A stretch of 64,000 nucleotides of DNA from Natronomonas salina. GTDB lineage: Archaea; Halobacteriota; Halobacteria; Halobacteriales; Haloarculaceae. The DNA is taken from positions 1,860,001-1,924,000 of the forward strand of contig NZ_CP058335.1 in the NCBI RefSeq assembly GCF_013391105.1, read 5' to 3'. The translations under genes were made by a program, and so were the position numbers. Positions within the stretch are counted from its first letter, which is position 1. Every line of letters starts with the position of its first letter. Positions 1-64,000 of the stretch are shown one piece after another. Under the pieces are notes generated by a model, which was given only the letters and a program-made list of their open reading frames with translations, was not told where the DNA came from and searched no databases.

Positions 1-312
1 ACCTAATTCAGACTAAGAGTTACATATTTACAGTATTTTCACTTTTTTCGTTGTATTCGGAATCGTTACGGGGCCGGGCTGAGGCTTTTACTGATTGGAC
101 ATCCCGTGACTGGCGGTGTGAGCCGGCGTTCACCGCATATTGGTTTGCTATCCACGTTGGTCTGGCTCGGCGAAAACAGGTCTGGGCGGATGCGATACCG
201 ATCGAGCCGGCAGAAAGAGCACTTCACAGCACGGTCTTTCGGAACGCTTTGCTCCCTGTTCGTCTTCTCGAGGCGCACGTTTCGTTCGCTCGACGCTCCG
301 CTCCTCGCTGTA
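1..312. other. Window-start intergenic stretch
   Basis: No convincing gene is visible between the window start and the tRNA. Open frames exist on both strands, but they run antisense through the tRNA or have arginine-rich compositions typical of shadow frames. The first 60 bases are AT-rich and could be a promoter region for something outside the window. Confidence 0.4.
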
Positions 313-387
313 CGAGCACGGTGGGATTCGAACCCACGGCCATCGGATTAGAAGTCCGACGCTCTGTCCTAGCTGAGCTACGTGCCC
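313..387 (-). tRNA. tRNA-Arg (anticodon UCU)
   Basis: On the minus strand the sequence folds as a full cloverleaf. The 7-bp acceptor stem pairs GGGCACG with CGTGCTC (one G-U pair), and the discriminator is G. The anticodon stem is TCGGA/TCCGA around the loop CTTCTAA, giving anticodon TCT. The T-arm is GTGGG-TTCGAAT-CCCAC. No intron interrupts the anticodon loop and CCA is not encoded. It would read AGA/AGG arginine codons, which are rare in this GC-rich genome. Confidence 0.95.
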
Positions 388-618
388 TGGCCGAAAATTA
401 CACAGGCGGCTTCAAAAGCGGTGCGGGTTCGCTCAGGGGTCGAAGCGAGACCACGAAGGCCGAACCAGAGGCATCCGAGCCACGACCGACGAAGACAGAT
501 CGACCAGGACTGTCTTGCGAGGAATCGAACACGTGAATTGACAGATAGGACGAGTGTCAGTGAATCAGCGAGTTTAATCGAGGAGTGGTTTATTGATACG
601 TGTTGATTTGATAAGAAT

Positions 619-630
619 ATTTATGTATAG
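619..630 (+). promoter_or_regulatory. TATA-like box for the lipoprotein gene
   Basis: An AT-rich element (ATTTATGTATAG) is centred about 31 nt upstream of the ATG at 657, the spacing expected for an archaeal leaderless or short-leader transcript. The flanking 590-650 stretch is also AT-rich. Confidence 0.6.
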
Positions 631-656
631 TATGTACTGTACCCACAAAATGACCA

Positions 657-1784
657 ATGGGAGACGAACAGCGGTTCACGAGACGGAACCTCTTAGCGAC
701 GGGTGCGGTAGCAACTAGTTTGCTCGCAGGGTGTACTGGTGGGGACGATCCTGGCGCGGACGCTGGGGAGGACGAGCAACCTGACGCGGCTTCCGGGACA
801 CCTACTTCGACGCCTGCAGCACCGACGCTGGAGGAATTCGAGTACCCCGAGGGTGCATCGCAGACCGAAGTGGACGGGTCCACTCTCTCGGATACACACA
901 GGACCGCGATCACTGACGCCAAGTCGCTCACGGTGGAACTGGACGAGCAGCGTTCGTACGACGGTCACGGCCAGTCCGAATCGGTCACCAAGCGATGGGG
1001 CTCCGCGGGCGTCTCGGTAGTGACCGACGGCGACGTGACCGAGACGCTGTGGTCGCCGTCCGGGGAGCAAGTCGGATACGTCCAGATGGACTCCGGCTTC
1101 GACCAGCGATACCGGATCGACAATCAGGCGCCCACGGCCGAATCGGTCTCCGAGGTGTCACGGTTCGGAGCCCTGGTTGCCGGAGTCTCCTGGGGCGAGG
1201 CGACCGAGGTCAAGGAAGACGCTGCTGGCAACTACGCCGCCGTCTACGAGGCCGAGGGCGTCGCCGACGAGCAGAAGCTCTCAGATATCGTCTTCGGTGA
1301 GGTGACGGACCTCTCGGCGTCGGTCGCCGTGAGCCAAGCCGGCTACGTCAGCGAACTCAGCTACGACCTGACGGTCGATCAGGACGGTTCGACGGTGCAG
1401 GAAGCAGTCGAGGCGACGGTCACTGCTGTCGGGGAGACCGACATCCAGGCGCCCGACTGGCTGGAAACGGCCGAGGAGGAAGGCGTCCAGTTCGAGATGC
1501 AGCTCGTCGAGGACGGCGAGGTGATCGAATTAGAGATGGTCAACGGGACCGAGGTACCCGGCAAGGCACAGGTCAACGTGTCATCTGGAAGCAATTTCGG
1601 CCATTCCAGGCTCCCCGAAGCAGTTTCGGTCGGCGACCGGGTGAACCTGGCGCTACCCGCCGACCGCGAACTGTCGGTCGGCGTCAACGAGGTGCCCCCG
1701 GAGAGCGCGCCGCTCGACCGGTTCGTCAACGTCAGACTCCAGTTAGAGCAGTTCCTGCTCTTCGAGGGGGAGATACACCGGTAA
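657..1784 (+). CDS. Tat-exported haloarchaeal lipoprotein, unknown function
   Basis: A 375-residue secreted lipoprotein. The N-terminus carries a twin-arginine motif (TRRNLLATG, residues 8-16) followed by a hydrophobic stretch and a lipobox ending LLAGC, so Cys26 would be lipidated after Tat export. A low-complexity acidic Gly/Asp/Thr/Pro linker (about 27-60) precedes a soluble domain with no motif I can name. Lipoproteins of this layout are common in haloarchaea, some grouped as DUF7537-like, but I am not sure of membership. The ATG at 657 is supported by the TATA-like element at 619-630. The gene stands alone, with 91 bp to the next start. No catalytic residues are apparent. Confidence 0.85.
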   Translation: MGDEQRFTRRNLLATGAVATSLLAGCTGGDDPGADAGEDEQPDAASGTPTSTPAAPTLEEFEYPEGASQTEVDGSTLSDTHRTAITDAKSLTVELDEQRSYDGHGQSESVTKRWGSAGVSVVTDGDVTETLWSPSGEQVGYVQMDSGFDQRYRIDNQAPTAESVSEVSRFGALVAGVSWGEATEVKEDAAGNYAAVYEAEGVADEQKLSDIVFGEVTDLSASVAVSQAGYVSELSYDLTVDQDGSTVQEAVEATVTAVGETDIQAPDWLETAEEEGVQFEMQLVEDGEVIELEMVNGTEVPGKAQVNVSSGSNFGHSRLPEAVSVGDRVNLALPADRELSVGVNEVPPESAPLDRFVNVRLQLEQFLLFEGEIHR

Positions 1785-1842
1785 CCAGGCCGAGTAAACT
1801 GGATCACCGGCCCTATTCTCGGACGCTACGGCGAAGGATAGC

Positions 1843-1849
1843 CCTTAAA
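1843..1849 (+). promoter_or_regulatory. TATA-like box for the UPF0200/UPF0201 pair
   Basis: CTTAAAC lies about 30 nt upstream of the ATG at 1876, fitting a leaderless transcript of the two overlapping downstream genes. Confidence 0.45.
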
Positions 1850-1875
1850 CCGACGCTCGGACTACCACCGGGTAG

Positions 1876-2412
1876 ATGCAGGTCATCGGAACCGTCGGGC
1901 TGGCCGGCAGCGGCAAGGGCGAGTTCGCGACCGTCGCCGAGGAGCTGGGGGTGCCGGTCGTCACGATGGGCGACGTCATCCGCGCGGAGTGTCGCGACCG
2001 CGGGCTCGACCCCGCCGAACACCACGGCGAGGTGGCCACGAAGCTCCGCGAGGAGAACGGCCCCGCGGCCATCGCCGAGGCGTCGCTGCCGCACATCGAG
2101 GCGGCCCTGGAGGACGCCGACACCGTGCTCGTCGACGGCATCCGCTCTGACGTCGAGGTCGACGTCTTCGAGGAGCGCTTCGGCGACGACTTCTCGCTCG
2201 TCAGCATCGAGGCGCCGTTCGAGCTCCGACGGAAGCGGGTGACCGACCGCGGTCGCGACCGGGTCGACGGGGACGGCGAGGGGCTCGAGGAGCGCGACGA
2301 GCGAGAACTGGGCTTCGGGCTCGGCGAGGCGATGGACCAAGCCGACGTGACCGTCGAGAACACCGGCACGCTCGGGGCGTTCCGGACCCGCGTCAGGGAG
2401 GTACTCGAATGA
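1876..2412 (+). CDS. UPF0200 family P-loop kinase-like protein
   Basis: A 178-residue nucleotide-binding protein resembling dephospho-CoA kinase and adenylate kinase. It has an N-terminal P-loop (GLAGSGKGEF, about 8-17), a following GD.IR segment (TMGDVIRAE) and the conserved charged block around EVATKLREENGP. A second conserved strand (VLVDGIRSDVEV, about 92-103) and an Arg-rich LID-like region (RRKRVTDRGRDR) follow. This layout matches archaeal UPF0200. The substrate is not established. It overlaps the next gene by 4 bp (ATGA), so the two are likely translationally coupled. In archaea UPF0200 and UPF0201 are usual neighbours. Confidence 0.9.
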   Translation: MQVIGTVGLAGSGKGEFATVAEELGVPVVTMGDVIRAECRDRGLDPAEHHGEVATKLREENGPAAIAEASLPHIEAALEDADTVLVDGIRSDVEVDVFEERFGDDFSLVSIEAPFELRRKRVTDRGRDRVDGDGEGLEERDERELGFGLGEAMDQADVTVENTGTLGAFRTRVREVLE

Positions 2413-2819
2413 TATACAGCATCGACGTCCAGATCACGGCCCCCGTCCACGACACCGAGGTGACCGACCGCGTCGCCGACGCCATCCGGAACCTCTTCCC
2501 GGAGGCCGAGGTGGAGACCCACCCCGGCGAACTGCTGGCGACCTGCCACTCGATGGACCACCTCTCGGAGCGGCTCCACGAGCAGGCCATCCTCGACTCC
2601 GCCCGCGGCGCGTTCTTCGCGAACCACGAGGGCGATACGTTCACGTTCGACCTGAAGAAGCAGGCGGCGTTCCGCGGCGTCGTCAACTTCGCCGTCGGCA
2701 GCGGCAGCGAACTCGGCGACATCCACGTCCGCGTGCGGGTGAACGAGCCGGACGTCGAGTCGTTCGTCGACCACGTCGCGCCGCCGACCGAGGACGGCCG
2801 GCCGGTCGACACTAGCTGA
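2409..2819 (+). CDS. UPF0201 family RNA-binding-fold protein
   Basis: A 136-residue cytoplasmic protein with the conserved UPF0201 pattern. It opens with an alternating beta strand (IYSIDVQITAPV), contains a VTDRVADAIRNLFPEAE helix-strand, and has the segment DSARGAFFANHEGDTFTFDLKKQ followed by a glycine-containing strand. The family (COG1325) has been described as predicted RNA-binding and is sometimes annotated as exosome-associated, which is unproven. The start overlaps the UPF0200 stop (ATGA), indicating coupling. The 3' end overlaps the convergent molybdopterin gene by 8 bp. Confidence 0.88.
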   Translation: MIYSIDVQITAPVHDTEVTDRVADAIRNLFPEAEVETHPGELLATCHSMDHLSERLHEQAILDSARGAFFANHEGDTFTFDLKKQAAFRGVVNFAVGSGSELGDIHVRVRVNEPDVESFVDHVAPPTEDGRPVDTS

Positions 2820-3879
2820 AGCCGCTGACGAAGATAGCGAGCCGCTCGCCGCGGTCGCGGCGGCGCGTCACCCGCACTTCCTCGACCCACTTCACCCACT
2901 GGAAGCCGCGGCGCCCGGGCGCGACGAGCCGGAGCGGGAAGCCGTGGCCGTGCGTCAGGCGCTCGCCGTCGACGTGGGTCGCCAGCAGGGCCTCGCGGAC
3001 CTCCTCGATCGGGAGGCTCCAGCGGTAGCCGGTGACCGACCGGAACGACACCCACGCGGCCCCGTCGTCGGGGGCGACCGCCTCGAGCAGCGACGCCACC
3101 GCGACGCCGCGCCAGTCGTGTTCCGAGTACCAGCCGCTCGTGCAGTCCAGCAGGGCGCGCGTCTCGTCGTCTCCCCCGGCGACCGTCGCGTAGTCGAACT
3201 CGGCGGGGGCGGCGACGGCGCCGTCGACGGTCAGCGTCCACGCGTCCGCGTCGACCGGCTCCGGTCGGTCGGCGACCCAGCTGGTCACCGGGAAGGCGTT
3301 GCCGTCGTCGCTGCCCTCCTCGCGGGAGCCGGTGAACCGGCGGTCCGAGCCGGCGGTCTCGAGGGCGGCGTTGGCGACGCCCTGCGCGCGGTAGACGGCC
3401 GCGCCGGCGAGGACGAGCGCGCCGAAGCGCAGCGCAGATCGCCGGCCCTCGAAGTCCCCCCGTTCCGGCAGCCGGAAGCGGAACCGCAGGTGGACGACCA
3501 GCAGCGCGGCGACGGCCAGTCCCAGGCCGACGTGGAGGTTCAGCAGCCCCCAGGGGCCGAGGTCGAGGGACGCGCCGAACACCCAGGCGACGCCGCTGGC
3601 AAGCGCGCCGACGGTGGCGACCGCGAGCAGCACCGAGAGGGCGACGACGGCCGTCCAGGCGCCGCCGGTGACACGCCGGCGGACGCGGCGGAGCTTCAGC
3701 GCGACGAGGGCCGCGAGCACGAGGCCGCCGAGGCCGTGCGTGACGAACACCCACGCCCGGCTCGGCCGGCCGGAGTAGAGGCTGACGACGCCCGTCGCCA
3801 GGACGAACGCGACGCCGGCCAGCAGCGCGCCGTCGACGACGCGCGGGTGCGGTTCGGCGAGCCACGGCGGCCGTTCCAT
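2812..3879 (-). CDS. Membrane-anchored molybdopterin-dependent oxidoreductase (sulfite-oxidase fold)
   Basis: A 355-residue protein with two parts. The N-terminal ~170 residues contain about five hydrophobic segments separated by Arg-rich loops (LKLRRVRRR), a membrane domain resembling small cytochrome-b-like anchors. The C-terminal half is an oxidoreductase molybdopterin-binding domain. Its clearest marker is LLDCTSGWYSEHDWRGV, where the Cys is the expected molybdenum ligand, followed by GHGFPLRLVAPGRRGFQWVKWV. The substrate cannot be told (sulfite-, YedY- or nitrate-type enzymes share the fold). I chose the ATG at 3879 because the upstream in-frame extension lies antisense to the CBS-MaoC gene and its promoter region. 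Confidence 0.88.
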   Translation of the reverse strand: MERPPWLAEPHPRVVDGALLAGVAFVLATGVVSLYSGRPSRAWVFVTHGLGGLVLAALVALKLRRVRRRVTGGAWTAVVALSVLLAVATVGALASGVAWVFGASLDLGPWGLLNLHVGLGLAVAALLVVHLRFRFRLPERGDFEGRRSALRFGALVLAGAAVYRAQGVANAALETAGSDRRFTGSREEGSDDGNAFPVTSWVADRPEPVDADAWTLTVDGAVAAPAEFDYATVAGGDDETRALLDCTSGWYSEHDWRGVAVASLLEAVAPDDGAAWVSFRSVTGYRWSLPIEEVREALLATHVDGERLTHGHGFPLRLVAPGRRGFQWVKWVEEVRVTRRRDRGERLAIFVSGFS

Positions 3880-3951
3880 ACCCCCAGGAGGGCCGCGAGG
3901 CGGGAATAGCTTCGCCCGTAGGCTCTTCCGCGTCGCGGTCGAGGGTCGAGT

Positions 3952-4875
3952 ATGCTCGTCACACTGACGGTGGAGGACGTGATGTCGTCGCCGGTCGAGA
4001 CCGTCGCCCGCGAGGCGACCGCGATGGAGGCCGCCCGGAAGCTCCGGGACGCCCGCGTGGGCTCGCTGGTCGTCTGCGAGGGCGACGAGCCGGTCGGCAT
4101 CGTCACCGAGTCCGACATGGTCGACCTCATCGCCGAGGACGCCGACGCCGGGGCGCTGACGGTCGCCGAGATCCTCTCGGACGACCTCGTCACCGTCGAG
4201 ACCGACACCTCGATCGAGGACGCGGCGACGCTGCTCGCCGACCACGACATCCGGCGGCTGCCGGTCTGCGAGGACGGCCGGCTGGTCGGCATCGTCACGA
4301 CGACGGACCTCTCGTACTACCTGCCGCACATGAGCCGCACCTCGGAGGGGTGGACGGAGCGCCTCACGAGGCTGCGCTCCTCCTCGCCGTCGACGACCTA
4401 CGACGACCCCGACTGGTCATTCGAGCACGAGGGCGACGACGAGCTCTCGGTCGGCGACGTCGTCCGGTTCCGCAAGGAGCTCGCCGACGAGGACGTCCGC
4501 CGGTTCGCGGAGGCGACCGGCGACACGAACCGCATCCACCTCGAGGAGGAGTTCGCGGCGGCGACCCGCTTCGGCGGGCGCATCGCCCACGGCATCCTGA
4601 CGGCGGGGCTCATCAGCGCCGCGCTTGCCCGGCTGCCGGGGCTGACGATCTACCTCTCGCAGGACCTCCGCTTCCTCGGCCCGGTCGAGATCGGCGAGAC
4701 GGTCACCGCGGAGTGCGAGGTCGTCGAGGACCTCGGGAAGAGCAAGTACGAGCTGACGACCACCGTCTACGACGGGGACGGGGAGGTCGTGATCGACGGC
4801 GAGGCGGTCGTGCTGATGTCGGCGTTCCCGGAGGGGTTCGACGCGGCGGCGGAGGGGGCGACTCAGCTACAGTAG
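3952..4875 (+). CDS. CBS-pair / MaoC-like dehydratase fusion protein
   Basis: A 307-residue two-part protein. Residues 1-125 form two CBS motifs (DVMSSPVETV...VGIVTESDMV and EILSDDLVTV...VGIVTTTDLS), which usually bind adenine nucleotides such as AMP, ATP or S-adenosylmethionine. After a polar linker (130-165), residues 166-295 form a MaoC-like hot-dog domain. The hydratase signature is FAEATGDTNRIHLEEE, with Asp191 and His196 in catalytic positions, followed by GRIAHGILTAGLISAAL. MaoC enzymes hydrate (R)-specific enoyl-CoA. The fusion suggests nucleotide-sensing control of a CoA-thioester hydratase, which is inference. It is divergent from the molybdopterin gene, with a 72-bp shared promoter region. 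Confidence 0.9.
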   Translation: MLVTLTVEDVMSSPVETVAREATAMEAARKLRDARVGSLVVCEGDEPVGIVTESDMVDLIAEDADAGALTVAEILSDDLVTVETDTSIEDAATLLADHDIRRLPVCEDGRLVGIVTTTDLSYYLPHMSRTSEGWTERLTRLRSSSPSTTYDDPDWSFEHEGDDELSVGDVVRFRKELADEDVRRFAEATGDTNRIHLEEEFAAATRFGGRIAHGILTAGLISAALARLPGLTIYLSQDLRFLGPVEIGETVTAECEVVEDLGKSKYELTTTVYDGDGEVVIDGEAVVLMSAFPEGFDAAAEGATQLQ

Positions 4876-5081
4876 GCGTTCTCGTCGTCCATCAGGTTGC
4901 GGAGTCGCGCGACGGAGTACGGGTCGAACAGCTGCTGGGCCGCGGTCGTCGGGCGGTCGAGGTCACCGGGTGTCTCGTCGGCTGCGGCCCAGGGGTCGTC
5001 GCCAGTGCGGGCGGCGATCTCGGTGGGCGGCGTCTCGGTCGTCGGTTCGGTATCGGGCGTCGGGGTGGGTTCGGTGCTCAT
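4863..5081 (-). CDS. Small acidic Thr/Pro-rich protein, unknown
   Basis: A predicted 72-residue protein. The N-terminal half is low-complexity (Thr, Pro, Glu). The C-terminal ~30 residues look ordered and conserved-like (AAQQLFDPYSVARLRNLMDD), ending in a Cys-Ser terminus. Its 3' end overlaps the convergent CBS-MaoC gene by 13 bp. The composition fits haloarchaeal coding sequence and the opposite strand offers no better gene, so I consider it probably real. I recognise no function. Confidence 0.55.
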   Translation of the reverse strand: MSTEPTPTPDTEPTTETPPTEIAARTGDDPWAAADETPGDLDRPTTAAQQLFDPYSVARLRNLMDDENAYCS

Positions 5082-5278
5082 CTGTTGGGTTCGGTAGGAC
5101 GGTCGTCGTCGGTACGAGAGTCGGAAGAGAGAACTAGCGTACGGCTACGCGTACCGCGACGCCGAGCAGCGAACGGGGGCCGGAATCGGCGCTTCGCATG
5201 TATCCCACTGTATTTCACGATTGTTCATAAAGATACCGGTGCGGCCCCGTCGCGACGGACGACCGTCCACTCGACGGG

Positions 5279-6361
5279 TCACGGCTCGTAGGCGACGATC
5301 GCGGCGTCGATGCGGCCGTAGGGGATGTCGTAGCGCTCGACGGGCTCCATCGGGAGCAGCTCCGGCTTCGTCGTCAGGGCGACGAACCGGTCGACGTCGC
5401 CCTCCCGCAGCCGGTCGGCGAAGTCCGCGTAGAGCGCCCGGAGGTCCTCGCTGACCCGGATGCCGAACGGGAGGTTCGTGACGACGCAGTCGGCCTCGAC
5501 GGCCGCGGTCCGCGCGTCGGCGTCGACGACCTCGACGGCGTCCTCGAAGCCGGCGGCCTCCAGGTTGACGCGGGCGCAGCGGCGCCACTTCTCGCGGCGG
5601 TCGCGGGCCTCGATGGCGAGGTCCGGCGAGCGCGACTCGTGGGCCGCCCGCCGTTCGCGGAACGCGGCGCCGTCGTAGCGCGGCAGCGCGTCGAGTGCGG
5701 GCTCGAGGTCGGGACGCGGCGGTCGGTCGGTCGCCGCCAGCGCGGCCTCGATGGGGACGGTCGCCGACCCGGCCATCGGGTCGACCAGGCGGTCCTCGGC
5801 CCCGTAGCCCGCGATCCGGAGCATCGAGTACGCCAGCGTCCCGCGCAGCGGCGCGTCGTGCTCGCAGACGCGGTAGGGCCGCCGGTGCAGCGAGTCGCCG
5901 GTCAGGTCGATCGCGAGGGTGAACCGGTCGTCGTAGAGGTACGCCTCCAGCCGCACCGTCGGGTCGTCGAGGTCCACGGGCAGCCGCTCGCCGGTCGCCT
6001 CGCGGTAGCCGTCGATGACCCCCTGGCCGACCCGCTCGGCGACGTCGACGCTCGTGAACTCGTGGCTGCCGTGGCGCGTCCCGACGACGCCGAAGTCCGA
6101 CGAGGGGAGATGAGCCGCCAGGTCAGCCTCGCGGGTCCGGTCGTAGACGTCCTCCAGTTCCTCGACCGGCGCGTCGACGAGCACCTCCATGACCCGGTGG
6201 CAGGTCCGCGAGCGGTAGTGGAGGTCGTAAACGTCCTCGTGGTTCCCGTCGAACTCCACGACGCCGCGGTGGTGGACGGCCGCGTCGAGTCCCAGCAGTT
6301 CGTCGAGCTCGTCGGCCGTCACGGACTCCAGCCCGCCGTTCGTCGTCGCCAAGAGGTGCAC
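5279..6361 (-). CDS. THUMP-domain RNA guanine-N2 methyltransferase
   Basis: A 360-residue tRNA/rRNA methyltransferase of the Trm14/TrmN/RlmL type. The N-terminal half (about 1-150) is a THUMP RNA-binding region. The linker SLHRRPYR...APLRGTLA is typical of the family. The Rossmann methyltransferase has SAM motif I as DPMAGSATVPIEAAL (about 194-208) and motif IV as NLPFG (about 296-300), a variant of the (D/N)PP(Y/F) catalytic motif of N2-guanine enzymes. It would methylate the exocyclic N2 of a guanosine in tRNA. I chose the GTG at 6361. It follows a GGAGG sequence and a TTAT element about 30 nt upstream, and the longer ATG start would absorb that promoter. Confidence 0.88.
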   Translation of the reverse strand: MHLLATTNGGLESVTADELDELLGLDAAVHHRGVVEFDGNHEDVYDLHYRSRTCHRVMEVLVDAPVEELEDVYDRTREADLAAHLPSSDFGVVGTRHGSHEFTSVDVAERVGQGVIDGYREATGERLPVDLDDPTVRLEAYLYDDRFTLAIDLTGDSLHRRPYRVCEHDAPLRGTLAYSMLRIAGYGAEDRLVDPMAGSATVPIEAALAATDRPPRPDLEPALDALPRYDGAAFRERRAAHESRSPDLAIEARDRREKWRRCARVNLEAAGFEDAVEVVDADARTAAVEADCVVTNLPFGIRVSEDLRALYADFADRLREGDVDRFVALTTKPELLPMEPVERYDIPYGRIDAAIVAYEP

Positions 6362-6785
6362 GCCTCCCCCTTGCGCCGGTGGGGAGATAATCCCGGTGTC
6401 CTCGCGCTCACATCGCCCGTCCTGTGCGGCCGTCAACGAGCCGGCCTACCAGTTCTGCCGCGAGTGCGTCGGCGAACTGCAGGACGGCACGCCGACGGTA
6501 CCGGTACAGCTCGCGAGCGATGGGCTAATGTTCCAATTAGTGAACTGTTCTGTAGGACGCTGGTCTGAAGAGTCGTATCCCTGGCTCATTGATGCTTTCA
6601 ACTCCGTCAAAACGACAAGCTCTTTGTCAGACTGTCTAGTCCCACCGCCGATAACTGTGAACATCGCGAGAGCAGATTCAATTCGTAAGTCTTCACCGAA
6701 CTCTACAATTCGAAACGTCCTGGGTACTATTATTGACTCTCGAAATAGTCAAAACCATCGTTAGTAGCCCTTCCCATTGCTAACC
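6362..6785. other. AT-richer intergenic region without a convincing gene
   Basis: About 420 bases with distinctly lower GC than the surroundings. Short open frames on both strands have no recognisable domains and non-haloarchaeal codon use. It holds the promoter of the minus-strand THUMP gene at its left end and presumably that of the small membrane protein at its right end. It may be the remnant of an insertion. Confidence 0.4.
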
Positions 6786-7001
6786 ATGGGGTTTACAGGG
6801 GCAGCCCTGAAGTTCACAGGACTAATTGTGGTTTTGACCACTTTAGGCATGATAATCGAGGGGGACGTAGAAGGAGTAAATCAATCGATGGCCACAATCA
6901 AGGCGATTGTGACGGGGGTTTCTAGTTTGGGTGAAACGACCCTCGGGATTCTGGCAATGGTGGTCTTCCTCGGAGTCCTCTACTACGCAGACGGTTCCTG
7001 A
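6786..7001 (+). CDS. Tiny two-helix membrane protein, unknown
   Basis: A predicted 71-residue protein with two hydrophobic segments (about residues 8-25 and 48-67) joined by a short loop (EGDVEGVNQSMATIK). Codon use is less GC-biased than in neighbours (ttt, att, act, cta), matching the AT-richer region upstream. I chose the ATG at 6786 over an in-frame TTG at 6777. The size and layout recall small membrane proteins of haloarchaeal viruses and integrated elements, but no viral gene is adjacent. Function unknown. Confidence 0.55.
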   Translation: MGFTGAALKFTGLIVVLTTLGMIIEGDVEGVNQSMATIKAIVTGVSSLGETTLGILAMVVFLGVLYYADGS

Positions 7002-7068
7002 GTGCCTGTAGTTGATGTAATGGACTGCCCTCCGACTGGGCGAGTTCTAACTATGGAGGTCGTCATTT

Positions 7069-8055
7069 TCACACCGCCAACAGCCCCACCAGCGCCACCG
7101 CGATCCAGAACACCTTCAGCCCCGTGTTCACCAGGATCACCTTCGTCCCGAATTCGGCGCCCCAGATGCCGTACTGGAACGGGATGGAGCGCTTGAACGT
7201 CGAGACGGTGAAGGAGACGATGCCGCCGACGAGCATCGTCGCGACGGCGGTGCGGGCGGTGAAGACGCCGTCCTCGACCAGCGGCGCGATGGTGACGGCC
7301 CCGCTGGTGGTGTCGAAGGCGAAGACGACGATGACGGGGACGGCGGCCGACGGCAGGCCGGTCAGCGCGGCCAGGGGGTCGGCGGCGCCGCCGGTCAGCG
7401 CCTCCAGGTCGTAGTAGGTCGTCAGCAGTACGACCGCGGTGTAGACGACCGCGAGGCGGGGCAGGATGTCCCGCGTCTTCTCGACGCCGGAGCGGGCCGC
7501 GCCGGCGAGCTTCTCGCGGGTGGACGTGGGCGATTCGCCGCCGTCGGGGCGGGCGTCGGGTTCGAGCTCCGCCATCGCCTCCGGGTCGACGTTCCGCGAG
7601 GAGAGCAGGACGGCGCCGGCGAGGACGCCCGTGGCGGTGATGGCGAGGGCGACGCCGGCGCGGGTGCCGACGTACAGTAGGCCGACCTTCAGCCCGAGGA
7701 TGGGGATCAGGACCGGCGCGTAGAAGGTGAAGATGTGCTGGACGAACCCGAAGAACGTGTTGATGGTGACGGCGACGAGGGTGGCGCGGTCGTCCAGCAG
7801 GCCGGCGTCGCGGTACTCCGCGAGCATGCCGTAGCCGGCGGTCGTCGAGGCCGCGGTGGTGATGATGGCGCCGCCGACCTCGTCCGGCAGGTTGGCGGGG
7901 CCGGTGAGCGGCCGCGAGAGCGCGGCGACGTGGCGGATGACGCCGAAGGCGACCAGCAGGTCGGCGAAGGCGACGCCGCCGGCGATGGCGACCGCGATGG
8001 TGGCCACCCGTGGCAGGACCTCGCCGACGACCAGCGAGACGACGGACGGCTCCAT
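7069..8055 (-). CDS. Nucleoside-recognition (Gate-domain) membrane protein
   Basis: A 328-residue integral membrane protein with about eight hydrophobic segments in two halves. They are separated by a hydrophilic loop (SSRNVDPEAMAELEPDARPD... to EKTRDILPR). The first half contains Gly-rich helices with GAIITTAASTTAGYGMLAEY and NTFFGFVQHIFTFYAP. The second half repeats a related pattern (PVIVVFAFDTTSGAVTIAPLVEDG). This two-fold Gate architecture (PF07670 type) occurs in nucleoside-recognition, spore-maturation SpmA/B and FeoB-related proteins. In haloarchaea it is usually annotated as nucleoside recognition protein, with the transported substrate undetermined. It stands as a single gene. Confidence 0.8.
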   Translation of the reverse strand: MEPSVVSLVVGEVLPRVATIAVAIAGGVAFADLLVAFGVIRHVAALSRPLTGPANLPDEVGGAIITTAASTTAGYGMLAEYRDAGLLDDRATLVAVTINTFFGFVQHIFTFYAPVLIPILGLKVGLLYVGTRAGVALAITATGVLAGAVLLSSRNVDPEAMAELEPDARPDGGESPTSTREKLAGAARSGVEKTRDILPRLAVVYTAVVLLTTYYDLEALTGGAADPLAALTGLPSAAVPVIVVFAFDTTSGAVTIAPLVEDGVFTARTAVATMLVGGIVSFTVSTFKRSIPFQYGIWGAEFGTKVILVNTGLKVFWIAVALVGLLAV

Positions 8056-8146
8056 TCGGCGCGAACGAGGGCGTGCGGCCAGGAAACGGTTGCGTTTCGC
8101 GCGGAGCGACCCCCACGGTTACCTCCCCGGCGCCCCAGCGCCCGAT

Positions 8147-8593
8147 ATGGAACGGCTGCCGTACCGGCGAACCGAGGCGGTCTGCGCCGCACTGTACGCC
8201 CTCCTGGCCGCCGGCAGCGTCCTCGTCGTCGAGGGCGCCTCGAATCGCCTACCGGCGGCGAGCGGCGTTGAGCCGGCGCCCGGCGTCGCCGTCGGGTTCC
8301 TTGCGGTCGGCCTGTTCTGGCTCTGCGCCGTCGCCGCTGCGGCGATGGCCGCCGTCGTGCTCGCGGTGAACCTCCGGCGTCGGTGGGGCGGCTACGACGT
8401 CGACTCGGTCACGCAGGGTGCCGCGCTCGCGGTGCTCGGCTGTCTCGCCGCGGCGTCGGTCGCGGGGTTGTGGCTCGAGAGCCTCCCGCTCGCGCTGACG
8501 TTCGCCTTCGTCGCCCTCGTCGTCGCGCCCGCGGTGCTGCTCGTCGCGACCGTCGGCGGCAGGATACGCGATCGGATCGAAACGTCGGCCTGA
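8147..8593 (+). CDS. Four-helix membrane protein, unknown
   Basis: A 148-residue protein with about four hydrophobic segments (roughly 11-30, 45-75, 82-105, 110-135). The short cytoplasmic-type basic loop LRRRWGGYDVD lies in the middle and a charged tail (GGRIRDRIETSA) ends it. No family motif is recognised. The ATG at 8147 is preceded by GGTTAC about 28 nt upstream, a weak TATA-like element. It is convergent with the aldehyde dehydrogenase/zinc-protein pair, with 7 bp between them. Confidence 0.7.
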   Translation: MERLPYRRTEAVCAALYALLAAGSVLVVEGASNRLPAASGVEPAPGVAVGFLAVGLFWLCAVAAAAMAAVVLAVNLRRRWGGYDVDSVTQGAALAVLGCLAAASVAGLWLESLPLALTFAFVALVVAPAVLLVATVGGRIRDRIETSA

Positions 8594-8600
8594 GGCCCGG

Positions 8601-8717
8601 TCAGTCGGCGCCGGCGCACTCGCGCCAGCCGCACGACGGGCAGCGCCGGTTGCCGCCGTCGCGAGCGGTCGGCGCTCCGCAGCGGAGGCAGCCGGCGACC
8701 TCGGTCCTGATGGCCAT
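8601..8717 (-). CDS. 38-residue zinc-finger micro-protein coupled to aldehyde dehydrogenase
   Basis: A very short protein with two CxxC pairs (CLRCG at residues 10-14, CPSCG at 26-30) separated by an Arg/Asp/Gly loop, plus a Cys near the end. It is a plausible single zinc ribbon. Its ATG overlaps the stop of the upstream aldehyde dehydrogenase in the arrangement TGATG, a strong indication of translational coupling. Small zinc proteins of this kind are abundant in haloarchaea and some affect stress or metabolic regulation. The role here is unknown, but placement makes a link with amino acid breakdown plausible. Confidence 0.65.
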   Translation of the reverse strand: MAIRTEVAGCLRCGAPTARDGGNRRCPSCGWRECAGAD

Positions 8718-10231
8718 CAGTCGTCCTCCACCGTGACCTCGGCGGAGAGGCCCTGTGCCATCTCGATGTCCGAGGAGTTGTTCAGCGTCCACGCGGTGCG
8801 CTCGGTGACCGCCTCGATGACGGCGCGGGCGGAGGGGTAGCCGTTCCCGGACTTCTTGACGCCGCCGAAGGGTAGCTGGACCTCCGCGCCGATGCAGGGG
8901 AGGTTGCCGTAGGCGAGGCCGAGTTCGGCGTGGTCGCGGTAGTAGTTGATCTGGCGGTAGTCCTCGCTGACGATCGAGCCCGCGAGGCCGTACTCGGTGG
9001 CGTTCTGGAGCTCGACGCCGCGCTCGATGCCGCCCTCGTACTCGATGAGCGCGACGTGGGGGCCGAAGACCTCCTCGTGGATGCAGCGCAGTTCGGGGTC
9101 GTACTCGGTCTCGTAGACGAACGGCCCGATCCAGTGGCCGTCCCGGTGGCCGTCGGGGATCTCCTCGTCGTCGAGGTCCGCGCGGTCGACGAGGACGTTC
9201 ACGCCCTCCTCGCGCGCCAGGTCGTTGTACTCGAGGACCTTCTCGCGGTGGCGGGGCTCGACGAGCGGCCCCATGAAGGTGTCCTCGTCGAGCGGGTCGC
9301 CCACCGAGACCTTCTCGGCGGCCGCGACGAACCGCTCCTTGAACTCGTCGTAGACGTCCGTGTGCACGATGAGGCGCTCGCTGGAGACGCAGCGCTGCCC
9401 CGTCGTCTTGAAGCTCGAGAGGACGGCGGCCGGCACCGCGAGGTCGAGGTCCGCCTCGTCGGTGATCAGGACGGCGTTCTTCCCGCCCATCTCGCAGGCG
9501 GCGAGCTTGCCGGGCGTCCCGCCGATGGACTCGGCGATGCCCTGGCCGACCTCGGCGCTGCCCGTGAACAGCACCGTCTCGACGTCGCTGTCGACGACGG
9601 CCGCGCCGGCGTCGCCGAAGCCCTGCACCATGTTGAACACGCCGTCCGGGATGCCGGACTCGACGAGCAGTTCAGCGACCGCGTGGCCGCACTTCGGCGT
9701 CTGCTCGGCGGGCTTCCAGACGACGGTGTTGCCCTCGACGAGCGCCACCGCCATGTGCCAGAACGGGATGGCCACCGGGAAGTTCCAGGGGGTGATGCAT
9801 CCCACGACACCGCGCGGTTTCCGCCGCATGTAGGCGTCCTTCGCCGCGATCTCGCTGGGCACCACGTCGCCGTGGGGGTGCCGACCGTTGCCGGCGGCCC
9901 ACTCGACCATGTGGTAGGCCTCGACGACGTCGGCCCGGCCCTCGCTGATCTCCTTGCCGCACTCGCGGGTGACGAGTTCGCCGAGTTCGTCCGTCCGCTC
10001 CCGCAGTTGCTGGTAGACGTCCCAGAGGTACTCCGCGCGGTCGGGGTACGAGAGGGCGCGCCACTCCTCGGCCGCGTCCCGGGCGGCCGCGACCGCGTCC
10101 TCGACGTCCGCCTCGGTCCCGCGCGGGAACGTCCCGAGGACCTCGCCGTTCGCCGGGTTCCTGCTCTCGAAGTCGTCGTCGCCGCTTCCGGCGACCCACT
10201 CGCCGTCGATGTAGTGCTCGTGTCGCTCCAT
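8717..10231 (-). CDS. Aldehyde dehydrogenase, probable 1-pyrroline-5-carboxylate (glutamate semialdehyde) dehydrogenase
   Basis: A 504-residue NAD(P)-dependent aldehyde dehydrogenase of full family length. Catalytic residues are present: Asn150 in ITPWNFP, Lys173 in WKPAE, the NAD-loop FTGSAEVGQ, general base Glu247 in ACEMGGKN and nucleophile Cys281 in GQRCVSSER. The exact aldehyde cannot be read from sequence. Its placement with proline dehydrogenase and a shared-looking operator set makes oxidation of glutamate semialdehyde the best guess. An alternative is another amino-acid semialdehyde, for example 2-aminoadipate. A near-perfect dyad (10267-10282) sits upstream of its promoter region. 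Confidence 0.85.
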   Translation of the reverse strand: MERHEHYIDGEWVAGSGDDDFESRNPANGEVLGTFPRGTEADVEDAVAAARDAAEEWRALSYPDRAEYLWDVYQQLRERTDELGELVTRECGKEISEGRADVVEAYHMVEWAAGNGRHPHGDVVPSEIAAKDAYMRRKPRGVVGCITPWNFPVAIPFWHMAVALVEGNTVVWKPAEQTPKCGHAVAELLVESGIPDGVFNMVQGFGDAGAAVVDSDVETVLFTGSAEVGQGIAESIGGTPGKLAACEMGGKNAVLITDEADLDLAVPAAVLSSFKTTGQRCVSSERLIVHTDVYDEFKERFVAAAEKVSVGDPLDEDTFMGPLVEPRHREKVLEYNDLAREEGVNVLVDRADLDDEEIPDGHRDGHWIGPFVYETEYDPELRCIHEEVFGPHVALIEYEGGIERGVELQNATEYGLAGSIVSEDYRQINYYRDHAELGLAYGNLPCIGAEVQLPFGGVKKSGNGYPSARAVIEAVTERTAWTLNNSSDIEMAQGLSAEVTVEDD

Positions 10232-10266
10232 ACGTTGTAGTGTCTCCCGGCCGTCCAGTACCCCGG

Positions 10267-10282
10267 CCCGTCCATGGACGGG
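10267..10282. promoter_or_regulatory. 16-bp perfect dyad upstream of the aldehyde dehydrogenase
   Basis: CCCGTCCATGGACGGG is a perfect palindrome 36-51 nt upstream of the aldehyde dehydrogenase ATG, just beyond a weak TATA-like GTACT. It shares the CCATGG core with the twin dyads at 10346-10373 and the site at 12061, so it may be an operator for the locus regulator. Confidence 0.5.
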
Positions 10283-10345
10283 CGCCGGGGTCGGCCCCCG
10301 AGGACGTCACGTACGGCAGGCTGCGGCCTGGACGCCGACCCGCCC

Positions 10346-10373
10346 GACCATGGTCGCCTGCCCGACCATGGTC
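10346..10373. promoter_or_regulatory. Twin GACCATGGTC dyads upstream of the regulator gene
   Basis: Two identical perfect 10-bp palindromes (10346-10355 and 10364-10373) are repeated at 18-bp spacing, just upstream of an ACATAC TATA-like element and of the regulator start at 10407. The arrangement suggests an activator or autoregulatory operator. Because both contain ATG triplets in frame with the regulator, they could also mislead start prediction. Confidence 0.55.
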
Positions 10374-10406
10374 GACACTCACATACCCTTGGAGTACGAA
10401 CTAGTC

Positions 10407-11141
10407 ATGATGGGACAGACGCAGAAGGCGGCGGGTACGCGGCTGACGCTCGACCTCTGGCACCCGAACTGCTGGGCGATCGAGTCGACGACCGAGGTGC
10501 CGGGCGGCGTGCTCGCCCACGCGATCTACAACACGCCGAAGGCGGACATCGAGACGGACTCGGTGAACGGGCTGTTCACCGCCTACGCCGACAGCACCGC
10601 AGAGATCGAACAGCTGCTGTCGACCATCGCGGAGTCCCCGCACAGCGGCGAGCTCCTGGAGCTCCAGGAGCGCTTCGGGACGGGCCACGCCGCGCCGGGC
10701 AACGTCGCCCGGGAGTTCTTCCTCGAGTACAATCCCAGCGACATGGTGTGCCCGGTGCTGCTCGATCACGGCTTCGTCCACAGCGAACCCGTCCGCATCG
10801 AGGGCGGCCGCGAGTACTGGCAGGTGAGCTTCGCCGGCGAGCGCGGCGAGATCGAGCCGGCCCTCGACGGGGTCCGCGAGGACGCCGGCGCCGAGGTGAC
10901 CGTCCAGCGCATCACCTCCGCCGGCGAGTCGAACCAGCCGGAGCGACAGCACCGCCTCGACTCCCTGACGCCGACCCAGCGGAAGGTCTTCGAGCACGCC
11001 CGCGAGGAGGGGTACTACGAGTGGCCGCGCGGGACGTCGACCCGCGACCTCGCCGAGGAGCTGGACGTCTCGAAGACGACGCTGCTCGAGCACCTCCGGA
11101 AGGCCGAGTCGAAGCTTCTCGACCCGACTAGCGACCGATGA
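10407..11141 (+). CDS. Bacterio-opsin-activator-type HTH transcriptional regulator
   Basis: A 244-residue regulator. The N-terminal ~180 residues are a beta-rich sensor region starting LTLDLWHPNCWAIE, typical of haloarchaeal Bat-like proteins. The C-terminal ~60 residues are an HTH_10 domain: LDSLTPTQRKVFEHAREEGYYEWPR, then RDLAEELDVSKTTLLEHLRKAE as the helix-turn-helix. It probably regulates the flanking amino-acid catabolic genes. In-frame ATGs at 10350 and 10368 lie inside the dyad operators, so I favour 10407 (ATGATG; 10410 is equally possible). A TATA-like ACATAC lies about 24 nt upstream. The end overlaps convergent proline dehydrogenase by 14 bp. Confidence 0.87.
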   Translation: MMGQTQKAAGTRLTLDLWHPNCWAIESTTEVPGGVLAHAIYNTPKADIETDSVNGLFTAYADSTAEIEQLLSTIAESPHSGELLELQERFGTGHAAPGNVAREFFLEYNPSDMVCPVLLDHGFVHSEPVRIEGGREYWQVSFAGERGEIEPALDGVREDAGAEVTVQRITSAGESNQPERQHRLDSLTPTQRKVFEHAREEGYYEWPRGTSTRDLAEELDVSKTTLLEHLRKAESKLLDPTSDR

Positions 11142-11967
11142 CCGCCCGCAGCGCGAACAGCGCGTTCGACTTCCGCTCGCGGATCCTCCGGTAGAAGTAC
11201 GAGAACCACTTGTCGCCGTACGGCACGTACTGGTAGGTCCGGACGCCCTCGGCCGCCAGGTCGCGCTGGGCCGTCTCCCGGACGCCCATCAGCATCTGGA
11301 CCTCGTAGTCGGTGCCGTACTCGTCGTGGAGGTCGCGGGCCAGCGAGATCATCGCGGGGTCGTGACTGCCGACCGCGACGCCGTCGTCGAACTCCCGGAA
11401 CGCGTACTCCAGCAGTTCGCGGTAGGCCCGGTCGACCGCGTCGCCGCCCTTGTGGGCGATGGCCGGCGGCTCGTCGTAGGCGCCCTTCACGAACCGGACC
11501 TTCCCCGGGAGGTCGGCCAGCCGCTCGACGTCCTCGCGGGTGCGCTCGAGGTTCGCCTGCACGCAGACGCCGACGTCGCCGCCGGTCTCGCGGGCGTGGT
11601 GTTCGAAGGCGTCCAGCGTGACGTCCGTCGTCGTGTGGTCCTCCATGTCGATCCAGACGAAGCGGTCGCGGGTCTGTCCGGCCTCGACGATGGTCGCGAG
11701 GTTCTCACGGAAGGCGTCCTCGCCGACGTCGAGGCCGATCTGCGAGGGCTTCACCGAGACGCAGCCGTCGACGCCGGCGTCGTCGAGGTCCCGGATCAGG
11801 TCGACGTACGCGCGGGTGTCGGCGTCCGCCGGCGCCCGCTTCTCGTAGTGCTCGCCGAGCAGGTTGCAGATGCCCGCGACGCCGTCCTCGTTGCACGCCC
11901 GCACCTGGTCGATGGCCGCCGCGGCGTCCTCGCCGGCGACGAAGTTGTCCGCAATCGGGGGGAGCAT
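11128..11967 (-). CDS. putA: Proline dehydrogenase
   Basis: A 279-residue stand-alone FAD-dependent proline dehydrogenase, oxidising L-proline to 1-pyrroline-5-carboxylate. The TIM-barrel motifs are visible: CVSVKPSQIGLD, FVWIDMEDHTTTD, VQANLERTREDV, VRFVKGAYDEP and VAVGSHDP. The substrate-binding C-terminal signature is YVPYGDKWFSYFYRRIRER (the YxxYGxxWxxYxxRRxxER pattern). Length matches monofunctional bacterial and archaeal enzymes rather than fused PutA. A second enzyme is needed for glutamate formation, and the nearby aldehyde dehydrogenase is the obvious candidate. The promoter region is shared divergently with the ABC transporter operon and contains GACCAT repeats. Confidence 0.92.
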   Translation of the reverse strand: MLPPIADNFVAGEDAAAAIDQVRACNEDGVAGICNLLGEHYEKRAPADADTRAYVDLIRDLDDAGVDGCVSVKPSQIGLDVGEDAFRENLATIVEAGQTRDRFVWIDMEDHTTTDVTLDAFEHHARETGGDVGVCVQANLERTREDVERLADLPGKVRFVKGAYDEPPAIAHKGGDAVDRAYRELLEYAFREFDDGVAVGSHDPAMISLARDLHDEYGTDYEVQMLMGVRETAQRDLAAEGVRTYQYVPYGDKWFSYFYRRIRERKSNALFALRAVIGR

Positions 11968-12060
11968 GGTCGGCGTTCGTCCGCGTCCGGCCTCAAGACC
12001 GACCCGACCATACTATTCTGCCGTCTCGTGGCGGAAAGAACCCGCATCTCGTCGGGACCC

Positions 12061-12074
12061 GACCATGGACGGTC
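12061..12074. promoter_or_regulatory. GACC-N6-GGTC dyad between proline dehydrogenase and the transporter
   Basis: GACCATGGACGGTC is an imperfect palindrome containing the same GACCATGG core as the regulator-gene dyads. Further GACCAT copies occur at 12006 and 12114. It sits upstream of the TATA-like CGTTAGGTAC (about 12096-12105) that fits the transporter start at 12133. Site function is inferred from repetition only. Confidence 0.45.
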
Positions 12075-12132
12075 GCCCGTTCAGGGTCGCTCTGCCGTTA
12101 GGTACCCCCAGACGACCATGGGAGACAATCAC

Positions 12133-13371
12133 ATGTCAAGCGAGACTCGCAGAGCGGTACTGAAGGCGTCGGGCGCGGCTGGCGTCGCCGCCCTCGCGGG
12201 CTGTATCAGCACCTCGGACGGGAACGGAAACGGCAACGGGAACGGCGACGGCGACGGCCCCTACGGGATCGGGATGATCGACTCGCTGACCGGCTCGCTG
12301 TCGGCGTTCGGCGAGCGCAATCAGCGCGGCATCGAGCTTGCGCTGAGCCGCGTCAACGAGAAAACCATCGACGGCCGGGAGCTCGACATCACCGTCGAGG
12401 ACGACGAGAGCGAGAGCCAGGGCGGCGTCTCCGCCGCCCAGAAGCTCGTCAACCAGGACGGCGTCCCGTTCCTCATCGGCGCCGTCGGCTCCGGCGTCAG
12501 CCTGGCCATCTACGAGAGCGTCGTCCAGGGGACGGACGTCGTCCAGCTGAGCCAGAACTCCACGGGGCTGAACCTCACCGACTTCCCCGGCCTCCTGCGG
12601 ATGTCGCCGACGGGGCGGACGCAGTCGACCGCGCTCGCGGACGTCATCGCCGAGGACGGCTACGACGAGGTGGCGATCACCTACGTCAACAACGACTACG
12701 GCCAGAGCCTCACCGACGCCTTCGTCGACGCCTGGGACGGCGACGTCGCCTACAACAACTCCCACGACCAGGAGCAGTCCTCCTACGCGAGCGTCATGTC
12801 GGAGCTGAACTCCTCCGGCGCCGACGCGTGGCTGTTCATCACCTACCAGGCGGAGTTCACCTCGATGATGAACGAGGCGTACTCCAGCGGCTACGAGGGG
12901 CAGTTCTACGGCGCCGACTCCGCGCAGGGCCAGACGGTCCTCGAGGACACCCCCGAGGGCGTCATGGACGGGATGAAGATCACCGTCCCGTCGGCGCCCG
13001 TCGAGCAGGAGAACTACAAGGAGTTCGCCGCGGCCTTCGAGGAGGAGTTCGACACCACCCCGACCGCGTGGGCGGCCTACGCCTACGACTGCGTCGTCAC
13101 CGCCGCGCTGTCAATCCAGGCGGCCGACGAGTTCTCCGGCGCCGCCTTACAGGAGACCGTCCGCGAGGTCACCCGCCCCGAAGGCGAGCAGGTGACGACC
13201 TTCGAGGCCGCCAGCGACATCCTCGCCGACGGCGGCGGCCCCGGCGACGTCGACTACCAGGGGGTCAGCGGCCCCATCGACTTCGACGAGAACGGCGACC
13301 CCGTCGGCTACCTCCAGATCCTGGAGGTCCAGGACCACGAGTACGTCGACGCCGGCTTCATCGAGGCGTAA
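12133..13371 (+). CDS. LIV-type ABC transporter substrate-binding lipoprotein
   Basis: A 412-residue extracytoplasmic binding protein of the branched-chain amino acid (LivJ/K) class. It starts with a twin-arginine motif (TRRAVLKASG) and lipobox ALAGC. An Asn/Gly/Asp repeat linker follows, then the periplasmic-binding fold (GIGMIDSLTGSLSAFGERNQRGIELA, VSAAQKLVNQDGVPFLIGAVGSG, AITYVNNDYGQSLTDAF). I chose the ATG at 12133 because a GGGAG sequence precedes it and a TATA-like box is correctly spaced. The upstream ATG at 12118 lies in a repeated GACCAT motif. It is the first gene of a five-gene operon, and the divergent proline dehydrogenase hints at amino-acid uptake. Confidence 0.9.
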   Translation: MSSETRRAVLKASGAAGVAALAGCISTSDGNGNGNGNGDGDGPYGIGMIDSLTGSLSAFGERNQRGIELALSRVNEKTIDGRELDITVEDDESESQGGVSAAQKLVNQDGVPFLIGAVGSGVSLAIYESVVQGTDVVQLSQNSTGLNLTDFPGLLRMSPTGRTQSTALADVIAEDGYDEVAITYVNNDYGQSLTDAFVDAWDGDVAYNNSHDQEQSSYASVMSELNSSGADAWLFITYQAEFTSMMNEAYSSGYEGQFYGADSAQGQTVLEDTPEGVMDGMKITVPSAPVEQENYKEFAAAFEEEFDTTPTAWAAYAYDCVVTAALSIQAADEFSGAALQETVREVTRPEGEQVTTFEAASDILADGGGPGDVDYQGVSGPIDFDENGDPVGYLQILEVQDHEYVDAGFIEA

Positions 13372-13378
13372 GCTCGCG

Positions 13379-14323
13379 ATGCCGGTCCTCGAACTCATCG
13401 CGAACGGGCTGGTGTTCAGTAGCATCATCGTCCTCGGGAGCGTCGGGCTCTCCCTGGTCTACAGCATCGCCGACTTCGCGAACTTCGCCCACGGCGACAC
13501 GATGACCGTCGGCGCCTACTCGGCGCTCGTCGCGTTCGGCTTCGTCGGCGGCGTCGGCGGCGCCGTCCTCGGCCTGCCCGTCGGGTTCTTCCTGGCGCTG
13601 TGCGTCGGCATCGCCGCGGCCGCCCTCGTCGCCATCGTCACGGAGAAGCTCATCTACGAGCCGCTCGACGTCGGGTCGCTGGGGCTGCTCATCACCTCGA
13701 TCGGCATCGCGTTCATCTACCGCGGCGTCATCCAGATGGGCTTCAGCGCCGACGCCACCCGGTTCGGCGTCCCGCCGCTGCGGCCCATCGAGGCGCTGGT
13801 GCCCTACGGCGTGCGAATCACCGAGCACGACGTCGCCATCGTGATCACGGCGATCGTCCTCGTCGTCGGACTCCACGTCCTGCTGCAGTACACCGACCTC
13901 GGCCGGAAGATGCGCGCGATGGCCGACAACCCGGAGCTGGCGCGGGTCAGCGGCATCCGGACCGACCGGATCCGGCTGTGGACGTGGGTCATCGGCGCCG
14001 GGCTGGCCGGCGCCGGCGGCGTCTTCCTCGGCCTGTTCAACAACCTCTCGCCGCGGATGGGGTTCAACCTCCTGCTGCTCGTCTTCGCGGCGGTCATCCT
14101 GGGCGGCATCGGGTCGGTCTACGGCGCGATGCTGGGCGGCTTCCTCATCGGCATGATCAGGCAGCTGACGCCCATCCTCTCGGATCTGGGGAGCGTGCTG
14201 CCGCTCGTCCCGGATACCTTCGGCATCCCCATCGGCATCGAGTACGCGGAGGCCATCGTCTTCCTCATCATGGTCGCCGTGCTGCTGGTCAGACCGTCCG
14301 GCATCGCCGGGGAGGCGAGCTGA
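13379..14323 (+). CDS. livH: LIV-type ABC transporter permease (LivH-like)
   Basis: A 314-residue integral membrane permease with about eight hydrophobic segments. Family markers are the early LSLVYSIADFANFAHGDTMTVGAY segment, MRAMADNPELARVSGI (the cytoplasmic EAA-like coupling loop) and GGIGSVYGAMLGGFLIGM. It pairs with the following LivM-like permease to form the channel of the importer. It starts 7 bp after the binding-protein stop, and its stop is separated by 1 bp from the GTG start of the next gene. Confidence 0.9.
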   Translation: MPVLELIANGLVFSSIIVLGSVGLSLVYSIADFANFAHGDTMTVGAYSALVAFGFVGGVGGAVLGLPVGFFLALCVGIAAAALVAIVTEKLIYEPLDVGSLGLLITSIGIAFIYRGVIQMGFSADATRFGVPPLRPIEALVPYGVRITEHDVAIVITAIVLVVGLHVLLQYTDLGRKMRAMADNPELARVSGIRTDRIRLWTWVIGAGLAGAGGVFLGLFNNLSPRMGFNLLLLVFAAVILGGIGSVYGAMLGGFLIGMIRQLTPILSDLGSVLPLVPDTFGIPIGIEYAEAIVFLIMVAVLLVRPSGIAGEAS

Positions 14324-14324
14324 C

Positions 14325-15503
14325 GTGACCACCAGTCAGGACACGGGCGGCTACTGGAGCGGGCTGACCGTCGCGGAGCGCGGCGTCACCGCCGCCATCG
14401 CGGCCTTCGTCGGCCTGCTGTTCCTCGGACTGCTCACCGGGGTCCTCACGCCCACGTACTTCCTGTTCCTCGTCGGCCTCTCGGGGATGTACGCGCTGCT
14501 GTCGCTGGGGCTGAACGCCCAGTGGGGGTACACCGGCCTCATCAACTTCAGCGTCGCCGCGTTCTTCGGCGTCGGCGCCTACGGCGCGGCGCTTTTGTCG
14601 GCCTCGGGGTCGCCGCTGGCCGGCGGGTTCGACCCGATCTTCGGCCTCCTGGCCGCCCTCGGGATGGCCGTCGTCCTCGCCCTCGTCATCGGCGTGCCGA
14701 CGCTGCGGCTCCGGGCCGACTACCTGGCGATCGCGTCGCTCGGCCTCGCCGAGGTCGTCCGGATCGTCGTCAAGAACAAGCAGGACTGGACGAACGGCAC
14801 CGCCGGCATCCGGGGCATCCCCGGGTTCTTCGAGAACTGGCCGGTGCTGTCGACGTTCCCCGACGCGATGCCGGGCCTCCAGATCCACGTCCCCGCCGGG
14901 CCGGTCATCGAACTCGGTGCCCCGTTCTACGGGATGCTGCTGAACGTCGCGCTCGTGTTCGCGTTCGTCGGCGTCAGCTACGCGATCCTCGCGCGGGCCC
15001 ACCGCTCGCCGTGGGGCCGGGTGCTCCGGACGATCCGCTCGGACGAGGACCTCGCCCGCGCGCTCGGGAAGAACACCTACTCGTTCAAGATGCAGGCGTT
15101 CGTCCTGGGCAGCCTCGTGATGGCGCTGGCCGGCGTCTTCTACGCGCACCTGAACCTCTACGTCCAGCCGGGCGACCTCGACCCCATCACGACGTTCTAC
15201 GTCTGGGTCGCCGTCATCCTCGGCGGCAGCGGGTCGACCCGGGGGGCGGTCTTCGGCGGCGTCGTCGTCGTGACCATCCGCCAGGGGACGCGCTTCCTCA
15301 ACGAGTTCGCGTGGCTCCCGGTCGACGTCGCGCCGCTGCGGCTGCTCGCCATCGGCGTCATCATCGTCCTCGTGATGCGGTTCCGGCCGGAGGGCGTCCT
15401 GCCGCCCCAGAAGGAGCTCATCTGGCCGGGATCGGTCGACGAGGCGGCCACGACGCCGGACTCCGCCGTCAACCAGTCGACCCGAGGTGACGGCGATGAG
15501 TGA
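14325..15503 (+). CDS. livM: LIV-type ABC transporter permease (LivM-like)
   Basis: A 392-residue permease with about nine to ten hydrophobic segments. Conserved features are LGLNAQWGYTGLINFSVAAF, the loop RADYLAIASLGLAEVVRIVVKN, the coupling segment RTIRSDEDLARALGKNTY and ILGGSGSTRGAVFGG. The tail is polar. Translation starts at GTG 14325, one base after the livH stop. The ATP-binding gene downstream begins inside its last codons (8-bp overlap), so the operon is tightly coupled. Confidence 0.9.
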   Translation: MTTSQDTGGYWSGLTVAERGVTAAIAAFVGLLFLGLLTGVLTPTYFLFLVGLSGMYALLSLGLNAQWGYTGLINFSVAAFFGVGAYGAALLSASGSPLAGGFDPIFGLLAALGMAVVLALVIGVPTLRLRADYLAIASLGLAEVVRIVVKNKQDWTNGTAGIRGIPGFFENWPVLSTFPDAMPGLQIHVPAGPVIELGAPFYGMLLNVALVFAFVGVSYAILARAHRSPWGRVLRTIRSDEDLARALGKNTYSFKMQAFVLGSLVMALAGVFYAHLNLYVQPGDLDPITTFYVWVAVILGGSGSTRGAVFGGVVVVTIRQGTRFLNEFAWLPVDVAPLRLLAIGVIIVLVMRFRPEGVLPPQKELIWPGSVDEAATTPDSAVNQSTRGDGDE

Positions 15504-16314
15504 CGCGAGCCAGCCGCCGGAAGCGGACGTTCCGGCCGACACCTCGAAGGACGACGTCGTCCTCCGGGTCCGGGACCTCCAGAAGCGCTTCGGCGGCCTC
15601 GTGGCCACCGACCACGCGACCTTCGACGTCGAGCGCGGCACGATCACGGCGCTCATCGGCCCGAACGGCGCCGGCAAGTCGACGATCTTCAACCTCGTCT
15701 CGGGCTTCTACGAGCCCGACGGCGGGACGGTGGAGGTCAACGGGGCCGACGTCACCGGACAGGACCCCCACGAGGTGGCCGAGCACGGCCTCATCCGGAC
15801 GTTCCAGACGCCCCGGAAGCTCGAGGGGATGACCGTCCGCGAGGCGATGCTCGTCGGCCCGCGGAACCAGCCCGGCGAGTCGTTCGTCAAGCTGTTCACC
15901 TCGCCCGGCAGCGTCGCCGAGGCGGAGACGAAGCACCTCGCCGACGCCCAGCAGATGCTCGAGGACTTCGAGATCGACCACCTCGCGACCCAACCGGCGA
16001 CCGACATCTCCGGCGGGCAGATGAAGCTCGTCGAACTCGCCCGCGCGATGCTGGCGGAGCCGGAGGTCCTGCTGCTCGACGAGCCCGTCGCCGGCGTCAA
16101 CCCGACGCTGCGGAACAAGCTCGCCGACCAGATCCGACGGCTCAACGAGCAGGGGACGACCTGCCTGCTCATCGAACACGACATGGACTTCGTGATGGAA
16201 CTCGCCGACCCCGTCGTCGTACTGCACCAGGGCCGCGTCCTCATGGAAGGGACGCCCGACGAGGTCCGCTCCGACGACCGCGTCATCGAGGCGTACCTCG
16301 GGGGTGGCGCGTGA
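15496..16314 (+). CDS. livG: LIV-type ABC transporter ATP-binding protein (LivG-like)
   Basis: A 272-residue ATPase: Walker A GPNGAGKS, signature ISGGQMKLVELARAM, Walker B VLLLDEPVAGVNP and switch histidine in LLIEHDMDFV. The long insert between Walker A and signature, with VREAMLVGPRN, is typical of LivG. The ATG at 15496 overlaps the livM stop. An upstream in-frame GTG at 15487 is possible but gives a longer overlap. The end overlaps livF in a GTGA arrangement. Confidence 0.92.
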   Translation: MSDASQPPEADVPADTSKDDVVLRVRDLQKRFGGLVATDHATFDVERGTITALIGPNGAGKSTIFNLVSGFYEPDGGTVEVNGADVTGQDPHEVAEHGLIRTFQTPRKLEGMTVREAMLVGPRNQPGESFVKLFTSPGSVAEAETKHLADAQQMLEDFEIDHLATQPATDISGGQMKLVELARAMLAEPEVLLLDEPVAGVNPTLRNKLADQIRRLNEQGTTCLLIEHDMDFVMELADPVVVLHQGRVLMEGTPDEVRSDDRVIEAYLGGGA

Positions 16315-17039
16315 GCGCGAACCCCGACCACGACCCCGCCCTCGCCCTGGAGGACGTCGACAGCGGCTACGGCGAGGTGCAGGTCCTCGACGACCTGTCG
16401 ATCCGTCTGGACGACGGCGAGATCGTCTGTCTCATCGGCCCGAACGGCGCCGGCAAGTCGACCGTCCTCAAGACGGCCTTCGGCCTGCTGACGCCCTGGG
16501 AGGGCCGGGTCAGCTACCACGGCGCGGACATCGGCGGGATGGCCCCCGAGGACATCGTCCGCGAGGGCATCGGCTACGTCCCCCAGACCGACAACGTGTT
16601 CGGCTCGCTGACCATCGAGGAGAACCTCCGGATGGGCGGCGTCGCCCACGACGACGACCGCCTCGACGAGGTCGTCGACCAGCTGTACGACCGGTTCCCG
16701 CTGCTCACCGAGAAGCGCGCCGCGAAGGCCCGCACCCTCTCGGGCGGCCAGCGGCAGGTCGTCGCCTTCGCCCGCGCGCTGGTGATGGAGCCCGACGTCC
16801 TGCTGATCGACGAGCCCTCAGCGGGGCTGGCGCCCAACACCGCCGACGAGGTGTTCGCGGACGTCCAGGCGGTCAACGAACTCGACACGGCCATCCTGAT
16901 GGTCGAGCAGAACGCGACGAAGGGCCTGGCCATCTCCGACCGCGGCTACGTCCTCGACCAGGGGACCGTCGCCTACGAGGACCGCGCCGACGCGCTCCTC
17001 GACAACCCCGAGGTCTCGGAGCTGTACCTCGGCGGCTGA
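16311..17039 (+). CDS. livF: LIV-type ABC transporter ATP-binding protein (LivF-like)
   Basis: A 242-residue ATPase with Walker A GPNGAGKS, YVPQTDNVFGSLTIEENL, signature LSGGQRQVVAFARAL, Walker B VLLIDEPSAGLAPN and MVEQNATKGLAISDRGYVL, which together mark LivF. The GTG start overlaps the livG stop (GTGA). It is the last gene of the operon. The 90 bp to the next gene contain no obvious hairpin. Confidence 0.92.
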   Translation: MSANPDHDPALALEDVDSGYGEVQVLDDLSIRLDDGEIVCLIGPNGAGKSTVLKTAFGLLTPWEGRVSYHGADIGGMAPEDIVREGIGYVPQTDNVFGSLTIEENLRMGGVAHDDDRLDEVVDQLYDRFPLLTEKRAAKARTLSGGQRQVVAFARALVMEPDVLLIDEPSAGLAPNTADEVFADVQAVNELDTAILMVEQNATKGLAISDRGYVLDQGTVAYEDRADALLDNPEVSELYLGG

Positions 17040-17129
17040 ACCGCCTCGGCCCACTTCTGACGCCTGCTTTCGGACGAAATCACGACCCCGTGGAGTCAGA
17101 CCTAAGCGGGTGGCCCCCAGAGGCCAGCC

Positions 17130-18083
17130 ATGGACGTTCCGGAGGCGGCCGACGCCGCGTCGTCGGTGCTGGCGTCGGTCTCGGACGCCGTCATCACCCG
17201 CGAGTCGTTCCTCGAGACCCTCGTCACCGGCGTCGTCGCCGGCGGCCACGTCCTCCTGGAGGACGTCCCGGGGACGGGGAAGACGCTGACCGCCCGGTCG
17301 CTGGCGACCGCCCTCGGCCTCGAGTTCTCCCGCGTGCAGTTCACCCCCGACCTGCTGCCCGCCGACGTCACCGGCTCCTACGTCTTCGACGAGCGGGACC
17401 GCTCCTTCGAGTTCCGCCGCGGCCCCATCTTCGCGAACGTGGTGCTGGCCGACGAGATCAACCGGGCGCCGCCGAAGACCCAGGCCGCGCTGCTCGAGGC
17501 GATGGCCGAGGAGCAGGTCACCGTCGACGGGACCACCCACCAGCTCCCCGACCCGTTCATCGTGCTGGCGACGATGAACCCCGTCGAGCAGGAGGGGACG
17601 TTCCCGCTACCGGAGGCCCAGCGCGACCGCTTCTGGCTGAAGACCTCTATCGGCTACCCGGAGCCGGACCGCGAGCAGGAGCTACTGGACCGCCGCGCCG
17701 AGCGCGAGACGAGCACCCCCGCGGCGTGGGGCGTCCTCACGCCCGACTCCGTCCGGGAGCTGCAGGCGGCCGCCGAGGACGTGCGCGTCGACCCCGATCT
17801 CCGGGCGTACATGACCGCGGTCGTCCAGGCGACCCGCCGCCACGACGCCGTCGAGGTCGGCGTCTCGCCGCGCGGCCTCCAGCGGCTGTTCGAGCTCTCT
17901 CGCGCCCGCGCCGTCGTCGAGGGCCGCGGCTACGTCGTCCCGGGCGACGTCGAGCGCGTCGGCGTCCCGGCACTGGCCCACCGGCTCGTCCTCACGCCGG
18001 AGGCCCGCGTCGGCGCAACGGAGCCCGCGACCGTGATCGAGGCGGCCCTCGAGGGGACCCCGACGCCGACCGTCAGCGGATAG
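17130..18083 (+). CDS. MoxR-family AAA+ ATPase (module A)
   Basis: A 317-residue AAA+ protein of the MoxR/RavA type. It has Walker A EDVPGTGKT, the pre-sensor QFTPDLLPADVTGS, Walker B LADEINRAPPKTQAALLEAM, sensor 1 VLATMNPVEQEGT and the C-terminal lid SPRGLQRLFELSRARAVVEGR. MoxR ATPases act as chaperones for assembly of vWA/DUF58-linked complexes. Here the gene is convergent with the DUF58/transglutaminase gene string and overlaps its last gene by 11 bp, unlike module B where all three are co-directional. Confidence 0.9.
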   Translation: MDVPEAADAASSVLASVSDAVITRESFLETLVTGVVAGGHVLLEDVPGTGKTLTARSLATALGLEFSRVQFTPDLLPADVTGSYVFDERDRSFEFRRGPIFANVVLADEINRAPPKTQAALLEAMAEEQVTVDGTTHQLPDPFIVLATMNPVEQEGTFPLPEAQRDRFWLKTSIGYPEPDREQELLDRRAERETSTPAAWGVLTPDSVRELQAAAEDVRVDPDLRAYMTAVVQATRRHDAVEVGVSPRGLQRLFELSRARAVVEGRGYVVPGDVERVGVPALAHRLVLTPEARVGATEPATVIEAALEGTPTPTVSG

Positions 18084-19383
18084 CCGCGCCCAGCACCGAG
18101 ACGCCGACCAGCAGTAAGGCGGCGCCGACGCCGGGCTCGGTCCGGGGCGCGAGGCCGACCAGCGGGACCGCAGCCACCGCGCCGCAGCCCACGGCCAGCG
18201 TCGCGACGCCGGCGCGGGAGAGCGCGGTCCGGGGCGGCGGCGCGATGGCCGGCTCCGCTGCCAGTAGCACCCACGAGAGCACCGCGAACCCGCCGGCCAG
18301 CGCGGTCACAGCCGCGCTCACCCCCGCCAGCGCGACCGCGACGAGCAGACAGCCCGCCCCGACGCCGGCGGGCCGCCCCGCGGTCAGTTCGCGGGCCAGC
18401 GGCGCCCGGGCCAGCAGCGCCGCGGCGAAGGCCAGCCCCGACACCGAGAGCGCCGCGAGGAACGCCGCCGCCGTCGAGGGGGCGACCGTCTCGACGACGA
18501 CGCCGAAGGAGTCTGCCGCCGGCGGGAGCGCGGCCAGCGCCGCGGCGACGAAGGGGCCGCCGTCGACCGCGGCGACGAACGCGGCGAGAGCCAGCGGCCC
18601 GGCGGCGACGGCGACCCACGCCGGCCCGCGGCGGAACCGCGGGTCCTCGGCCGCGACGACGCCCGCCAGGGCGCTCGCGACCAGGGCCGTCGCTGTCGAC
18701 CACAGCAGCACGTAGGCCGGCGCCCCGTCCGCGAGATTCCCGACGAGGAGCGCGTCGACAGCGAGCGTCTCCGGCGCGACGAGCGCACCCACGCCGACGA
18801 GCAGCGCCGCGGGGCCGACGGTGCACGGCCACGGCGGGAGGCCAGCGGCCCGCCACGACGCCAGCGCGGCCCAGCCGGACGCCACAGCGACCGCGACCGG
18901 GACGCCGAGCAGCACCGGCGCGACCCCCTGGACCGCCAGCCGGGAGCTGAGGAAGCTCCCGAACGGCTGCGACGACGCCAGCAGCAGCGCCAGCGCCGCC
19001 GTCGACGGCAGGACGAGGGCGGTCCACGCGCCGAGGAGGCCGGCGACACCGCCGCCGGGGGCGCCTCTGGCCGAGTTTCGACTCGGCGCGTCCGGTTCCA
19101 GTCGCCCGAACGCCGCAGTCAGGCATCCCGCGAGGCCCGCCGCGACGAACAGCGAGCCGAGCGCCGCGCCGGCGGAGTCGACGTTCGTCACTGCGCTCGC
19201 GGTGAGCGACGTCGCTGCGGCCAGCGCGAGGCTCCCGGCGGCGAGTCCGGGGGTATCGCGGTCGACGGTCACCGCGGCGATGGCGCCGGCGACGCCCGCA
19301 GCGATCACGAGCGCCGACGCGGGCAGCAGGACCGCCGCCAGGAGCGCCGCGGCGACGCCCGCCGCCCCGGTGACCCGACTCAC
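18073..19383 (-). CDS. Multi-pass membrane protein of the DUF58/transglutaminase operon
   Basis: A 436-residue, very Ala/Val/Leu-rich protein with about twelve hydrophobic segments and short loops. The only long polar loop (LEPDAPSRNSARGAPGG) is about a quarter of the way in. I know of haloarchaeal proteins of this type in such operons (I recall the label DUF7519), but no enzymatic motif is visible. I chose GTG 19383 because it overlaps the DUF58 stop in a GTGA arrangement. The longer open frame would run through the DUF58 gene. It may form a membrane scaffold with DUF58 and the transglutaminase. Confidence 0.75.
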   Translation of the reverse strand: MSRVTGAAGVAAALLAAVLLPASALVIAAGVAGAIAAVTVDRDTPGLAAGSLALAAATSLTASAVTNVDSAGAALGSLFVAAGLAGCLTAAFGRLEPDAPSRNSARGAPGGGVAGLLGAWTALVLPSTAALALLLASSQPFGSFLSSRLAVQGVAPVLLGVPVAVAVASGWAALASWRAAGLPPWPCTVGPAALLVGVGALVAPETLAVDALLVGNLADGAPAYVLLWSTATALVASALAGVVAAEDPRFRRGPAWVAVAAGPLALAAFVAAVDGGPFVAAALAALPPAADSFGVVVETVAPSTAAAFLAALSVSGLAFAAALLARAPLARELTAGRPAGVGAGCLLVAVALAGVSAAVTALAGGFAVLSWVLLAAEPAIAPPPRTALSRAGVATLAVGCGAVAAVPLVGLAPRTEPGVGAALLLVGVSVLGAAIR

Positions 19384-20657
19384 GTCCACGTCGCGAACAC
19401 CTCCTCGACGGCGCCCGACAGCGGCTCGGCGACCCGCCAGTCGACCGTCGGGACCCCAGCGCCCTCGAGCCGAGCCAGCCGCTCCTCGCGGTGAGCCCGC
19501 TCGACGACGGCACCCGGCGTCTCGCCGCCGACACCCGGCGACAGGACGCCGACGTCGCCGCCGGTCTCGTGGACGGAGACCGCGAACGACACGGACGCGT
19601 CGTCGAGACAGGGAGAGACCAGGAGGACGCGCGCGTCGCGTCGGAGCGGGTCCGGCAGTCCGGCGTCGAACGGCGAGGTCGACGACGCGGGGTCCCCGCT
19701 CGCCGCGCCACCGTCGGCGACCGCCGCGTTCCCGACCCCGGGGACGGCGACGCCCTCCCCCCACGGCAGCGACGCGTGGCCGTCGAGCAGCCGCTCGATC
19801 CGGGTCCGCTGGGGGCGACCGCCGGCTGGCGGGAGCGCGTCCAGTGAGTCCGGGTACAGCCCCACGCCGACGTCGACGCCGCGCTCCAGCAGGGCGCGAG
19901 CCAGCCGCTCGGCCGCGTCGACGCCGTAGGCCAGTGCCGACGGCTCGACGGCCCGCCCGCGGACGTCGCAGCCGTCGCGGACGTCGACCAGGAGGTGGAC
20001 CGTCGCGGCGCGCTCCTCGCGGAACTCCACGGTCGTCAGTTCGCGGGAGCGGGCGTAGCGCCGCCAGTCGATGCGGCGCTGGGGGTCGGAGGGGCGGTAC
20101 TCCCGGACCGAGTGGAACTCGACGCCGCTGCCGCCGGTGTCGGCTCGCTGGTCGCCGACGCGCCGCCCGACCGAGGCTCGAAGCTCCAGCGGCCGGGCGT
20201 CCGAGCGGCAGCGGAAGGACGTCTCGACGTCGTGCTCGACGGTCGCGTCGTCGACGAGCCCGCGGGCCGTCACCGCGACGGGGCCGAACGCGTGGGTGCC
20301 GCGCCGCGCGACGACGTCGTACGCCAGGGTCGTCGAGGCGCCGGCGGGGAGCCGGACCGATGCCCGCGGGTCGTCCACGGCGTCGACGCCCTCGGGCAGG
20401 GAGTCCGCGACGAGGCAGTCCGCGACCGTCCGGCCCTCGTTTTCGACGGTCACGCGAACGGTCACGCGCTCTCCGAGGGCCGGCGCCGCGTTCGAAAGCT
20501 CCCGGTCGACGGCGACGCGGGGCGCCGGCGGCGCGGTCAGGAGCCCGGCGACGAGGGCGGCCAGCGGCACCGCCGCGAGGCCGACGACGATCGGTCGCCC
20601 GACGGCGGCGCCGAGGCCGGCCACGCCCAGCGCGGCGGCGACGAGACCGCGTCTCAC
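19380..20657 (-). CDS. DUF58 domain protein (module A)
   Basis: A 425-residue protein. Two N-terminal hydrophobic segments are followed by an Ig-like domain of the kind seen in haloarchaeal conserved-repeat proteins (ALGERVTVRVTVENEGRTVADC...). The DUF58 signature is EFHSVREYRPSDPQRRIDWRRYARSRELT, leading into a vWA-like region (VHLLVDVRDGCDVRG). DUF58 proteins accompany MoxR ATPases and transglutaminases in envelope-associated systems. GTG 20657 overlaps the previous stop (GTGA). The end overlaps the membrane-protein gene by 4 bp. Confidence 0.88.
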   Translation of the reverse strand: MRRGLVAAALGVAGLGAAVGRPIVVGLAAVPLAALVAGLLTAPPAPRVAVDRELSNAAPALGERVTVRVTVENEGRTVADCLVADSLPEGVDAVDDPRASVRLPAGASTTLAYDVVARRGTHAFGPVAVTARGLVDDATVEHDVETSFRCRSDARPLELRASVGRRVGDQRADTGGSGVEFHSVREYRPSDPQRRIDWRRYARSRELTTVEFREERAATVHLLVDVRDGCDVRGRAVEPSALAYGVDAAERLARALLERGVDVGVGLYPDSLDALPPAGGRPQRTRIERLLDGHASLPWGEGVAVPGVGNAAVADGGAASGDPASSTSPFDAGLPDPLRRDARVLLVSPCLDDASVSFAVSVHETGGDVGVLSPGVGGETPGAVVERAHREERLARLEGAGVPTVDWRVAEPLSGAVEEVFATWT

Positions 20658-21197
20658 AGTTCCCCCTCCAGCGCCGCGACGGTCCGGCGCGTCCTGGCGA
20701 CGACCCGCGGCGTCGTCGACCAGCGCTCCCGGAACCGGACCGCCGGCGGCGCGCGGAGCGAGTCCGAGAGGAACGCCGTCGCCAGCGGATCGTCGGTCCA
20801 CTCGCCGCGCTCGACGCGGGCCGCGGCCGTCTCGCGGTCGACGCCCTCGCGGCTCGCGACGAGCGCGACCGTCGCCTCCCGGAGTCGTTCGCGGAGTTCC
20901 TCGGGCGCGTCGTCGGTCCGGAGTTCGGTGCTGCTCATCCGCTCGACGCGAGCGAGCGTCGCGTCGAACTCCGCGCCGAGCAGGTCGTCGTCGTTGATCG
21001 ACGGCGACGCATCGGCGTTCGGTCGGGACGGTCCCGTGTGAGCGCCGCGCCGACGAGCGCGACGACGAGAGGCCGAGGATCGCCAGGACGTTCGGCGTCA
21101 CCGGCCCCGAGAGCGCGGCGTCGACGCCGGGCGACGCCGCGACGACCGCCCCGAGGACGACGAGCGCGGCGCCGAGGACGGCCAGGTCCCGCCTCAT
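20654..21197 (-). pseudogene. Small membrane-anchored operon protein, reading frame disrupted (DUF7269-like)
   Basis: An ATG at 21197 overlaps the transglutaminase stop (ATGA). It opens a frame encoding a hydrophobic helix (LAVLGAALVVLGAVVAASP) and the start of a second (TPNVLAILGL). Near 21070 that frame turns Arg/Ser-rich. The conserved C-terminal part lies in another frame: INDDDLLGAEFDATLARVERMSSTEL, then EELRERLREATVALVASREGV and WTDDPLATAFLSD. It reaches the stop at 20654 that overlaps DUF58. A third frame offers the missing second helix (LVVALVGAALTRDR). One insertion or two single-base losses at about 21020-21075 explain this. Either sequence error or a real lesion is possible. An ATG at 20938 could still give a 94-residue soluble fragment. 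Confidence 0.65.
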
Positions 21198-24100
21198 CGC
21201 GTCGCCTCCCGGATGCGCGACAGCGCCGCCTCGGCCCGGCGCTCGCGCTCCTCGGTCGGGTCGGCGTCGCCGTACCGCACCTCGCGGAACAGGTCGGTGA
21301 GCTCGGCGACGGCCTCCTCGGGGAGGCCCGCCTCGACGGCCCGGTCCGCGACCGCCGCGGGCGTCCGCTGTGTCCCGTCGAGGCCCGCCGCCAGCGCGAC
21401 CCACGCCCGGTAGACGTCGTTGTCCGGGGCCGGTTCGACGAGGAACGCCGGGTCGGTCGGGTCGTCGGCGTCGCGAGTCGTCCCTCCAATCCCGGCGTCG
21501 CGGACCGCGAGCGTCCGTTCGACGTCCGCGAGCACGCCGTCGACGAGCCGTCCGAGGGCGCCGACCAGGAGCGCGAGCAGTCCCGTCGGGTTCCGCGGCA
21601 GCCGCTCCAGGTACCCCCGCCGCCGGGCCGCGAGGCCGACGACCGCCAGCACGCCGAGGAGGCCGACCCAGTAGACCCAGACGTGGCCGGCCCGCGTCTC
21701 ACCGGCCGCGTCGCCGCGCTGGACACGGAGGTCGAACGTCGCCGCCGCCAGCGGGACGTCGACGGTCGTCCGGCCGTCGGCGTCGGTCCTGGCGAGGGCC
21801 TCTCCGTCGGTGTAGACCGTCGCGTTCTCGACCGGCTCGCCGTCGACCGTCGTCGCACGCACGTCGACGCTGCTCCCGGGGACCGCCCGGCCGTCGGTCC
21901 GGACGTGGACGGCCGTCGGCAGGTCGAGTCGCCGTTCGGCCCGCACGTCCCCGCGGGAGACGGCGACGGTGACGGAATCGTTGTACGGGAGCGTGATCCG
22001 CCCCCGACCGAACCGGTCGGTGTCCCCCACCGGTCGGCCGTCCACCGCGACGACCGCGTTCCGGATCGGCTCGTCCCCGACCGCGCCCCGGACGAGGACC
22101 TCGCGGCCCGGGACCGGGTCGGCGACGGCGACCGACGGCTCGCCGGTCGTCACCGACCGCTCGACGGTCCGGGAGAAGTTCCCCCGCTCGACGGTGACCT
22201 CGCCGGGCGAGCGGTACGGCGCCGGGACCGTCGTGACCCCGGCGGCGTCCGTCGTCACCGATTCGACGCCGTTGGTGACCGTCGCGCCGGGGACCGGCCG
22301 CCCGTCGACGCGGGCGCGGACGGACAGCGGTCCGCCGGCCGCCCAGTCGTCGGCGACCGTCACGTCGAGGGTCCCCTGGACGGGGACGGACGCCTCCCCG
22401 CGTGCGGCGCCCCGCTCGACCACCACGGTCGCCGGGCGCTCGTAGGGGGTCGGGATGGTGGCCCGGCCCTCGGCGTCGGTCGTCGCCGACTCGTCGCCGG
22501 CCGTCACCGTCGCGTCCGGGACCGGTCGGCCGTCGAGCGTCGCCGTGACCTCGAGGGGGTCCCTGGGGTGGCTCCCGTCGCTCGGCTCGACCGCGACGTC
22601 GACGGTCGTCTCGAGGTCGAAGGTCCGCTCCGAGCCGGCCGGCTGGAGCCGGACACGTTCGAACCCGCTCAGGTCGGCGACCGCCTCGGGGACGGTCCGA
22701 ACGGCCGCGCGGTCGCCCGCCGACCCGGTGGTCCGGTCGGTACCGGCGTCCTCACCGGTACCCCCGTCCGGGTCGGGGGCCTCGACTTCGTCCGCGGGAG
22801 ATCCCCGACGGAGGACGGCGCCCTCCTCGACGGTCGCCCGGAACAGCACGGCGTCGGAGAGCCCCGTCAGGCTCCCCGATATCTCGGTCTCCGGGGCCGC
22901 GTAGCGGAGGTCCTGCAGGCTCCGGGAGTTCGCGGGCGAGGACCCGCCCGCCGAGCCGCCGTCGGCTGCGACCGGCGGCGGCTCCCCGTCGCCCTCGTAG
23001 ACGTGCGCGGTGATCCGGAGCTCCTCGTCGTAGGGGACCGCAGCGTCGACCTCGCCGGCGGCGTCCGTCGCGCCGACCGGCCGGCCGTTGAACCGCACCT
23101 GGGCGCCCTCGACCGGCGAGCCGTCGTCGGCTCGCACTCGAACCGTCACCGTCTCGCCCGGGGCCACGGTGCCGTCGACCTCGATGTCGGCATCGAGTTG
23201 CCGCCAGCCGCCCTCCTGGAGCGCCAGTTCCGGGACGACGCTTCGGAACGCCGCCTGCTCGCCGCCGTCGTCCGTCTCGCCCTCACCGTCCTCGACGGTC
23301 GCCAGCCCGCGGGCGTCCTGCCGCTCGGCGGGCGGCGTCGGGTCGAACGGCACCCAGCCGACGCCCGGGAAGTACGCCTCGACCCACGTGTGGGCGTACT
23401 TCCCCCGGACGACGTGCTCGCCGGCGCCGACCTGCTCGTACGGCGTGTAGCCGGTGACGTACCTGGCCGGGACGCCCTCCGCGCGCAGCATCGCCGCCAT
23501 CGTCGTCGCGAAGTACTGGCAGTAGCCGGCGTCCATCTCGGTCGCGAACGCCGTCGCCACCGCGTCGTCCGGCCGGTCGACGGTCAGCGAGTAGTTCTTC
23601 TCCGTCCGCAGCCAGCGGTTCACCGCCACCGCCGTCTCGTAAGGGGTGTCGGCGTCCGCCGTCACCTCGGCCGCGGTCGACTCAAGCTCCTCGGGCGTCC
23701 CGTCGGGGAGTTGCGTGTACCGCTGCTCGATACCCTCGGGGTAGTCCCGGCCCGCGGTCCGGAGGTCCGCCTCGGACCAGACGGGGCGGCGGGAGGTGAC
23801 GGTGAACCTCTCGCCGGGTTGCAGCGGCCGGTCGGGCTCCAGCGAGCCCCCCGCGGCCGACGCCGCCGGGCCGTCGTAGCCGGTCGGCCGCCACGGCGCC
23901 GGCAGCGTCCGCACCGGGTTCTGCACCTCGTAGCTCACCCGCACCGTCTCCGCGGCGCCGGGCGGCGGCTCCAGGTCGTCCGTCGAGCCGGCGCTCGCGG
24001 TCCGCTCCCACCCCGTCCCCGTGTACCGGTCGTAGCTCGCCGCCCTGAAGTACGACCCCTCGACGGGACCGTAGTCCGTCCCCTCGCCGTCGTCGCCGAA

Positions 24101-24199
24101 GGGCGCCGACAGCGGCGACTCCTCGAAGGCCAGCTGCGGCGCTGCCAGCGCCACGCCGGCGACGCAGAGGGCGACCACGGCGAGGGAGGCGAGTCGCAC
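21194..24199 (-). CDS. Large transglutaminase-like protein with tandem Ig-like repeats (module A)
   Basis: A 1001-residue exported or membrane-anchored protein. One N-terminal hydrophobic segment (1-20) leads to a domain with SYDRYTGTGWERT. A transglutaminase core follows with the Cys227 (AGYCQYFATTM), His270 (KYAHTWVEAYFPG), Asp286 (WVPFDPTPP) triad. From about 330 to 845 come about five Ig/carboxypeptidase-regulatory-like repeats, each with a G.PV.gA.V core and a T.daeG...vPy turn. A C-terminal transmembrane segment (YWVGLLGVLAVVGLAA) and a cytoplasmic DUF4129-like tail end it. The complete triad argues for protease, amidase or cross-linking activity outside the membrane. It is first in the minus-strand operon. 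Confidence 0.88.
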   Translation of the reverse strand: MRLASLAVVALCVAGVALAAPQLAFEESPLSAPFGDDGEGTDYGPVEGSYFRAASYDRYTGTGWERTASAGSTDDLEPPPGAAETVRVSYEVQNPVRTLPAPWRPTGYDGPAASAAGGSLEPDRPLQPGERFTVTSRRPVWSEADLRTAGRDYPEGIEQRYTQLPDGTPEELESTAAEVTADADTPYETAVAVNRWLRTEKNYSLTVDRPDDAVATAFATEMDAGYCQYFATTMAAMLRAEGVPARYVTGYTPYEQVGAGEHVVRGKYAHTWVEAYFPGVGWVPFDPTPPAERQDARGLATVEDGEGETDDGGEQAAFRSVVPELALQEGGWRQLDADIEVDGTVAPGETVTVRVRADDGSPVEGAQVRFNGRPVGATDAAGEVDAAVPYDEELRITAHVYEGDGEPPPVAADGGSAGGSSPANSRSLQDLRYAAPETEISGSLTGLSDAVLFRATVEEGAVLRRGSPADEVEAPDPDGGTGEDAGTDRTTGSAGDRAAVRTVPEAVADLSGFERVRLQPAGSERTFDLETTVDVAVEPSDGSHPRDPLEVTATLDGRPVPDATVTAGDESATTDAEGRATIPTPYERPATVVVERGAARGEASVPVQGTLDVTVADDWAAGGPLSVRARVDGRPVPGATVTNGVESVTTDAAGVTTVPAPYRSPGEVTVERGNFSRTVERSVTTGEPSVAVADPVPGREVLVRGAVGDEPIRNAVVAVDGRPVGDTDRFGRGRITLPYNDSVTVAVSRGDVRAERRLDLPTAVHVRTDGRAVPGSSVDVRATTVDGEPVENATVYTDGEALARTDADGRTTVDVPLAAATFDLRVQRGDAAGETRAGHVWVYWVGLLGVLAVVGLAARRRGYLERLPRNPTGLLALLVGALGRLVDGVLADVERTLAVRDAGIGGTTRDADDPTDPAFLVEPAPDNDVYRAWVALAAGLDGTQRTPAAVADRAVEAGLPEEAVAELTDLFREVRYGDADPTEERERRAEAALSRIREATR

Positions 24200-24279
24200 T
24201 ACTTCGGTTCGTGGCGGCTGCGGTTATATGAATTACCCCGGGTCCGGGCGGCGAAGGTCGGGTGCCGCCGGAGCGACGG

Positions 24280-25224
24280 TCAGCCCGCCCGTTCCAGTTC
24301 CTCGGCGGCCACGCGGACGGAGTCGTCGGCCTCGTCGACCAGCCCGAGGAAGCTCGTGAAGCCGTGGATCATCGCGTCGTAGCGCTCGTGGCGGACGTCG
24401 ACGCCGTCGGCGGCCAGCGCCTCGGCGAGCGCGTCGCCCTCGTCGCGCAGCGGGTCGAAGCCGGCCGTGACGACCATCGCCGGCGGCAGCCCCGAGAGGT
24501 CGTCGGCCAGAAGCGGCGCGAGGTACTCGTTGCGGAGGTGGACCGGCGACTGGACGTACTGGTCCTGGAACCACTCCATCGTGTCGCGCTCGAGGAAGTA
24601 CCCCTCGGCGTTCTCCTCGCGGCTCTCGTACTCCTCGAACGGCGACCCCGCGACGGGGTAGAACAGCACCTGGTGGGCGATCTCCGGGCCGGTCTCGTCG
24701 GTCGTGACGTCCCGCTCGACGTCGCGGGCCATCAGCGAGACGCCCGCCGAGAGGTTCGCGCCCGCGCTGTCGCCGCCGACCGCCAACGTGCCGTCGCCGC
24801 CGACCTCCTCGGGGTTCTCGGTCAGCCACTCCACGGCCGCGTAGGCGTCCTCCAGCGACGCCGGGAACGGGGCCTCCGGCGCCAGCCGGTAGTCCACCGA
24901 GACGACCGTCCACCCGCTCTCCTGGGCGAGCCGCTGGCAGATGTTGTCGTGCGTCTCGATGTTCCCGACGACGAACCCGCCGCCGTGGAAGTACGCCAGC
25001 ACCGGCTGGTCGCCCGCCTGGGCCTGGTAGACCCGGGCGTCCAGGTCCCCCGCCGCGCCGGGGATGGTGATGTCGTACTGGTCGTGGACGTCGAAGTCGG
25101 GGGTGAAGTCCGCGACCGCGTCGAACTGCCGGCGGGCGGCGTCGACGCCGACGTCCTCGAGGTTCGGCGTCTGCTCGATCATGTCGAGGATGGGCTGCAG
25201 CTGTGGATCGACCTCGTCTGCCAT
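24280..25224 (-). CDS. Alpha/beta hydrolase (hormone-sensitive-lipase family esterase)
   Basis: A 314-residue cytoplasmic esterase. It has the oxyanion motif YFHGGGFVVGNIETHD, nucleophile Ser in GGDSAGANLSAG, acid Asp in TAGFDPLRDEG and His in MIHGFTSFLGL, a complete catalytic triad. HSL-family enzymes hydrolyse short- to medium-chain carboxyl esters. It is monocistronic, with the start at 25224 close to an AT-rich stretch upstream (TTCTCG...). The acidic surface is typical of halophiles. Confidence 0.92.
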   Translation of the reverse strand: MADEVDPQLQPILDMIEQTPNLEDVGVDAARRQFDAVADFTPDFDVHDQYDITIPGAAGDLDARVYQAQAGDQPVLAYFHGGGFVVGNIETHDNICQRLAQESGWTVVSVDYRLAPEAPFPASLEDAYAAVEWLTENPEEVGGDGTLAVGGDSAGANLSAGVSLMARDVERDVTTDETGPEIAHQVLFYPVAGSPFEEYESREENAEGYFLERDTMEWFQDQYVQSPVHLRNEYLAPLLADDLSGLPPAMVVTAGFDPLRDEGDALAEALAADGVDVRHERYDAMIHGFTSFLGLVDEADDSVRVAAEELERAG

Positions 25225-25375
25225 ACTCTGGCACTCCCCTTCGAGATACTTGAGGGTACGTACACCTGCAATTCTGCGCTCGGCTGCCTTTCAGGTGGTA
25301 GCTTTACGGGTGCGCGCGGTTACCGAGCGGTAACGTCCGGGACGCCGCGGGCGAGAGAACGAGCGAGAACAGCGC

Positions 25376-25897
25376 CTAGAGGACGAGCCGCTGACAGCTG
25401 CCGCAGAGGTTCTCCTCCTTGACGTCGACCTCGCGGACGGTCGGCGAGAAGTTCATCACGCAGCGGGAGTTGTCGCAGTGCTCCAGCCCGAGGGTGTGGC
25501 CGATCTCGTGGACGACCTCCTTGCGGACGCGGTCGGAGAAGATCTCGCTGGCCGGCTTGTTCGAGATGCCGCCGTCCGAGGACGTCTGGAGGCGGTACGT
25601 CGAGATCACGGAGCCGTTGCCGGAGAGGTAGGCGAGCCCGAAGACGTAGTTCCGCCGGCGGTAGTAGAGGTCGTGGTCGGTGATGGCGATGTTCTTCTCG
25701 CCGCTGCCGATCCGACTGGCGAGTTCGATGAACTCCTCTGCGCGGTACTGCTCGCGTGCCGGGTCGTGGGCCCCGTCCGGGACGGGCTGGCTGTCGTGGA
25801 TGGTGACCTCGCAGTCGTAGACCGACCGCAACCCGCTTGAGGCCTCCCGCTTGACGGCCGCCGGGAGGTCGCCGACCGGCACGATGTCGACGTGCAT
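25376..25897 (-). CDS. amzA: Archaemetzincin zinc metalloprotease
   Basis: A 173-residue metzincin peptidase. The zinc signature HEIGHTLGLEHC (HExxHxxGxxH) is followed by the archaemetzincin-specific four-cysteine second site: CDNSRCVMNFS then LCGSCQRL at the C-terminus. The N-terminus (VDIVPVGDLPAAVKREA) matches the family. Its substrate is not known. A TATA-like TTTATGA (25921-25927, read on the minus strand) sits 27 nt upstream. It overlaps the divergent promoter region of the UPF0146 gene. Confidence 0.95.
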   Translation of the reverse strand: MHVDIVPVGDLPAAVKREASSGLRSVYDCEVTIHDSQPVPDGAHDPAREQYRAEEFIELASRIGSGEKNIAITDHDLYYRRRNYVFGLAYLSGNGSVISTYRLQTSSDGGISNKPASEIFSDRVRKEVVHEIGHTLGLEHCDNSRCVMNFSPTVREVDVKEENLCGSCQRLVL

Positions 25898-25936
25898 GGG
25901 AAAACGTTAGATACCGCTGTTCATAAACATCCCGAC

Positions 25937-26326
25937 GTGCACACCGAGTGGAAGCGGTCGCTCGTCGACCGCCTCTCGCAGTACGAGGAACTCGTGGAGG
26001 TGGGCGTCGGCGAGCGCCCGGGTGTCGCGGCCGGCCTGGCCGACCGCGGCCGCGGCGTCACCGCCACCGACGTCCGCGCTCGCGACGTCCCCGACGGGGT
26101 CCGCTTCGTCCGCGACGATGTGACCGACCCCGCGGCGGACGTCTACCGCGACGCCGACGCCGTCTACGCGCTGAACTGCCCGCCGGAGCTCCAGGGACCG
26201 CTCGTCGACGCGGCCAGGACGGCCGGCGCCGACTGCCTGTTCACGACGCTCGGTGCCGACCCGGCCGTCGTCGACGCGACGCCGGAGACCCTCCCCGGAG
26301 ACACGCTGTTCTACGCCAAACCATGA
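25937..26326 (+). CDS. UPF0146 family protein
   Basis: A 129-residue protein with a Rossmann-like pattern related to methyltransferases: [20 protein letters not shown], then [25 protein letters not shown], and [21 protein letters not shown]0146 proteins look like degenerate SAM-dependent methyltransferases with unknown activity. I chose GTG 25937, which gives the usual length. The longer GTG at 25892 would overlap the archaemetzincin start. The stop overlaps the next gene in an ATGA arrangement. Confidence 0.82.
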
Positions 26327-27186
26327 ACGCCGACGCAGTGGTCCTCGACATCGACGGCGTGCTGGTCGACGTGGCCGACTCCTACCGCCGGGCCATCGTC
26401 GAGTCGATCGAGCGCGTCTACGGGGACACGATCGAGAAGGAGGACGTACAGCTGTTCAAGGACGCCGGCGGCTTCAACGACGACTGGGAGCTGACGTACG
26501 CGGCGGCGCTGTACGTCCTGGCGCGCCGCGAGAAGCCGCAGCTGAGCATCGAGACGTACACGGGGCTCATCTCGGCCTCCGGCGGCGGCCTCGAGGGAGC
26601 CCGGACCGCCGTCGCCGACGAACTCGACCCGGCCTCACGCGAGCAGGTCCTCGCCGACTGGGACAAAGAGCGGCTCCGCGACGTCTTCCAGCAGCTCTAC
26701 CTCGGCGCGGACCTCTACCGCGAACTGGAGGGCGGCGAGCCCGACCTCGAGACGGAGGGGTACATCCACGACGAGTCCGTGCTGCTGGCGCCGGACACCC
26801 GCGAGGCGCTCGAAGCGTGGCCGCTGGGCGTCCTCACCGGCCGGCCGAGAGCGGAGGCCGAGATCGCCCTGGAGCGCGTCGGCCTCGAGGTCGACGACGA
26901 GCACCGGTTCACGATGGACGACTGGGCGGGCGGCAAGCCCGACCCGGAGGCGCTGGTGACGCTGGCCGAGCGTCTCGAGGCCGACAGCGTCGTCTTCGTC
27001 GGCGACACGCTCGACGACATCCACACCGCGAGCAACGCCGCCGAGGCCGACCCCGACCGCGAGTACCGCGGCGTCGGCGTCCTGACGGGCGGCCTCACCG
27101 GCGAGGAGGGCCGCCGGAAGTACCGCGAGGCCGGCGCGGCGGCGATCCTCGAGAGCGTCAACGACCTGCCGGAGCGCCTGGACTGA
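26323..27186 (+). CDS. HAD-superfamily phosphatase (TIGR01548-like)
   Basis: A 287-residue HAD hydrolase with motif [10 protein letters not shown] (DxD nucleophile), motif II in GVLTGRP, motif III Lys in GGKPDPEAL and motif [15 protein letters not shown]. The helical cap contains [18 protein letters not shown], characteristic of the haloarchaeal TIGR01548 group. The natural phosphate ester is unknown. Translation is coupled to UPF0146 (ATGA overlap). Confidence 0.88.
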
Positions 27187-27212
27187 TTACGCCGGAGCCC
27201 CACACTCCCACC

Positions 27213-27413
27213 ATGCAGATAGAACGCGTCCTCGTCTGGCTCGTCGGGCTCGTCGCCATCGCCGCCTCAGTCGCGGTCTACGCGGTGCCGGTCGAACCGC
27301 TCCCGGTCGACCCCGCGGTCGCGGTGCTGGGCGCGCTCGTCGCGCTGCCGCTGCTGTTCGTCTTCGGTCGACTCCTCCTCAACCTCCGGGGCGGCAGCCG
27401 CGGCTGGTCCTAG
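27213..27413 (+). CDS. Small two-helix membrane protein
   Basis: A 66-residue protein with two hydrophobic segments (about 6-25 and 36-55) separated by a short Pro-containing loop (VPVEPLPVDPAV) and ended by a basic tail (LRGGSRGWS). Similar-sized proteins often sit beside HAD/UPF0146 genes in haloarchaea, but I cannot name the family. It is 26 bp downstream of the HAD gene, probably the same operon, and convergent with a 4-bp overlap on the next gene. Confidence 0.65.
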   Translation: MQIERVLVWLVGLVAIAASVAVYAVPVEPLPVDPAVAVLGALVALPLLFVFGRLLLNLRGGSRGWS

Positions 27414-27865
27414 AAGAACAGCGACGGGTCGTCGTGGGTGAACGTCACGCGCGCGTCGTCGGACGGTGGCCGGACGTGCGTGTAGGTGACCCCCTCCTCG
27501 CGGGCGCGCTCGGCCAGCGACGCCGCCTCGTCGACGTCGTAGAACACCGGGACGACGACGGCGACCTCGTCTTCGCCGGCCTCGACGGCGACGATGCAGA
27601 ACCGGACGCCGCCCTCCTCGGCGCGGAGGACGTGCGAGGTGTCGAAGGTGACGTCGGCGACCAGTTCCTCGAGGGTCTCGACCTCCTCGGCCGGCGCGAG
27701 GACGTCCAGCCCGAAGGGGTCGCCGTCGAGCGGCGTCACGTCGCCCGGCCGGACGACCAGCGCCTCCCAGCCGGCCTCGCGGTACTCGGCGGCGGTCGCG
27801 TCGGCGTCGACCAGCAGCTCCTGCCAGCGGTCGGCGACGTCGGAGGGCGGCCCCTGTGAGTCCAT
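27410..27865 (-). CDS. Conserved haloarchaeal acidic protein (DUF7529-like)
   Basis: A 151-residue soluble acidic protein. Features are an N-terminal helix (VADRWQELLVDADATAAEYREAGW), beta strands with VVRPGDVTPLDGDPFGLDVLAP, and a C-terminal half with VAVVVPVFYDVDEAASLAERAREEGVTYTHVRP ending DDPSLFF. I recall haloarchaeal proteins with this pattern but no known role. No catalytic motif is visible. Monocistronic. Confidence 0.75.
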   Translation of the reverse strand: MDSQGPPSDVADRWQELLVDADATAAEYREAGWEALVVRPGDVTPLDGDPFGLDVLAPAEEVETLEELVADVTFDTSHVLRAEEGGVRFCIVAVEAGEDEVAVVVPVFYDVDEAASLAERAREEGVTYTHVRPPSDDARVTFTHDDPSLFF

Positions 27866-27975
27866 ACCGGGAGCGGCGGCCGGGAGGACGAAAAGCGCGA
27901 CGGTCGAGCGGACCCGGGGCGCTGCCGTCGCTTGCCGGGGGCAGCTTTGACCCGCTGGCGGACGTAGGCTCACGC

Positions 27976-28371
27976 GTGGCCCGGAACGTACCCGAGCGAG
28001 CCGAGGAACTGCTCACGAGCGAACCGCGGATCGCCCACCTGGGGACCTGCCACGAGGCGAAGCCCCACGTCGCGCCGCTGTGGTTCAACTACCGCGCCGG
28101 CGAGGTCGAGATCGCCACGACCGGCCAGAAGCTCGCGAACCTGAAGCGGAACCCGAAGGTGTCGGTGTCCGTCCAGAAGGACGAGGACGGCCACGCCGTC
28201 TGGGGCGTCTCCATCAGGGGGACCGCCGAGGTCGTCGAGGACGAGCAGGAGGCCGACGAGCTGTTCCGGCGGCTCAACCGGAAGTACGGCGCCGACGACG
28301 ACGCCTGGCAGGAGGAGAACACGGCCGTCCGCATCGACGTCGGCTCCGCGGAGTACTGGGAGTACGAGTAG
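27976..28371 (+). CDS. Pyridoxamine-5'-phosphate-oxidase-fold (PPOX) protein
   Basis: A 131-residue split-barrel flavin-binding-type protein. Markers are RIAHLGTCHEAKPHVAPLWFNY, EIATTGQKLANLKRNPKVSVSV and VWGVSIRGTAEVVED. Family members bind FMN, F420 or haem. In an F420-rich archaeon an F420-dependent role is possible but not shown. It starts at GTG 27976, and no longer in-frame start is better supported. It is convergent with the peptide transporter operon (15-bp gap). Confidence 0.85.
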   Translation: MARNVPERAEELLTSEPRIAHLGTCHEAKPHVAPLWFNYRAGEVEIATTGQKLANLKRNPKVSVSVQKDEDGHAVWGVSIRGTAEVVEDEQEADELFRRLNRKYGADDDAWQEENTAVRIDVGSAEYWEYE

Positions 28372-28386
28372 CGGACGCCGACCCGG

Positions 28387-29784
28387 TCACCGCTCCTCGA
28401 CGGGGTCGACCGCCGAGGGGTCGACGCTCTCCGGCAGTCCGCGGAGGTGGCAGGCCGCCCGGGGGTTCTCGGGGACGTGCGTCTCGCAGACGCTCTCGTA
28501 GCGCTCCCGGAGCCGCTCGGCGGCCGCGTCCCACTCCTCGTCGGCCAGCGACTCGAACGCCGCCCTGACGTGGGCGCGTTCGTCGGCCGGAAGTTCGACG
28601 TCGTCGAGCAGGCGGTCGAACAGCGCCTCGACGACGGCCTCGGTGTCGGCGTCGCCGTCGTCGGGCGTCTCGCGCTCGCGGAGCTCCGCGAGGCCCACGT
28701 CGCGGCGCTCGATCAGCTCGCGGACGTCCATCACGGACCGGTAGGCCTGCTGGGAGAGGTCGACGTCGGCCGGCGGGATCACCTTCGGACATCGGGTGCG
28801 GAACCGGCAGCCCGACGGCGGGTCCCGCGGCGAGGGGACGTCGCCAGACAGCGTGTCGACGTCGCGCTCGTGCTCGTCAGTCGACGCCCGCGGGACGCTC
28901 TCCAGCAGCGCCTCGGTGTAGGGGTGCTGGGGGTTCGCGAACAGCTCTTCGGTGGGGGCTATCTCGACGATCTCGCCGAGGTACATCACCGCGACGCGGT
29001 CGCAGATGTGCCGGACGACGCTGAGGTCGTGGCTGATGAACAGGTACGTGAGGCCGAACTCCGCCTGGAGGTCCTCCAGCAGGTTGAGCACCTGCGCCTG
29101 GACGCTGACGTCGAGGGCGCTGGTCGGCTCGTCGAGGACGACGAACTCCGGGTCGAGCGCCAGCGCCCGCGCGATGCCGATCCGTTGCCGCTGGCCGCCC
29201 GAGAACTCGTGGGGGTAGCGGTCGAGTTGGTCGGCCGAGAGTCCGACCCGCTCCATCAGGTCGGCGGCGCGCTCGCGTCTGAGCGCCTCGTTCGAGCGGT
29301 CCTCGCGGCCCTCGACGTCCGACTCCGGCGACGGCCAGTCGTGGACCGCCATCGGCTGCCTGATGGTCGCCCCGACCGACATCCGCGGGTCGAGACTGGA
29401 GAAGGGGTCCTGGAACACGATGCTCGCCCGTCGCCGGAACGAGAAGAGGTCGTCCCGCTCCGAGAGGTCGGTGCCGTCGTACTCGACGGTCCCGCCGGTC
29501 GGGTCCTGGAGCCGGAGCACCGTCTCGCCGGTCGTCGACTTCCCGCAGCCGGACTCGCCGACCAGCCCCAGGGTCTCGCCCTCGTGGATATCGAAGGAGA
29601 TACCGTCGACGGCACGGACGGGGTCGGTCGCCTCGCCGAACAGTCGGTCCAACAGGGAGCTGTCGGTCTCGAAGTACTTCTGCAGGTTCCGGACCCTGAC
29701 GAGTGGGGTCTCGTCGGCCACCGACGCCGCGGCGCCGTCGCCGCTCGCGGGACCGTCGGCCGTCGGCTGCGGGTCGCTACTCAT
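28387..29784 (-). CDS. Oligopeptide/dipeptide ABC transporter ATPase (DppF/OppF-like) with C-terminal insertion
   Basis: A 465-residue ATPase: Walker A GESGCGKS, signature [15 protein letters not shown], Walker [15 protein letters not shown], and [17 protein letters not shown]. It is about 100-130 residues longer than typical DppF. The usual compact cysteine cluster of the C-terminus is split. [11 protein letters not shown] is followed by an acidic helical insert (roughly 330-425) before [15 protein letters not shown]. The 5' end overlaps the upstream ATPase gene by 8 bp. It is the last gene of the five-gene peptide importer operon. Confidence 0.9.
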
Positions 29785-30934
29785 CGAAGTACCCCTCCGG
29801 AAGCGCGTCCGCCGGGTCGTAGTCGCGTTCGGCGAGGACGCACCTGACCTCGTGCTCCTCGCCGACGTCGAACTCCGGCGGGTGCTCGAGGCAGTCGTCC
29901 ATCGCCTTCGGACAGCGGTCCGCGAAGTAACACCGGTCTTCCATCTCCGAGTCGATCAGGTCCGGGACGTTCCCCTCGATGGGGGTGAGGCGGCCGCCCG
30001 CGTCGTCGAGGTCGGGGATGGAACCGAGCAGGCCTCGCGTGTACGGGTGGACGAAATCGTCGAAGACGTCCTCGAGCGTGCCCCGCTCGATGATCTCGCC
30101 GGCGTACATGACGCCGACCCGGTCGCACATCCGCGCGATGACGCCGAGGTTGTGGCTGACCAGCAGCGTCGTCATGCCGGTCTCCGCCTGGAGGTCGTCG
30201 AGGAGTTCCAGCACCTGGGCCTGGATGGTCACGTCCAGTGCGGTCGTCGGTTCGTCCGCGATCAGCACGTCGGGGTCGACCGCCAGCGCCTGCGCGATCA
30301 TCGCCCGCTGGAGCATCCCGCCGGAGTACTGGTGGGGATACTCGTCGGCCCGCTCGGCCGGGTCGGGGATGCCGACCGTCTCGAGCAGTTCGACGGCCCG
30401 CTCCCGGCTCTCGCTGGTGACGAACTTCTGCGAGCCGAGGACCGTCGAGGCCACGAAGGAGGAGAAGGAGTACTCGACGCCCCGGGACAGCCGCGGCGTC
30501 GCGCTCGCGCGGCGCTGGACCTCCACCGCCTCCGCGATCTGTTCGCCGACGGTCAGGCTCGGGTTGAAGCTGCTCTCCGGGTCCTGGAAGATCATCGTGA
30601 ACTTGGTCCCACGGAGCGCCTCCCGGACCGACGCCGGAACCCGTCGCAGGTCGACGAAGTCGCCGTCGACGGCCTCCGGGTGCTCCTCGCGGAGTTCGGC
30701 GGCGAGGTCCGCGTTGCGGTACTCGATGGACCCGGCGGTGATCTCGCCCGGCGATTCGACCAGGTCCATGAGCGACAGCGCGGCGACGCTCTTGCCGCTG
30801 CCGCTCTCGCCGACGATGCCGAACACCTCGCCGCGTTCGATCGTCAGGTCGAGCTCCGAGACCGCGTTCACCTGCCCTTCGGCGGTGAAGAACCGCGTCG
30901 AGAGGTCCTCGACGCGGAGGAGGTCTTCGCCCAC
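29777..30934 (-). CDS. Oligopeptide/dipeptide ABC transporter ATPase (DppD/OppD-like)
   Basis: A 385-residue ATPase: Walker A GESGSGKS, signature [15 protein letters not shown], Walker [15 protein letters not shown] and [18 protein letters not shown]. The C-terminal Cys cluster is intact ([14 protein letters not shown]...RCVLAER). An insertion between Walker A and signature ([19 protein letters not shown]) enlarges the helical domain. It couples ATP hydrolysis to peptide import with DppF. The gene follows the DppC permease with a 1-bp gap. Confidence 0.9.
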
Positions 30935-30935
30935 G

Positions 30936-31937
30936 TCAGGCCCCCCGTTCGCTCCCCTCGACGTTGGGATCGAGGGCGTCCCTGAACCAGTCGCCGAGCA
31001 GGTTGATGCTGATGATCGAGAGGACGATGCCGATACCGGGAACCATCGCGACCCACGGCCGGGTCGGGAGGACGTCCTGTCCGGCTTCGATCTCGTACCC
31101 CCACGAGAGCGTCGTCCCGGTGAAGCCCAGATACGCCAGCGAGGCCTCGATCAGGATGATGACCGCCATCTGGATCGTCGCGAGGACGAGGATGGGCGTG
31201 AGGCTGTTCGGGAGCACGTGTTTCAGCAGGATCTGCCAGTCGGCGGTCCCGAAGCTCCTGGCCGCCTTGACGTACTCCTCGTTCCGGATGGACAGCGCCT
31301 CGCCGCGGGCCACGCGGGCGAACCAGACCCAGGTCACGAGCGCGACGACGATGGTCACGCTCCCCGGGATCGGGATCGACGCGGGCATGCCCTCGGCGAG
31401 ACCGGCCATTACGAACGGGTCGGGCACCTGAACCGGTTGCGAGCCGAACACGCCGATCATCGCCAGGGCGAGCACCAGCGCGGGGAACGCGAGCATGACG
31501 TCGGCGATCCGCATCAGGCCGTCGTCGACGCGGCCCCCGTAGTAGCCCGCGACGAGTCCGAACGGCACGCCGATGAGCAGCGCCAAGGCGACGCCGAAGA
31601 TACTGACCAGCAGCGATACCCGGGCGCCGTAGAGCGCCCGCGAGTAGACGTCTTGCCCGACGGTGTTCGTTCCGAGGAGGTGCTCGTCCGTCGAGGTGAC
31701 GGTGGTCTGCTTGATCTCGCCGTCCTCGGCGACCGTCGTCGTGTAGTCGAACCCCGGCGGCGGATAGGGACCGCCGTTCTCGTGGAAGTTGCCGGTGCGC
31801 GTCGGGTCGTGCGTCGCCAGCAGCGGCGCGAACGTCGCCGAGAGGACGATCACCGTCAACAGTACCACCCCGATTTTCGGGAGCAGGCTCTTCCGGAACG
31901 ACCGTTTCAGGTTCGATTTGACGCGGTCCGAGATCAT
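30936..31937 (-). CDS. Oligopeptide/dipeptide ABC transporter permease (DppC-like)
   Basis: A 333-residue permease with a DppC-type N-terminal helix (LPKIGVVLLTVIVLSATFAPLL), an external loop leading to HLLGTNTVGQDVYSR, and five further helices. The EAA coupling loop reads VKAARSFGTADWQILLKHVLPNS. It partners the DppB-like permease. The first codons overlap the DppB stop by 4 bp. Confidence 0.92.
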   Translation of the reverse strand: MISDRVKSNLKRSFRKSLLPKIGVVLLTVIVLSATFAPLLATHDPTRTGNFHENGGPYPPPGFDYTTTVAEDGEIKQTTVTSTDEHLLGTNTVGQDVYSRALYGARVSLLVSIFGVALALLIGVPFGLVAGYYGGRVDDGLMRIADVMLAFPALVLALAMIGVFGSQPVQVPDPFVMAGLAEGMPASIPIPGSVTIVVALVTWVWFARVARGEALSIRNEEYVKAARSFGTADWQILLKHVLPNSLTPILVLATIQMAVIILIEASLAYLGFTGTTLSWGYEIEAGQDVLPTRPWVAMVPGIGIVLSIISINLLGDWFRDALDPNVEGSERGA

Positions 31938-32980
31938 CCGAGACTCACCTGCGGGTCCAGATACGTGTAGACCGCGTCGACCACGATGTTGATGATGACG
32001 AACATGACAGCGATGAAGATGATGATTCCTTGCATGACCGGCCAGTTGCGGACGCCCAGGGCGTTTATCAGCCTGAGGCCGAGACCGGGCCAGTTGAAGA
32101 CCGTCTCCGTGATGACCGCCCCGCCCATCAGCGTGCCCATCTGGAGTCCGAGCACGGTGATGATCGGGATCAGCGTGTTCCTGAGTACGTGTTTGTACTG
32201 GATGAGCGTCCCGGGGAGGCCCTTCGCCTCCGTCGCCGTGACGTAGGGCTTGCCCAGTTCGTCGATCATACCGCTCCGCGTGAGACGGGTGATGAGCGCG
32301 GTGAAGTACGTCCCGAGCGTGATCGCCGGGAGCGTGATGTGTTTCAGCCAGAGTCCGAGTTCGGCGGGCGACCCGGTGCTGACGAGCGTCGTCACTGCCT
32401 CGCCGAAACCGACCGCCCGGCGCCCGGTCGGCAGGTCGATCATGCCGATACCGAGCGGCGTCCAGCCCGCGGTGTCGATCGTCGGGTAGGGGATCCCGTA
32501 CCAGACGCCCAGCAGGAGGATCAACATCAGTCCGAGCCAGAAGTTAGGGGTGCTGATTCCCAGCAACGAGAACAGCGTCGCCCCGTAGTCCGAGGGGGTG
32601 TCCCGCCGGGTCGCCGAGACGACGCCGAGCGGGATCGCTATCACGAGGGCGATGACGGTCGCGGCGACGGCGAGTTCCACCGTGGCGGGAATCCGCTCTA
32701 TCACCATCATCTCGACCTGCCGCTCGGAGCGCCAGGAGTACCCGAGGTCGCCCTGCAGGATCCCGCCGATGTAGTCGGCGTACTGGACGTAGATCGGGTC
32801 GTTCAGGCCCTCGGCCTCCCTGACCTGCTGGACGAGTTCCTGTGTCGCTCCCTGTCCGAGCATCAGGGTGGCCGGGTCGCCGGGCGAGACGGCGCGGAGA
32901 CCGAACAGGACGGTTACGACGCCCCAGATGACGAACAGACCCTGGAGCGTCCGCCGGAGCAAGAATTTCCCCAGTGCCAT
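31934..32980 (-). CDS. Oligopeptide/dipeptide ABC transporter permease (DppB-like)
   Basis: A 348-residue permease with about six hydrophobic segments. Markers are FLLRRTLQGLFVIWGVVTVLFGL at the N-terminus, SPGDPATLMLG, and the coupling loop TATEAKGLPGTLIQYKHVLRNT. It ends with PQVSLG, typical of DppB. It lies 164 bp downstream of the binding-protein gene. Confidence 0.92.
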   Translation of the reverse strand: MALGKFLLRRTLQGLFVIWGVVTVLFGLRAVSPGDPATLMLGQGATQELVQQVREAEGLNDPIYVQYADYIGGILQGDLGYSWRSERQVEMMVIERIPATVELAVAATVIALVIAIPLGVVSATRRDTPSDYGATLFSLLGISTPNFWLGLMLILLLGVWYGIPYPTIDTAGWTPLGIGMIDLPTGRRAVGFGEAVTTLVSTGSPAELGLWLKHITLPAITLGTYFTALITRLTRSGMIDELGKPYVTATEAKGLPGTLIQYKHVLRNTLIPIITVLGLQMGTLMGGAVITETVFNWPGLGLRLINALGVRNWPVMQGIIIFIAVMFVIINIVVDAVYTYLDPQVSLG

Positions 32981-33144
32981 TGAATTTCTCGAAGTGTCGT
33001 CTTAGCGTAAATCTGTCGTGTTTCCCGTCCGGGGCATTCGTTCACGCGCGATACCGGCGCGTACTGGACCGTCTCCGGCTCCGCCGTCTGCGGTCCTGCG
33101 GGGCCAGTGCCGCTCGACGTCGGTCGTCGGGGTCGCGATACGTG

Positions 33145-34779
33145 TCAGATCTCCATCTCGTCGACGTAGACGACCTCGTCGGGGCGGGGCTCCCACTGGA
33201 TGGCCTGCCTGACCCCGTAGATGCTCTCCTGGACGTGGAGGAAGAGCCACGGCGCCTTCTCGTGGGCCAGCTCCATGACGTTCTGCAGCTGCTGGGTGCG
33301 CTCCTCGGGGTCCTCTATCTGCTGGCTCTCGATGATCGCGTCGCTGAGTTCCTCGTCCTGGAACGTCCGGCTCGGGTTGTCCGGGATGGTGAAGAAGCCC
33401 TGGACCCCGTAGTCGGCGTCGCCGGTGATCGTCCCCCACCCGATCATGTAGAACGGGTGGTTGATGTTCCCCTCCTCGACGCCCGCCTGGTTCTCGTCGG
33501 AGACGACGGGGAACTCGACGATGTTGGCTTCGCAGTTGACGTTGCTGAGCTGGTCGATCTGGTCGGCCGCCGTCTGTGCGACTTGCGCGTCGTTGAGGTA
33601 CCGCCCCTGCGGTGCGGTCAGCGTGATGTCGACGCCGCCGTAGCCGCTCTCCTCGACGAGGCTCTCCGCCATGCCGACGTCCTGCTCGTAGGGCTCGATG
33701 TCGGGGTTGTAGCCGTTGATGTCCGGCGCGACCGGCTGGCCGACCGCCTGCCCGAACCCGCTGAGGACGTTGTCGACGATGCCCGCGTTGTCGACGGCGT
33801 AGTTCATCGCCTGCCGGAACTCCTGGCTGTCGTAGGGTTCCACCGTGTTCTTCATCGGGCAGAACACCGTCCGGAAACTCGTCACGTTCCGGATCTCGAC
33901 GTCGCTGGCGTTCTGGATGGTCGCGACGTCCTCGGGCAGGATGTTGATGGTGAGGTCCGTCTCGCCGGCTTCGAGGGCCGCCGCACGGCCGCTGGATTCC
34001 GAGTTGGCGCGGAACGTCACCGTCTCGAAGGGCGGCTCCTCGCCCCAGTAATCGTCGAACCGCTCCAGGACGATCTCTTCACCCGAGGTGAAGTCGACGA
34101 CCTCGTAGGGGCCGGTCCCGTTGAACGCGTCCGGACTGGCCCCCGAAATCGCCGAGTTCTCGGCGTCGTGGTTCTGGATCGACCACTCCTGGTTCATCGC
34201 CCGGCCGTAGTTGCCGTACTCGAACTCCGCGAGGCCGGGAGCGGCGCCGTAGTTGATCGCGACCGTCAGGTCGTCGACGACTTCCGCACCCTCGATCGAT
34301 CCCAGCCCGTAGGTACCGATCGGGCTCTGTACCCCCATGTCCGGGTCCAGCGTTCGGTTGATCGTCCAGGCGACGTCCTCTGCCGTGAGGTCGTCCCCGT
34401 TGTGGAACACCACGTCGTCGCGCAGCGAGAGGTGCGTCGTCCCGTCTCCCTGCACCTCCTGCTCCTCGACCACCCTCGGGAAGATGCCCTCCCCGGGCCG
34501 GAAGTTGAATATCGGCTCGTAGATGTGGTCGAACACGTCGAAGTAGTCCCCCGTGATGTGGTCGAGCGGGTCGACCGTATCGGGGAACTGCGTCAGCGTG
34601 ATGGTGAGGGCGTTGTCCCCGTCACCATTCCCGTTGCCGTTTCCGTTCCCGTTTCCGTTCCCGTTCCCGTCGTCGCCGCCGTTCCCCGGACACCCCGCGA
34701 GAGCGACCGCCGTCGTGAGTGCGCCCGCGGTACTGCCGTACTGGAGGAACCTCCGCCGGTTGACATTGCGGTCCGACAT
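33145..34779 (-). CDS. Peptide-type ABC transporter substrate-binding lipoprotein
   Basis: A 544-residue SBP_bac_5-type binding protein. The Tat motif NRRRFLQYG is followed by a hydrophobic stretch and lipobox ALAGC. A Gly-Asn dipeptide repeat linker comes next, then the binding fold (LTQFPDTVDPLDHITGDYFDVFDHIYEPIF, VVFHNGDDLTAEDVAWTINR, GTGPYEVVDF). It would capture peptides or other small solutes outside the membrane for the DppBCDF-like machinery downstream. It is the first gene of the operon, with its own strong TATA-like box. Confidence 0.93.
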   Translation of the reverse strand: MSDRNVNRRRFLQYGSTAGALTTAVALAGCPGNGGDDGNGNGNGNGNGNGNGDGDNALTITLTQFPDTVDPLDHITGDYFDVFDHIYEPIFNFRPGEGIFPRVVEEQEVQGDGTTHLSLRDDVVFHNGDDLTAEDVAWTINRTLDPDMGVQSPIGTYGLGSIEGAEVVDDLTVAINYGAAPGLAEFEYGNYGRAMNQEWSIQNHDAENSAISGASPDAFNGTGPYEVVDFTSGEEIVLERFDDYWGEEPPFETVTFRANSESSGRAAALEAGETDLTINILPEDVATIQNASDVEIRNVTSFRTVFCPMKNTVEPYDSQEFRQAMNYAVDNAGIVDNVLSGFGQAVGQPVAPDINGYNPDIEPYEQDVGMAESLVEESGYGGVDITLTAPQGRYLNDAQVAQTAADQIDQLSNVNCEANIVEFPVVSDENQAGVEEGNINHPFYMIGWGTITGDADYGVQGFFTIPDNPSRTFQDEELSDAIIESQQIEDPEERTQQLQNVMELAHEKAPWLFLHVQESIYGVRQAIQWEPRPDEVVYVDEMEI

Positions 34780-34800
34780 ATCCCCCTAATTGGGCAAGTA

Positions 34801-34811
34801 TTACATATACC
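34801..34811 (-). promoter_or_regulatory. TATA-like box for the peptide transporter operon
   Basis: On the minus strand GGTATATGTAA is centred about 27 nt upstream of the ATG at 34779, in an AT-rich gap. A GGGGG-containing stretch just before the ATG may also act as a ribosome binding site. Confidence 0.55.
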
Positions 34812-34939
34812 TTGGTGAAAAGCTAGCTCTCCTTTCACTTCCACCGCTGCCGGTCGCGCGGTGTCGTCCGCCGCCCGTCCGCGTCGGCAACCGCCGCCGG
34901 TCACGCAACCGTTAACCCGCGTTCGGCCGACAGTGGGGT

Positions 34940-35608
34940 ATGCGCATCGCACTGCTGGGCGGCACCGGCGACATCGGCCAGGGGCTCGCCCTCCGATGGG
35001 GGTACGACACCGGCCACGAGGTCCTCGTCGGCTCCAGGGACCCCGAGAAGGCCCGGACGAAGGCCGAGGAGTACGAGACCGAACTCGACAGCCGCGGCGT
35101 CGAGACGACCATCAAGGGCTTCGAGAACGCGATGGCGGCCGACCGCGCCGACGTGGTCGTCCTCGCCGTCCCCGCCTACCACCTCGTCGACACCGTCGAG
35201 GCCATCGCCGACCGGCTGGACGACGAGACCATCCTCGTGACCCCCGCCGTCGGGATGAAGCGCGACGAGGACGGCTTCCACTACAACCGCCCCGGCGCCG
35301 GCAGCGTCGCCGCCCTCGCCGACGAGGCCAAGCCCGACGACGTCCCGCTGGTCGGCGCGTTCCACAACCTCCCGGCCGGCGGCCTCGCGAACCTCGACCG
35401 GACCGTCGAGTGGGACACCCTCGTCTTCGGCGAGGACGAGGACGCCAAAGGCATCGTGATGGACCTGGCCCGCGAGATCGAGGGACTGCGGCCGCTCGAC
35501 GTCGGCGGCCTGGCGAACGCTCCCGAGGTGGAGTCCGTGACGCCGCTGCTGATCAACGTCGCGATGCAGAACGACGACCTCCACGACCTGGGCGTCCGGT
35601 TCCAGTAA
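34940..35608 (+). CDS. npdG: NADPH-dependent F420 reductase
   Basis: A 222-residue F420H2:NADP oxidoreductase. It has an N-terminal dinucleotide-binding loop ALLGGTGDIGQGLALRW followed by VGSRDPEKA, whose Ser-Arg discriminates the NADP phosphate. Next come VVVLAVPAYHLVDTVEAIA, VTPAVGMKRDEDGFHY and AFHNLPAGGLANLD. It transfers hydride between reduced F420 and NADP+. A TATA-like GTTAAC is about 27 nt upstream. The gene is monocistronic, with a promoter region shared divergently with the peptide transporter. Confidence 0.93.
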   Translation: MRIALLGGTGDIGQGLALRWGYDTGHEVLVGSRDPEKARTKAEEYETELDSRGVETTIKGFENAMAADRADVVVLAVPAYHLVDTVEAIADRLDDETILVTPAVGMKRDEDGFHYNRPGAGSVAALADEAKPDDVPLVGAFHNLPAGGLANLDRTVEWDTLVFGEDEDAKGIVMDLAREIEGLRPLDVGGLANAPEVESVTPLLINVAMQNDDLHDLGVRFQ

Positions 35609-35623
35609 CCGGACCCGCCGTCC

Positions 35624-36387
35624 CTAGTCGATCAGCCCGTAGCCGCGCTTGAACAGGTAGATGTCCAGCACCATCACGGACAGCGTCAGTCCACTGAGCA
35701 CGCCCAGCGACACCAGCGGGTCGACCTCCTGGTAGCCGAGGAAGCCGTAGCGGACGCCGTTGACCATGTACACCATCGGGTTCAGCAGCGACAGCGTCCG
35801 GTAGAGCGGGTCGAGTATCTCCAGCGAGTAGAAGACGGCGCCGAAGAACACGAGCGGCCGGAGGATGAACTGGTTCATCACGGTGAGGTGGTCGAAGTCC
35901 TCGGCGACGAGGCCGCCGATGACGCCGAAGGAGGCGAACAGCAGCGGGATGACGGTCATGAACGAGAGGAGGTAGAACGGCCGTTCGACCGGGACGGGCG
36001 TGAACACCAGTCCGATGCCGACGATGATGACGCCGACGACGAGACCGCGGAGCGCCGCGGCGAAGATGTACGCCAGCACCATCGAGGTGTACGACAGCGG
36101 CGAGGTGAGCGTCTCGTGGATGTACTCGTTCCACCGGCCGTGGAAGATGGAGAACGACGAGTTCTCGAAGGCGTTGGAGATCATCCCGAGGACGACGAGG
36201 CCCGGCAGGATGAACAGGAGGTAGTCGAAGCCGGCGATGTCGTCGATCCGCTGGCCGAGGATGACGCCGAAGACGGCGAAGTACAGCACGTTCGTGATCG
36301 CCGGCGGCAGGAAGGTGTTCTTCGGCCGGCGGACGAACCGCAGGATCTCCCGCTTCAGCAGCGACCGGAACCCGACGCCGAAGGCGC

Positions 36388-36391
<4 letters not shown>
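35624..36391 (-). CDS. ABC-2 type transporter permease
   Basis: A 255-residue permease with about six hydrophobic segments, including PGLVVLGMISNAFENSSFSIFHGRWNEYIHETLTSPLSY, a typical ABC-2 pattern. The start GTG 36391 overlaps the ATPase stop (GTGA), so the longer open frame through the ATPase gene is not used. Together they form an exporter of unknown substrate (drug, lipid-linked or polymer). Confidence 0.9.
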
Positions 36392-37335
<944 letters not shown>

Positions 37336-37452
37336 GTGACAACGGCGACGCCCGCCGCGGTTAAGCGACTCGAAGGCGGAGCGGGATGCGGTCGCGTGCC
37401 ACCCCGGCTGGCCGGACGACGGGGGAGAGGAGAAGAGGGCGCGAGCGTCCGG

Positions 37453-37806
37453 TTACCGGCCGAGCTTCGACCGCGAGATGCCGACGCCGCCCGGCGTGAT
37501 GATGATCTGGTCGTCCTCCTTCTGGACGATGTCTCCGCCGACCTCGTGGGCGACCTGCTTCAGTTCGTCGGAGATGTGCTCCATCGTCCGGTCGGTCGTC
37601 GTGTGCCGGGTGATGTCGGCGACGACGATGTCGCCGTCGTAGACGGCGTCCTTGATGTCGATGACGTCGTTCTTGTCGCTGATGTCGGCGAACCGCACCT
37701 GCACCGACGCCTCGCCGGCGTCCGCGTCGAAGTCGTCGATGTCGAGTTCAACGTAGTCCTCGGCGCTGTGTGCATCCCCGCCGAGAAGCTTGCTCATGAG
37801 GCCCAT
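37453..37806 (-). CDS. sepF: SepF-like cell division protein
   Basis: A 117-residue protein. The N-terminus MGLMSKLLGG is a short amphipathic membrane-targeting-type sequence, followed by an acidic linker and the SepF core (VQVRFADISDKNDVIDIKDAVYDGDIVVADITRHTTTD...EHISDELKQVAHEVGGDIV...IIITPGGVGISR). Archaeal SepF anchors FtsZ rings to the membrane. I chose ATG 37806 over 37833: a TATA-like GTAAAG centred at 37840 is about 34 nt from 37806 but too close to 37833. Confidence 0.9.
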   Translation of the reverse strand: MGLMSKLLGGDAHSAEDYVELDIDDFDADAGEASVQVRFADISDKNDVIDIKDAVYDGDIVVADITRHTTTDRTMEHISDELKQVAHEVGGDIVQKEDDQIIITPGGVGISRSKLGR

Positions 37807-37908
37807 ACGTCCGACAGGGGTGGCTGTCGCCATAGGCTTTACGTCCGACTGATTCACCGACTGACCTCGGCGGACGTTTAACCGACGGGTATCGACAAGG
37901 AGGGCCGT

Positions 37909-39966
37909 ATGTCGAACAACATCACCAGGCGGCGGGCCCTCCAGATCGCGGCGGGGACGTCGGCCAGCGGGCTCCTGGTCGGCGGGGCGAGCGGCAAGGG
38001 GCGACCGCCGCGACGCATCGTCGGGACGGCGAGTTCTCGGGGGTCCCGCGAGGCCCGGCGACAGGCCTCGAACGTGCGGCGAACGTTGCGGTTCGGTGAC
38101 ATCGGCCAGGCCGTCGCGGGACGGTTCTCGGACAAGGCCGCCGAGCAGCTCCGGCGGCGGGACGACGTCCGGTACGTCGAGCGCGACGCGACCGTCGAGG
38201 CGCTCGGCCAGCGGCTGCCGTGGGGCGTCGACCGCGTGGACGCTGACGTCCTCCACGAGCACGGCGAGACGGGGAGCGGGGCCGACGTCGCGATCATCGA
38301 CACCGGCATCGACGCCGACCATCCCGACCTGCAGGCCAACCTCGGCGCGGGCGTCTCGTACGTCGACTGCCAGGGTTCGGACTGCGACCGCGCCTGGTCC
38401 GACGACAACGACCACGGGACCCACTGCGCCGGCGTCGCGGCCGCCGTCGACGACAGCGAGGGCGTCGTCGGCGTCGCCACGCAGGCGACCCTGCACGCGG
38501 TGAAGGTCCTCGACGAGAACGGCTCCGGCTACCTCTCGGACGTCGCGGCGGGCATCGAGCACACCGCCGACCAGGGCTGGGACGTCGGGAACCTCTCGCT
38601 CGGCGCCTCATCCGGCTCCCGGACGCTGCGGGACGCCTGCCGGTACGCCGCCGACGAAGGGGTCCTGCTGGTCGCCGCGGCCGGCAACTCGGGTCCCTGT
38701 ACAGACTGCGTCGGCTACCCGGCGGTCTACGACACCGTCGTCGCGGTCGGGTCGACGGACGCCGACGACGCCCTCTCGTCGTTCTCCGCGACCGGACCGG
38801 AACTCGAACTCGCGGCGCCCGGCGAGGGGGTCGAGTCGACCGTCCGCGGCGGCTACGCCAGCTACTCCGGGACGTCGATGGCCTGTCCCCACGTCTCTGG
38901 CGCCGCCGCCCAGCTGATGGCCGGCGGGTACACGAACCGGGAGGCCCGCCAGCGCCTCCATGACACGGCCGAGGACGTCGGACTCGACGCCACCGAGCAG
39001 GGGTACGGCCTGCTGGACGCCGACGCGGCCGTCCTCGACGGTTCGGGCGACGACGACTCGGCGCCGTCGGTCTCATGGGCGAACCCCAGCGGCGGTTCGA
39101 CCGTCTCGGGGACGGTCGCCGTCCGGATCGACGCCGCCGACGCCGAGGACGCCGACGATTCCCTCGAGGTCAGCTACCGGGTCGACAGCGGCGCCGCCAG
39201 GTCGACCGCCTACGACGCCACCTCCGGGACCTACACAGCCGAATGGGATACCACGACCGTCGACGACGGGGACCACGCGCTAGAGGCCACCGCGACCGAC
39301 GCGGCGGGCAACACCGACAGCGCGAGCATCGCAGTTACCGTCGACAACGCGGGCGCCGCGCCGAGCGTCGACGCCCTGTCGCTCTCCGAGGTGGAGACCG
39401 ACGGCGGCGACGCGGCCTTCGACGCCGACTGGTCGGTCGCCGACGCCGACGGCGACCTCGCGTCGGTCGACCTGACGCTCGTCGACGACGCCGACGGCGA
39501 GACCGAGGACGGGGCGACGGTCGAGGTCGGCGGCGACGCCGCCGGCGGCACGACCCGCCTCGTAGCTCCCGGGGACGACGGCTCGGAGCACGGGTACACG
39601 GTCGAACTGATCGTCTCGGACGGCGAGGGCAACGCGTCCTCCGCCGCCGCCTCGGCGACCGAGGAGGAACCCACCACGAGTACCGCGCCGGACGTCGATT
39701 CGTTCCGGCTCTCCGACCAGAGCAACCCGGCCTGGACCCGGTACGACGTCGAGTGGTCGGTCGCCGACGCCGACGGCGACCTCGGGTCGGTCACCACCGA
39801 GATGGTCGACGGGTCCGGGCGCGTCCTCGACGCCGCGTCCGATTCCGTGGGCGGAGACGTCGCGTCGGGCACCCACCAGGTCCGGTCGAAGCGAAACGCC
39901 AGCGCGATCGTCCTGACCGTGACCGACGCCGCCGGCCACGCGACGACCGACTCGCGGTCCGTCTGA
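37909..39966 (+). CDS. Tat-exported subtilisin-like serine protease with C-terminal repeat domains
   Basis: A 685-residue halolysin-type S8 peptidase. It begins with the Tat signal NITRRRALQIAAG and a propeptide to about residue 100. The catalytic domain has Asp131 (IIDTGIDADHPDL), His169 (DHGTHCAGVAA) and Ser323 (SGTSMACPHVSG). After about 375, Ig-like domains follow. One has DAEDADDSLEVSYRVDSG. Two later copies share the sequence SVADADGDL (about 504 and 617). It is secreted and presumably folds before export. A TATA-like GTTTAACC is 29 nt upstream. Extra Cys pairs may form disulfides. Confidence 0.93.
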   Translation: MSNNITRRRALQIAAGTSASGLLVGGASGKGRPPRRIVGTASSRGSREARRQASNVRRTLRFGDIGQAVAGRFSDKAAEQLRRRDDVRYVERDATVEALGQRLPWGVDRVDADVLHEHGETGSGADVAIIDTGIDADHPDLQANLGAGVSYVDCQGSDCDRAWSDDNDHGTHCAGVAAAVDDSEGVVGVATQATLHAVKVLDENGSGYLSDVAAGIEHTADQGWDVGNLSLGASSGSRTLRDACRYAADEGVLLVAAAGNSGPCTDCVGYPAVYDTVVAVGSTDADDALSSFSATGPELELAAPGEGVESTVRGGYASYSGTSMACPHVSGAAAQLMAGGYTNREARQRLHDTAEDVGLDATEQGYGLLDADAAVLDGSGDDDSAPSVSWANPSGGSTVSGTVAVRIDAADAEDADDSLEVSYRVDSGAARSTAYDATSGTYTAEWDTTTVDDGDHALEATATDAAGNTDSASIAVTVDNAGAAPSVDALSLSEVETDGGDAAFDADWSVADADGDLASVDLTLVDDADGETEDGATVEVGGDAAGGTTRLVAPGDDGSEHGYTVELIVSDGEGNASSAAASATEEEPTTSTAPDVDSFRLSDQSNPAWTRYDVEWSVADADGDLGSVTTEMVDGSGRVLDAASDSVGGDVASGTHQVRSKRNASAIVLTVTDAAGHATTDSRSV

Positions 39967-40017
39967 CGGCCGCCTGGCGGACGCACCTTTTTGCGCTCGC
40001 GGCAACCCACGACGAGT

Positions 40018-40715
40018 ATGACCTTCAGCATCTGCGTCCGCGAGACCTACGAGGACGACGCCGGCGAGGAGCAGCGCCGCTTCGGCGTCGCCGTCACGAC
40101 GCGGCTCGCCGGCGTCGGCACGCTCTGTCCGTTCGCCAGCGAGAACGGCGCCGTCGCCACCCAGAGCCTCGTCAACGTCGAACTCGGCGAGAGAGGTATC
40201 GAGTACCTCGACGACGGCATCGCCGTCGAGGACGCCCTGCAGGCGCTCCTCAACGCCGACGATGGCGCCGAGCACCGGCAGCTCCACGGCGTCGACGCCG
40301 ACGGGTCGTTCGCCTTCTCCGGCGACGAGTGCAGACCCTGGTACGGCCACCGCGACGGGGGGAGTACACCGTGGCCGGGAACCTGCTGACCGGCGAGGCG
40401 GTGATCGATGCCGTCGCAGAGGCGTATGATTCCAGCGACCGCGGGGAGCCGCTCCCGAAGCGCCTCGTCGACGCCCTCGAGGCCGGCCACGAGGCGGGTG
40501 GCGACAAGCGCGAGGACCTCCCCGTTCAGAGCGCCGCGCTACTGGTGGAGACCACCGAGGATCGTCCGCTCGACCCCGCGTACGAGAACCTCCGGGTCGA
40601 CGCCACCGAGACGCCGATCGCGGACCTCCGCGAGACGTACGAGCTGGCCGTCCGGGCCCACGAGGACGCCGTGGAGAAGTACGAGGACGACTACGAGGCG
40701 GACGAGGCGTCGTAG
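40018..40715 (+). pseudogene. DUF1028 family protein, frameshifted at a G run
   Basis: The ATG frame encodes the DUF1028 N-terminus (TFSICVRE, RFGVAVTTRLAGVGTLCPFASENGAVATQSLVNVELGERG, DADGSFAFSGDECRPWYGHRDGG) and then stops at 40389. The next frame continues without loss (EYTVAGNLLTGEAVIDAVAEAY, VDALEAGHEAGGDKR) to the stop at 40715. The break falls in a run of six G at 40357-40362, and seven G would restore one 232-residue protein. DUF1028 proteins are Ntn-hydrolase-like with unknown substrate. Either a homopolymer sequence error or a genuine frameshift is possible. A TATA-like CCTTTTTG is about 29 nt upstream. Confidence 0.8.
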
Positions 40716-40765
40716 ACGGCAGGGGCTCCGACCCCCGACTCCGCGGTATCGTCAGGCCCTCATCG

Positions 40766-41116
40766 TCACGCGTCTTCTACCCTGTCCACGCGCATGCGCG
40801 GGTAGTCACCCTCCATCGACATCGACGTGTGGACCCGACACCCCTCGTAGTCGACGACGAGTTCGACCTCCATGAACCGGCCCGTCAGCTCGGTGTAGTC
40901 GGCCGACTGCTCGTCGAGTTCCGCGGCGAGGACGTCGTCGAGGATCTCGACGTCGACGGACTCGCAGAACGGCTGGTTCTCGACGGCCTCCGCGATGGCG
41001 CGTTCGAGGCTGGCGCTGCTGTCGGGGGAGACCGGCGTGCCGGCGAACTGGTGGTAGAGGGTACCGAACTTGATGCCGGCCTCGAAGCAGGCCGCCTGGG
41101 GCGTCGTGGGGTCCAT
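40766..41116 (-). CDS. mptD: Dihydroneopterin aldolase family protein (archaeal MptD-type)
   Basis: A 116-residue protein with the archaeal dihydroneopterin aldolase pattern: AACFEAGIKFGTLYHQFAGTPV, ASLERAIAEAVENQPFCESVDVEI, then YTELTGRFMEVELVVDYEGCRV. It would cleave 7,8-dihydroneopterin to 6-hydroxymethyl-dihydropterin and glycolaldehyde in the pathway to folate or methanopterin cofactors. Length agrees with the methanogen enzyme (about 117). The ATG at 41116 is chosen because upstream in-frame residues lie antisense to the promoter of aIF2-beta. Confidence 0.85.
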   Translation of the reverse strand: MDPTTPQAACFEAGIKFGTLYHQFAGTPVSPDSSASLERAIAEAVENQPFCESVDVEILDDVLAAELDEQSADYTELTGRFMEVELVVDYEGCRVHTSMSMEGDYPRMRVDRVEDA

Positions 41117-41219
41117 GCCGGGGGCTGGGGCGGCGCCCACAAGTCGTTTCCCGTGGGCTCGCGGGGTGTGCGGGTCCGTGTCTCGGAATCCCTTTAGGGC
41201 GCAGTCTCCTCGCTCCGGT

Positions 41220-41831
41220 ATGGAGTACGAAGCAAGTCTCGACCGAGCCATGGACGCCGTCCCCGACATCCAGTCGAGCGGCGACCGGCTCTCGGTCCCC
41301 GACGCGTCGGCCCAGACCGACGGTGCGTTCACGCGCTTTACGAACCTCGATTCGGTCGCCGACGCGCTCGCGCGCGACACCGACCACCTCCACCGGTACG
41401 TCCAGCAGTCCCTCGCCACCTCCGGCAAGCTCGAGGACGGCGTCGGCCGCTACAACGGGAGCTTCCAGGAGCGGGACTTCGACGCGGCGGTCACCGACTA
41501 CACCGAGGAGTACGTCCGCTGCAGCGAGTGCGGCCTGCCGGACACCCGCCTCGTCCAGGAGGACCGTACCATGATGCTGCGCTGCGACGCCTGCGGTGCG
41601 TTCCGCCCCGTCAAGAAGGGCCGCAGCTCCTCGCAGACCCAGCAGCGACAGGACGACGTCGAGGAGGGCCAGACGTACACGGTCGAGGTCACCGACACCG
41701 GCCGGAAGGGCGACGGCGTCGCCCACCGCGGCGACTACACCATCTTCGTCCCCGGCGCCAGCGAGGGCGACGTGGTCGAGATCTACATCGAGTCCACCAG
41801 CGGCAACCTCGCGTTCTCGCGGCTGGCCTGA
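41220..41831 (+). CDS. Translation initiation factor aIF2 beta subunit with TRAM domain
   Basis: A 203-residue protein. Residues 1-135 are the aIF2-beta/aIF5 core, ending in the zinc ribbon CSECGLPDTRLV...LRCDACG. After a Ser/Gln linker, residues 145-203 are a TRAM RNA-binding domain (EEGQTYTVEVTDTGRKGDGVAH...VEIYIEST). aIF2-beta is part of the heterotrimer that delivers initiator tRNA. This haloarchaeal variant is longer than the methanogen form by the TRAM extension. CTTTAG about 25-30 nt upstream is a weak TATA-like element. Confidence 0.92.
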   Translation: MEYEASLDRAMDAVPDIQSSGDRLSVPDASAQTDGAFTRFTNLDSVADALARDTDHLHRYVQQSLATSGKLEDGVGRYNGSFQERDFDAAVTDYTEEYVRCSECGLPDTRLVQEDRTMMLRCDACGAFRPVKKGRSSSQTQQRQDDVEEGQTYTVEVTDTGRKGDGVAHRGDYTIFVPGASEGDVVEIYIESTSGNLAFSRLA

Positions 41832-41966
41832 GCGGCCCCGCTCGACACCGCTTTCGAACGTACGTCCAGAACCGTTACGTTTTCTCCGCCCTCGGTAGAC
41901 GTCCGTCCAGCGCGAATATTGCCAAAACCGACGGATGGCGCCGGACTACCGGGCAAACACGCCGGA

Positions 41967-41974
41967 TTTATATC
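41967..41974 (+). promoter_or_regulatory. TATA box for aconitase
   Basis: TTTATATC is centred 30 nt upstream of the ATG at 42000, the best consensus-like box in the window. It fits a leaderless, highly expressed TCA-cycle gene. Confidence 0.7.
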
Positions 41975-41999
41975 CGTGGACGGCCGATTGACGGACGTT

Positions 42000-43988
42000 A
42001 TGGGACAGACGATTACGGAACAGATCCTCGATGACCACCTCGTCGAAGGCGAACTCGAGACGGGGGAGGAGATCGGGATCGAGATCGACCAGGTGCTCAC
42101 CCAGGACACGACGGGGACGCTGGTCTGGCTGCAGTTCGAGGCGCTGGGCCTCGACGAGGTCCAGACCGAGCTCGCCGCCCAGTACTGTGACCACCAGACC
42201 TACCAGTTCGACTTCAAGAACACGGACGACCACCGCTTCCTGCGGTCCGCCGCGGGTACGTTCGGCGCCTACTTCTCCCGACCGGGCAACGGCATCTGCC
42301 ACAACGTCCACAAGGAGAACTTCGCCGCGCCCGGCAAGACGCTGCTCGGGTCCGACAGCCACACGCCGACGCCCGGCGGCCTCGGCCAGCTGGCCATCGG
42401 GTCCGGCGGCCTCGACGTCGCCGTCGCGATGGGCGGCGGCGCCTACTACATCGAGATGCCGGAGGTCGTCAACGTCCGGCTGGAGGGCGAGCTTCCCGAG
42501 TGGGCGACCGCGAAGGACGTCATCCTCCACATGCTCGGCGAGCTGTCCGTCAAGGGCGGCGTCGGTAAGGTCCTCGAGTACACGGGCCCCGGCGTCGAGA
42601 CGCTGAGCATCCCCGAGCGGACGACCATCACCAACATGGGCACCGAGCTGGGCGCCACCTCCTCGATCTTCCCGACCGACGAGAAGACCCGAGACTGGAT
42701 GGCCCGCTTCGGCCGCGAGGACGAGCACGTCGACCTCCAGCCCGACGAGGACGCCGAGTACGCCGACCAGATCACGGTCGACCTCTCGGAGCTCGAGCCG
42801 CTCATCGCGAAGCCGAGCATGCCCGACAAGGTCGTGCCCGTCGACGAGGTCGCCGGCACCGACGTCGACCAGGTCATGATCGGCTCCTGCACCAACGGCG
42901 CCTACGAGGACATCCTCCCCGGCGCGAAGATGCTCGAGGGCCGCACCACGGACAAGAAGACCGAGATGATCGTCGCGCCCGGTTCGAAGCAGGCCTCCGA
43001 GATGCTCGCCCGCGAGGGCTGGACGGCCGAGATGATGGCCGCCGGCGTCAACTTCTCCGAGGCGACCTGCGGTGCCTGCATCGGAATCGGCCACGTGCCG
43101 GCCTCCGACTCCGTCTCGCTGCGGACGTTCAACCGCAACTTCGAGGGCCGCTCCGGCATCGAGGACGACAACGTCTACCTCTGCTCGCCGGAGGTCGCGA
43201 CCGCCGCGGCCATCGCCGGCGAGATCGTCGACCCGCGTGACCTCGCCGACGAGCTCGGCGACCTCGAGGCCCCCGGATTCGAGATGGGCGACAAGTACAG
43301 CGAGGGCATGGGCAAGGACGACCCCGACATCATCGCGCCCGACGAGGCCGTCGACGACGACCTCATCAAGGGCCCGAACATCGGCGACGTCCCGCTGAAG
43401 GACGAGCTGGACGCCGAGCTGAAGGGTCCGGCCCTCCTGAAGATGGAGGACAACATCACGACCGACCACATCATCCCGGCGACCCAGGACATCCTGATGT
43501 ACCGGTCGAACATCCCGAAGCTCTCGGAGTTCACGCTCTCGCGCGTCGACGACACCTTCGCCGACCGCGCACTCGAGAGCGACGGCGGCTTCCTCGTCGC
43601 CGGCGAGAACTACGGCCAGGGCTCCTCGCGTGAGCACGCGGCGCTGTGCCCGATGTACCTCGGCGTCGAGGGCGTCCTCGCACAGAGCTTCGCCCGCATC
43701 CACCGCGCGAACCTCTTCAACTTCGGTCTCCTGCCGCTGGAGATCGACGAGGAGGACTACGAGCGCATCGAGCAGGGCGACGACATCGAGGTCGTCGACG
43801 ACGTCGCCGAGGCCGTTCGGACCGGCCAGGAGGAGTTCACCGTCCGCGTCAACGACGACTGGGAACTCACCGCGACGCTCGACGCCTCCGAGCGCGAACG
43901 CGAGATCCTCGCCGACGGCGGCAAGCTCTCGCACACGAAGAAGAAGGCCAAGGACGGCGACAGCGGCGCGACGCCCGCCGACGACTGA
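42000..43988 (+). CDS. acnA: Aconitate hydratase
   Basis: A 662-residue single-chain aconitase interconverting citrate and isocitrate. The [4Fe-4S] ligand cysteines are in GSCTNGAYEDI and CGACIGIGH. Other markers are LLGSDSHTPTPGGLG, the C-terminal swivel domain GENYGQGSSREHAA and RIHRANLFNFGLLPL. Length is that of the shorter (about 650-residue) archaeal/bacterial class, not the ~890-residue AcnA. The upstream in-frame extension is rejected because a strong TATA box sits exactly 30 nt before this ATG. The tail is Lys/Asp-rich. Confidence 0.95.
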   Translation: MGQTITEQILDDHLVEGELETGEEIGIEIDQVLTQDTTGTLVWLQFEALGLDEVQTELAAQYCDHQTYQFDFKNTDDHRFLRSAAGTFGAYFSRPGNGICHNVHKENFAAPGKTLLGSDSHTPTPGGLGQLAIGSGGLDVAVAMGGGAYYIEMPEVVNVRLEGELPEWATAKDVILHMLGELSVKGGVGKVLEYTGPGVETLSIPERTTITNMGTELGATSSIFPTDEKTRDWMARFGREDEHVDLQPDEDAEYADQITVDLSELEPLIAKPSMPDKVVPVDEVAGTDVDQVMIGSCTNGAYEDILPGAKMLEGRTTDKKTEMIVAPGSKQASEMLAREGWTAEMMAAGVNFSEATCGACIGIGHVPASDSVSLRTFNRNFEGRSGIEDDNVYLCSPEVATAAAIAGEIVDPRDLADELGDLEAPGFEMGDKYSEGMGKDDPDIIAPDEAVDDDLIKGPNIGDVPLKDELDAELKGPALLKMEDNITTDHIIPATQDILMYRSNIPKLSEFTLSRVDDTFADRALESDGGFLVAGENYGQGSSREHAALCPMYLGVEGVLAQSFARIHRANLFNFGLLPLEIDEEDYERIEQGDDIEVVDDVAEAVRTGQEEFTVRVNDDWELTATLDASEREREILADGGKLSHTKKKAKDGDSGATPADD

Positions 43989-44362
43989 TCGGTCAGTCGC
44001 GGTCCCCGCCGTTCGGCCGGGACCACGAACTCGCGATTTTCTTTCGACGCCGACGACACAGCGGTGCCACTGGCGTCGGTGAAACCGGGGAGAGGAGAGC
44101 GGGGATGGGGAGTCGGTGAGGCACGGACGGACGCCGGATAGCGCCCCAGAGATACTAGAGCGGGTGCTATCTGGCGTGTGAAAGCGGGGTGGGGGGTGGG
44201 GATGCACCCAAACGGGTGCATCCGATTCTTTTCCCTGCGGGTACATGAATCTTCTGGCCTGGTACTTGCGCGCAGACCCGACGTACCAGGGGTAACGGGG
44301 CGCTGGCCGCCGGTCCGCACGTGGCCGGTAGGCATATGGGGCCCTCCGTACTAGCCGGTACC
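43989..44362 (+). other. Intergenic region between aconitase and RimI
   Basis: About 370 bases without a convincing gene. It contains a perfect 10-bp hairpin (44200-44223) and the probable RimI promoter (GCATAT about 44330-44335, 30 nt before GTG 44363). A G-rich tract (GGGGTGGGGGGTGGGG) directly precedes the hairpin. Confidence 0.5.
44200..44223 (+). terminator. Perfect 10-bp hairpin, terminator-like
   Basis: GGATGCACCC and GGGTGCATCC pair perfectly around an AAAC loop, followed by a T-rich stretch (GATTCTTTTCCC). It is about 210 nt after the aconitase stop, so it could terminate a long 3' UTR or mark a structured RNA. Confidence 0.4.
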
Positions 44363-44827
44363 GTGACCACGACCGGGGCCCACACGAGCGTCGGGATCCG
44401 CGCGGCCGACCGCGCGGACCTCCTCGACGTCTTCCACATCGAGAAGCAGTCGTTCGCCCAGCCGTGGCCCTACGCGGCGTTCGAGCGCCTGCTCGACGCC
44501 CCCGCGTTCCTCGTCGCCGAGGCCGACGAGGAGGTCGTCGGCTACGTCGTCGCCGACACCGTCCCGAACCACGGCACCTCCATCGGCCATATCAAGGACA
44601 TCGCGGTCGCCCCGGACCGCCGCGGCGAGGGCGTCGGCCGGTCCCTGCTCTCGAAGGCACTGATGGAGCTGTTCGTCGACGGCGCCGGCCGCGTGAAGCT
44701 CGAGGTCCGCGAGAGCAACGAGCCCGCCCAGCAGCTGTACGCCGACTTCGACTTCGAGGTCCACCACATCGTCTCGAACTACTACGACGACGGGGAGGAC
44801 GCGTACGTGATGGTGCGGGAGGCCTGA
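44363..44827 (+). CDS. rimI: Ribosomal-protein-alanine N-acetyltransferase (RimI-like GNAT)
   Basis: A 154-residue GNAT acetyltransferase. Markers are IRAADRADLLDVFHIEKQSFAQPWPYAAFERLL (RimI/NAT-like N-terminus), the acetyl-CoA loop IAVAPDRRGEGVGRSLLSKA and VRESNEPAQQLYADFDFE. Archaeal RimI-type enzymes acetylate protein N-termini. I chose GTG 44363 because a TATA-like GCATAT lies 30 nt upstream. ATG 44336 or 44321 would place that box inside the gene. The last two codons and stop are part of a 47-bp repeat. Confidence 0.9.
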   Translation: MTTTGAHTSVGIRAADRADLLDVFHIEKQSFAQPWPYAAFERLLDAPAFLVAEADEEVVGYVVADTVPNHGTSIGHIKDIAVAPDRRGEGVGRSLLSKALMELFVDGAGRVKLEVRESNEPAQQLYADFDFEVHHIVSNYYDDGEDAYVMVREA

Positions 44828-44865
44828 GCGAAGCGAAGGCCTCGGAACGAGCGAGCGGGGAGCGA
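44819..44865 (+). repeat. 47-bp direct repeat, copy 1 (covers the rimI stop)
   Basis: Identical over 47 bp to 44959-45005. It contains the small inverted repeat GAGGCC...GGCCTC and GAGCGA/AACGAGCGAG elements. The stop codon of rimI lies inside it. Confidence 0.8.
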
Positions 44866-44958
44866 AGCGACCCGCGAGCTGGGGGATCATCGACTCCCTT
44901 CGATCGTCGATTGCGCCTCCGGATGTGCGAACGGTGAACACAGTGAACCGTGAGCTGC

Positions 44959-45005
44959 GAGGCCTGAGCGAAGCGAAGGCCTCGGAACGAGCGAGCGGGG
45001 AGCGA
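44959..45005 (+). repeat. 47-bp direct repeat, copy 2
   Basis: The second perfect copy, 140 bp downstream of copy 1. The intervening 93 bp and following bases have similar GAAC/GTGAACAGCGTGAG character, typical of short haloarchaeal intergenic repeats. No gene is seen between 44828 and 45067. Confidence 0.8.
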
Positions 45006-45067
45006 GCCTCGTAATAGGCAAAAGTGAACAGCGTGAGCCACAGCCCCGCACAGCGAGCGAAAGTCCG

Positions 45068-45487
45068 CTACCCGGCGGCGCCGTACACCCGCCGCCCGGC
45101 CGCCACGGCCTCGCCGACGACGACCGCCGCACAGAGCAGCAGCCCCAGCAGGAGCGCCGGCATGCCGGCGAAGAAGACGCCGCCGGAGGTGTCGTTGAGC
45201 GCCGCGACGGCGTACGCCGAGGCCACCAGGAGAAGTACCGCCAGGACGAGCACAAGGAGCCGGCGGGCGCCGAGCACGCCGTCTCGCGGGTAGGTGGCGA
45301 CGCCGACGGCCACGACGAGCAGCGCCAGCGGGACGGGGTACATCGACATCGCCGGGAGCGTGATCGGGCCGGCGTCGAGCCAGCTGGGGAACCGCTGGGG
45401 CGGCGATCGGAGGACGACGACCATCAGGAGGAGCGTGGCGGCGGCCAGCGGCGCCTCGAGCCGCCGGGCGTACTGGAGGGCGGGCAT
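45068..45487 (-). CDS. Four-helix membrane protein, unknown
   Basis: A 139-residue protein with about four hydrophobic segments (starting LEAPLAAATLLLMVVVL, then MYPVPLALLVVAVGVATY, RRLLVLVLAVLLLVASAYAV, GMPALLLGLLLCAAVVVGEAV). No domain is recognised. I chose the ATG at 45487 (MPALQYARRLE). The upstream in-frame Met would reach into the promoter region of the divergent DUF5810-like gene. Confidence 0.7.
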   Translation of the reverse strand: MPALQYARRLEAPLAAATLLLMVVVLRSPPQRFPSWLDAGPITLPAMSMYPVPLALLVVAVGVATYPRDGVLGARRLLVLVLAVLLLVASAYAVAALNDTSGGVFFAGMPALLLGLLLCAAVVVGEAVAAGRRVYGAAG

Positions 45488-45567
45488 GCGCGGACGCTGT
45501 GGCGCCGGGACGATAAACACCGGGCCCCAGGCGCAGGCGTTTTGCACCTGGAACGCCGACGTCGCGT

Positions 45568-46074
45568 ATGGGATACGCCTGCCCCGTCTGCGAGGACCCG
45601 CAGGCCGACGCGGGCCACCTCGCCAACCACCTCGCGTTCACCGCGATACTCGGCGACGACGACCACGAGGCCTGGCTCGAGGAGCACGCCCCGGGCTGGG
45701 GCGAGATGGGCGAGGCCGAACTGGCCGAGGCCGTCGTCGACCACGTCGAGGAGACGGAGTTCCCGCAGGTGTTCGAGGACACGGTCGGCGGCCTCGAGGA
45801 GTCGACGCCGGACTCCCTCGAGGAGCGCTCCGGGATGCTGTTCGAGGACGAGGGGTTCGGCGACGACCAGCCCCACGACCACCAGCACGGCCACGGGCCG
45901 GCGCGGGCCGGCGACCTCTCGGCGGAGATGGACCCCGAGACGGAGGCCATCGTCGAGGAGGCCCGCGAGATGACGCGGGAGATGCTCCGCGAGGCGGAGG
46001 CAGACGAGGGCGACGCGGACGGTGGCGAAGAAGACGCCGAAGGAGACGAGGACGACCAGGACGAAAACGCGTAA
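45568..46074 (+). CDS. Acidic Cys/His zinc-binding-like protein (DUF5810-like)
   Basis: A 168-residue protein. The first ~35 residues have a zinc-finger-like layout, CPVCEDPQADAGHLANHL (CxxC...H...H), followed by a helical acidic region (AWLEEHAPGWGEMG, HVEETEFPQVFEDTV). A His-rich spot (PHDHQHGHG) and a very acidic low-complexity tail complete it. It matches a haloarchaea-specific family I recall as DUF5810. It heads a same-strand cluster of four genes with small gaps. Confidence 0.75.
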   Translation: MGYACPVCEDPQADAGHLANHLAFTAILGDDDHEAWLEEHAPGWGEMGEAELAEAVVDHVEETEFPQVFEDTVGGLEESTPDSLEERSGMLFEDEGFGDDQPHDHQHGHGPARAGDLSAEMDPETEAIVEEAREMTREMLREAEADEGDADGGEEDAEGDEDDQDENA

Positions 46075-46099
46075 CACCCCGGACCACGAGTAGTCGTCT

Positions 46100-46513
46100 A
46101 TGCGCACCGAGGGGACCTTCGCGCCGGAGACCTGGGACGAGGCGCGGTCGCGGTACGAGTCGGTCGGCTCGACGGCCCAGACGGTCGTCCGCGAGGTCGC
46201 GAAGTCGATGGACTTCGACCGCGAGGAGTACGACGAGCGGGTGACGGGCGACGTCGTCGAGACGGCGCGGCAGGCCATCTTCGCCGAGCAGCTGGCCGTC
46301 CACGTCGACGACGCCGAGGGGTTCGAGGCGTGGCGCGACGACTACCCCCACGAGGTCCGCGTCGCGGGCAGCGACAACGTCGACCGGGTCGCCTGGCACC
46401 CCGCGCCGTTCGCGGGGACGGCCGTCGCGGCGACGTTCCAGAACGAGCCCGAGGCGGCGGTGGCGACGACCCGCCGGATGGCGTTCAACCGGATCTACCG
46501 CGAGGAGCTGTAG
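46100..46513 (+). CDS. Conserved haloarchaeal protein (DUF5809-like)
   Basis: A 137-residue soluble protein with an N-terminal helix (APETWDEARSRYESVGSTAQTVVREVAKSMDF), a helical middle (ETARQAIFAEQLAVHV) and strands with RVAWHPAPFAGTAVAATFQNE. I recall this as DUF5809, commonly beside DUF5810. No catalytic motif is visible. It lies 25 bp after the previous gene. Confidence 0.78.
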   Translation: MRTEGTFAPETWDEARSRYESVGSTAQTVVREVAKSMDFDREEYDERVTGDVVETARQAIFAEQLAVHVDDAEGFEAWRDDYPHEVRVAGSDNVDRVAWHPAPFAGTAVAATFQNEPEAAVATTRRMAFNRIYREEL

Positions 46514-46517
46514 GGCG

Positions 46518-46943
46518 ATGCGGACGGTCACGCGGAACCTGGTCGTCGCCGTCCTGGCGGTCGTCGCCGTCCTGCTGGCGCTCGGCGCGCTGCCGGGCTA
46601 CCTCGGGAGCGGCGACCCCTACTACGTCGAGGCGACCACGGCCGAGGGCGACGGGGCGGCGGTCGTCGCCGACAACCTCTCGGAGCGGCGGTTCCCGTAC
46701 GCCTTCGAGGCGCTGGGAAGCCTCGAGGCCGGCGAGGAGCCGGCGCGCTCGGAGGCCTACTACGAGGGTCCCGTCGGGTTCAAGGAGTCGTTCACCCACA
46801 CGCCGTTCGACGAGTTCGGGGAGTTCGAGAGCCGGAACCGCGACGCCGTCGAGCGGGACGCCGACTCGCCGGTCGGCGACGTCGCCTACCTCGAGTACGA
46901 CGGCCAGCGGTACCGCCTCGAGATCGTCAGGGGGACGGAGTAA
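46518..46943 (+). CDS. Membrane-anchored protein, unknown
   Basis: A 141-residue protein with one N-terminal hydrophobic helix (LVVAVLAVVAVLLALGALPGYL) and an extracellular-type soluble domain rich in Glu and aromatic residues. A few markers are visible (FPYAFEALGSLEAGE, VGFKESFTHTPFDEF). No known domain is recognised. It starts 4 bp after the DUF5809-like gene and ends 2 bp before the Nudix gene, so it is probably cotranscribed. Confidence 0.7.
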   Translation: MRTVTRNLVVAVLAVVAVLLALGALPGYLGSGDPYYVEATTAEGDGAAVVADNLSERRFPYAFEALGSLEAGEEPARSEAYYEGPVGFKESFTHTPFDEFGEFESRNRDAVERDADSPVGDVAYLEYDGQRYRLEIVRGTE

Positions 46944-46945
46944 CC

Positions 46946-47527
46946 ATGTCAGACCACAGTCCAGCCGACCACGAGTGGCGCGTCGTCGAATCGGTCGCCG
47001 AGTACGAGACCGGGTGGTACACCGGCGGCTACGACCTCGTCGAGCTACCGGACGGGACGGAGAAGAAGTACTACTGGGCCGAGTTACCCGCGGCCGTCGT
47101 GATCGTCGCCGTCGTCGACGATCCGGGGGAGCTGGGACTGCCTGGCCAAGACCGCTCGGTCGCGATGGTCGAGCAGTTCCGCCCGACCATCCGCGAGCTC
47201 TGCCACGAGCTCCCGGCGGGCATCGTCGAGGACGGCGAGACGTTCGCCGAGGCCGGCGCCCGGGAACTCGAGGAGGAGGTCGGCATCGTCCCCGAGTCGG
47301 TCGAACTGCTGGAGGACTTCTGGTGTGCCACCGGCGTGCTGCGGCACCGCCGCGGCATCGTCTGGGCCGAGGAGTTCTCGCCGGGCGAGCGCGAACTCGA
47401 CGGCAGCGAGTTCCTGGACGTGAAGACGGTTCCCGTCGACGAGGCGATGGGCGTCGCGCGGTCCGAGTCGGCCAACGACGCCACCATCGAGGGGCTGCTG
47501 CTCGCCCAGGACGAGGGGCTGCTGTAG
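46946..47527 (+). CDS. Nudix hydrolase, ADP-ribose-pyrophosphatase-like
   Basis: A 193-residue Nudix protein. The box reads GIVEDGETFAEAGARELEEE followed by VGI, matching Gx5Ex7REUxEExGU with the Arg-Glu replaced only in spacing (A-R-E-L). Upstream strands VAMVEQFRPTIRELCHELPA are typical of ADP-sugar pyrophosphatases, which hydrolyse nucleoside-diphosphate sugars to AMP and sugar phosphate. It is last in the four-gene cluster. Confidence 0.88.
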   Translation: MSDHSPADHEWRVVESVAEYETGWYTGGYDLVELPDGTEKKYYWAELPAAVVIVAVVDDPGELGLPGQDRSVAMVEQFRPTIRELCHELPAGIVEDGETFAEAGARELEEEVGIVPESVELLEDFWCATGVLRHRRGIVWAEEFSPGERELDGSEFLDVKTVPVDEAMGVARSESANDATIEGLLLAQDEGLL

Positions 47528-47604
47528 GGCGGGGACCCGTCGCCGCCCTCGGCCCCCGCTGCCGCGGGCACGGGGCTTAAGCCGCTCGTCGCCTACCCAC
47601 GGGT

Positions 47605-47970
47605 ATGGACGGCGAGATCTCCGCCGAGGAACTGCGCGACCTCCTCGAGGACGGCGCGGACGTCCGCGTCGTCGACATCCGGTCGCAGAACGCGTTCCGC
47701 CGGGGCCGGATCCCCGGCAGCGAGAACGTCCCGTTCGGGGAACTGACGAACCGCATCGACGAGTTCGCCGACGCCGACCGGGTGGTCACGGTCTGCCCGC
47801 ACGGCCAGGCGAGCCAGCAGGCGGCGCGGCTCATCGGCTCCTTCGAGGGCTTCTCCGGCCGCGTCGACTCGCTGGCGCCCGGCATCGAGGGCTGGGGGTA
47901 CGACCTCGAGACCGACGCGGACGACGACGAGCGTGCGGCCGCGGACGAGGGGCCGGACGCGCCGTTCTGA
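47605..47970 (+). CDS. Rhodanese-like sulfurtransferase
   Basis: A 121-residue single-domain rhodanese: VDIRSQNAFRRGRIPGSENVPF, then the active-site loop TVCPHGQASQQAARLIG with the sulfur-carrying Cys, and a GFSGRVDSLAPGIEGW stretch. The tail is acidic. Such proteins relay persulfide sulfur or act in redox signalling. A TATA-like CTTAAG is about 28 nt upstream. Monocistronic. Confidence 0.88.
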   Translation: MDGEISAEELRDLLEDGADVRVVDIRSQNAFRRGRIPGSENVPFGELTNRIDEFADADRVVTVCPHGQASQQAARLIGSFEGFSGRVDSLAPGIEGWGYDLETDADDDERAAADEGPDAPF

Positions 47971-48060
47971 GGGGCGTCCCGGCCGAGGATCGGCGGCGCG
48001 GTCGCTGGTCGAACGGGTTCGAGAAGAATCGTGGTGCTCGACGCGCGGGTCAGAGAGCGG

Positions 48061-51619
<3,559 letters not shown>

Positions 51620-51623
51620 CGGC

Positions 51624-52589
51624 TCACTCCTCGACGGGGACGGTCTCCAGGGCCTCGCTGACGATCGCGTCGGCGTCGTCGGCCCCGGGGTCCGTCTGCA
51701 TCCGGTGGGGGAGGACCACCGACGCCGCCGCCTGCACGTCGTCGGGGACGACGTACGACCGCGAGTCGAGGACGGCCCGGCCCTGCGCGGCGCGGACGAG
51801 CGCGATGGAGCCGCGCGGGCTCGCGCCCAGCCGGGCGTGCTCGCGGGTGTAGGTCGCCAGCCGCGTGACGTACGCCCGGACCGGCTCGCTGACGGCCACG
51901 TCGGCGGTCGTCGCCCGCGCGTCCAGGAGGTCGGCGGCGGTGGCGACCGGCTCGACGTCGTCGATGGCGTGGCCGCCGACCGCTCGGTCGATCACCGTCG
52001 CCTCGTCGGCCTCGTCGGGGTAGCCGAGGTGGAGCTTCAGCATGAAGCGGTCCAGCTCCGCCGCCGGCAGCTCGTAGGTGCGTTCCCGCTCGATGGAGTT
52101 CTGCGTCGCGATGACGATGAACGGGTCCGGCACCGAGTGGGTCGTCCCGTCGACGGTGACCTGCTCTTCCTCCATCGCCTCGAGCAGCGCGGCCTGGGTC
52201 TTCGGCGGCGCCCGGTTGATCTCGTCGCCGAGGACGACGTTGCCGAACACCGGGCCGGGCCGGAACTCGAACTCGCCGCTCTGCTGGTTGTAGACGTTCG
52301 CGCCCGTGATGTCGGCCGGCAGGAGGTCCGGCGTGAACTGCACGCGTTTGAACGAGCAGTCGAAGGACTCCGCGACCGCCCGGGCGAGCATCGTCTTCCC
52401 GACGCCGGGGACGTCCTCCAGGAGGACGTGGCCGCCGCCGAGCAGCGCGGTGACGAGGTGCTCGATGGCCTCGTCGTTGCCGACGATCACCCGCTGGACG
52501 TTGTCGATGACGTCGCGGGCCGTCTCCCCCGCCGCGTCGACGGCGTCCTCGACCGCCGGGGCCGCCGCCTGGTTCGTCGTGTCTGTCAT
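51624..52589 (-). CDS. MoxR-family AAA+ ATPase (module B)
   Basis: A 321-residue AAA+ protein with Walker A EDVPGVGKTMLAR, RVQFTPDLLPADITGANVY, Walker B LGDEINRAPPKTQAALLEAM, sensor VIATQNSIERE and the C-terminal SPRGSIALVRAAQGRAVLDSR lid. It is the first gene of the compact module B operon (MoxR, DUF58, transglutaminase). A TATA-like GCATATC about 27 nt upstream (52613-52619) fits a leaderless start. Confidence 0.92.
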   Translation of the reverse strand: MTDTTNQAAAPAVEDAVDAAGETARDVIDNVQRVIVGNDEAIEHLVTALLGGGHVLLEDVPGVGKTMLARAVAESFDCSFKRVQFTPDLLPADITGANVYNQQSGEFEFRPGPVFGNVVLGDEINRAPPKTQAALLEAMEEEQVTVDGTTHSVPDPFIVIATQNSIERERTYELPAAELDRFMLKLHLGYPDEADEATVIDRAVGGHAIDDVEPVATAADLLDARATTADVAVSEPVRAYVTRLATYTREHARLGASPRGSIALVRAAQGRAVLDSRSYVVPDDVQAAASVVLPHRMQTDPGADDADAIVSEALETVPVEE

Positions 52590-52730
52590 GGAGGGCTTAC
52601 CGCATCCCCGTAGATATGCAACATACGCTTTGTGGTAACTGCACGGTAAGGCCTGTCATTGGTCGTCGAAAGGGTCGGAGCGACGTAAGCACTGCGGGGG
52701 GTGTGACGAGTGAGTGCACGAGCGGTGTCC

Positions 52731-52955
52731 TCAGTAGAGCCTCGATCCGATACGTTCTGCACACTCGTATGCCTCGTCTTCAGTTCCAGCGTCTCCTTTC
52801 GAGATACGTCCGGGAGTGAATTCACGGCCACACCCCTCCGGCTGGAGACAGCTGTAGCGAATCTTCCATCCCGTCGGTTCCTCCTTGAGATCGTACCACA
52901 GCCTCGTCGTGCAGAAGGGACACCGGGCGTCGGGGTGGTGTCGAGCCAAAGTCAC
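52731..52955 (-). CDS. Small zinc-ribbon protein beside the McrBC-like island
   Basis: A predicted 74-residue protein starting at GTG 52955. Cys12, Cys15, Cys36 and Cys42 (RCPFCTTRLWYD...SCLQPEGCGREF) form a zinc-ribbon-like set, and the C-terminus is a charged helix (DEAYECAERIGSRLY). It is divergent from the McrB-like gene and 87 bp away. I do not recognise a family. It may be a regulator or merely a passenger of the same island. Confidence 0.55.
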   Translation of the reverse strand: MTLARHHPDARCPFCTTRLWYDLKEEPTGWKIRYSCLQPEGCGREFTPGRISKGDAGTEDEAYECAERIGSRLY

Positions 52956-53008
52956 ACACGCGCTTGCCCGCGTTATCTTTCATAATCGCTCGTGGCGATT
53001 GGCTGCAT

Positions 53009-53020
53009 AGTTTTATTTCG
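53009..53020 (+). promoter_or_regulatory. TATA-like box for the McrBC-like operon
   Basis: AGTTTTATTTCG is centred 28 nt upstream of ATG 53042, consistent with a leaderless transcript covering both genes. Confidence 0.6.
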
Positions 53021-53041
53021 GCGAGGGGACACTGACGGACG

Positions 53042-54598
53042 ATGGGATACGACGGACCGAAGGTCTTTCTCGCTCCGTACGGCAACGACGCCGCACAGGA
53101 GAATTTCGAGCGAACTGTCGCCGAGGGGGTTCCGGAAAACGAGGTCGCGGCCCACTCCGACGCCTACCCGACGGACGATCCGGTGCGTATGTGGGGAACG
53201 AAGGAAAGCGTCGCTGGAAGCTGGAAAAACGTCGATAGTGGGGATTACCTTCTATTCTATCGTGATGGGACCTACGAGTACGCCGCCAGGGTGATCGACA
53301 CCGAGCGGAACGAATCGCTCGGCCGGACCGTGTGGCCGAACCACGAGGACGGCAAACCGTGGTCCTGCATCATCTATCTCGAACGTCCGATCGAGACGGA
53401 TATCGATTCCGCCGAAGTCCACGACCTGGCCGGGTACGATATCACGTACCCCATGGGGTTCAGTCCCCTGAACGAGATGGGGCTCGGCGGAATACGGGGT
53501 CGGTACGGTTCAGTCGAGAGCTTCGTCTCCGGTGGCGATCCGGTCGACACTGAGGGACATCCGGCTGACGTAGACGAACCCGACGTAACCCGTGAACCCG
53601 CTGTTCGGATTCCGGAGGAGACGCTCGACGACCTCCACTTCCCGAACGGACAGGTAGCAGAAATCATCGAACAGGTCAACTCGGCGCTGAACGCGGGCAA
53701 ACACATCATCTTCACCGGTCCGCCCGGAACCGGGAAGACCGAGATCGCACGCTTGCTCTGCGGACACCTCGTAGGGGAGCACCCCGAGGTATACACCGGC
53801 CATCAGATCACCACGGCGACCGCAGACTGGTCGACGTTCGAGACGGTCGGCGGATACATGCCCGAAGAAGCAGACGGAGACGATCTTACGTTCGAACCTG
53901 GACAGGTCCTCCGTCGGTTCAAGCGGGACGGCATCCAGCGGAACGAACTGCTGGTGATAGACGAGATCAATCGCGCGGACATCGACAAGGCATTCGGCCA
54001 GCTCTTCACCCTCCTGTCCGGCCAGGCAGTCCAGTTACCGTACAAACTCGACGGCGAAGAGATCGAGATCATACCGGCAGCGGAGTTCGATGGCGGTCTC
54101 GCTCCGAATCAGTACGTGGTCCCGTCGTCCTGGCGCATCCTCGCCACGATGAACACGTACGACAAGACCTCGCTGTACGAACTCTCCTACGCGTTCATGC
54201 GCCGATTCGCCTTCGTTCACGTGGCGGCTCCCAACGTGCCGGAAGAGCCCTCGGGACAGATCGAACTGCTCCGCGCGTACGCGAACGTCTGGGATATCGA
54301 CGCCGACGACGAAGAACTACGTGACGTCGGCGAACTCTGGTGGGCGATCAACGCACTCGAGGACGGCCGAAAGATCGGTCCGGCGATCATCCAGGACATC
54401 CTCACCCACGTCGTCGCCTTCGACAACGACAGAGGGGTCGCACTGACGCAAGCCGTTTCGAACTACGTGTTCCCCCAACTGGAGGGTGTCCCGAACCGGG
54501 GTCGCATCGTGTCACGAATCGCCGCCACGAACGCCGTCGACCGGGATCATCTCGACCGGTTGGCTTCAGACGTCCTCGGTGTGAGGGTCGATGGATAG
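53042..54598 (+). CDS. McrB-like AAA+ NTPase with N-terminal reader-like domain
   Basis: A 518-residue motor protein. Residues about 1-165 form a beta-rich domain (GSWKNVDSGDYLLFYRDG, YAARVIDTERNESLGRTVWPN, DITYPMGFSP) whose pattern suggests an EVE/PUA-like modified-base reader. That is inference. The AAA+ domain has Walker A GPPGTGKT (226-233), Walker B LLVIDEINRAD (303-313), the McrB-type loop ATMNTYDKTSLYELSYAF (368-385, with N371-T-x-D374) and Arg387/388. McrB proteins translocate DNA using GTP and recruit the McrC nuclease. Codon use is less GC-biased than in flanking genes. The last 8 bp overlap the nuclease gene. Confidence 0.9.
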   Translation: MGYDGPKVFLAPYGNDAAQENFERTVAEGVPENEVAAHSDAYPTDDPVRMWGTKESVAGSWKNVDSGDYLLFYRDGTYEYAARVIDTERNESLGRTVWPNHEDGKPWSCIIYLERPIETDIDSAEVHDLAGYDITYPMGFSPLNEMGLGGIRGRYGSVESFVSGGDPVDTEGHPADVDEPDVTREPAVRIPEETLDDLHFPNGQVAEIIEQVNSALNAGKHIIFTGPPGTGKTEIARLLCGHLVGEHPEVYTGHQITTATADWSTFETVGGYMPEEADGDDLTFEPGQVLRRFKRDGIQRNELLVIDEINRADIDKAFGQLFTLLSGQAVQLPYKLDGEEIEIIPAAEFDGGLAPNQYVVPSSWRILATMNTYDKTSLYELSYAFMRRFAFVHVAAPNVPEEPSGQIELLRAYANVWDIDADDEELRDVGELWWAINALEDGRKIGPAIIQDILTHVVAFDNDRGVALTQAVSNYVFPQLEGVPNRGRIVSRIAATNAVDRDHLDRLASDVLGVRVDG

Positions 54599-55937
54599 AT
54601 CCGAACTCGTCGCAGGACTCTCCCAGGACATCCTGACGTACGTGATGCACGGTTCGTTCCCCGAGCAACACGTCGCCCAGGAGATCAAACCGGCCGGGCT
54701 TGACGAGCGATTCGACGACTACGAATCGCTCGTCGGACTCCACTTCGTACTGAAACCCGAGGTCGTCGAGTTCGTCGAGCAACTCCCGCAACGTCTCAGG
54801 AACGTCAAGACCCAGACCGAGCGGGTTACGACCGTCTCTCGTGGCCACGTCAACGGTCGAATCAACTGGTCGGCGACAATGAAGAAGCGCTATTCGACGA
54901 ATCCCCGCGACAGTTCCCTGTTCGTCTGCGACGACCGGACCGAGAGCTACGATATCGCCGAGAACGTAGTCCTGAAGCAGCTACTCTCGGTTATCTACCG
55001 AACGCTCGAGGACTGTCAAGAGTACCTCAGGGCCGACTACCAATGGGTGACGGACCGCTGGCACGAAAACCTAGAGCTGATCGAGGAGATGCAGCGCATC
55101 TTCGAACGGAACGTCCACGTCAAACGGATTCGAGAGCCGGAGGAGTACGAACCGACCGAACGGATGCTGCAGCGAGCCGAAGAGGCTCGAACCGACGTCT
55201 ACACCGAGGCTGCGAGGTTGCTCCGTTCGTACCGGAAGACCCTGGCGGGCGACGCTGACGCTATCACCGAACTCCTCGACGAGACCACGATAACTCCGGA
55301 CGACGAGGAGACGCTGCTCGAACTGTACGTTCTCTTCAGGTTCGTCTCCACGATCGAATCGCTGCAGGGCGACACGTTCTCTCTGTCGACGATAGCCTCC
55401 GATTCGCAGGAAGTCGCCAGGATGGCGGACGGGGACACGGAAATCGCGCTCTATCACGATAACTCGGCCAAAGATCGAGGCCTGTCGTTCGTCTCGGAGG
55501 ACTACGGAAAGGAGCGTGACGAACTTACACGGACCGAGATGGTCCAGCGAGAGACCCGGGAGGTGGTCTCGTCTTACTTCAAGGACGAAGAGTTCCGCCA
55601 AACGACGGGCCGTCCGGACGTGATCGTCCTCGAAATCGACGCGGCCGACCGACAGGAGTACCTCATCACTGAAGTGAAGAACTCCACGCAACCTCAAACC
55701 ATCCGGAGCGGAGTCAAAGAGACCCTCGAGTACCTCGCGTTCCTTCGAAGTGACGAGGAGTTCGTCTTCGACCAAGAAACCGAGTACACCGGGTCCGGCT
55801 GGAACGGGCTGCTAGTCATCCAAGATGTGGAAGACTCCGAGACAGCGTCACTGGAAGAACAGCGCTCAATTCGAATCCTTCAGGCTTCCGAGGTGGAGAA
55901 TCGGCTCCGAGAGGTTCTGGAGAGCGTAATCCGATAA
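54591..55937 (+). CDS. McrC-like nuclease (DUF2357-like plus PD-(D/E)XK)
   Basis: A 448-residue partner of the McrB-like motor. The N-terminal and middle regions resemble DUF2357: RGHVNGRINWSATMKKR (84-100), AENVVLKQLL (124-133), a helical region with charged heptad-like stretches (about 155-215), LYVLFRFVSTI (245-255) and EIALYHDNSAKDRGLSFV. The C-terminal endonuclease motif is RPDVIVLEID with Asp343, then LITEVKNS with Glu361 and Lys363 (D...ExK), then a helix. It should cut DNA. ATG 54591 lies inside the last codons of the motor gene, so the two are coupled. It is not the standard E. coli McrC. Confidence 0.85.
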   Translation: MDRSELVAGLSQDILTYVMHGSFPEQHVAQEIKPAGLDERFDDYESLVGLHFVLKPEVVEFVEQLPQRLRNVKTQTERVTTVSRGHVNGRINWSATMKKRYSTNPRDSSLFVCDDRTESYDIAENVVLKQLLSVIYRTLEDCQEYLRADYQWVTDRWHENLELIEEMQRIFERNVHVKRIREPEEYEPTERMLQRAEEARTDVYTEAARLLRSYRKTLAGDADAITELLDETTITPDDEETLLELYVLFRFVSTIESLQGDTFSLSTIASDSQEVARMADGDTEIALYHDNSAKDRGLSFVSEDYGKERDELTRTEMVQRETREVVSSYFKDEEFRQTTGRPDVIVLEIDAADRQEYLITEVKNSTQPQTIRSGVKETLEYLAFLRSDEEFVFDQETEYTGSGWNGLLVIQDVEDSETASLEEQRSIRILQASEVENRLREVLESVIR

Positions 55938-56062
55938 TCATCGGGACGATGCGCCACTAATCAAGAGTCACGAGGCATCGTCACTACTCGAATTCTATCT
56001 GGTCTCTGGACCGGCAGACGTACCCATCGCTCACCGTCGTAATAAACCGCGAAAGTTAGTAG

Positions 56063-56078
56063 GTCGCCAGAAGGCGAC
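56063..56078 (-). terminator. Short hairpin downstream of the cold-shock gene
   Basis: GTCGCC and GGCGAC pair around a 4-base loop, 18 nt past the cspA stop on the minus strand. A pyrimidine-containing stretch (CTACTAACTTTCG) follows. A modest stem, so only a candidate. Confidence 0.35.
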
Positions 56079-56095
56079 GTGTTCTTCGGAAGGAC

Positions 56096-56290
56096 TTACG
56101 AGCGGACGAGGTTCGTCGCGCGCGGGCCCTTGTCTGCCTCTTCGATCTCGAACTCGACTTCGGTCCCCTCTTCGAGGTCCGGGCCGCCGACGTCCTCCAT
56201 GTGGAAGAACACGTCTTCGTCCGCGTCGTCAGTCTCGATGAATCCGTAACCGCCTGTGTCGTTGAAGAAATCAACCTTTCCGCTTGCCAT
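56096..56290 (-). CDS. cspA: Cold-shock domain protein
   Basis: A 64-residue single cold-shock domain with RNP-1-like GGYGFIET and RNP-2-like VFFHMEDV, starting MASGKVDFFNDT and ending GPRATNLVRS. It binds single-stranded RNA/DNA and acts as an RNA chaperone. It lies directly downstream of the McrBC-like island and marks the return to normal composition. A strong TATA-like box precedes it. Confidence 0.95.
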   Translation of the reverse strand: MASGKVDFFNDTGGYGFIETDDADEDVFFHMEDVGGPDLEEGTEVEFEIEEADKGPRATNLVRS

Positions 56291-56317
56291 TGCGAGTAGA
56301 CGGAGGCCGGTTCGACG

Positions 56318-56324
56318 TATAAGG
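56318..56324 (-). promoter_or_regulatory. TATA-like box for cspA
   Basis: CTTATAC on the minus strand, centred 31 nt upstream of ATG 56290, fits a short-leader transcript. Confidence 0.6.
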
Positions 56325-56402
56325 GTTGCGAATGTCTCGACGTCGTAACAAATCAGTGACGTGAGAATTCCGTGTCCTGTCGGGGAACGCGGCCGTCCGG
56401 GG

Positions 56403-56813
56403 TCACCAGGCCTTGCAGTCGGCGCAGACCAGCCGGCCGTCGTCGCGCCAGCGCTTCTCGACGGCGGCGCCGCAGGCCTCGCAGTCGGCGCCCGTCGGCG
56501 TCCAGTCGTACGTCGAGACCGCCGGCTCGACGGGGTCTGGGTCGGAATCGGTGGCAGACTCGGAGTCGGGCCCGGACTCGGACTCCGCCTCGTCCGCCTC
56601 GGATTCCGCCGGGTCGCCCCCATCCGACTCGTCGCGGGTCGACTCCTCGGCCGTCTGGTCGTCGGGCTCCGCCTCCTCGACGTCGACCTCGTCAGGAACT
56701 TCCAGCTCGTCGCCCTCGACCTCGTCGTTCTGGTCCTCATCGGGCACATCCGGCTCGCCCGCCTCGTCCTCGTCGGCCCCGCCGATGAAGTCGTCGAGCG
56801 AGGTCTCGCGCAT
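56403..56813 (-). CDS. Acidic Ser/Asp/Glu-rich protein with C-terminal zinc ribbon
   Basis: A 136-residue protein. A short ordered N-terminus (MRETSLDDFIGGADEDE) leads into about 85 residues of Asp/Glu/Ser/Pro low complexity. The C-terminal zinc-ribbon-like end is CEACGAAVEKRWRDDGRLVCADCKAW. The layout (conserved ends, acidic linker) recurs in haloarchaeal proteins I recall as DUF7573-like. Its function is unknown. It may be a flexible adaptor. Confidence 0.75.
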   Translation of the reverse strand: MRETSLDDFIGGADEDEAGEPDVPDEDQNDEVEGDELEVPDEVDVEEAEPDDQTAEESTRDESDGGDPAESEADEAESESGPDSESATDSDPDPVEPAVSTYDWTPTGADCEACGAAVEKRWRDDGRLVCADCKAW

Positions 56814-56902
56814 GGGGGGACTCGGGCGGCCGGACGCTAAAGCGTTCGCCCCCGGCGACGGGAGACGGACACACACAAGTAGGAGGCGCCGAACCTACCG
56901 GT

Positions 56903-57133
56903 ATGGCAGAAGTCGAGATCCAGACGGGAATCCAGGAGAACACCGTTGGCATGGTCGACCGGTTCGCCGAGGTCGCGGCCACCGACCCCCTGTCGGCGGT
57001 CCTCGTCCTCGTCGGCGCGCTGCTCGTCGCGTTCTCGGCGGGCTTCTTCGGCGTCCTGACCTTCGGCGCCGGTCTCGCGTCGATCAAGCGCCTGCTTCCG
57101 ACCGCCGGAGGACCGCCCCGGCAAGCTCGATAG
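56903..57133 (+). CDS. Small membrane protein, unknown
   Basis: A 76-residue protein. An N-terminal amphipathic stretch (VEIQTGIQENTVGMVDRFAEVA) is followed by one long hydrophobic segment (SAVLVLVGALLVAFSAGFFGVLTFGAGLASI) and a short basic tail. The 3' end overlaps the convergent mer-like gene by 50 bp, an unusually long overlap. Nevertheless the coding composition in the first 60 residues looks real. Confidence 0.6.
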   Translation: MAEVEIQTGIQENTVGMVDRFAEVAATDPLSAVLVLVGALLVAFSAGFFGVLTFGAGLASIKRLLPTAGGPPRQAR

Positions 57134-58073
57134 CCGTCTCCAGATCGGGCCCCAGCGGCGCGCTCGCGACGAAGCTGTCCGCGTACTCCAGTACGCCCGC
57201 GACCTTCTCCTCGACAGTCTCCGGCGTCCCGGCGATGCAGAACGCCTCGAGCATCTGCTCCGAGACGGCTCCGAAGGCCTCGTCGAACTCGCCAGCCGAG
57301 ATGTGCTCGCCGATGGCCGCCGCGCGCTCGCGGTCGAGACCGTGGCGCTCGAGCACCGGCGGCGCCGCCCCCGCGGCGATGAACGCCACCGGCGGCCGGG
57401 CGGCGGCACGGGCCTCCTCTTCGTCCTCGGCGACCGACACCGAGGCGTACGCCGCGAAGTCGAAGTCGCCCCGCGAGTCGGGGCGGTCGGCGAGCCCCTT
57501 CTCGACCTGCTCGGCGGCCCACTCGAAGTCCGCCGGGTGCGCGCCGTTCAGCAGGACGCCGTCGGCGTGCTTGGCGGCCATCCGGATCATGTGCGGCCCC
57601 TGCGCGCCGACGTAGACCGGGACCGCCCCGACCTCGGCGTCGTAATTGAGTCCCGCGTCCTTCGCGAGGAAGGTCCCGTCGTGGTCGACGCGGTCACCGG
57701 CGAAGAGGTCCTGGGCGACCTTGAACGTCTCCAGGACCCGCCGCAGCGGGCGGTCGCGCTCGTAGCCGAGGTTCGTCAGCGTCGAGCGGTCGCCGGCCCC
57801 GATGCCGAACAGCGCGCGGCCGCCGGAGGCCTCCTCCAGCGTGGCGACGCGGGAGGCCAGAGTCACCGGGTGCGTCTCGTAGGGGTTGGCGACACCGGGG
57901 CCGAGCCGGACCGAGTCCGTCCGCCGGGCGACGCGGTCCAGCGCGACGAACGGGTCGCGGTTGTTGTAGTGACAGGAGGCGAAGACGGCGTCGAAGCCCT
58001 CCGCTTCGGCCTTCGCTCCGAGGTCGGCGATCCTGCTGACTGGGTGCTCCGGGGTGAGTTCGATTCCGATCAT
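57084..58073 (-). CDS. mer: F420-dependent methylene-tetrahydro(methano)pterin reductase-like LLM protein
   Basis: A 329-residue luciferase-like TIM-barrel protein. Markers are MIGIELTPEHPVSRIADLGAKAEAEGFDAVFASCHYNNRDPFVALD, VRLGPGVANPYETHPVTLASRVATLEEASGGRALFGIGAGD, VPVYVGAQGPHMIRMAAKHADGVLLNG and IAGTPETVEEKVAGVLEYADSF. The match is to Mer, the F420H2-dependent methylene-H4MPT reductase. In haloarchaea it may serve a folate/pterin C1 pathway. Neighbouring cofE and the distant npdG support F420 use. Length equals Mer (about 320). Confidence 0.85.
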   Translation of the reverse strand: MIGIELTPEHPVSRIADLGAKAEAEGFDAVFASCHYNNRDPFVALDRVARRTDSVRLGPGVANPYETHPVTLASRVATLEEASGGRALFGIGAGDRSTLTNLGYERDRPLRRVLETFKVAQDLFAGDRVDHDGTFLAKDAGLNYDAEVGAVPVYVGAQGPHMIRMAAKHADGVLLNGAHPADFEWAAEQVEKGLADRPDSRGDFDFAAYASVSVAEDEEEARAAARPPVAFIAAGAAPPVLERHGLDRERAAAIGEHISAGEFDEAFGAVSEQMLEAFCIAGTPETVEEKVAGVLEYADSFVASAPLGPDLETAIELAGAVLRRSEAGA

Positions 58074-58229
58074 GCGTTCGTGGCGGGGTCGTCGGTCTGC
58101 GAGCTATCGACGGTTCGGCGGCGCGGTCCTGTCGGTCGAGCGGGGCGACGAATCGTTCGCGAGTGGCCCGGGGAGTCCCCGGGCGTTGGTTTCAGGGACA
58201 ACGGGTGGGACGAGAGCACCAGCATGGCG

Positions 58230-58982
58230 TCAGCCCTCGAACTCCCACTCGCGGAGCGCCTGCCGGACGAGGTCGTCCGCCTCGGTCCGGAAGAGGTTGT
58301 CGCTGCCCTCGTGGTCGCCGAACGTCCAGTCGCGGATCACGACCGCGGGCGTCCCGCCGTCGCCCTCGCCGGCGACCAGGTTGGCGGCGGCGGCGAGTTC
58401 GTCGACGACGGACTGGACGGTCGCCTCCATCTCCCGGCCCTCGCGGTCGGTCTCGCCGCGCCAGTCTCTCGACGCCGGCAGCCCGTGCCAGCCGACGACG
58501 ACGCCGCGCTGGCCGTATCGGAACGGGCGACCGGAGGTGTCGGTGACGACGACGGGAACGCCGAGGGCCTCCGAGAGCCGGCGGGCGGAGGCGGTCGGGT
58601 CCTCGGGGAGCAGCAACAGGTCGGCGCCGGGGACGTTCGAGCGGTCGATGCCGGCGTTGACGGTGACGTGGCCGAAGCGGGTGACGACCAGCAGGAACGG
58701 CGCCTCGGTCAGCAGTTCCTCGCTCTCCTCGAGGACCGCCTGCGCGAACCGCGGGTCCTTCTCGTCGCCGGTGACGGACTCGAGGCGCTCGGCGATCGAG
58801 CGGGCGCGGTCGCCCGCCGGGAAGTCGGCGAGGTCGGCCTTCCGGCCCTCGACCTTCGAGACGACCGTGCTGGCGACGCAGAGAACGTCGCTCTCGCGGA
58901 GGTCGACGCGCTCCTCGACGAGGGCGGCGAGGTCGTCGCCCTCGCCGATCTCCGGCAGGTCCTCGACTGCGAACGCCTCCAT
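58230..58982 (-). CDS. cofE: Coenzyme F420:L-glutamate ligase
   Basis: A 250-residue ligase adding glutamates to F420-0 with GTP. Conserved segments are VLCVASTVVSKVEGRKADL, EAPFLLVVTRFGHVTVNAGIDRSNVPG, the Asp/Thr-rich ALGVPVVVTDTSGRPFRYGQRGVVVGW, and VDELAAAANLVAGEGDGGTPAVVIR. ATG 58982 has a T-rich TATA-like element about 27 nt upstream (59003-59014). It is a single gene, close to the F420-using mer-like gene. Confidence 0.93.
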   Translation of the reverse strand: MEAFAVEDLPEIGEGDDLAALVEERVDLRESDVLCVASTVVSKVEGRKADLADFPAGDRARSIAERLESVTGDEKDPRFAQAVLEESEELLTEAPFLLVVTRFGHVTVNAGIDRSNVPGADLLLLPEDPTASARRLSEALGVPVVVTDTSGRPFRYGQRGVVVGWHGLPASRDWRGETDREGREMEATVQSVVDELAAAANLVAGEGDGGTPAVVIRDWTFGDHEGSDNLFRTEADDLVRQALREWEFEG

Positions 58983-59068
58983 ACCCCGCGGTGGGTGTGG
59001 CCGACCAAAAAAGGCCGCGTTACCGGAGAGGCCCGCCGTCCGCGGTGACGACCGGCGACGCCGACGGC

Positions 59069-59563
59069 CTACCCGCGCCGGACCTCGACGTCGAGGTCGC
59101 CGCCGTCGACCTCGGCGACCATCAGGCTCGCCTCCTGGGCCGGCCAGGCGCCGGTCGCGCTGCCCGGGTTCAGGAGGTGGTAGCCGTCGACGCGGACGTC
59201 CAGCACCTGGTGGGTGTGACCCGAGACGCCGACCGTCGGCCGGTCCGCCGCGGCGCGGTCGGCGACGGTCTCGGCGACCCGCTGCCGGTAGCCCTCGTCG
59301 GGGCCGGTGCCGTGGGTGACGACGAACCGGACGCCGCCGAGGTCGGCGGTCGCCACCGCGGGGAGGTCGAGCGCGCGGTCCATGTTCCCGCCGACGGCGG
59401 TGAGGTCGGCGGCCAGCTCGCGGATCTCCTCGTAGGCCGGCCGGGAGTCGAAGTCGCCGGCGTGGACGACGTGGTCGGCCGCCCGCAGCGCCTCGCGGAC
59501 CCACGCCGGGAGCTCCGGCGCGCGGGACTTGACGTGCGTGTCGCTCGCCAGGACGACCTGCAT
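59069..59563 (-). CDS. Metallophosphoesterase (YfcE/MJ0936-like phosphodiesterase)
   Basis: A 164-residue calcineurin-like phosphoesterase with metal ligands in ASDTH (7-11), HAGDFD, GGNMD, THGTG and SGHTHQVLD, typical of the YfcE/MJ0936 group. It hydrolyses phosphodiesters with Mn/Ni; the natural substrate is unclear. The ATG at 59563 shares a divergent promoter with the Nudix-eIF2B gene. Confidence 0.92.
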   Translation of the reverse strand: MQVVLASDTHVKSRAPELPAWVREALRAADHVVHAGDFDSRPAYEEIRELAADLTAVGGNMDRALDLPAVATADLGGVRFVVTHGTGPDEGYRQRVAETVADRAAADRPTVGVSGHTHQVLDVRVDGYHLLNPGSATGAWPAQEASLMVAEVDGGDLDVEVRRG

Positions 59564-59583
59564 GGGCGGTTCTACCGGCCGCG

Positions 59584-59592
59584 GAATATAAC
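59584..59592. promoter_or_regulatory. AT-rich box shared by divergent genes
   Basis: GAATATAAC sits about 28 nt from ATG 59616 (plus) and about 25 nt from ATG 59563 (minus). The one element is spaced to serve both transcripts, a plausible bidirectional TATA element. Confidence 0.45.
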
Positions 59593-59615
59593 CCCTTGCG
59601 GGACGAGCGCGGGGT

Positions 59616-60863
59616 ATGGACGAGCGAGCCGTCGTCACCTGCTTCCTCCGGCACGGGCCGGACGTGCTCCTGCTCCGGCGGAGCGACGCGGTCGGTACCT
59701 ACCCGGGGAGGTGGGGCGGCGTCTCCGGGTTCGCCGAGGGGACGCCGGACGAGGCCGCCCGCTGGGAGATCCACGAGGAGGTCGGCCTGCTCGGTGCAGC
59801 CGACGTCGTCCGCTCCGGCGAACCCCTCCACGTCGAGGACGAGTCGCGGGGCGTCCGGTGGGTCGTCCACCCGTACCTCTTCGACTGCGCGACGACCGAC
59901 GTCGAACCCAACGAGGAGGTCGCCGAGTACGAGTGGGTCCAGCCGCCCGCCATCCTCGACCGCGAGACGGTCCCGCGGCTCTGGGAGACGTACGCCGCCG
60001 TCGCGCCGACCGTCGAGACCGTCCGGGGGGACGACGACCACGGGTCCGCCTACGTCTCGTTGCGGGCCCTGGAGGTGCTCCGCGACCGCGCCACGGAGAC
60101 CGGCTCGGGCGACGGCGACTACGCGGCCCTCGCGGCGCTCGCTCGCGACCTGAAGGCGGCCCGGCCGAGCATGGGCGTGGTCGCCAACCGGGTCAACCGC
60201 GTGCTGAGCGAGGCCGACGCCACGCCCGAGTCGGTCCTCGAGGCGGCCCTGGACGGCTGCGAGCGGGCGGTCCGGGCCGACGGCGAGGCGGCCGCGAACG
60301 CAGCCGAGGTCGTCGGCGACCGCGTCCTGACGCTCTCGCGGTCCGGGACGGTCCTCGACGCGCTCCGCTCCGCCGACCCCGAGGCCGTCTTCGTCGCCGA
60401 GTCACGGCCCGCCAAGGAGGGCGTCGGCGTCGCCCGGGAGCTGGCCGAGGCGGACGCGCCGCCGGACGTCTCGCTGTGCGTCGACGCCGCCGTGGGTCAC
60501 GTCGTCGCCGAGGAGGCCGTCGACACCGTGCTCGTCGGGGCCGATTCGGTGCTGTCCGACGGCGCGGTGGTCAACAAGGTCGGGACGCGACTCGCCGCGC
60601 TGGCCGCCCGGGAGTCGGACGTCGACTGCTACGCCGTCTGCTCGCGCGACAAGGTCGTCCCGGAGGCGGCGGTCGAACTGGAGTCCGGCCCCCCGAAGGC
60701 GGTCCACGAGCGCTCGGCGCCCTTCGAGGTGCTGAACCCGACCTTCGAGCGGACGCCCGCCGGGCTCTTCGCGGGGGTCGTCACCGAGGACGGCGTGCTC
60801 TCGGTCGGCGAGGTCGAGTCGGTCGCGGCGAACCACGCCGACCTCGGCGGGTGGGACGAGTGA
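59616..60863 (+). CDS. Nudix domain fused to an eIF2B-alpha-like domain
   Basis: A 415-residue two-domain protein. Residues about 1-135 are a Nudix fold, but the Nudix box (GFAEGTPDEAARWEIHEEVG) has Trp in place of the Arg that precedes the key Glu. Residues about 140-410 are an eIF2B-alpha/isomerase-like Rossmann domain with VFVAESRPAKEGVGVA, VLVGADSVLSDGAVVNKVGT and DKVVPEAAVE. The isomerase cysteine region is replaced by LTLSRSGTVL, so ribose-1,5-bisphosphate isomerase activity is doubtful. The role is unknown. It overlaps the next gene by 4 bp (GTGA). Confidence 0.85.
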   Translation: MDERAVVTCFLRHGPDVLLLRRSDAVGTYPGRWGGVSGFAEGTPDEAARWEIHEEVGLLGAADVVRSGEPLHVEDESRGVRWVVHPYLFDCATTDVEPNEEVAEYEWVQPPAILDRETVPRLWETYAAVAPTVETVRGDDDHGSAYVSLRALEVLRDRATETGSGDGDYAALAALARDLKAARPSMGVVANRVNRVLSEADATPESVLEAALDGCERAVRADGEAAANAAEVVGDRVLTLSRSGTVLDALRSADPEAVFVAESRPAKEGVGVARELAEADAPPDVSLCVDAAVGHVVAEEAVDTVLVGADSVLSDGAVVNKVGTRLAALAARESDVDCYAVCSRDKVVPEAAVELESGPPKAVHERSAPFEVLNPTFERTPAGLFAGVVTEDGVLSVGEVESVAANHADLGGWDE

Positions 60864-61618
60864 CACCGGAACTCCGACTCTGCTCGTACAACCTCCGGTA
60901 CGCGGGGCTGGACACCGGCGAGAACGCCTGGAAGAACCGTCGGGACGGCGTCGCCAGCGTCCTCCGGTTCCACGCCCCCGACGTCGTCTGCCTGCAGGAG
61001 GTCTGGCAGGCGCAACTGCCCGACCTCCGGGAGCGCCTCCCGGACTACGAGTGGGTGGCAAGCGACGCCTCGAACGGCGAGCACACGCCGATCGGCTACC
61101 GTCCCGACCGGTTCTCGGTCGTCGACGGGGGGTCGTTCTCGCTGTCGGAGACGCCCGGGGACCTCCACGCCTACGACTGGGACGCCGCCATCCCGCGGGT
61201 GACGACCGAGGCGACGCTCGAAGAGGACGCGACCGGCGACCGGTTCGCCGTCGTCAGCACGCACTTCGACCACGTGAGCGGGGAGGCGCGTCGCCGCGGC
61301 GCCGACCTGCTCGCCGACCGGCTGGGCGACCGCGAGACCCCCGCGGTCCTGGCGGGCGACTTCAACTGCACCCCCGGCGACCGCCCCTACCGGACGCTCA
61401 CCGGCGCGGGTTTCCGCGACGCCCGTACCGCGGCCGACGCCCCGCACGGCCCCGAGGTGACGTACAACAGCTTCGAGGAACCGCAGCCGGGCAAGCGGAT
61501 CGACCACGTGTTCGTCGACGGCTTCGACGTCTCGCGGTTCGGCGTCCTCGCGGACCTGGACGCGCGGGCCCGCTACCCCTCGGACCACTTCGCGCTGCTG
61601 GCGGACCTGACCCGCTAG
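60860..61618 (+). CDS. Endonuclease/exonuclease/phosphatase (EEP) family hydrolase
   Basis: A 252-residue EEP-fold enzyme: SYNLRYAG, the metal-binding Glu in VVCLQEVW, VVSTHFDHVSGEARRRGADLLA, GDFNCTPGDRPYRTL and the terminal SDHFALL. The family cleaves phosphodiester or phosphate bonds. Its similarity to short secreted-type members leaves the substrate open. GTG 60860 overlaps the preceding stop. Being coupled to the Nudix-eIF2B fusion suggests a shared nucleotide or phosphate role. Confidence 0.88.
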   Translation: MTPELRLCSYNLRYAGLDTGENAWKNRRDGVASVLRFHAPDVVCLQEVWQAQLPDLRERLPDYEWVASDASNGEHTPIGYRPDRFSVVDGGSFSLSETPGDLHAYDWDAAIPRVTTEATLEEDATGDRFAVVSTHFDHVSGEARRRGADLLADRLGDRETPAVLAGDFNCTPGDRPYRTLTGAGFRDARTAADAPHGPEVTYNSFEEPQPGKRIDHVFVDGFDVSRFGVLADLDARARYPSDHFALLADLTR

Positions 61619-61788
61619 CGGCGACGCCGCAAGCGAGTGGCTTTTGCCGGCGCCGCTCCTACCTCCGCGCCGGTGGCGGTGACGACAGTTACCCCCTCTG
61701 AGCCCCTTGTGATGAGGGACTTTCCCGAGCCACCGTTACGCGCGACGCGCTTCAGTCCTGATTTGTAGGAGCGGCGCGTTCGCCGGGT

Positions 61789-62712
61789 ATGCCCGCCGAG
61801 GAGTCGTCCGCAGATGGAGGGTCCGCGCTCGCCGTCGTGACCGGCGACCAGGCGCCCGAGTTGACCGACGACGGTAAGCGCGCCGCCGAGTGGTTCCAGG
61901 ACCGCGGCCTCGCCGTCGACGCCGTCCGCTGGGACCGACCCGTCGACTGGAACACCTACGACCTCGCCCTCGTCCGCTCGTGCTACGAGTACCCGACCGA
62001 CCCGGACCGGTTCCGGGAGCTGCTCGCCGCGATGGAACGCGCCGACGTGACCGTCTGCAATCCCCCGTCGGTGCTGCGCTGGAACATGCACAAGTCCTAC
62101 GTGGCGGACCTCGCCGCCGAGGGCGTACCGGTCCCGGAGACGGCCGTCGTCGAGCGCGGCGCCGAGACGACGCTCGAAGCAGAACTGGAACGGCTGGGCC
62201 TCGACGAGGCGATCGTCAAGCCCGCAGTCGGGACCGGCTCGGAGGGAGTCTTCCGGGTACAGGCCGCCGACGCCGGCGAGTTCGAGGACCGCTTCGCCGA
62301 CCTGCTCGCCGACGGCGACGCGCTCGTCCAGGCGTACTGCCCGGACATCTCCGAGGGCGAGCGGTCGATCGCGTTCTTCGGCGGCGAGTACAGCCACGCC
62401 TGGAACAGCCCGACGACCCCCGACGACGTCACCCGGTTCGAGGGCGACGACCACGACTACGAGCCCCCGGAGTCCATCGTGGAGGCGGCCGCGACGACCT
62501 GCCGCGCCGCCCGCGACGTCCTCGACCGCCGGGACCCGTTCCCGTACGCGCGCGTCGATTACGTCCGGGACGAGGACGGCGGCATCGTCGTCCTCGAACT
62601 GGAGTTGATCGAGCCGATCCTCGACCTCGAGGAAGCGGGCGCCGTCGACCGGTTCTGCGAGGCCGTACAGTCGTACTTCGAATCGGCGAATCCTGAACTC
62701 GATCAGACGTAG
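61789..62712 (+). CDS. ATP-grasp domain protein
   Basis: A 307-residue ATP-grasp enzyme of the RimK/glutathione-synthetase-like kind. The N-terminal part is VTGDQAPELTDDGKRAAEWFQDRGLAVDAVRWDR. The ATP-grasp core has EAIVKPAVGTGSEGVF, LVQAYCPDISEGERSIAFFGGEYSHAWNSP and the metal-binding VLELELIEPILDLEEAG. Such enzymes ligate a carboxylate to an amine or thiol using ATP. The substrate is unknown. A TATA-like GATTTGTAG is about 26 nt upstream. The 170-bp upstream gap shows no gene. Confidence 0.85.
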   Translation: MPAEESSADGGSALAVVTGDQAPELTDDGKRAAEWFQDRGLAVDAVRWDRPVDWNTYDLALVRSCYEYPTDPDRFRELLAAMERADVTVCNPPSVLRWNMHKSYVADLAAEGVPVPETAVVERGAETTLEAELERLGLDEAIVKPAVGTGSEGVFRVQAADAGEFEDRFADLLADGDALVQAYCPDISEGERSIAFFGGEYSHAWNSPTTPDDVTRFEGDDHDYEPPESIVEAAATTCRAARDVLDRRDPFPYARVDYVRDEDGGIVVLELELIEPILDLEEAGAVDRFCEAVQSYFESANPELDQT

Positions 62713-62870
62713 CTGTGCCGGTCAAATAGCAAGCATCCGCCGAGTGGGCGTTCGAAGAACGCCCCCGAGGCGGTTCTCGGCGACGAGGCCGAAGGCCGAG
62801 TCGCCGTAGCGCGTGCGGACTGACGCGCCCGGAGGGCGCGGAAGGAGCACGCGCGCATGTTTTCCCCAAG

Positions 62871-62906
62871 TTTTTGCCGGGCCGGCGAAGCCGGCCCGTG
62901 CAAAAA
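62871..62906. terminator. Long hairpin between convergent genes
   Basis: TTTTTGC-CGGGCCGGC pairs with GCCGGCCCG-T-GCAAAAA around a GAA loop: about 16 bp with one bulge, flanked by T and A runs on both strands. Situated between the ATP-grasp stop (62712) and the EngB stop (62912), it can act as a bidirectional terminator. A smaller hairpin (62824-62840, CGCGCCC/GGGCGCG) precedes it. Confidence 0.65.
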
Positions 62907-62911
62907 GTGGA

Positions 62912-63532
62912 TTAGAAGAACTTGAACAGGTCGTCCCGCTGCTGTTCGTGGAGGTGGTGGCGGACGGCCTCGTTCAGCGCGTCGATGTTGCCGCGCTTCG
63001 CGGAGATGGGGGCGATGATGTCGTCGAACTGCTGCCAGGGAGGATAGAGGCCGAGTCGCTCGGCGAGGGCGTCGAGCCGCTCGTCCTCGTCGTCGACCTT
63101 GTCCATCTTGTTGACGGCGACGACGGTGGGGACGTCCAGCTCCTGGAGGAAGCCGAACAGCTCGACGACGTGTGGGATCTCCTCGGGGCCGGAGTGGCGG
63201 TCGATGATGTCGACGGCGGCCTTCCCGTCGACGACGAGGACGGCGACGAGGATCTTGTCGGCGTTGGCCTCGACGTACCGGACGACGTCGGTCTTGATGT
63301 CCTCGCGGACGTCCTCGGGGACGCCGGACATGAAGCCGAAGCCGGGGAGGTCGGTGACGACGAAGTCCTCGGCGGTCCAGTCGAAGTGGTTGGGCTTCCG
63401 GGTGACCCCGGGGCTGCCGCCGGTGGCGAACTTGCTGTGGCCGGTGATCTCCCGCATCAACGTCGACTTGCCGACGTTGGACCGCCCGAGGAGGACGACC
63501 TCCGCGTCGCGGTCGGGACGGGTCTCGAACAT
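62912..63532 (-). CDS. engB: GTP-binding protein EngB
   Basis: A 206-residue small GTPase for ribosome assembly. It has G1 GRSNVGKS, a Thr-containing G2 (GVTRKPNHF), G3 [12 protein letters not shown]4 NKMDK and G5 SAKRGN, typical EngB/YsxC motifs with the extra helix [12 protein letters not shown] 63532 is preceded by TTATCC about 26 nt upstream. Its 3' end lies 6 bp from the convergent terminator hairpin. Confidence 0.93.
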
Positions 63533-63923
63533 ACGCTGGATTGGCCGCTACGTCGGATAAGCCGACCGGTCCGGGGCTCCGGGAGCGAACGCGTCGACGG
63601 AGCGGTACGGACGCGAAAAGCGCGGACGACGAAAGTGTGGACCCGACGGGCCCGGACCGTGGAGGGCCGCTCGTGCGCGTCGGCAGGTGCATCCCCCGCG
63701 GACGTAGCGACGGGTCGAGACATTAAATATCTTCTGTGGTTGCTGAATAAACAGAGCGGGAGCCGGAGCCGGGGCCGTCAGCGGGTCGAAGCTGCGGAAG
63801 CGGGAGTCAGTGAGGGACAGTTCGGGGTCGGGGAGAGGCGCGACAGGGAGCCGGCGACGCCGGGCGGTGCCGCGCCCGACGACGAACGCGGGCCTTTATT
63901 CGCCAGGGCGTCGAGGGTCCGCT
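63533..63923. other. Intergenic region upstream of the partial TIGR00341 gene
   Basis: About 390 bases without a convincing gene. Open frames here are Arg/Gly/Ser-rich shadows. Notable are an AT-rich patch (ATTAAATATCTTCTG, about 63722-63736) and the TATA-like CTTTATTC at 63894-63901. Confidence 0.4.
63894..63901 (+). promoter_or_regulatory. TATA-like box for the edge gene
   Basis: CTTTATTC is centred 27 nt upstream of GTG 63924, supporting that start. Confidence 0.45.
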
Positions 63924-64000
63924 GTGCGACTCGTCCAGGTGACCATCCCGGCGGGCAAGCGCGAGACGGTGCTTGACGTCCTCGACGGGGAGGGGATCGA
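63924..64000 (+). CDS. TIGR00341/DUF389 family membrane protein, 5' fragment
   Basis: Only the first 25 codons are inside the window. The peptide (M)RLVQVTIPAGKRETVLDVL matches the N-terminus of archaeal TIGR00341 (DUF389) proteins, which continue into a multi-helix membrane domain. The GTG start is supported by the TATA-like box 27 nt upstream. The rest of the gene is cut by the window edge. Confidence 0.7.
   Translation, partial: MRLVQVTIPAGKRETVLDVLDGEGI

Follow-up and report, generated by a model that had tools for sequence, protein, structure and literature searches.

A three-gene McrBC-like cassette with a YTH-like reader domain in Natronomonas salina, probably a modification-dependent restriction system

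In the McrBC system of Thermococcus gammatolerans, McrB (TgMcrB) has been described as a YTH-McrB fusion (PMC12707154), its N-terminal domain has been reported to bind 6mA DNA (PMC12707154; PMC7641849), and the published structure gives residues E357, N359, N410, D413, R425 and R426 a part in catalysis (PMC7680126). The McrBC system of Escherichia coli K-12 pairs a motor with a PD-(D/E)xK protein in two genes, and its McrB reads methylcytosine through a DUF3578 domain. In the EVE-McrB systems a reader of the EVE superfamily is fused to the McrB motor (PMC7641849), and the CoCoNuTs are McrB/McrC derivatives, some of them YTH-like (PMC11090510). The locus described here resembles T. gammatolerans McrBC in its YTH-like N-terminal domain, in its AAA+ motor with an NxxD loop and paired arginines, and in a separate nuclease gene with a McrC-like predicted fold. 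It differs from that system in an extra, divergent zinc-ribbon gene, in the loop itself (MNTYDKTS, compared with the cited MNxxDRS) and in a nuclease whose sequence shows no detectable resemblance to TgMcrC (fold alignments give 10-13% identity). With E. coli McrBC it shares the two-gene arrangement of motor and PD-(D/E)xK protein, and E. coli McrC (6hz4_M) is the best fold match of the nuclease model, but the cassette has a YTH-like reader, and its nuclease, unlike E. coli McrC, is missed by profiles. Several relatives carry a Pfam EVE domain, as in the EVE-McrB systems, whereas the protein studied here has no Pfam EVE match and stands nearer to the YTH-like domain of TgMcrB. The cassette lacks the NxD motif, the coiled coils and the RNA-linked domains of the CoCoNuTs.

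The analysis covered a window of 64,000 nucleotides (the whole stretch of DNA, from contig NZ_CP058335.1), in which the following features were located, with positions counted from the first letter of the window:

52704-56094, no strand: island, from the moxR upstream region to the cspA 3' end; 59% GC, missing in some congeners
52731-52955, minus strand: zinc-ribbon protein of 74 aa with a GTG start codon, its gene oriented divergently to that of the AAA+ protein
52956-53041, no strand: intergenic region of 86 bp between the divergent zinc-ribbon and AAA+ genes
53011-53018: TATA-like TTTTATTT, about 27 nt 5' of the AAA+ ATG, read directly and kept in two congeners; putative promoter
53042-54598, plus strand: McrB-like ORF of 518 aa, YTH-like reader domain and AAA+ motor
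53042-53551, plus strand: YTH/EVE-like N-terminal domain, residues 1-170, with a profile match to TgMcrB-NTD
53717-53737, plus strand: Walker A, G226-K232 (GPPGTGK)
53960-53974, plus strand: Walker B and the DEINR that follows it, D307-R311
54152-54163, plus strand: NxxD loop, N371-TY-D374
54200-54205, plus strand: arginine pair R387/R388
54591-55937, plus strand: ORF of the McrC-like nuclease subunit, 448 aa, unmatched in sequence-family libraries
55614-55619, plus strand: P342-D343 of the PD-(D/E)xK site
55671-55679, plus strand: E361-V-K363 of the PD-(D/E)xK site

Both long ORFs, with their 8-bp overlap, lie where a preliminary description of this DNA had placed them, and the low GC content noted there was recovered: 0.611 for the AAA+ ORF and 0.584 for the nuclease ORF, about three standard deviations under the remaining long ORFs of the window (0.701 +/- 0.037), with 0.594 for the block 52705-56095. 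For the shift in codon use claimed alongside, GC3 over mechanical ORFs was uninformative. Two statements needed correction. The island had been started at 52590, but about 52590-52703 belongs to the region upstream of moxR and can be aligned with relatives in which the island is absent; and what had been taken for a two-gene system includes a third conserved gene that had been overlooked, the one at 52731-52955 on the minus strand. A further stretch of low GC, about 0.58-0.60 within surroundings of 70% GC, lies at 6001-7500 of the window.

The AAA+ protein matches McrB, both in NCBIfam (PRK11331, E 1e-13) and among PDB chains (E 1.6e-15, and 3.5e-13 for E. coli McrB). It combines an AAA+ core with the NxxD consensus loop N371-T-Y-D374 in place of sensor I, DEIN (D307-N310) after Walker B, and the paired trans arginines R387/R388. 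In the alignment to T. gammatolerans McrB every mappable catalytic residue is present: E308 and N310 correspond to E357 and N359, N371 and D374 to N410 and D413, and R387 and R388 to R425 (sensor II) and R426 (arginine finger). These six residues are invariant across 59 aligned AAA+ homologues; in Walker A, G226-G229, G231 and K232 are invariant and T230 nearly so.

For the N-terminal region, a profile of 15 homologues returned TgMcrB-NTD (6P0F) as its top PDB match (E 4.8e-5), spanning profile positions 42-170, nearly the entire domain, and its significant PDB matches were TgMcrB sequences only. W51, W61, Y73 and W98 are conserved in the reader domain, as candidates only for an aromatic cage. 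Since this N-terminus is YTH-like, m6A, and not 5mC, would be the leading target. Type I m6A methyltransferases were found in 5 of the 28 YTH-type hosts and in 110 of 363 other genomes (p = 0.20), which is no significant depletion and makes the targeting of any m6A doubtful; their presence together with a YTH-type system in five genomes argues against an attack on m6A in every context.

The partner protein carries a PD-(D/E)xK site. P342-D343, followed in the model by strand E344-351, and E361 and K363 are invariant in 67 sequences. The catalytic residues of the preliminary description (N371/D374 in the motor and D343/E361/K363 here) were all confirmed as placed. Searches with the nuclease against Pfam, NCBIfam, PADLOC and PDB sequences gave no significant match. 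Its AlphaFold2 model is moderate (pLDDT 75.5, pTM 0.59), and a fold search with it gave three PDB matches with E no higher than 0.001, each of them a McrC chain (6hz4_M at 4.3e-5, 6ut6_G and 6ut7_G) with a probability of 0.99-1.00; 6ut5_G came next at 0.005. The TM-scores of the McrC matches are low (0.2-0.3). The three matches point to the McrC arrangement of a finger domain with a PD-(D/E)xK domain; given the low TM-scores and the moderate model, they strongly support kinship, not superposition of the whole nuclease. Sequence profiles gave a different answer. Comparison of the full nuclease profile with 30 haloarchaeal PF10117 McrCs failed, at an hhalign probability of 0.2%; the finger region alone aligned over 56 columns at a low 24%, and a haloarchaeal DUF2357 protein aligned with the nuclease at two short motifs only. 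PF10117/DUF2357 profiles produced weak matches (E 0.02-0.03) in 1-2 of the 67 relatives and none was found for PF10117 in the organism's own genome. Membership of PF10117/DUF2357 was rejected, as the protein itself has no profile match and because of the 0.2% in hhalign; of the earlier DUF2357-like/PD-(D/E)XK assignment, the catalytic residues stand and the DUF2357 label, by sequence profiles, does not. Position 250 (R/K/Q in the family pattern) precedes the nuclease domain, and its alignment to TgMcrC R263, the Arg/Lys position through which McrB is activated, is unreliable. On the predicted structure, the order of the motifs and the gene context, the nuclease is thus McrC-like, a remote relative of McrC by predicted fold that is invisible to profile searches.

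The zinc-ribbon protein is the third conserved gene of the YTH-type systems. Its C12, C15 and C36 are invariant and C42 nearly so, and comparison with Pfam did not assign it convincingly to a family, Lar appearing in a single member at E 0.075. All 27 YTH-type genomes in which the contigs are intact have a zinc-ribbon gene no more than 4.4 kb from that of the nuclease; in the 28th (G073) the contig breaks, and the gene stands at its end, facing that of the AAA+ protein. Homologues down to 29% identity keep the same position in the YTH-type clade; at one locus (L049) the gene instead follows directly downstream of that of the nuclease. Next to systems that have a different reader the gene was looked for and not found. 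Two outlying YTH-like members (L076, L091) are without it, and its association may therefore be with the lineage and not with the domain. Copies elsewhere lie no more than a few kilobases from Type IIG or Type I restriction genes at at least seven loci. Its product probably serves the YTH-type lineage as an accessory protein or a regulator. Around such Type IIG/Type I genes the family was seen in small gene clusters (L194-L201, L203, L209), some of which hold SWIM-like proteins, as judged by eye.

Of 391 sampled haloarchaeal genomes, 131 carry relatives of the nuclease, and among named genomes that were scanned there were further ones in Nanohaloarchaea, Pacearchaeota, Aenigmatarchaeota, Zixibacteria, Planctomycetota and Bacillota; canonical PF10117 McrC was found in 59 of 194 haloarchaea. 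Twenty-five plasmid records match, in which the nuclease, where annotated, is a 'hypothetical protein', in some of them with an ATPase of the 'AAA family' or the 'MoxR family' next to it, and a search of phage records gave no match. Motor and nuclease are strictly paired. Their genes are on the same strand in 95 of 95 non-redundant systems and adjoin or overlap in 94 (a 186-bp gap separates them in one), and the correlation between AAA and nuclease distances is 0.92, where 500 permutations gave no value above 0.13. The N-terminal module is swapped among relatives: Pfam on 72 sampled AAA+ N-termini identified EVE in 16, MrcB_N in 11, HVO_A0261_N in 9, MTaX1 in 3 and DpnI_C in 2, and the tree of the nucleases shows at least 17 changes of module label. 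The N-terminus of the AAA+ protein is a swappable set of modified-base readers (EVE, MrcB_N, DpnI_C, YTH-like), and a fixed motor-nuclease unit with interchangeable readers of modified DNA is our main argument for modification-dependent restriction. A nanohaloarchaeal protein (L152) has MrcB_N and a YTH-like domain fused before the same motor, giving two readers per protein; the same genome as the window holds a second, very divergent pair (L052, G000:C1:1636000-1652000; AAA+ 713 aa, nuclease 488 aa, 26% identity); and Natronococcus contains scattered C-terminal nuclease fragments of about residues 290-445 (L051:11503-11991, L073, L075, G264 contig C3), some of them short ORFs near a full-length copy.

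The synteny check for an empty MoxR-cspA site, suggested in the preliminary description, confirmed the island. The empty site of one congener (G391) aligns with window positions 52576-52703 and 56095-56140, and the flanks in G391 are 93% and 99% identical to those of N. gomsonensis (G392), where the site is filled, so that the comparison is between close relatives. The same-site island occurs in N. gomsonensis and in G288, with proteins 73-77% identical; G391, G393 and G399 have no system at the moxR-cspA site, and unrelated inserts occupy it in G310, G394, G395 and G389. Filled, empty and otherwise filled congeners indicate that this site is a variable spot of Natronomonas. The claim of horizontal acquisition is supported as regards an island with empty counterparts, but not as a recent gain by this strain alone: two congeners carry the island at the same site, and it is older than the strain. 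Other occupants of the site in congeners, named by reading their translations, are DUF433/DUF5615-type-looking pairs (L034, with traces in L038 and L040) and a ribbon-helix-helix plus RelE-like pair (L036); L041 and L042 have unrelated small genes there.

We conclude, with a probability of about 0.8, that the cassette is a McrBC-like, modification-dependent restriction system of a Natronomonas species. The motifs, the fold resemblance, the strict pairing, the swapping of readers and the empty and filled sites were established by computation, and the type IV, McrBC-like reading of the preliminary description is sustained by the McrB motifs, by significant fold matches to McrC only, by the reader-bearing relatives and by the empty sites of congeners. 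In such a system the McrB-like protein would probably assemble into an AAA+ ring, with its YTH-like domain binding a modified base of incoming DNA, most likely N6-methyladenine. The finger domain of the McrC-like protein would insert into this ring and stimulate NTP hydrolysis, possibly of GTP, and translocation, and its PD-(D/E)xK domain would then cut the DNA. More tentatively, and with the odds somewhat against it, the cassette may belong to a distinct, undescribed McrBC-like branch with a profile-invisible nuclease, whose YTH-type lineage is a three-gene system with the zinc ribbon as a working subunit, for example in motor control or as a guard against host m6A.

Other explanations must be weighed against modification-dependent restriction. 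LlaJI employs a McrB-related NTPase and a nuclease against unmodified DNA (PMC12707154), and haloarchaea are rich in methyltransferases; on a reading of this kind the N-terminal domain would recognize an unmodified site while a cognate methyltransferase protects the host. We consider this unlikely, as the island has three genes only and, as would be expected of a type IV system, none of them is a methyltransferase, and several relatives bear known modified-base reader domains. Somewhat less probable still is a MoxR-like chaperone ATPase and partner with a cellular function instead of defence. The 'MoxR family ATPase' annotation of some plasmid copies and the high rank of NorQ (MoxR-type) structures in the fold search with the AAA+ part are in its favour, as is the lowered fitness of Thermococcus kodakarensis after deletions of archaeal McrBC (PMC13385129), but the sequence match is to McrB, the distribution is patchy and partly plasmid-borne, the partner has an invariant nuclease site and the reader domains are swapped among relatives.

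An RNA-targeting McrBC derivative of the CoCoNuT kind comes lower again in our estimation. Type I CoCoNuTs have YTH-like domains and could read m6A in RNA, but CoCoNuTs are characterized by the NxD motif, coiled coils and RNA-binding/RNase domains and are nearly absent in archaea (PMC11090510), whereas the cassette shows no additional domains and has an intact PD-(D/E)xK site; membership was rejected on the GTPase motif, which is NxxD rather than NxD. That the locus is a decaying, inactive remnant seems the least probable of all: some relatives elsewhere are split or in fragments, but here the mapped catalytic residues are all intact, and changes relative to N. gomsonensis fall mostly at the third codon position (by position, 91/66/242 in the AAA+ gene, 75/39/218 in the nuclease gene and 23/20/38 in the zinc-ribbon gene, that is, 38 of 81 for the last).

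The nuclease family of the cassette is present in roughly one in three of the haloarchaeal genomes sampled and yet is missed by defence-finding profiles, and its recognition would enlarge the archaeal restriction repertoire by a large branch. The family may help to explain why methylated plasmids transform some haloarchaea poorly, and it offers a natural series of exchangeable modified-base readers on one motor, together with a small zinc-ribbon gene.
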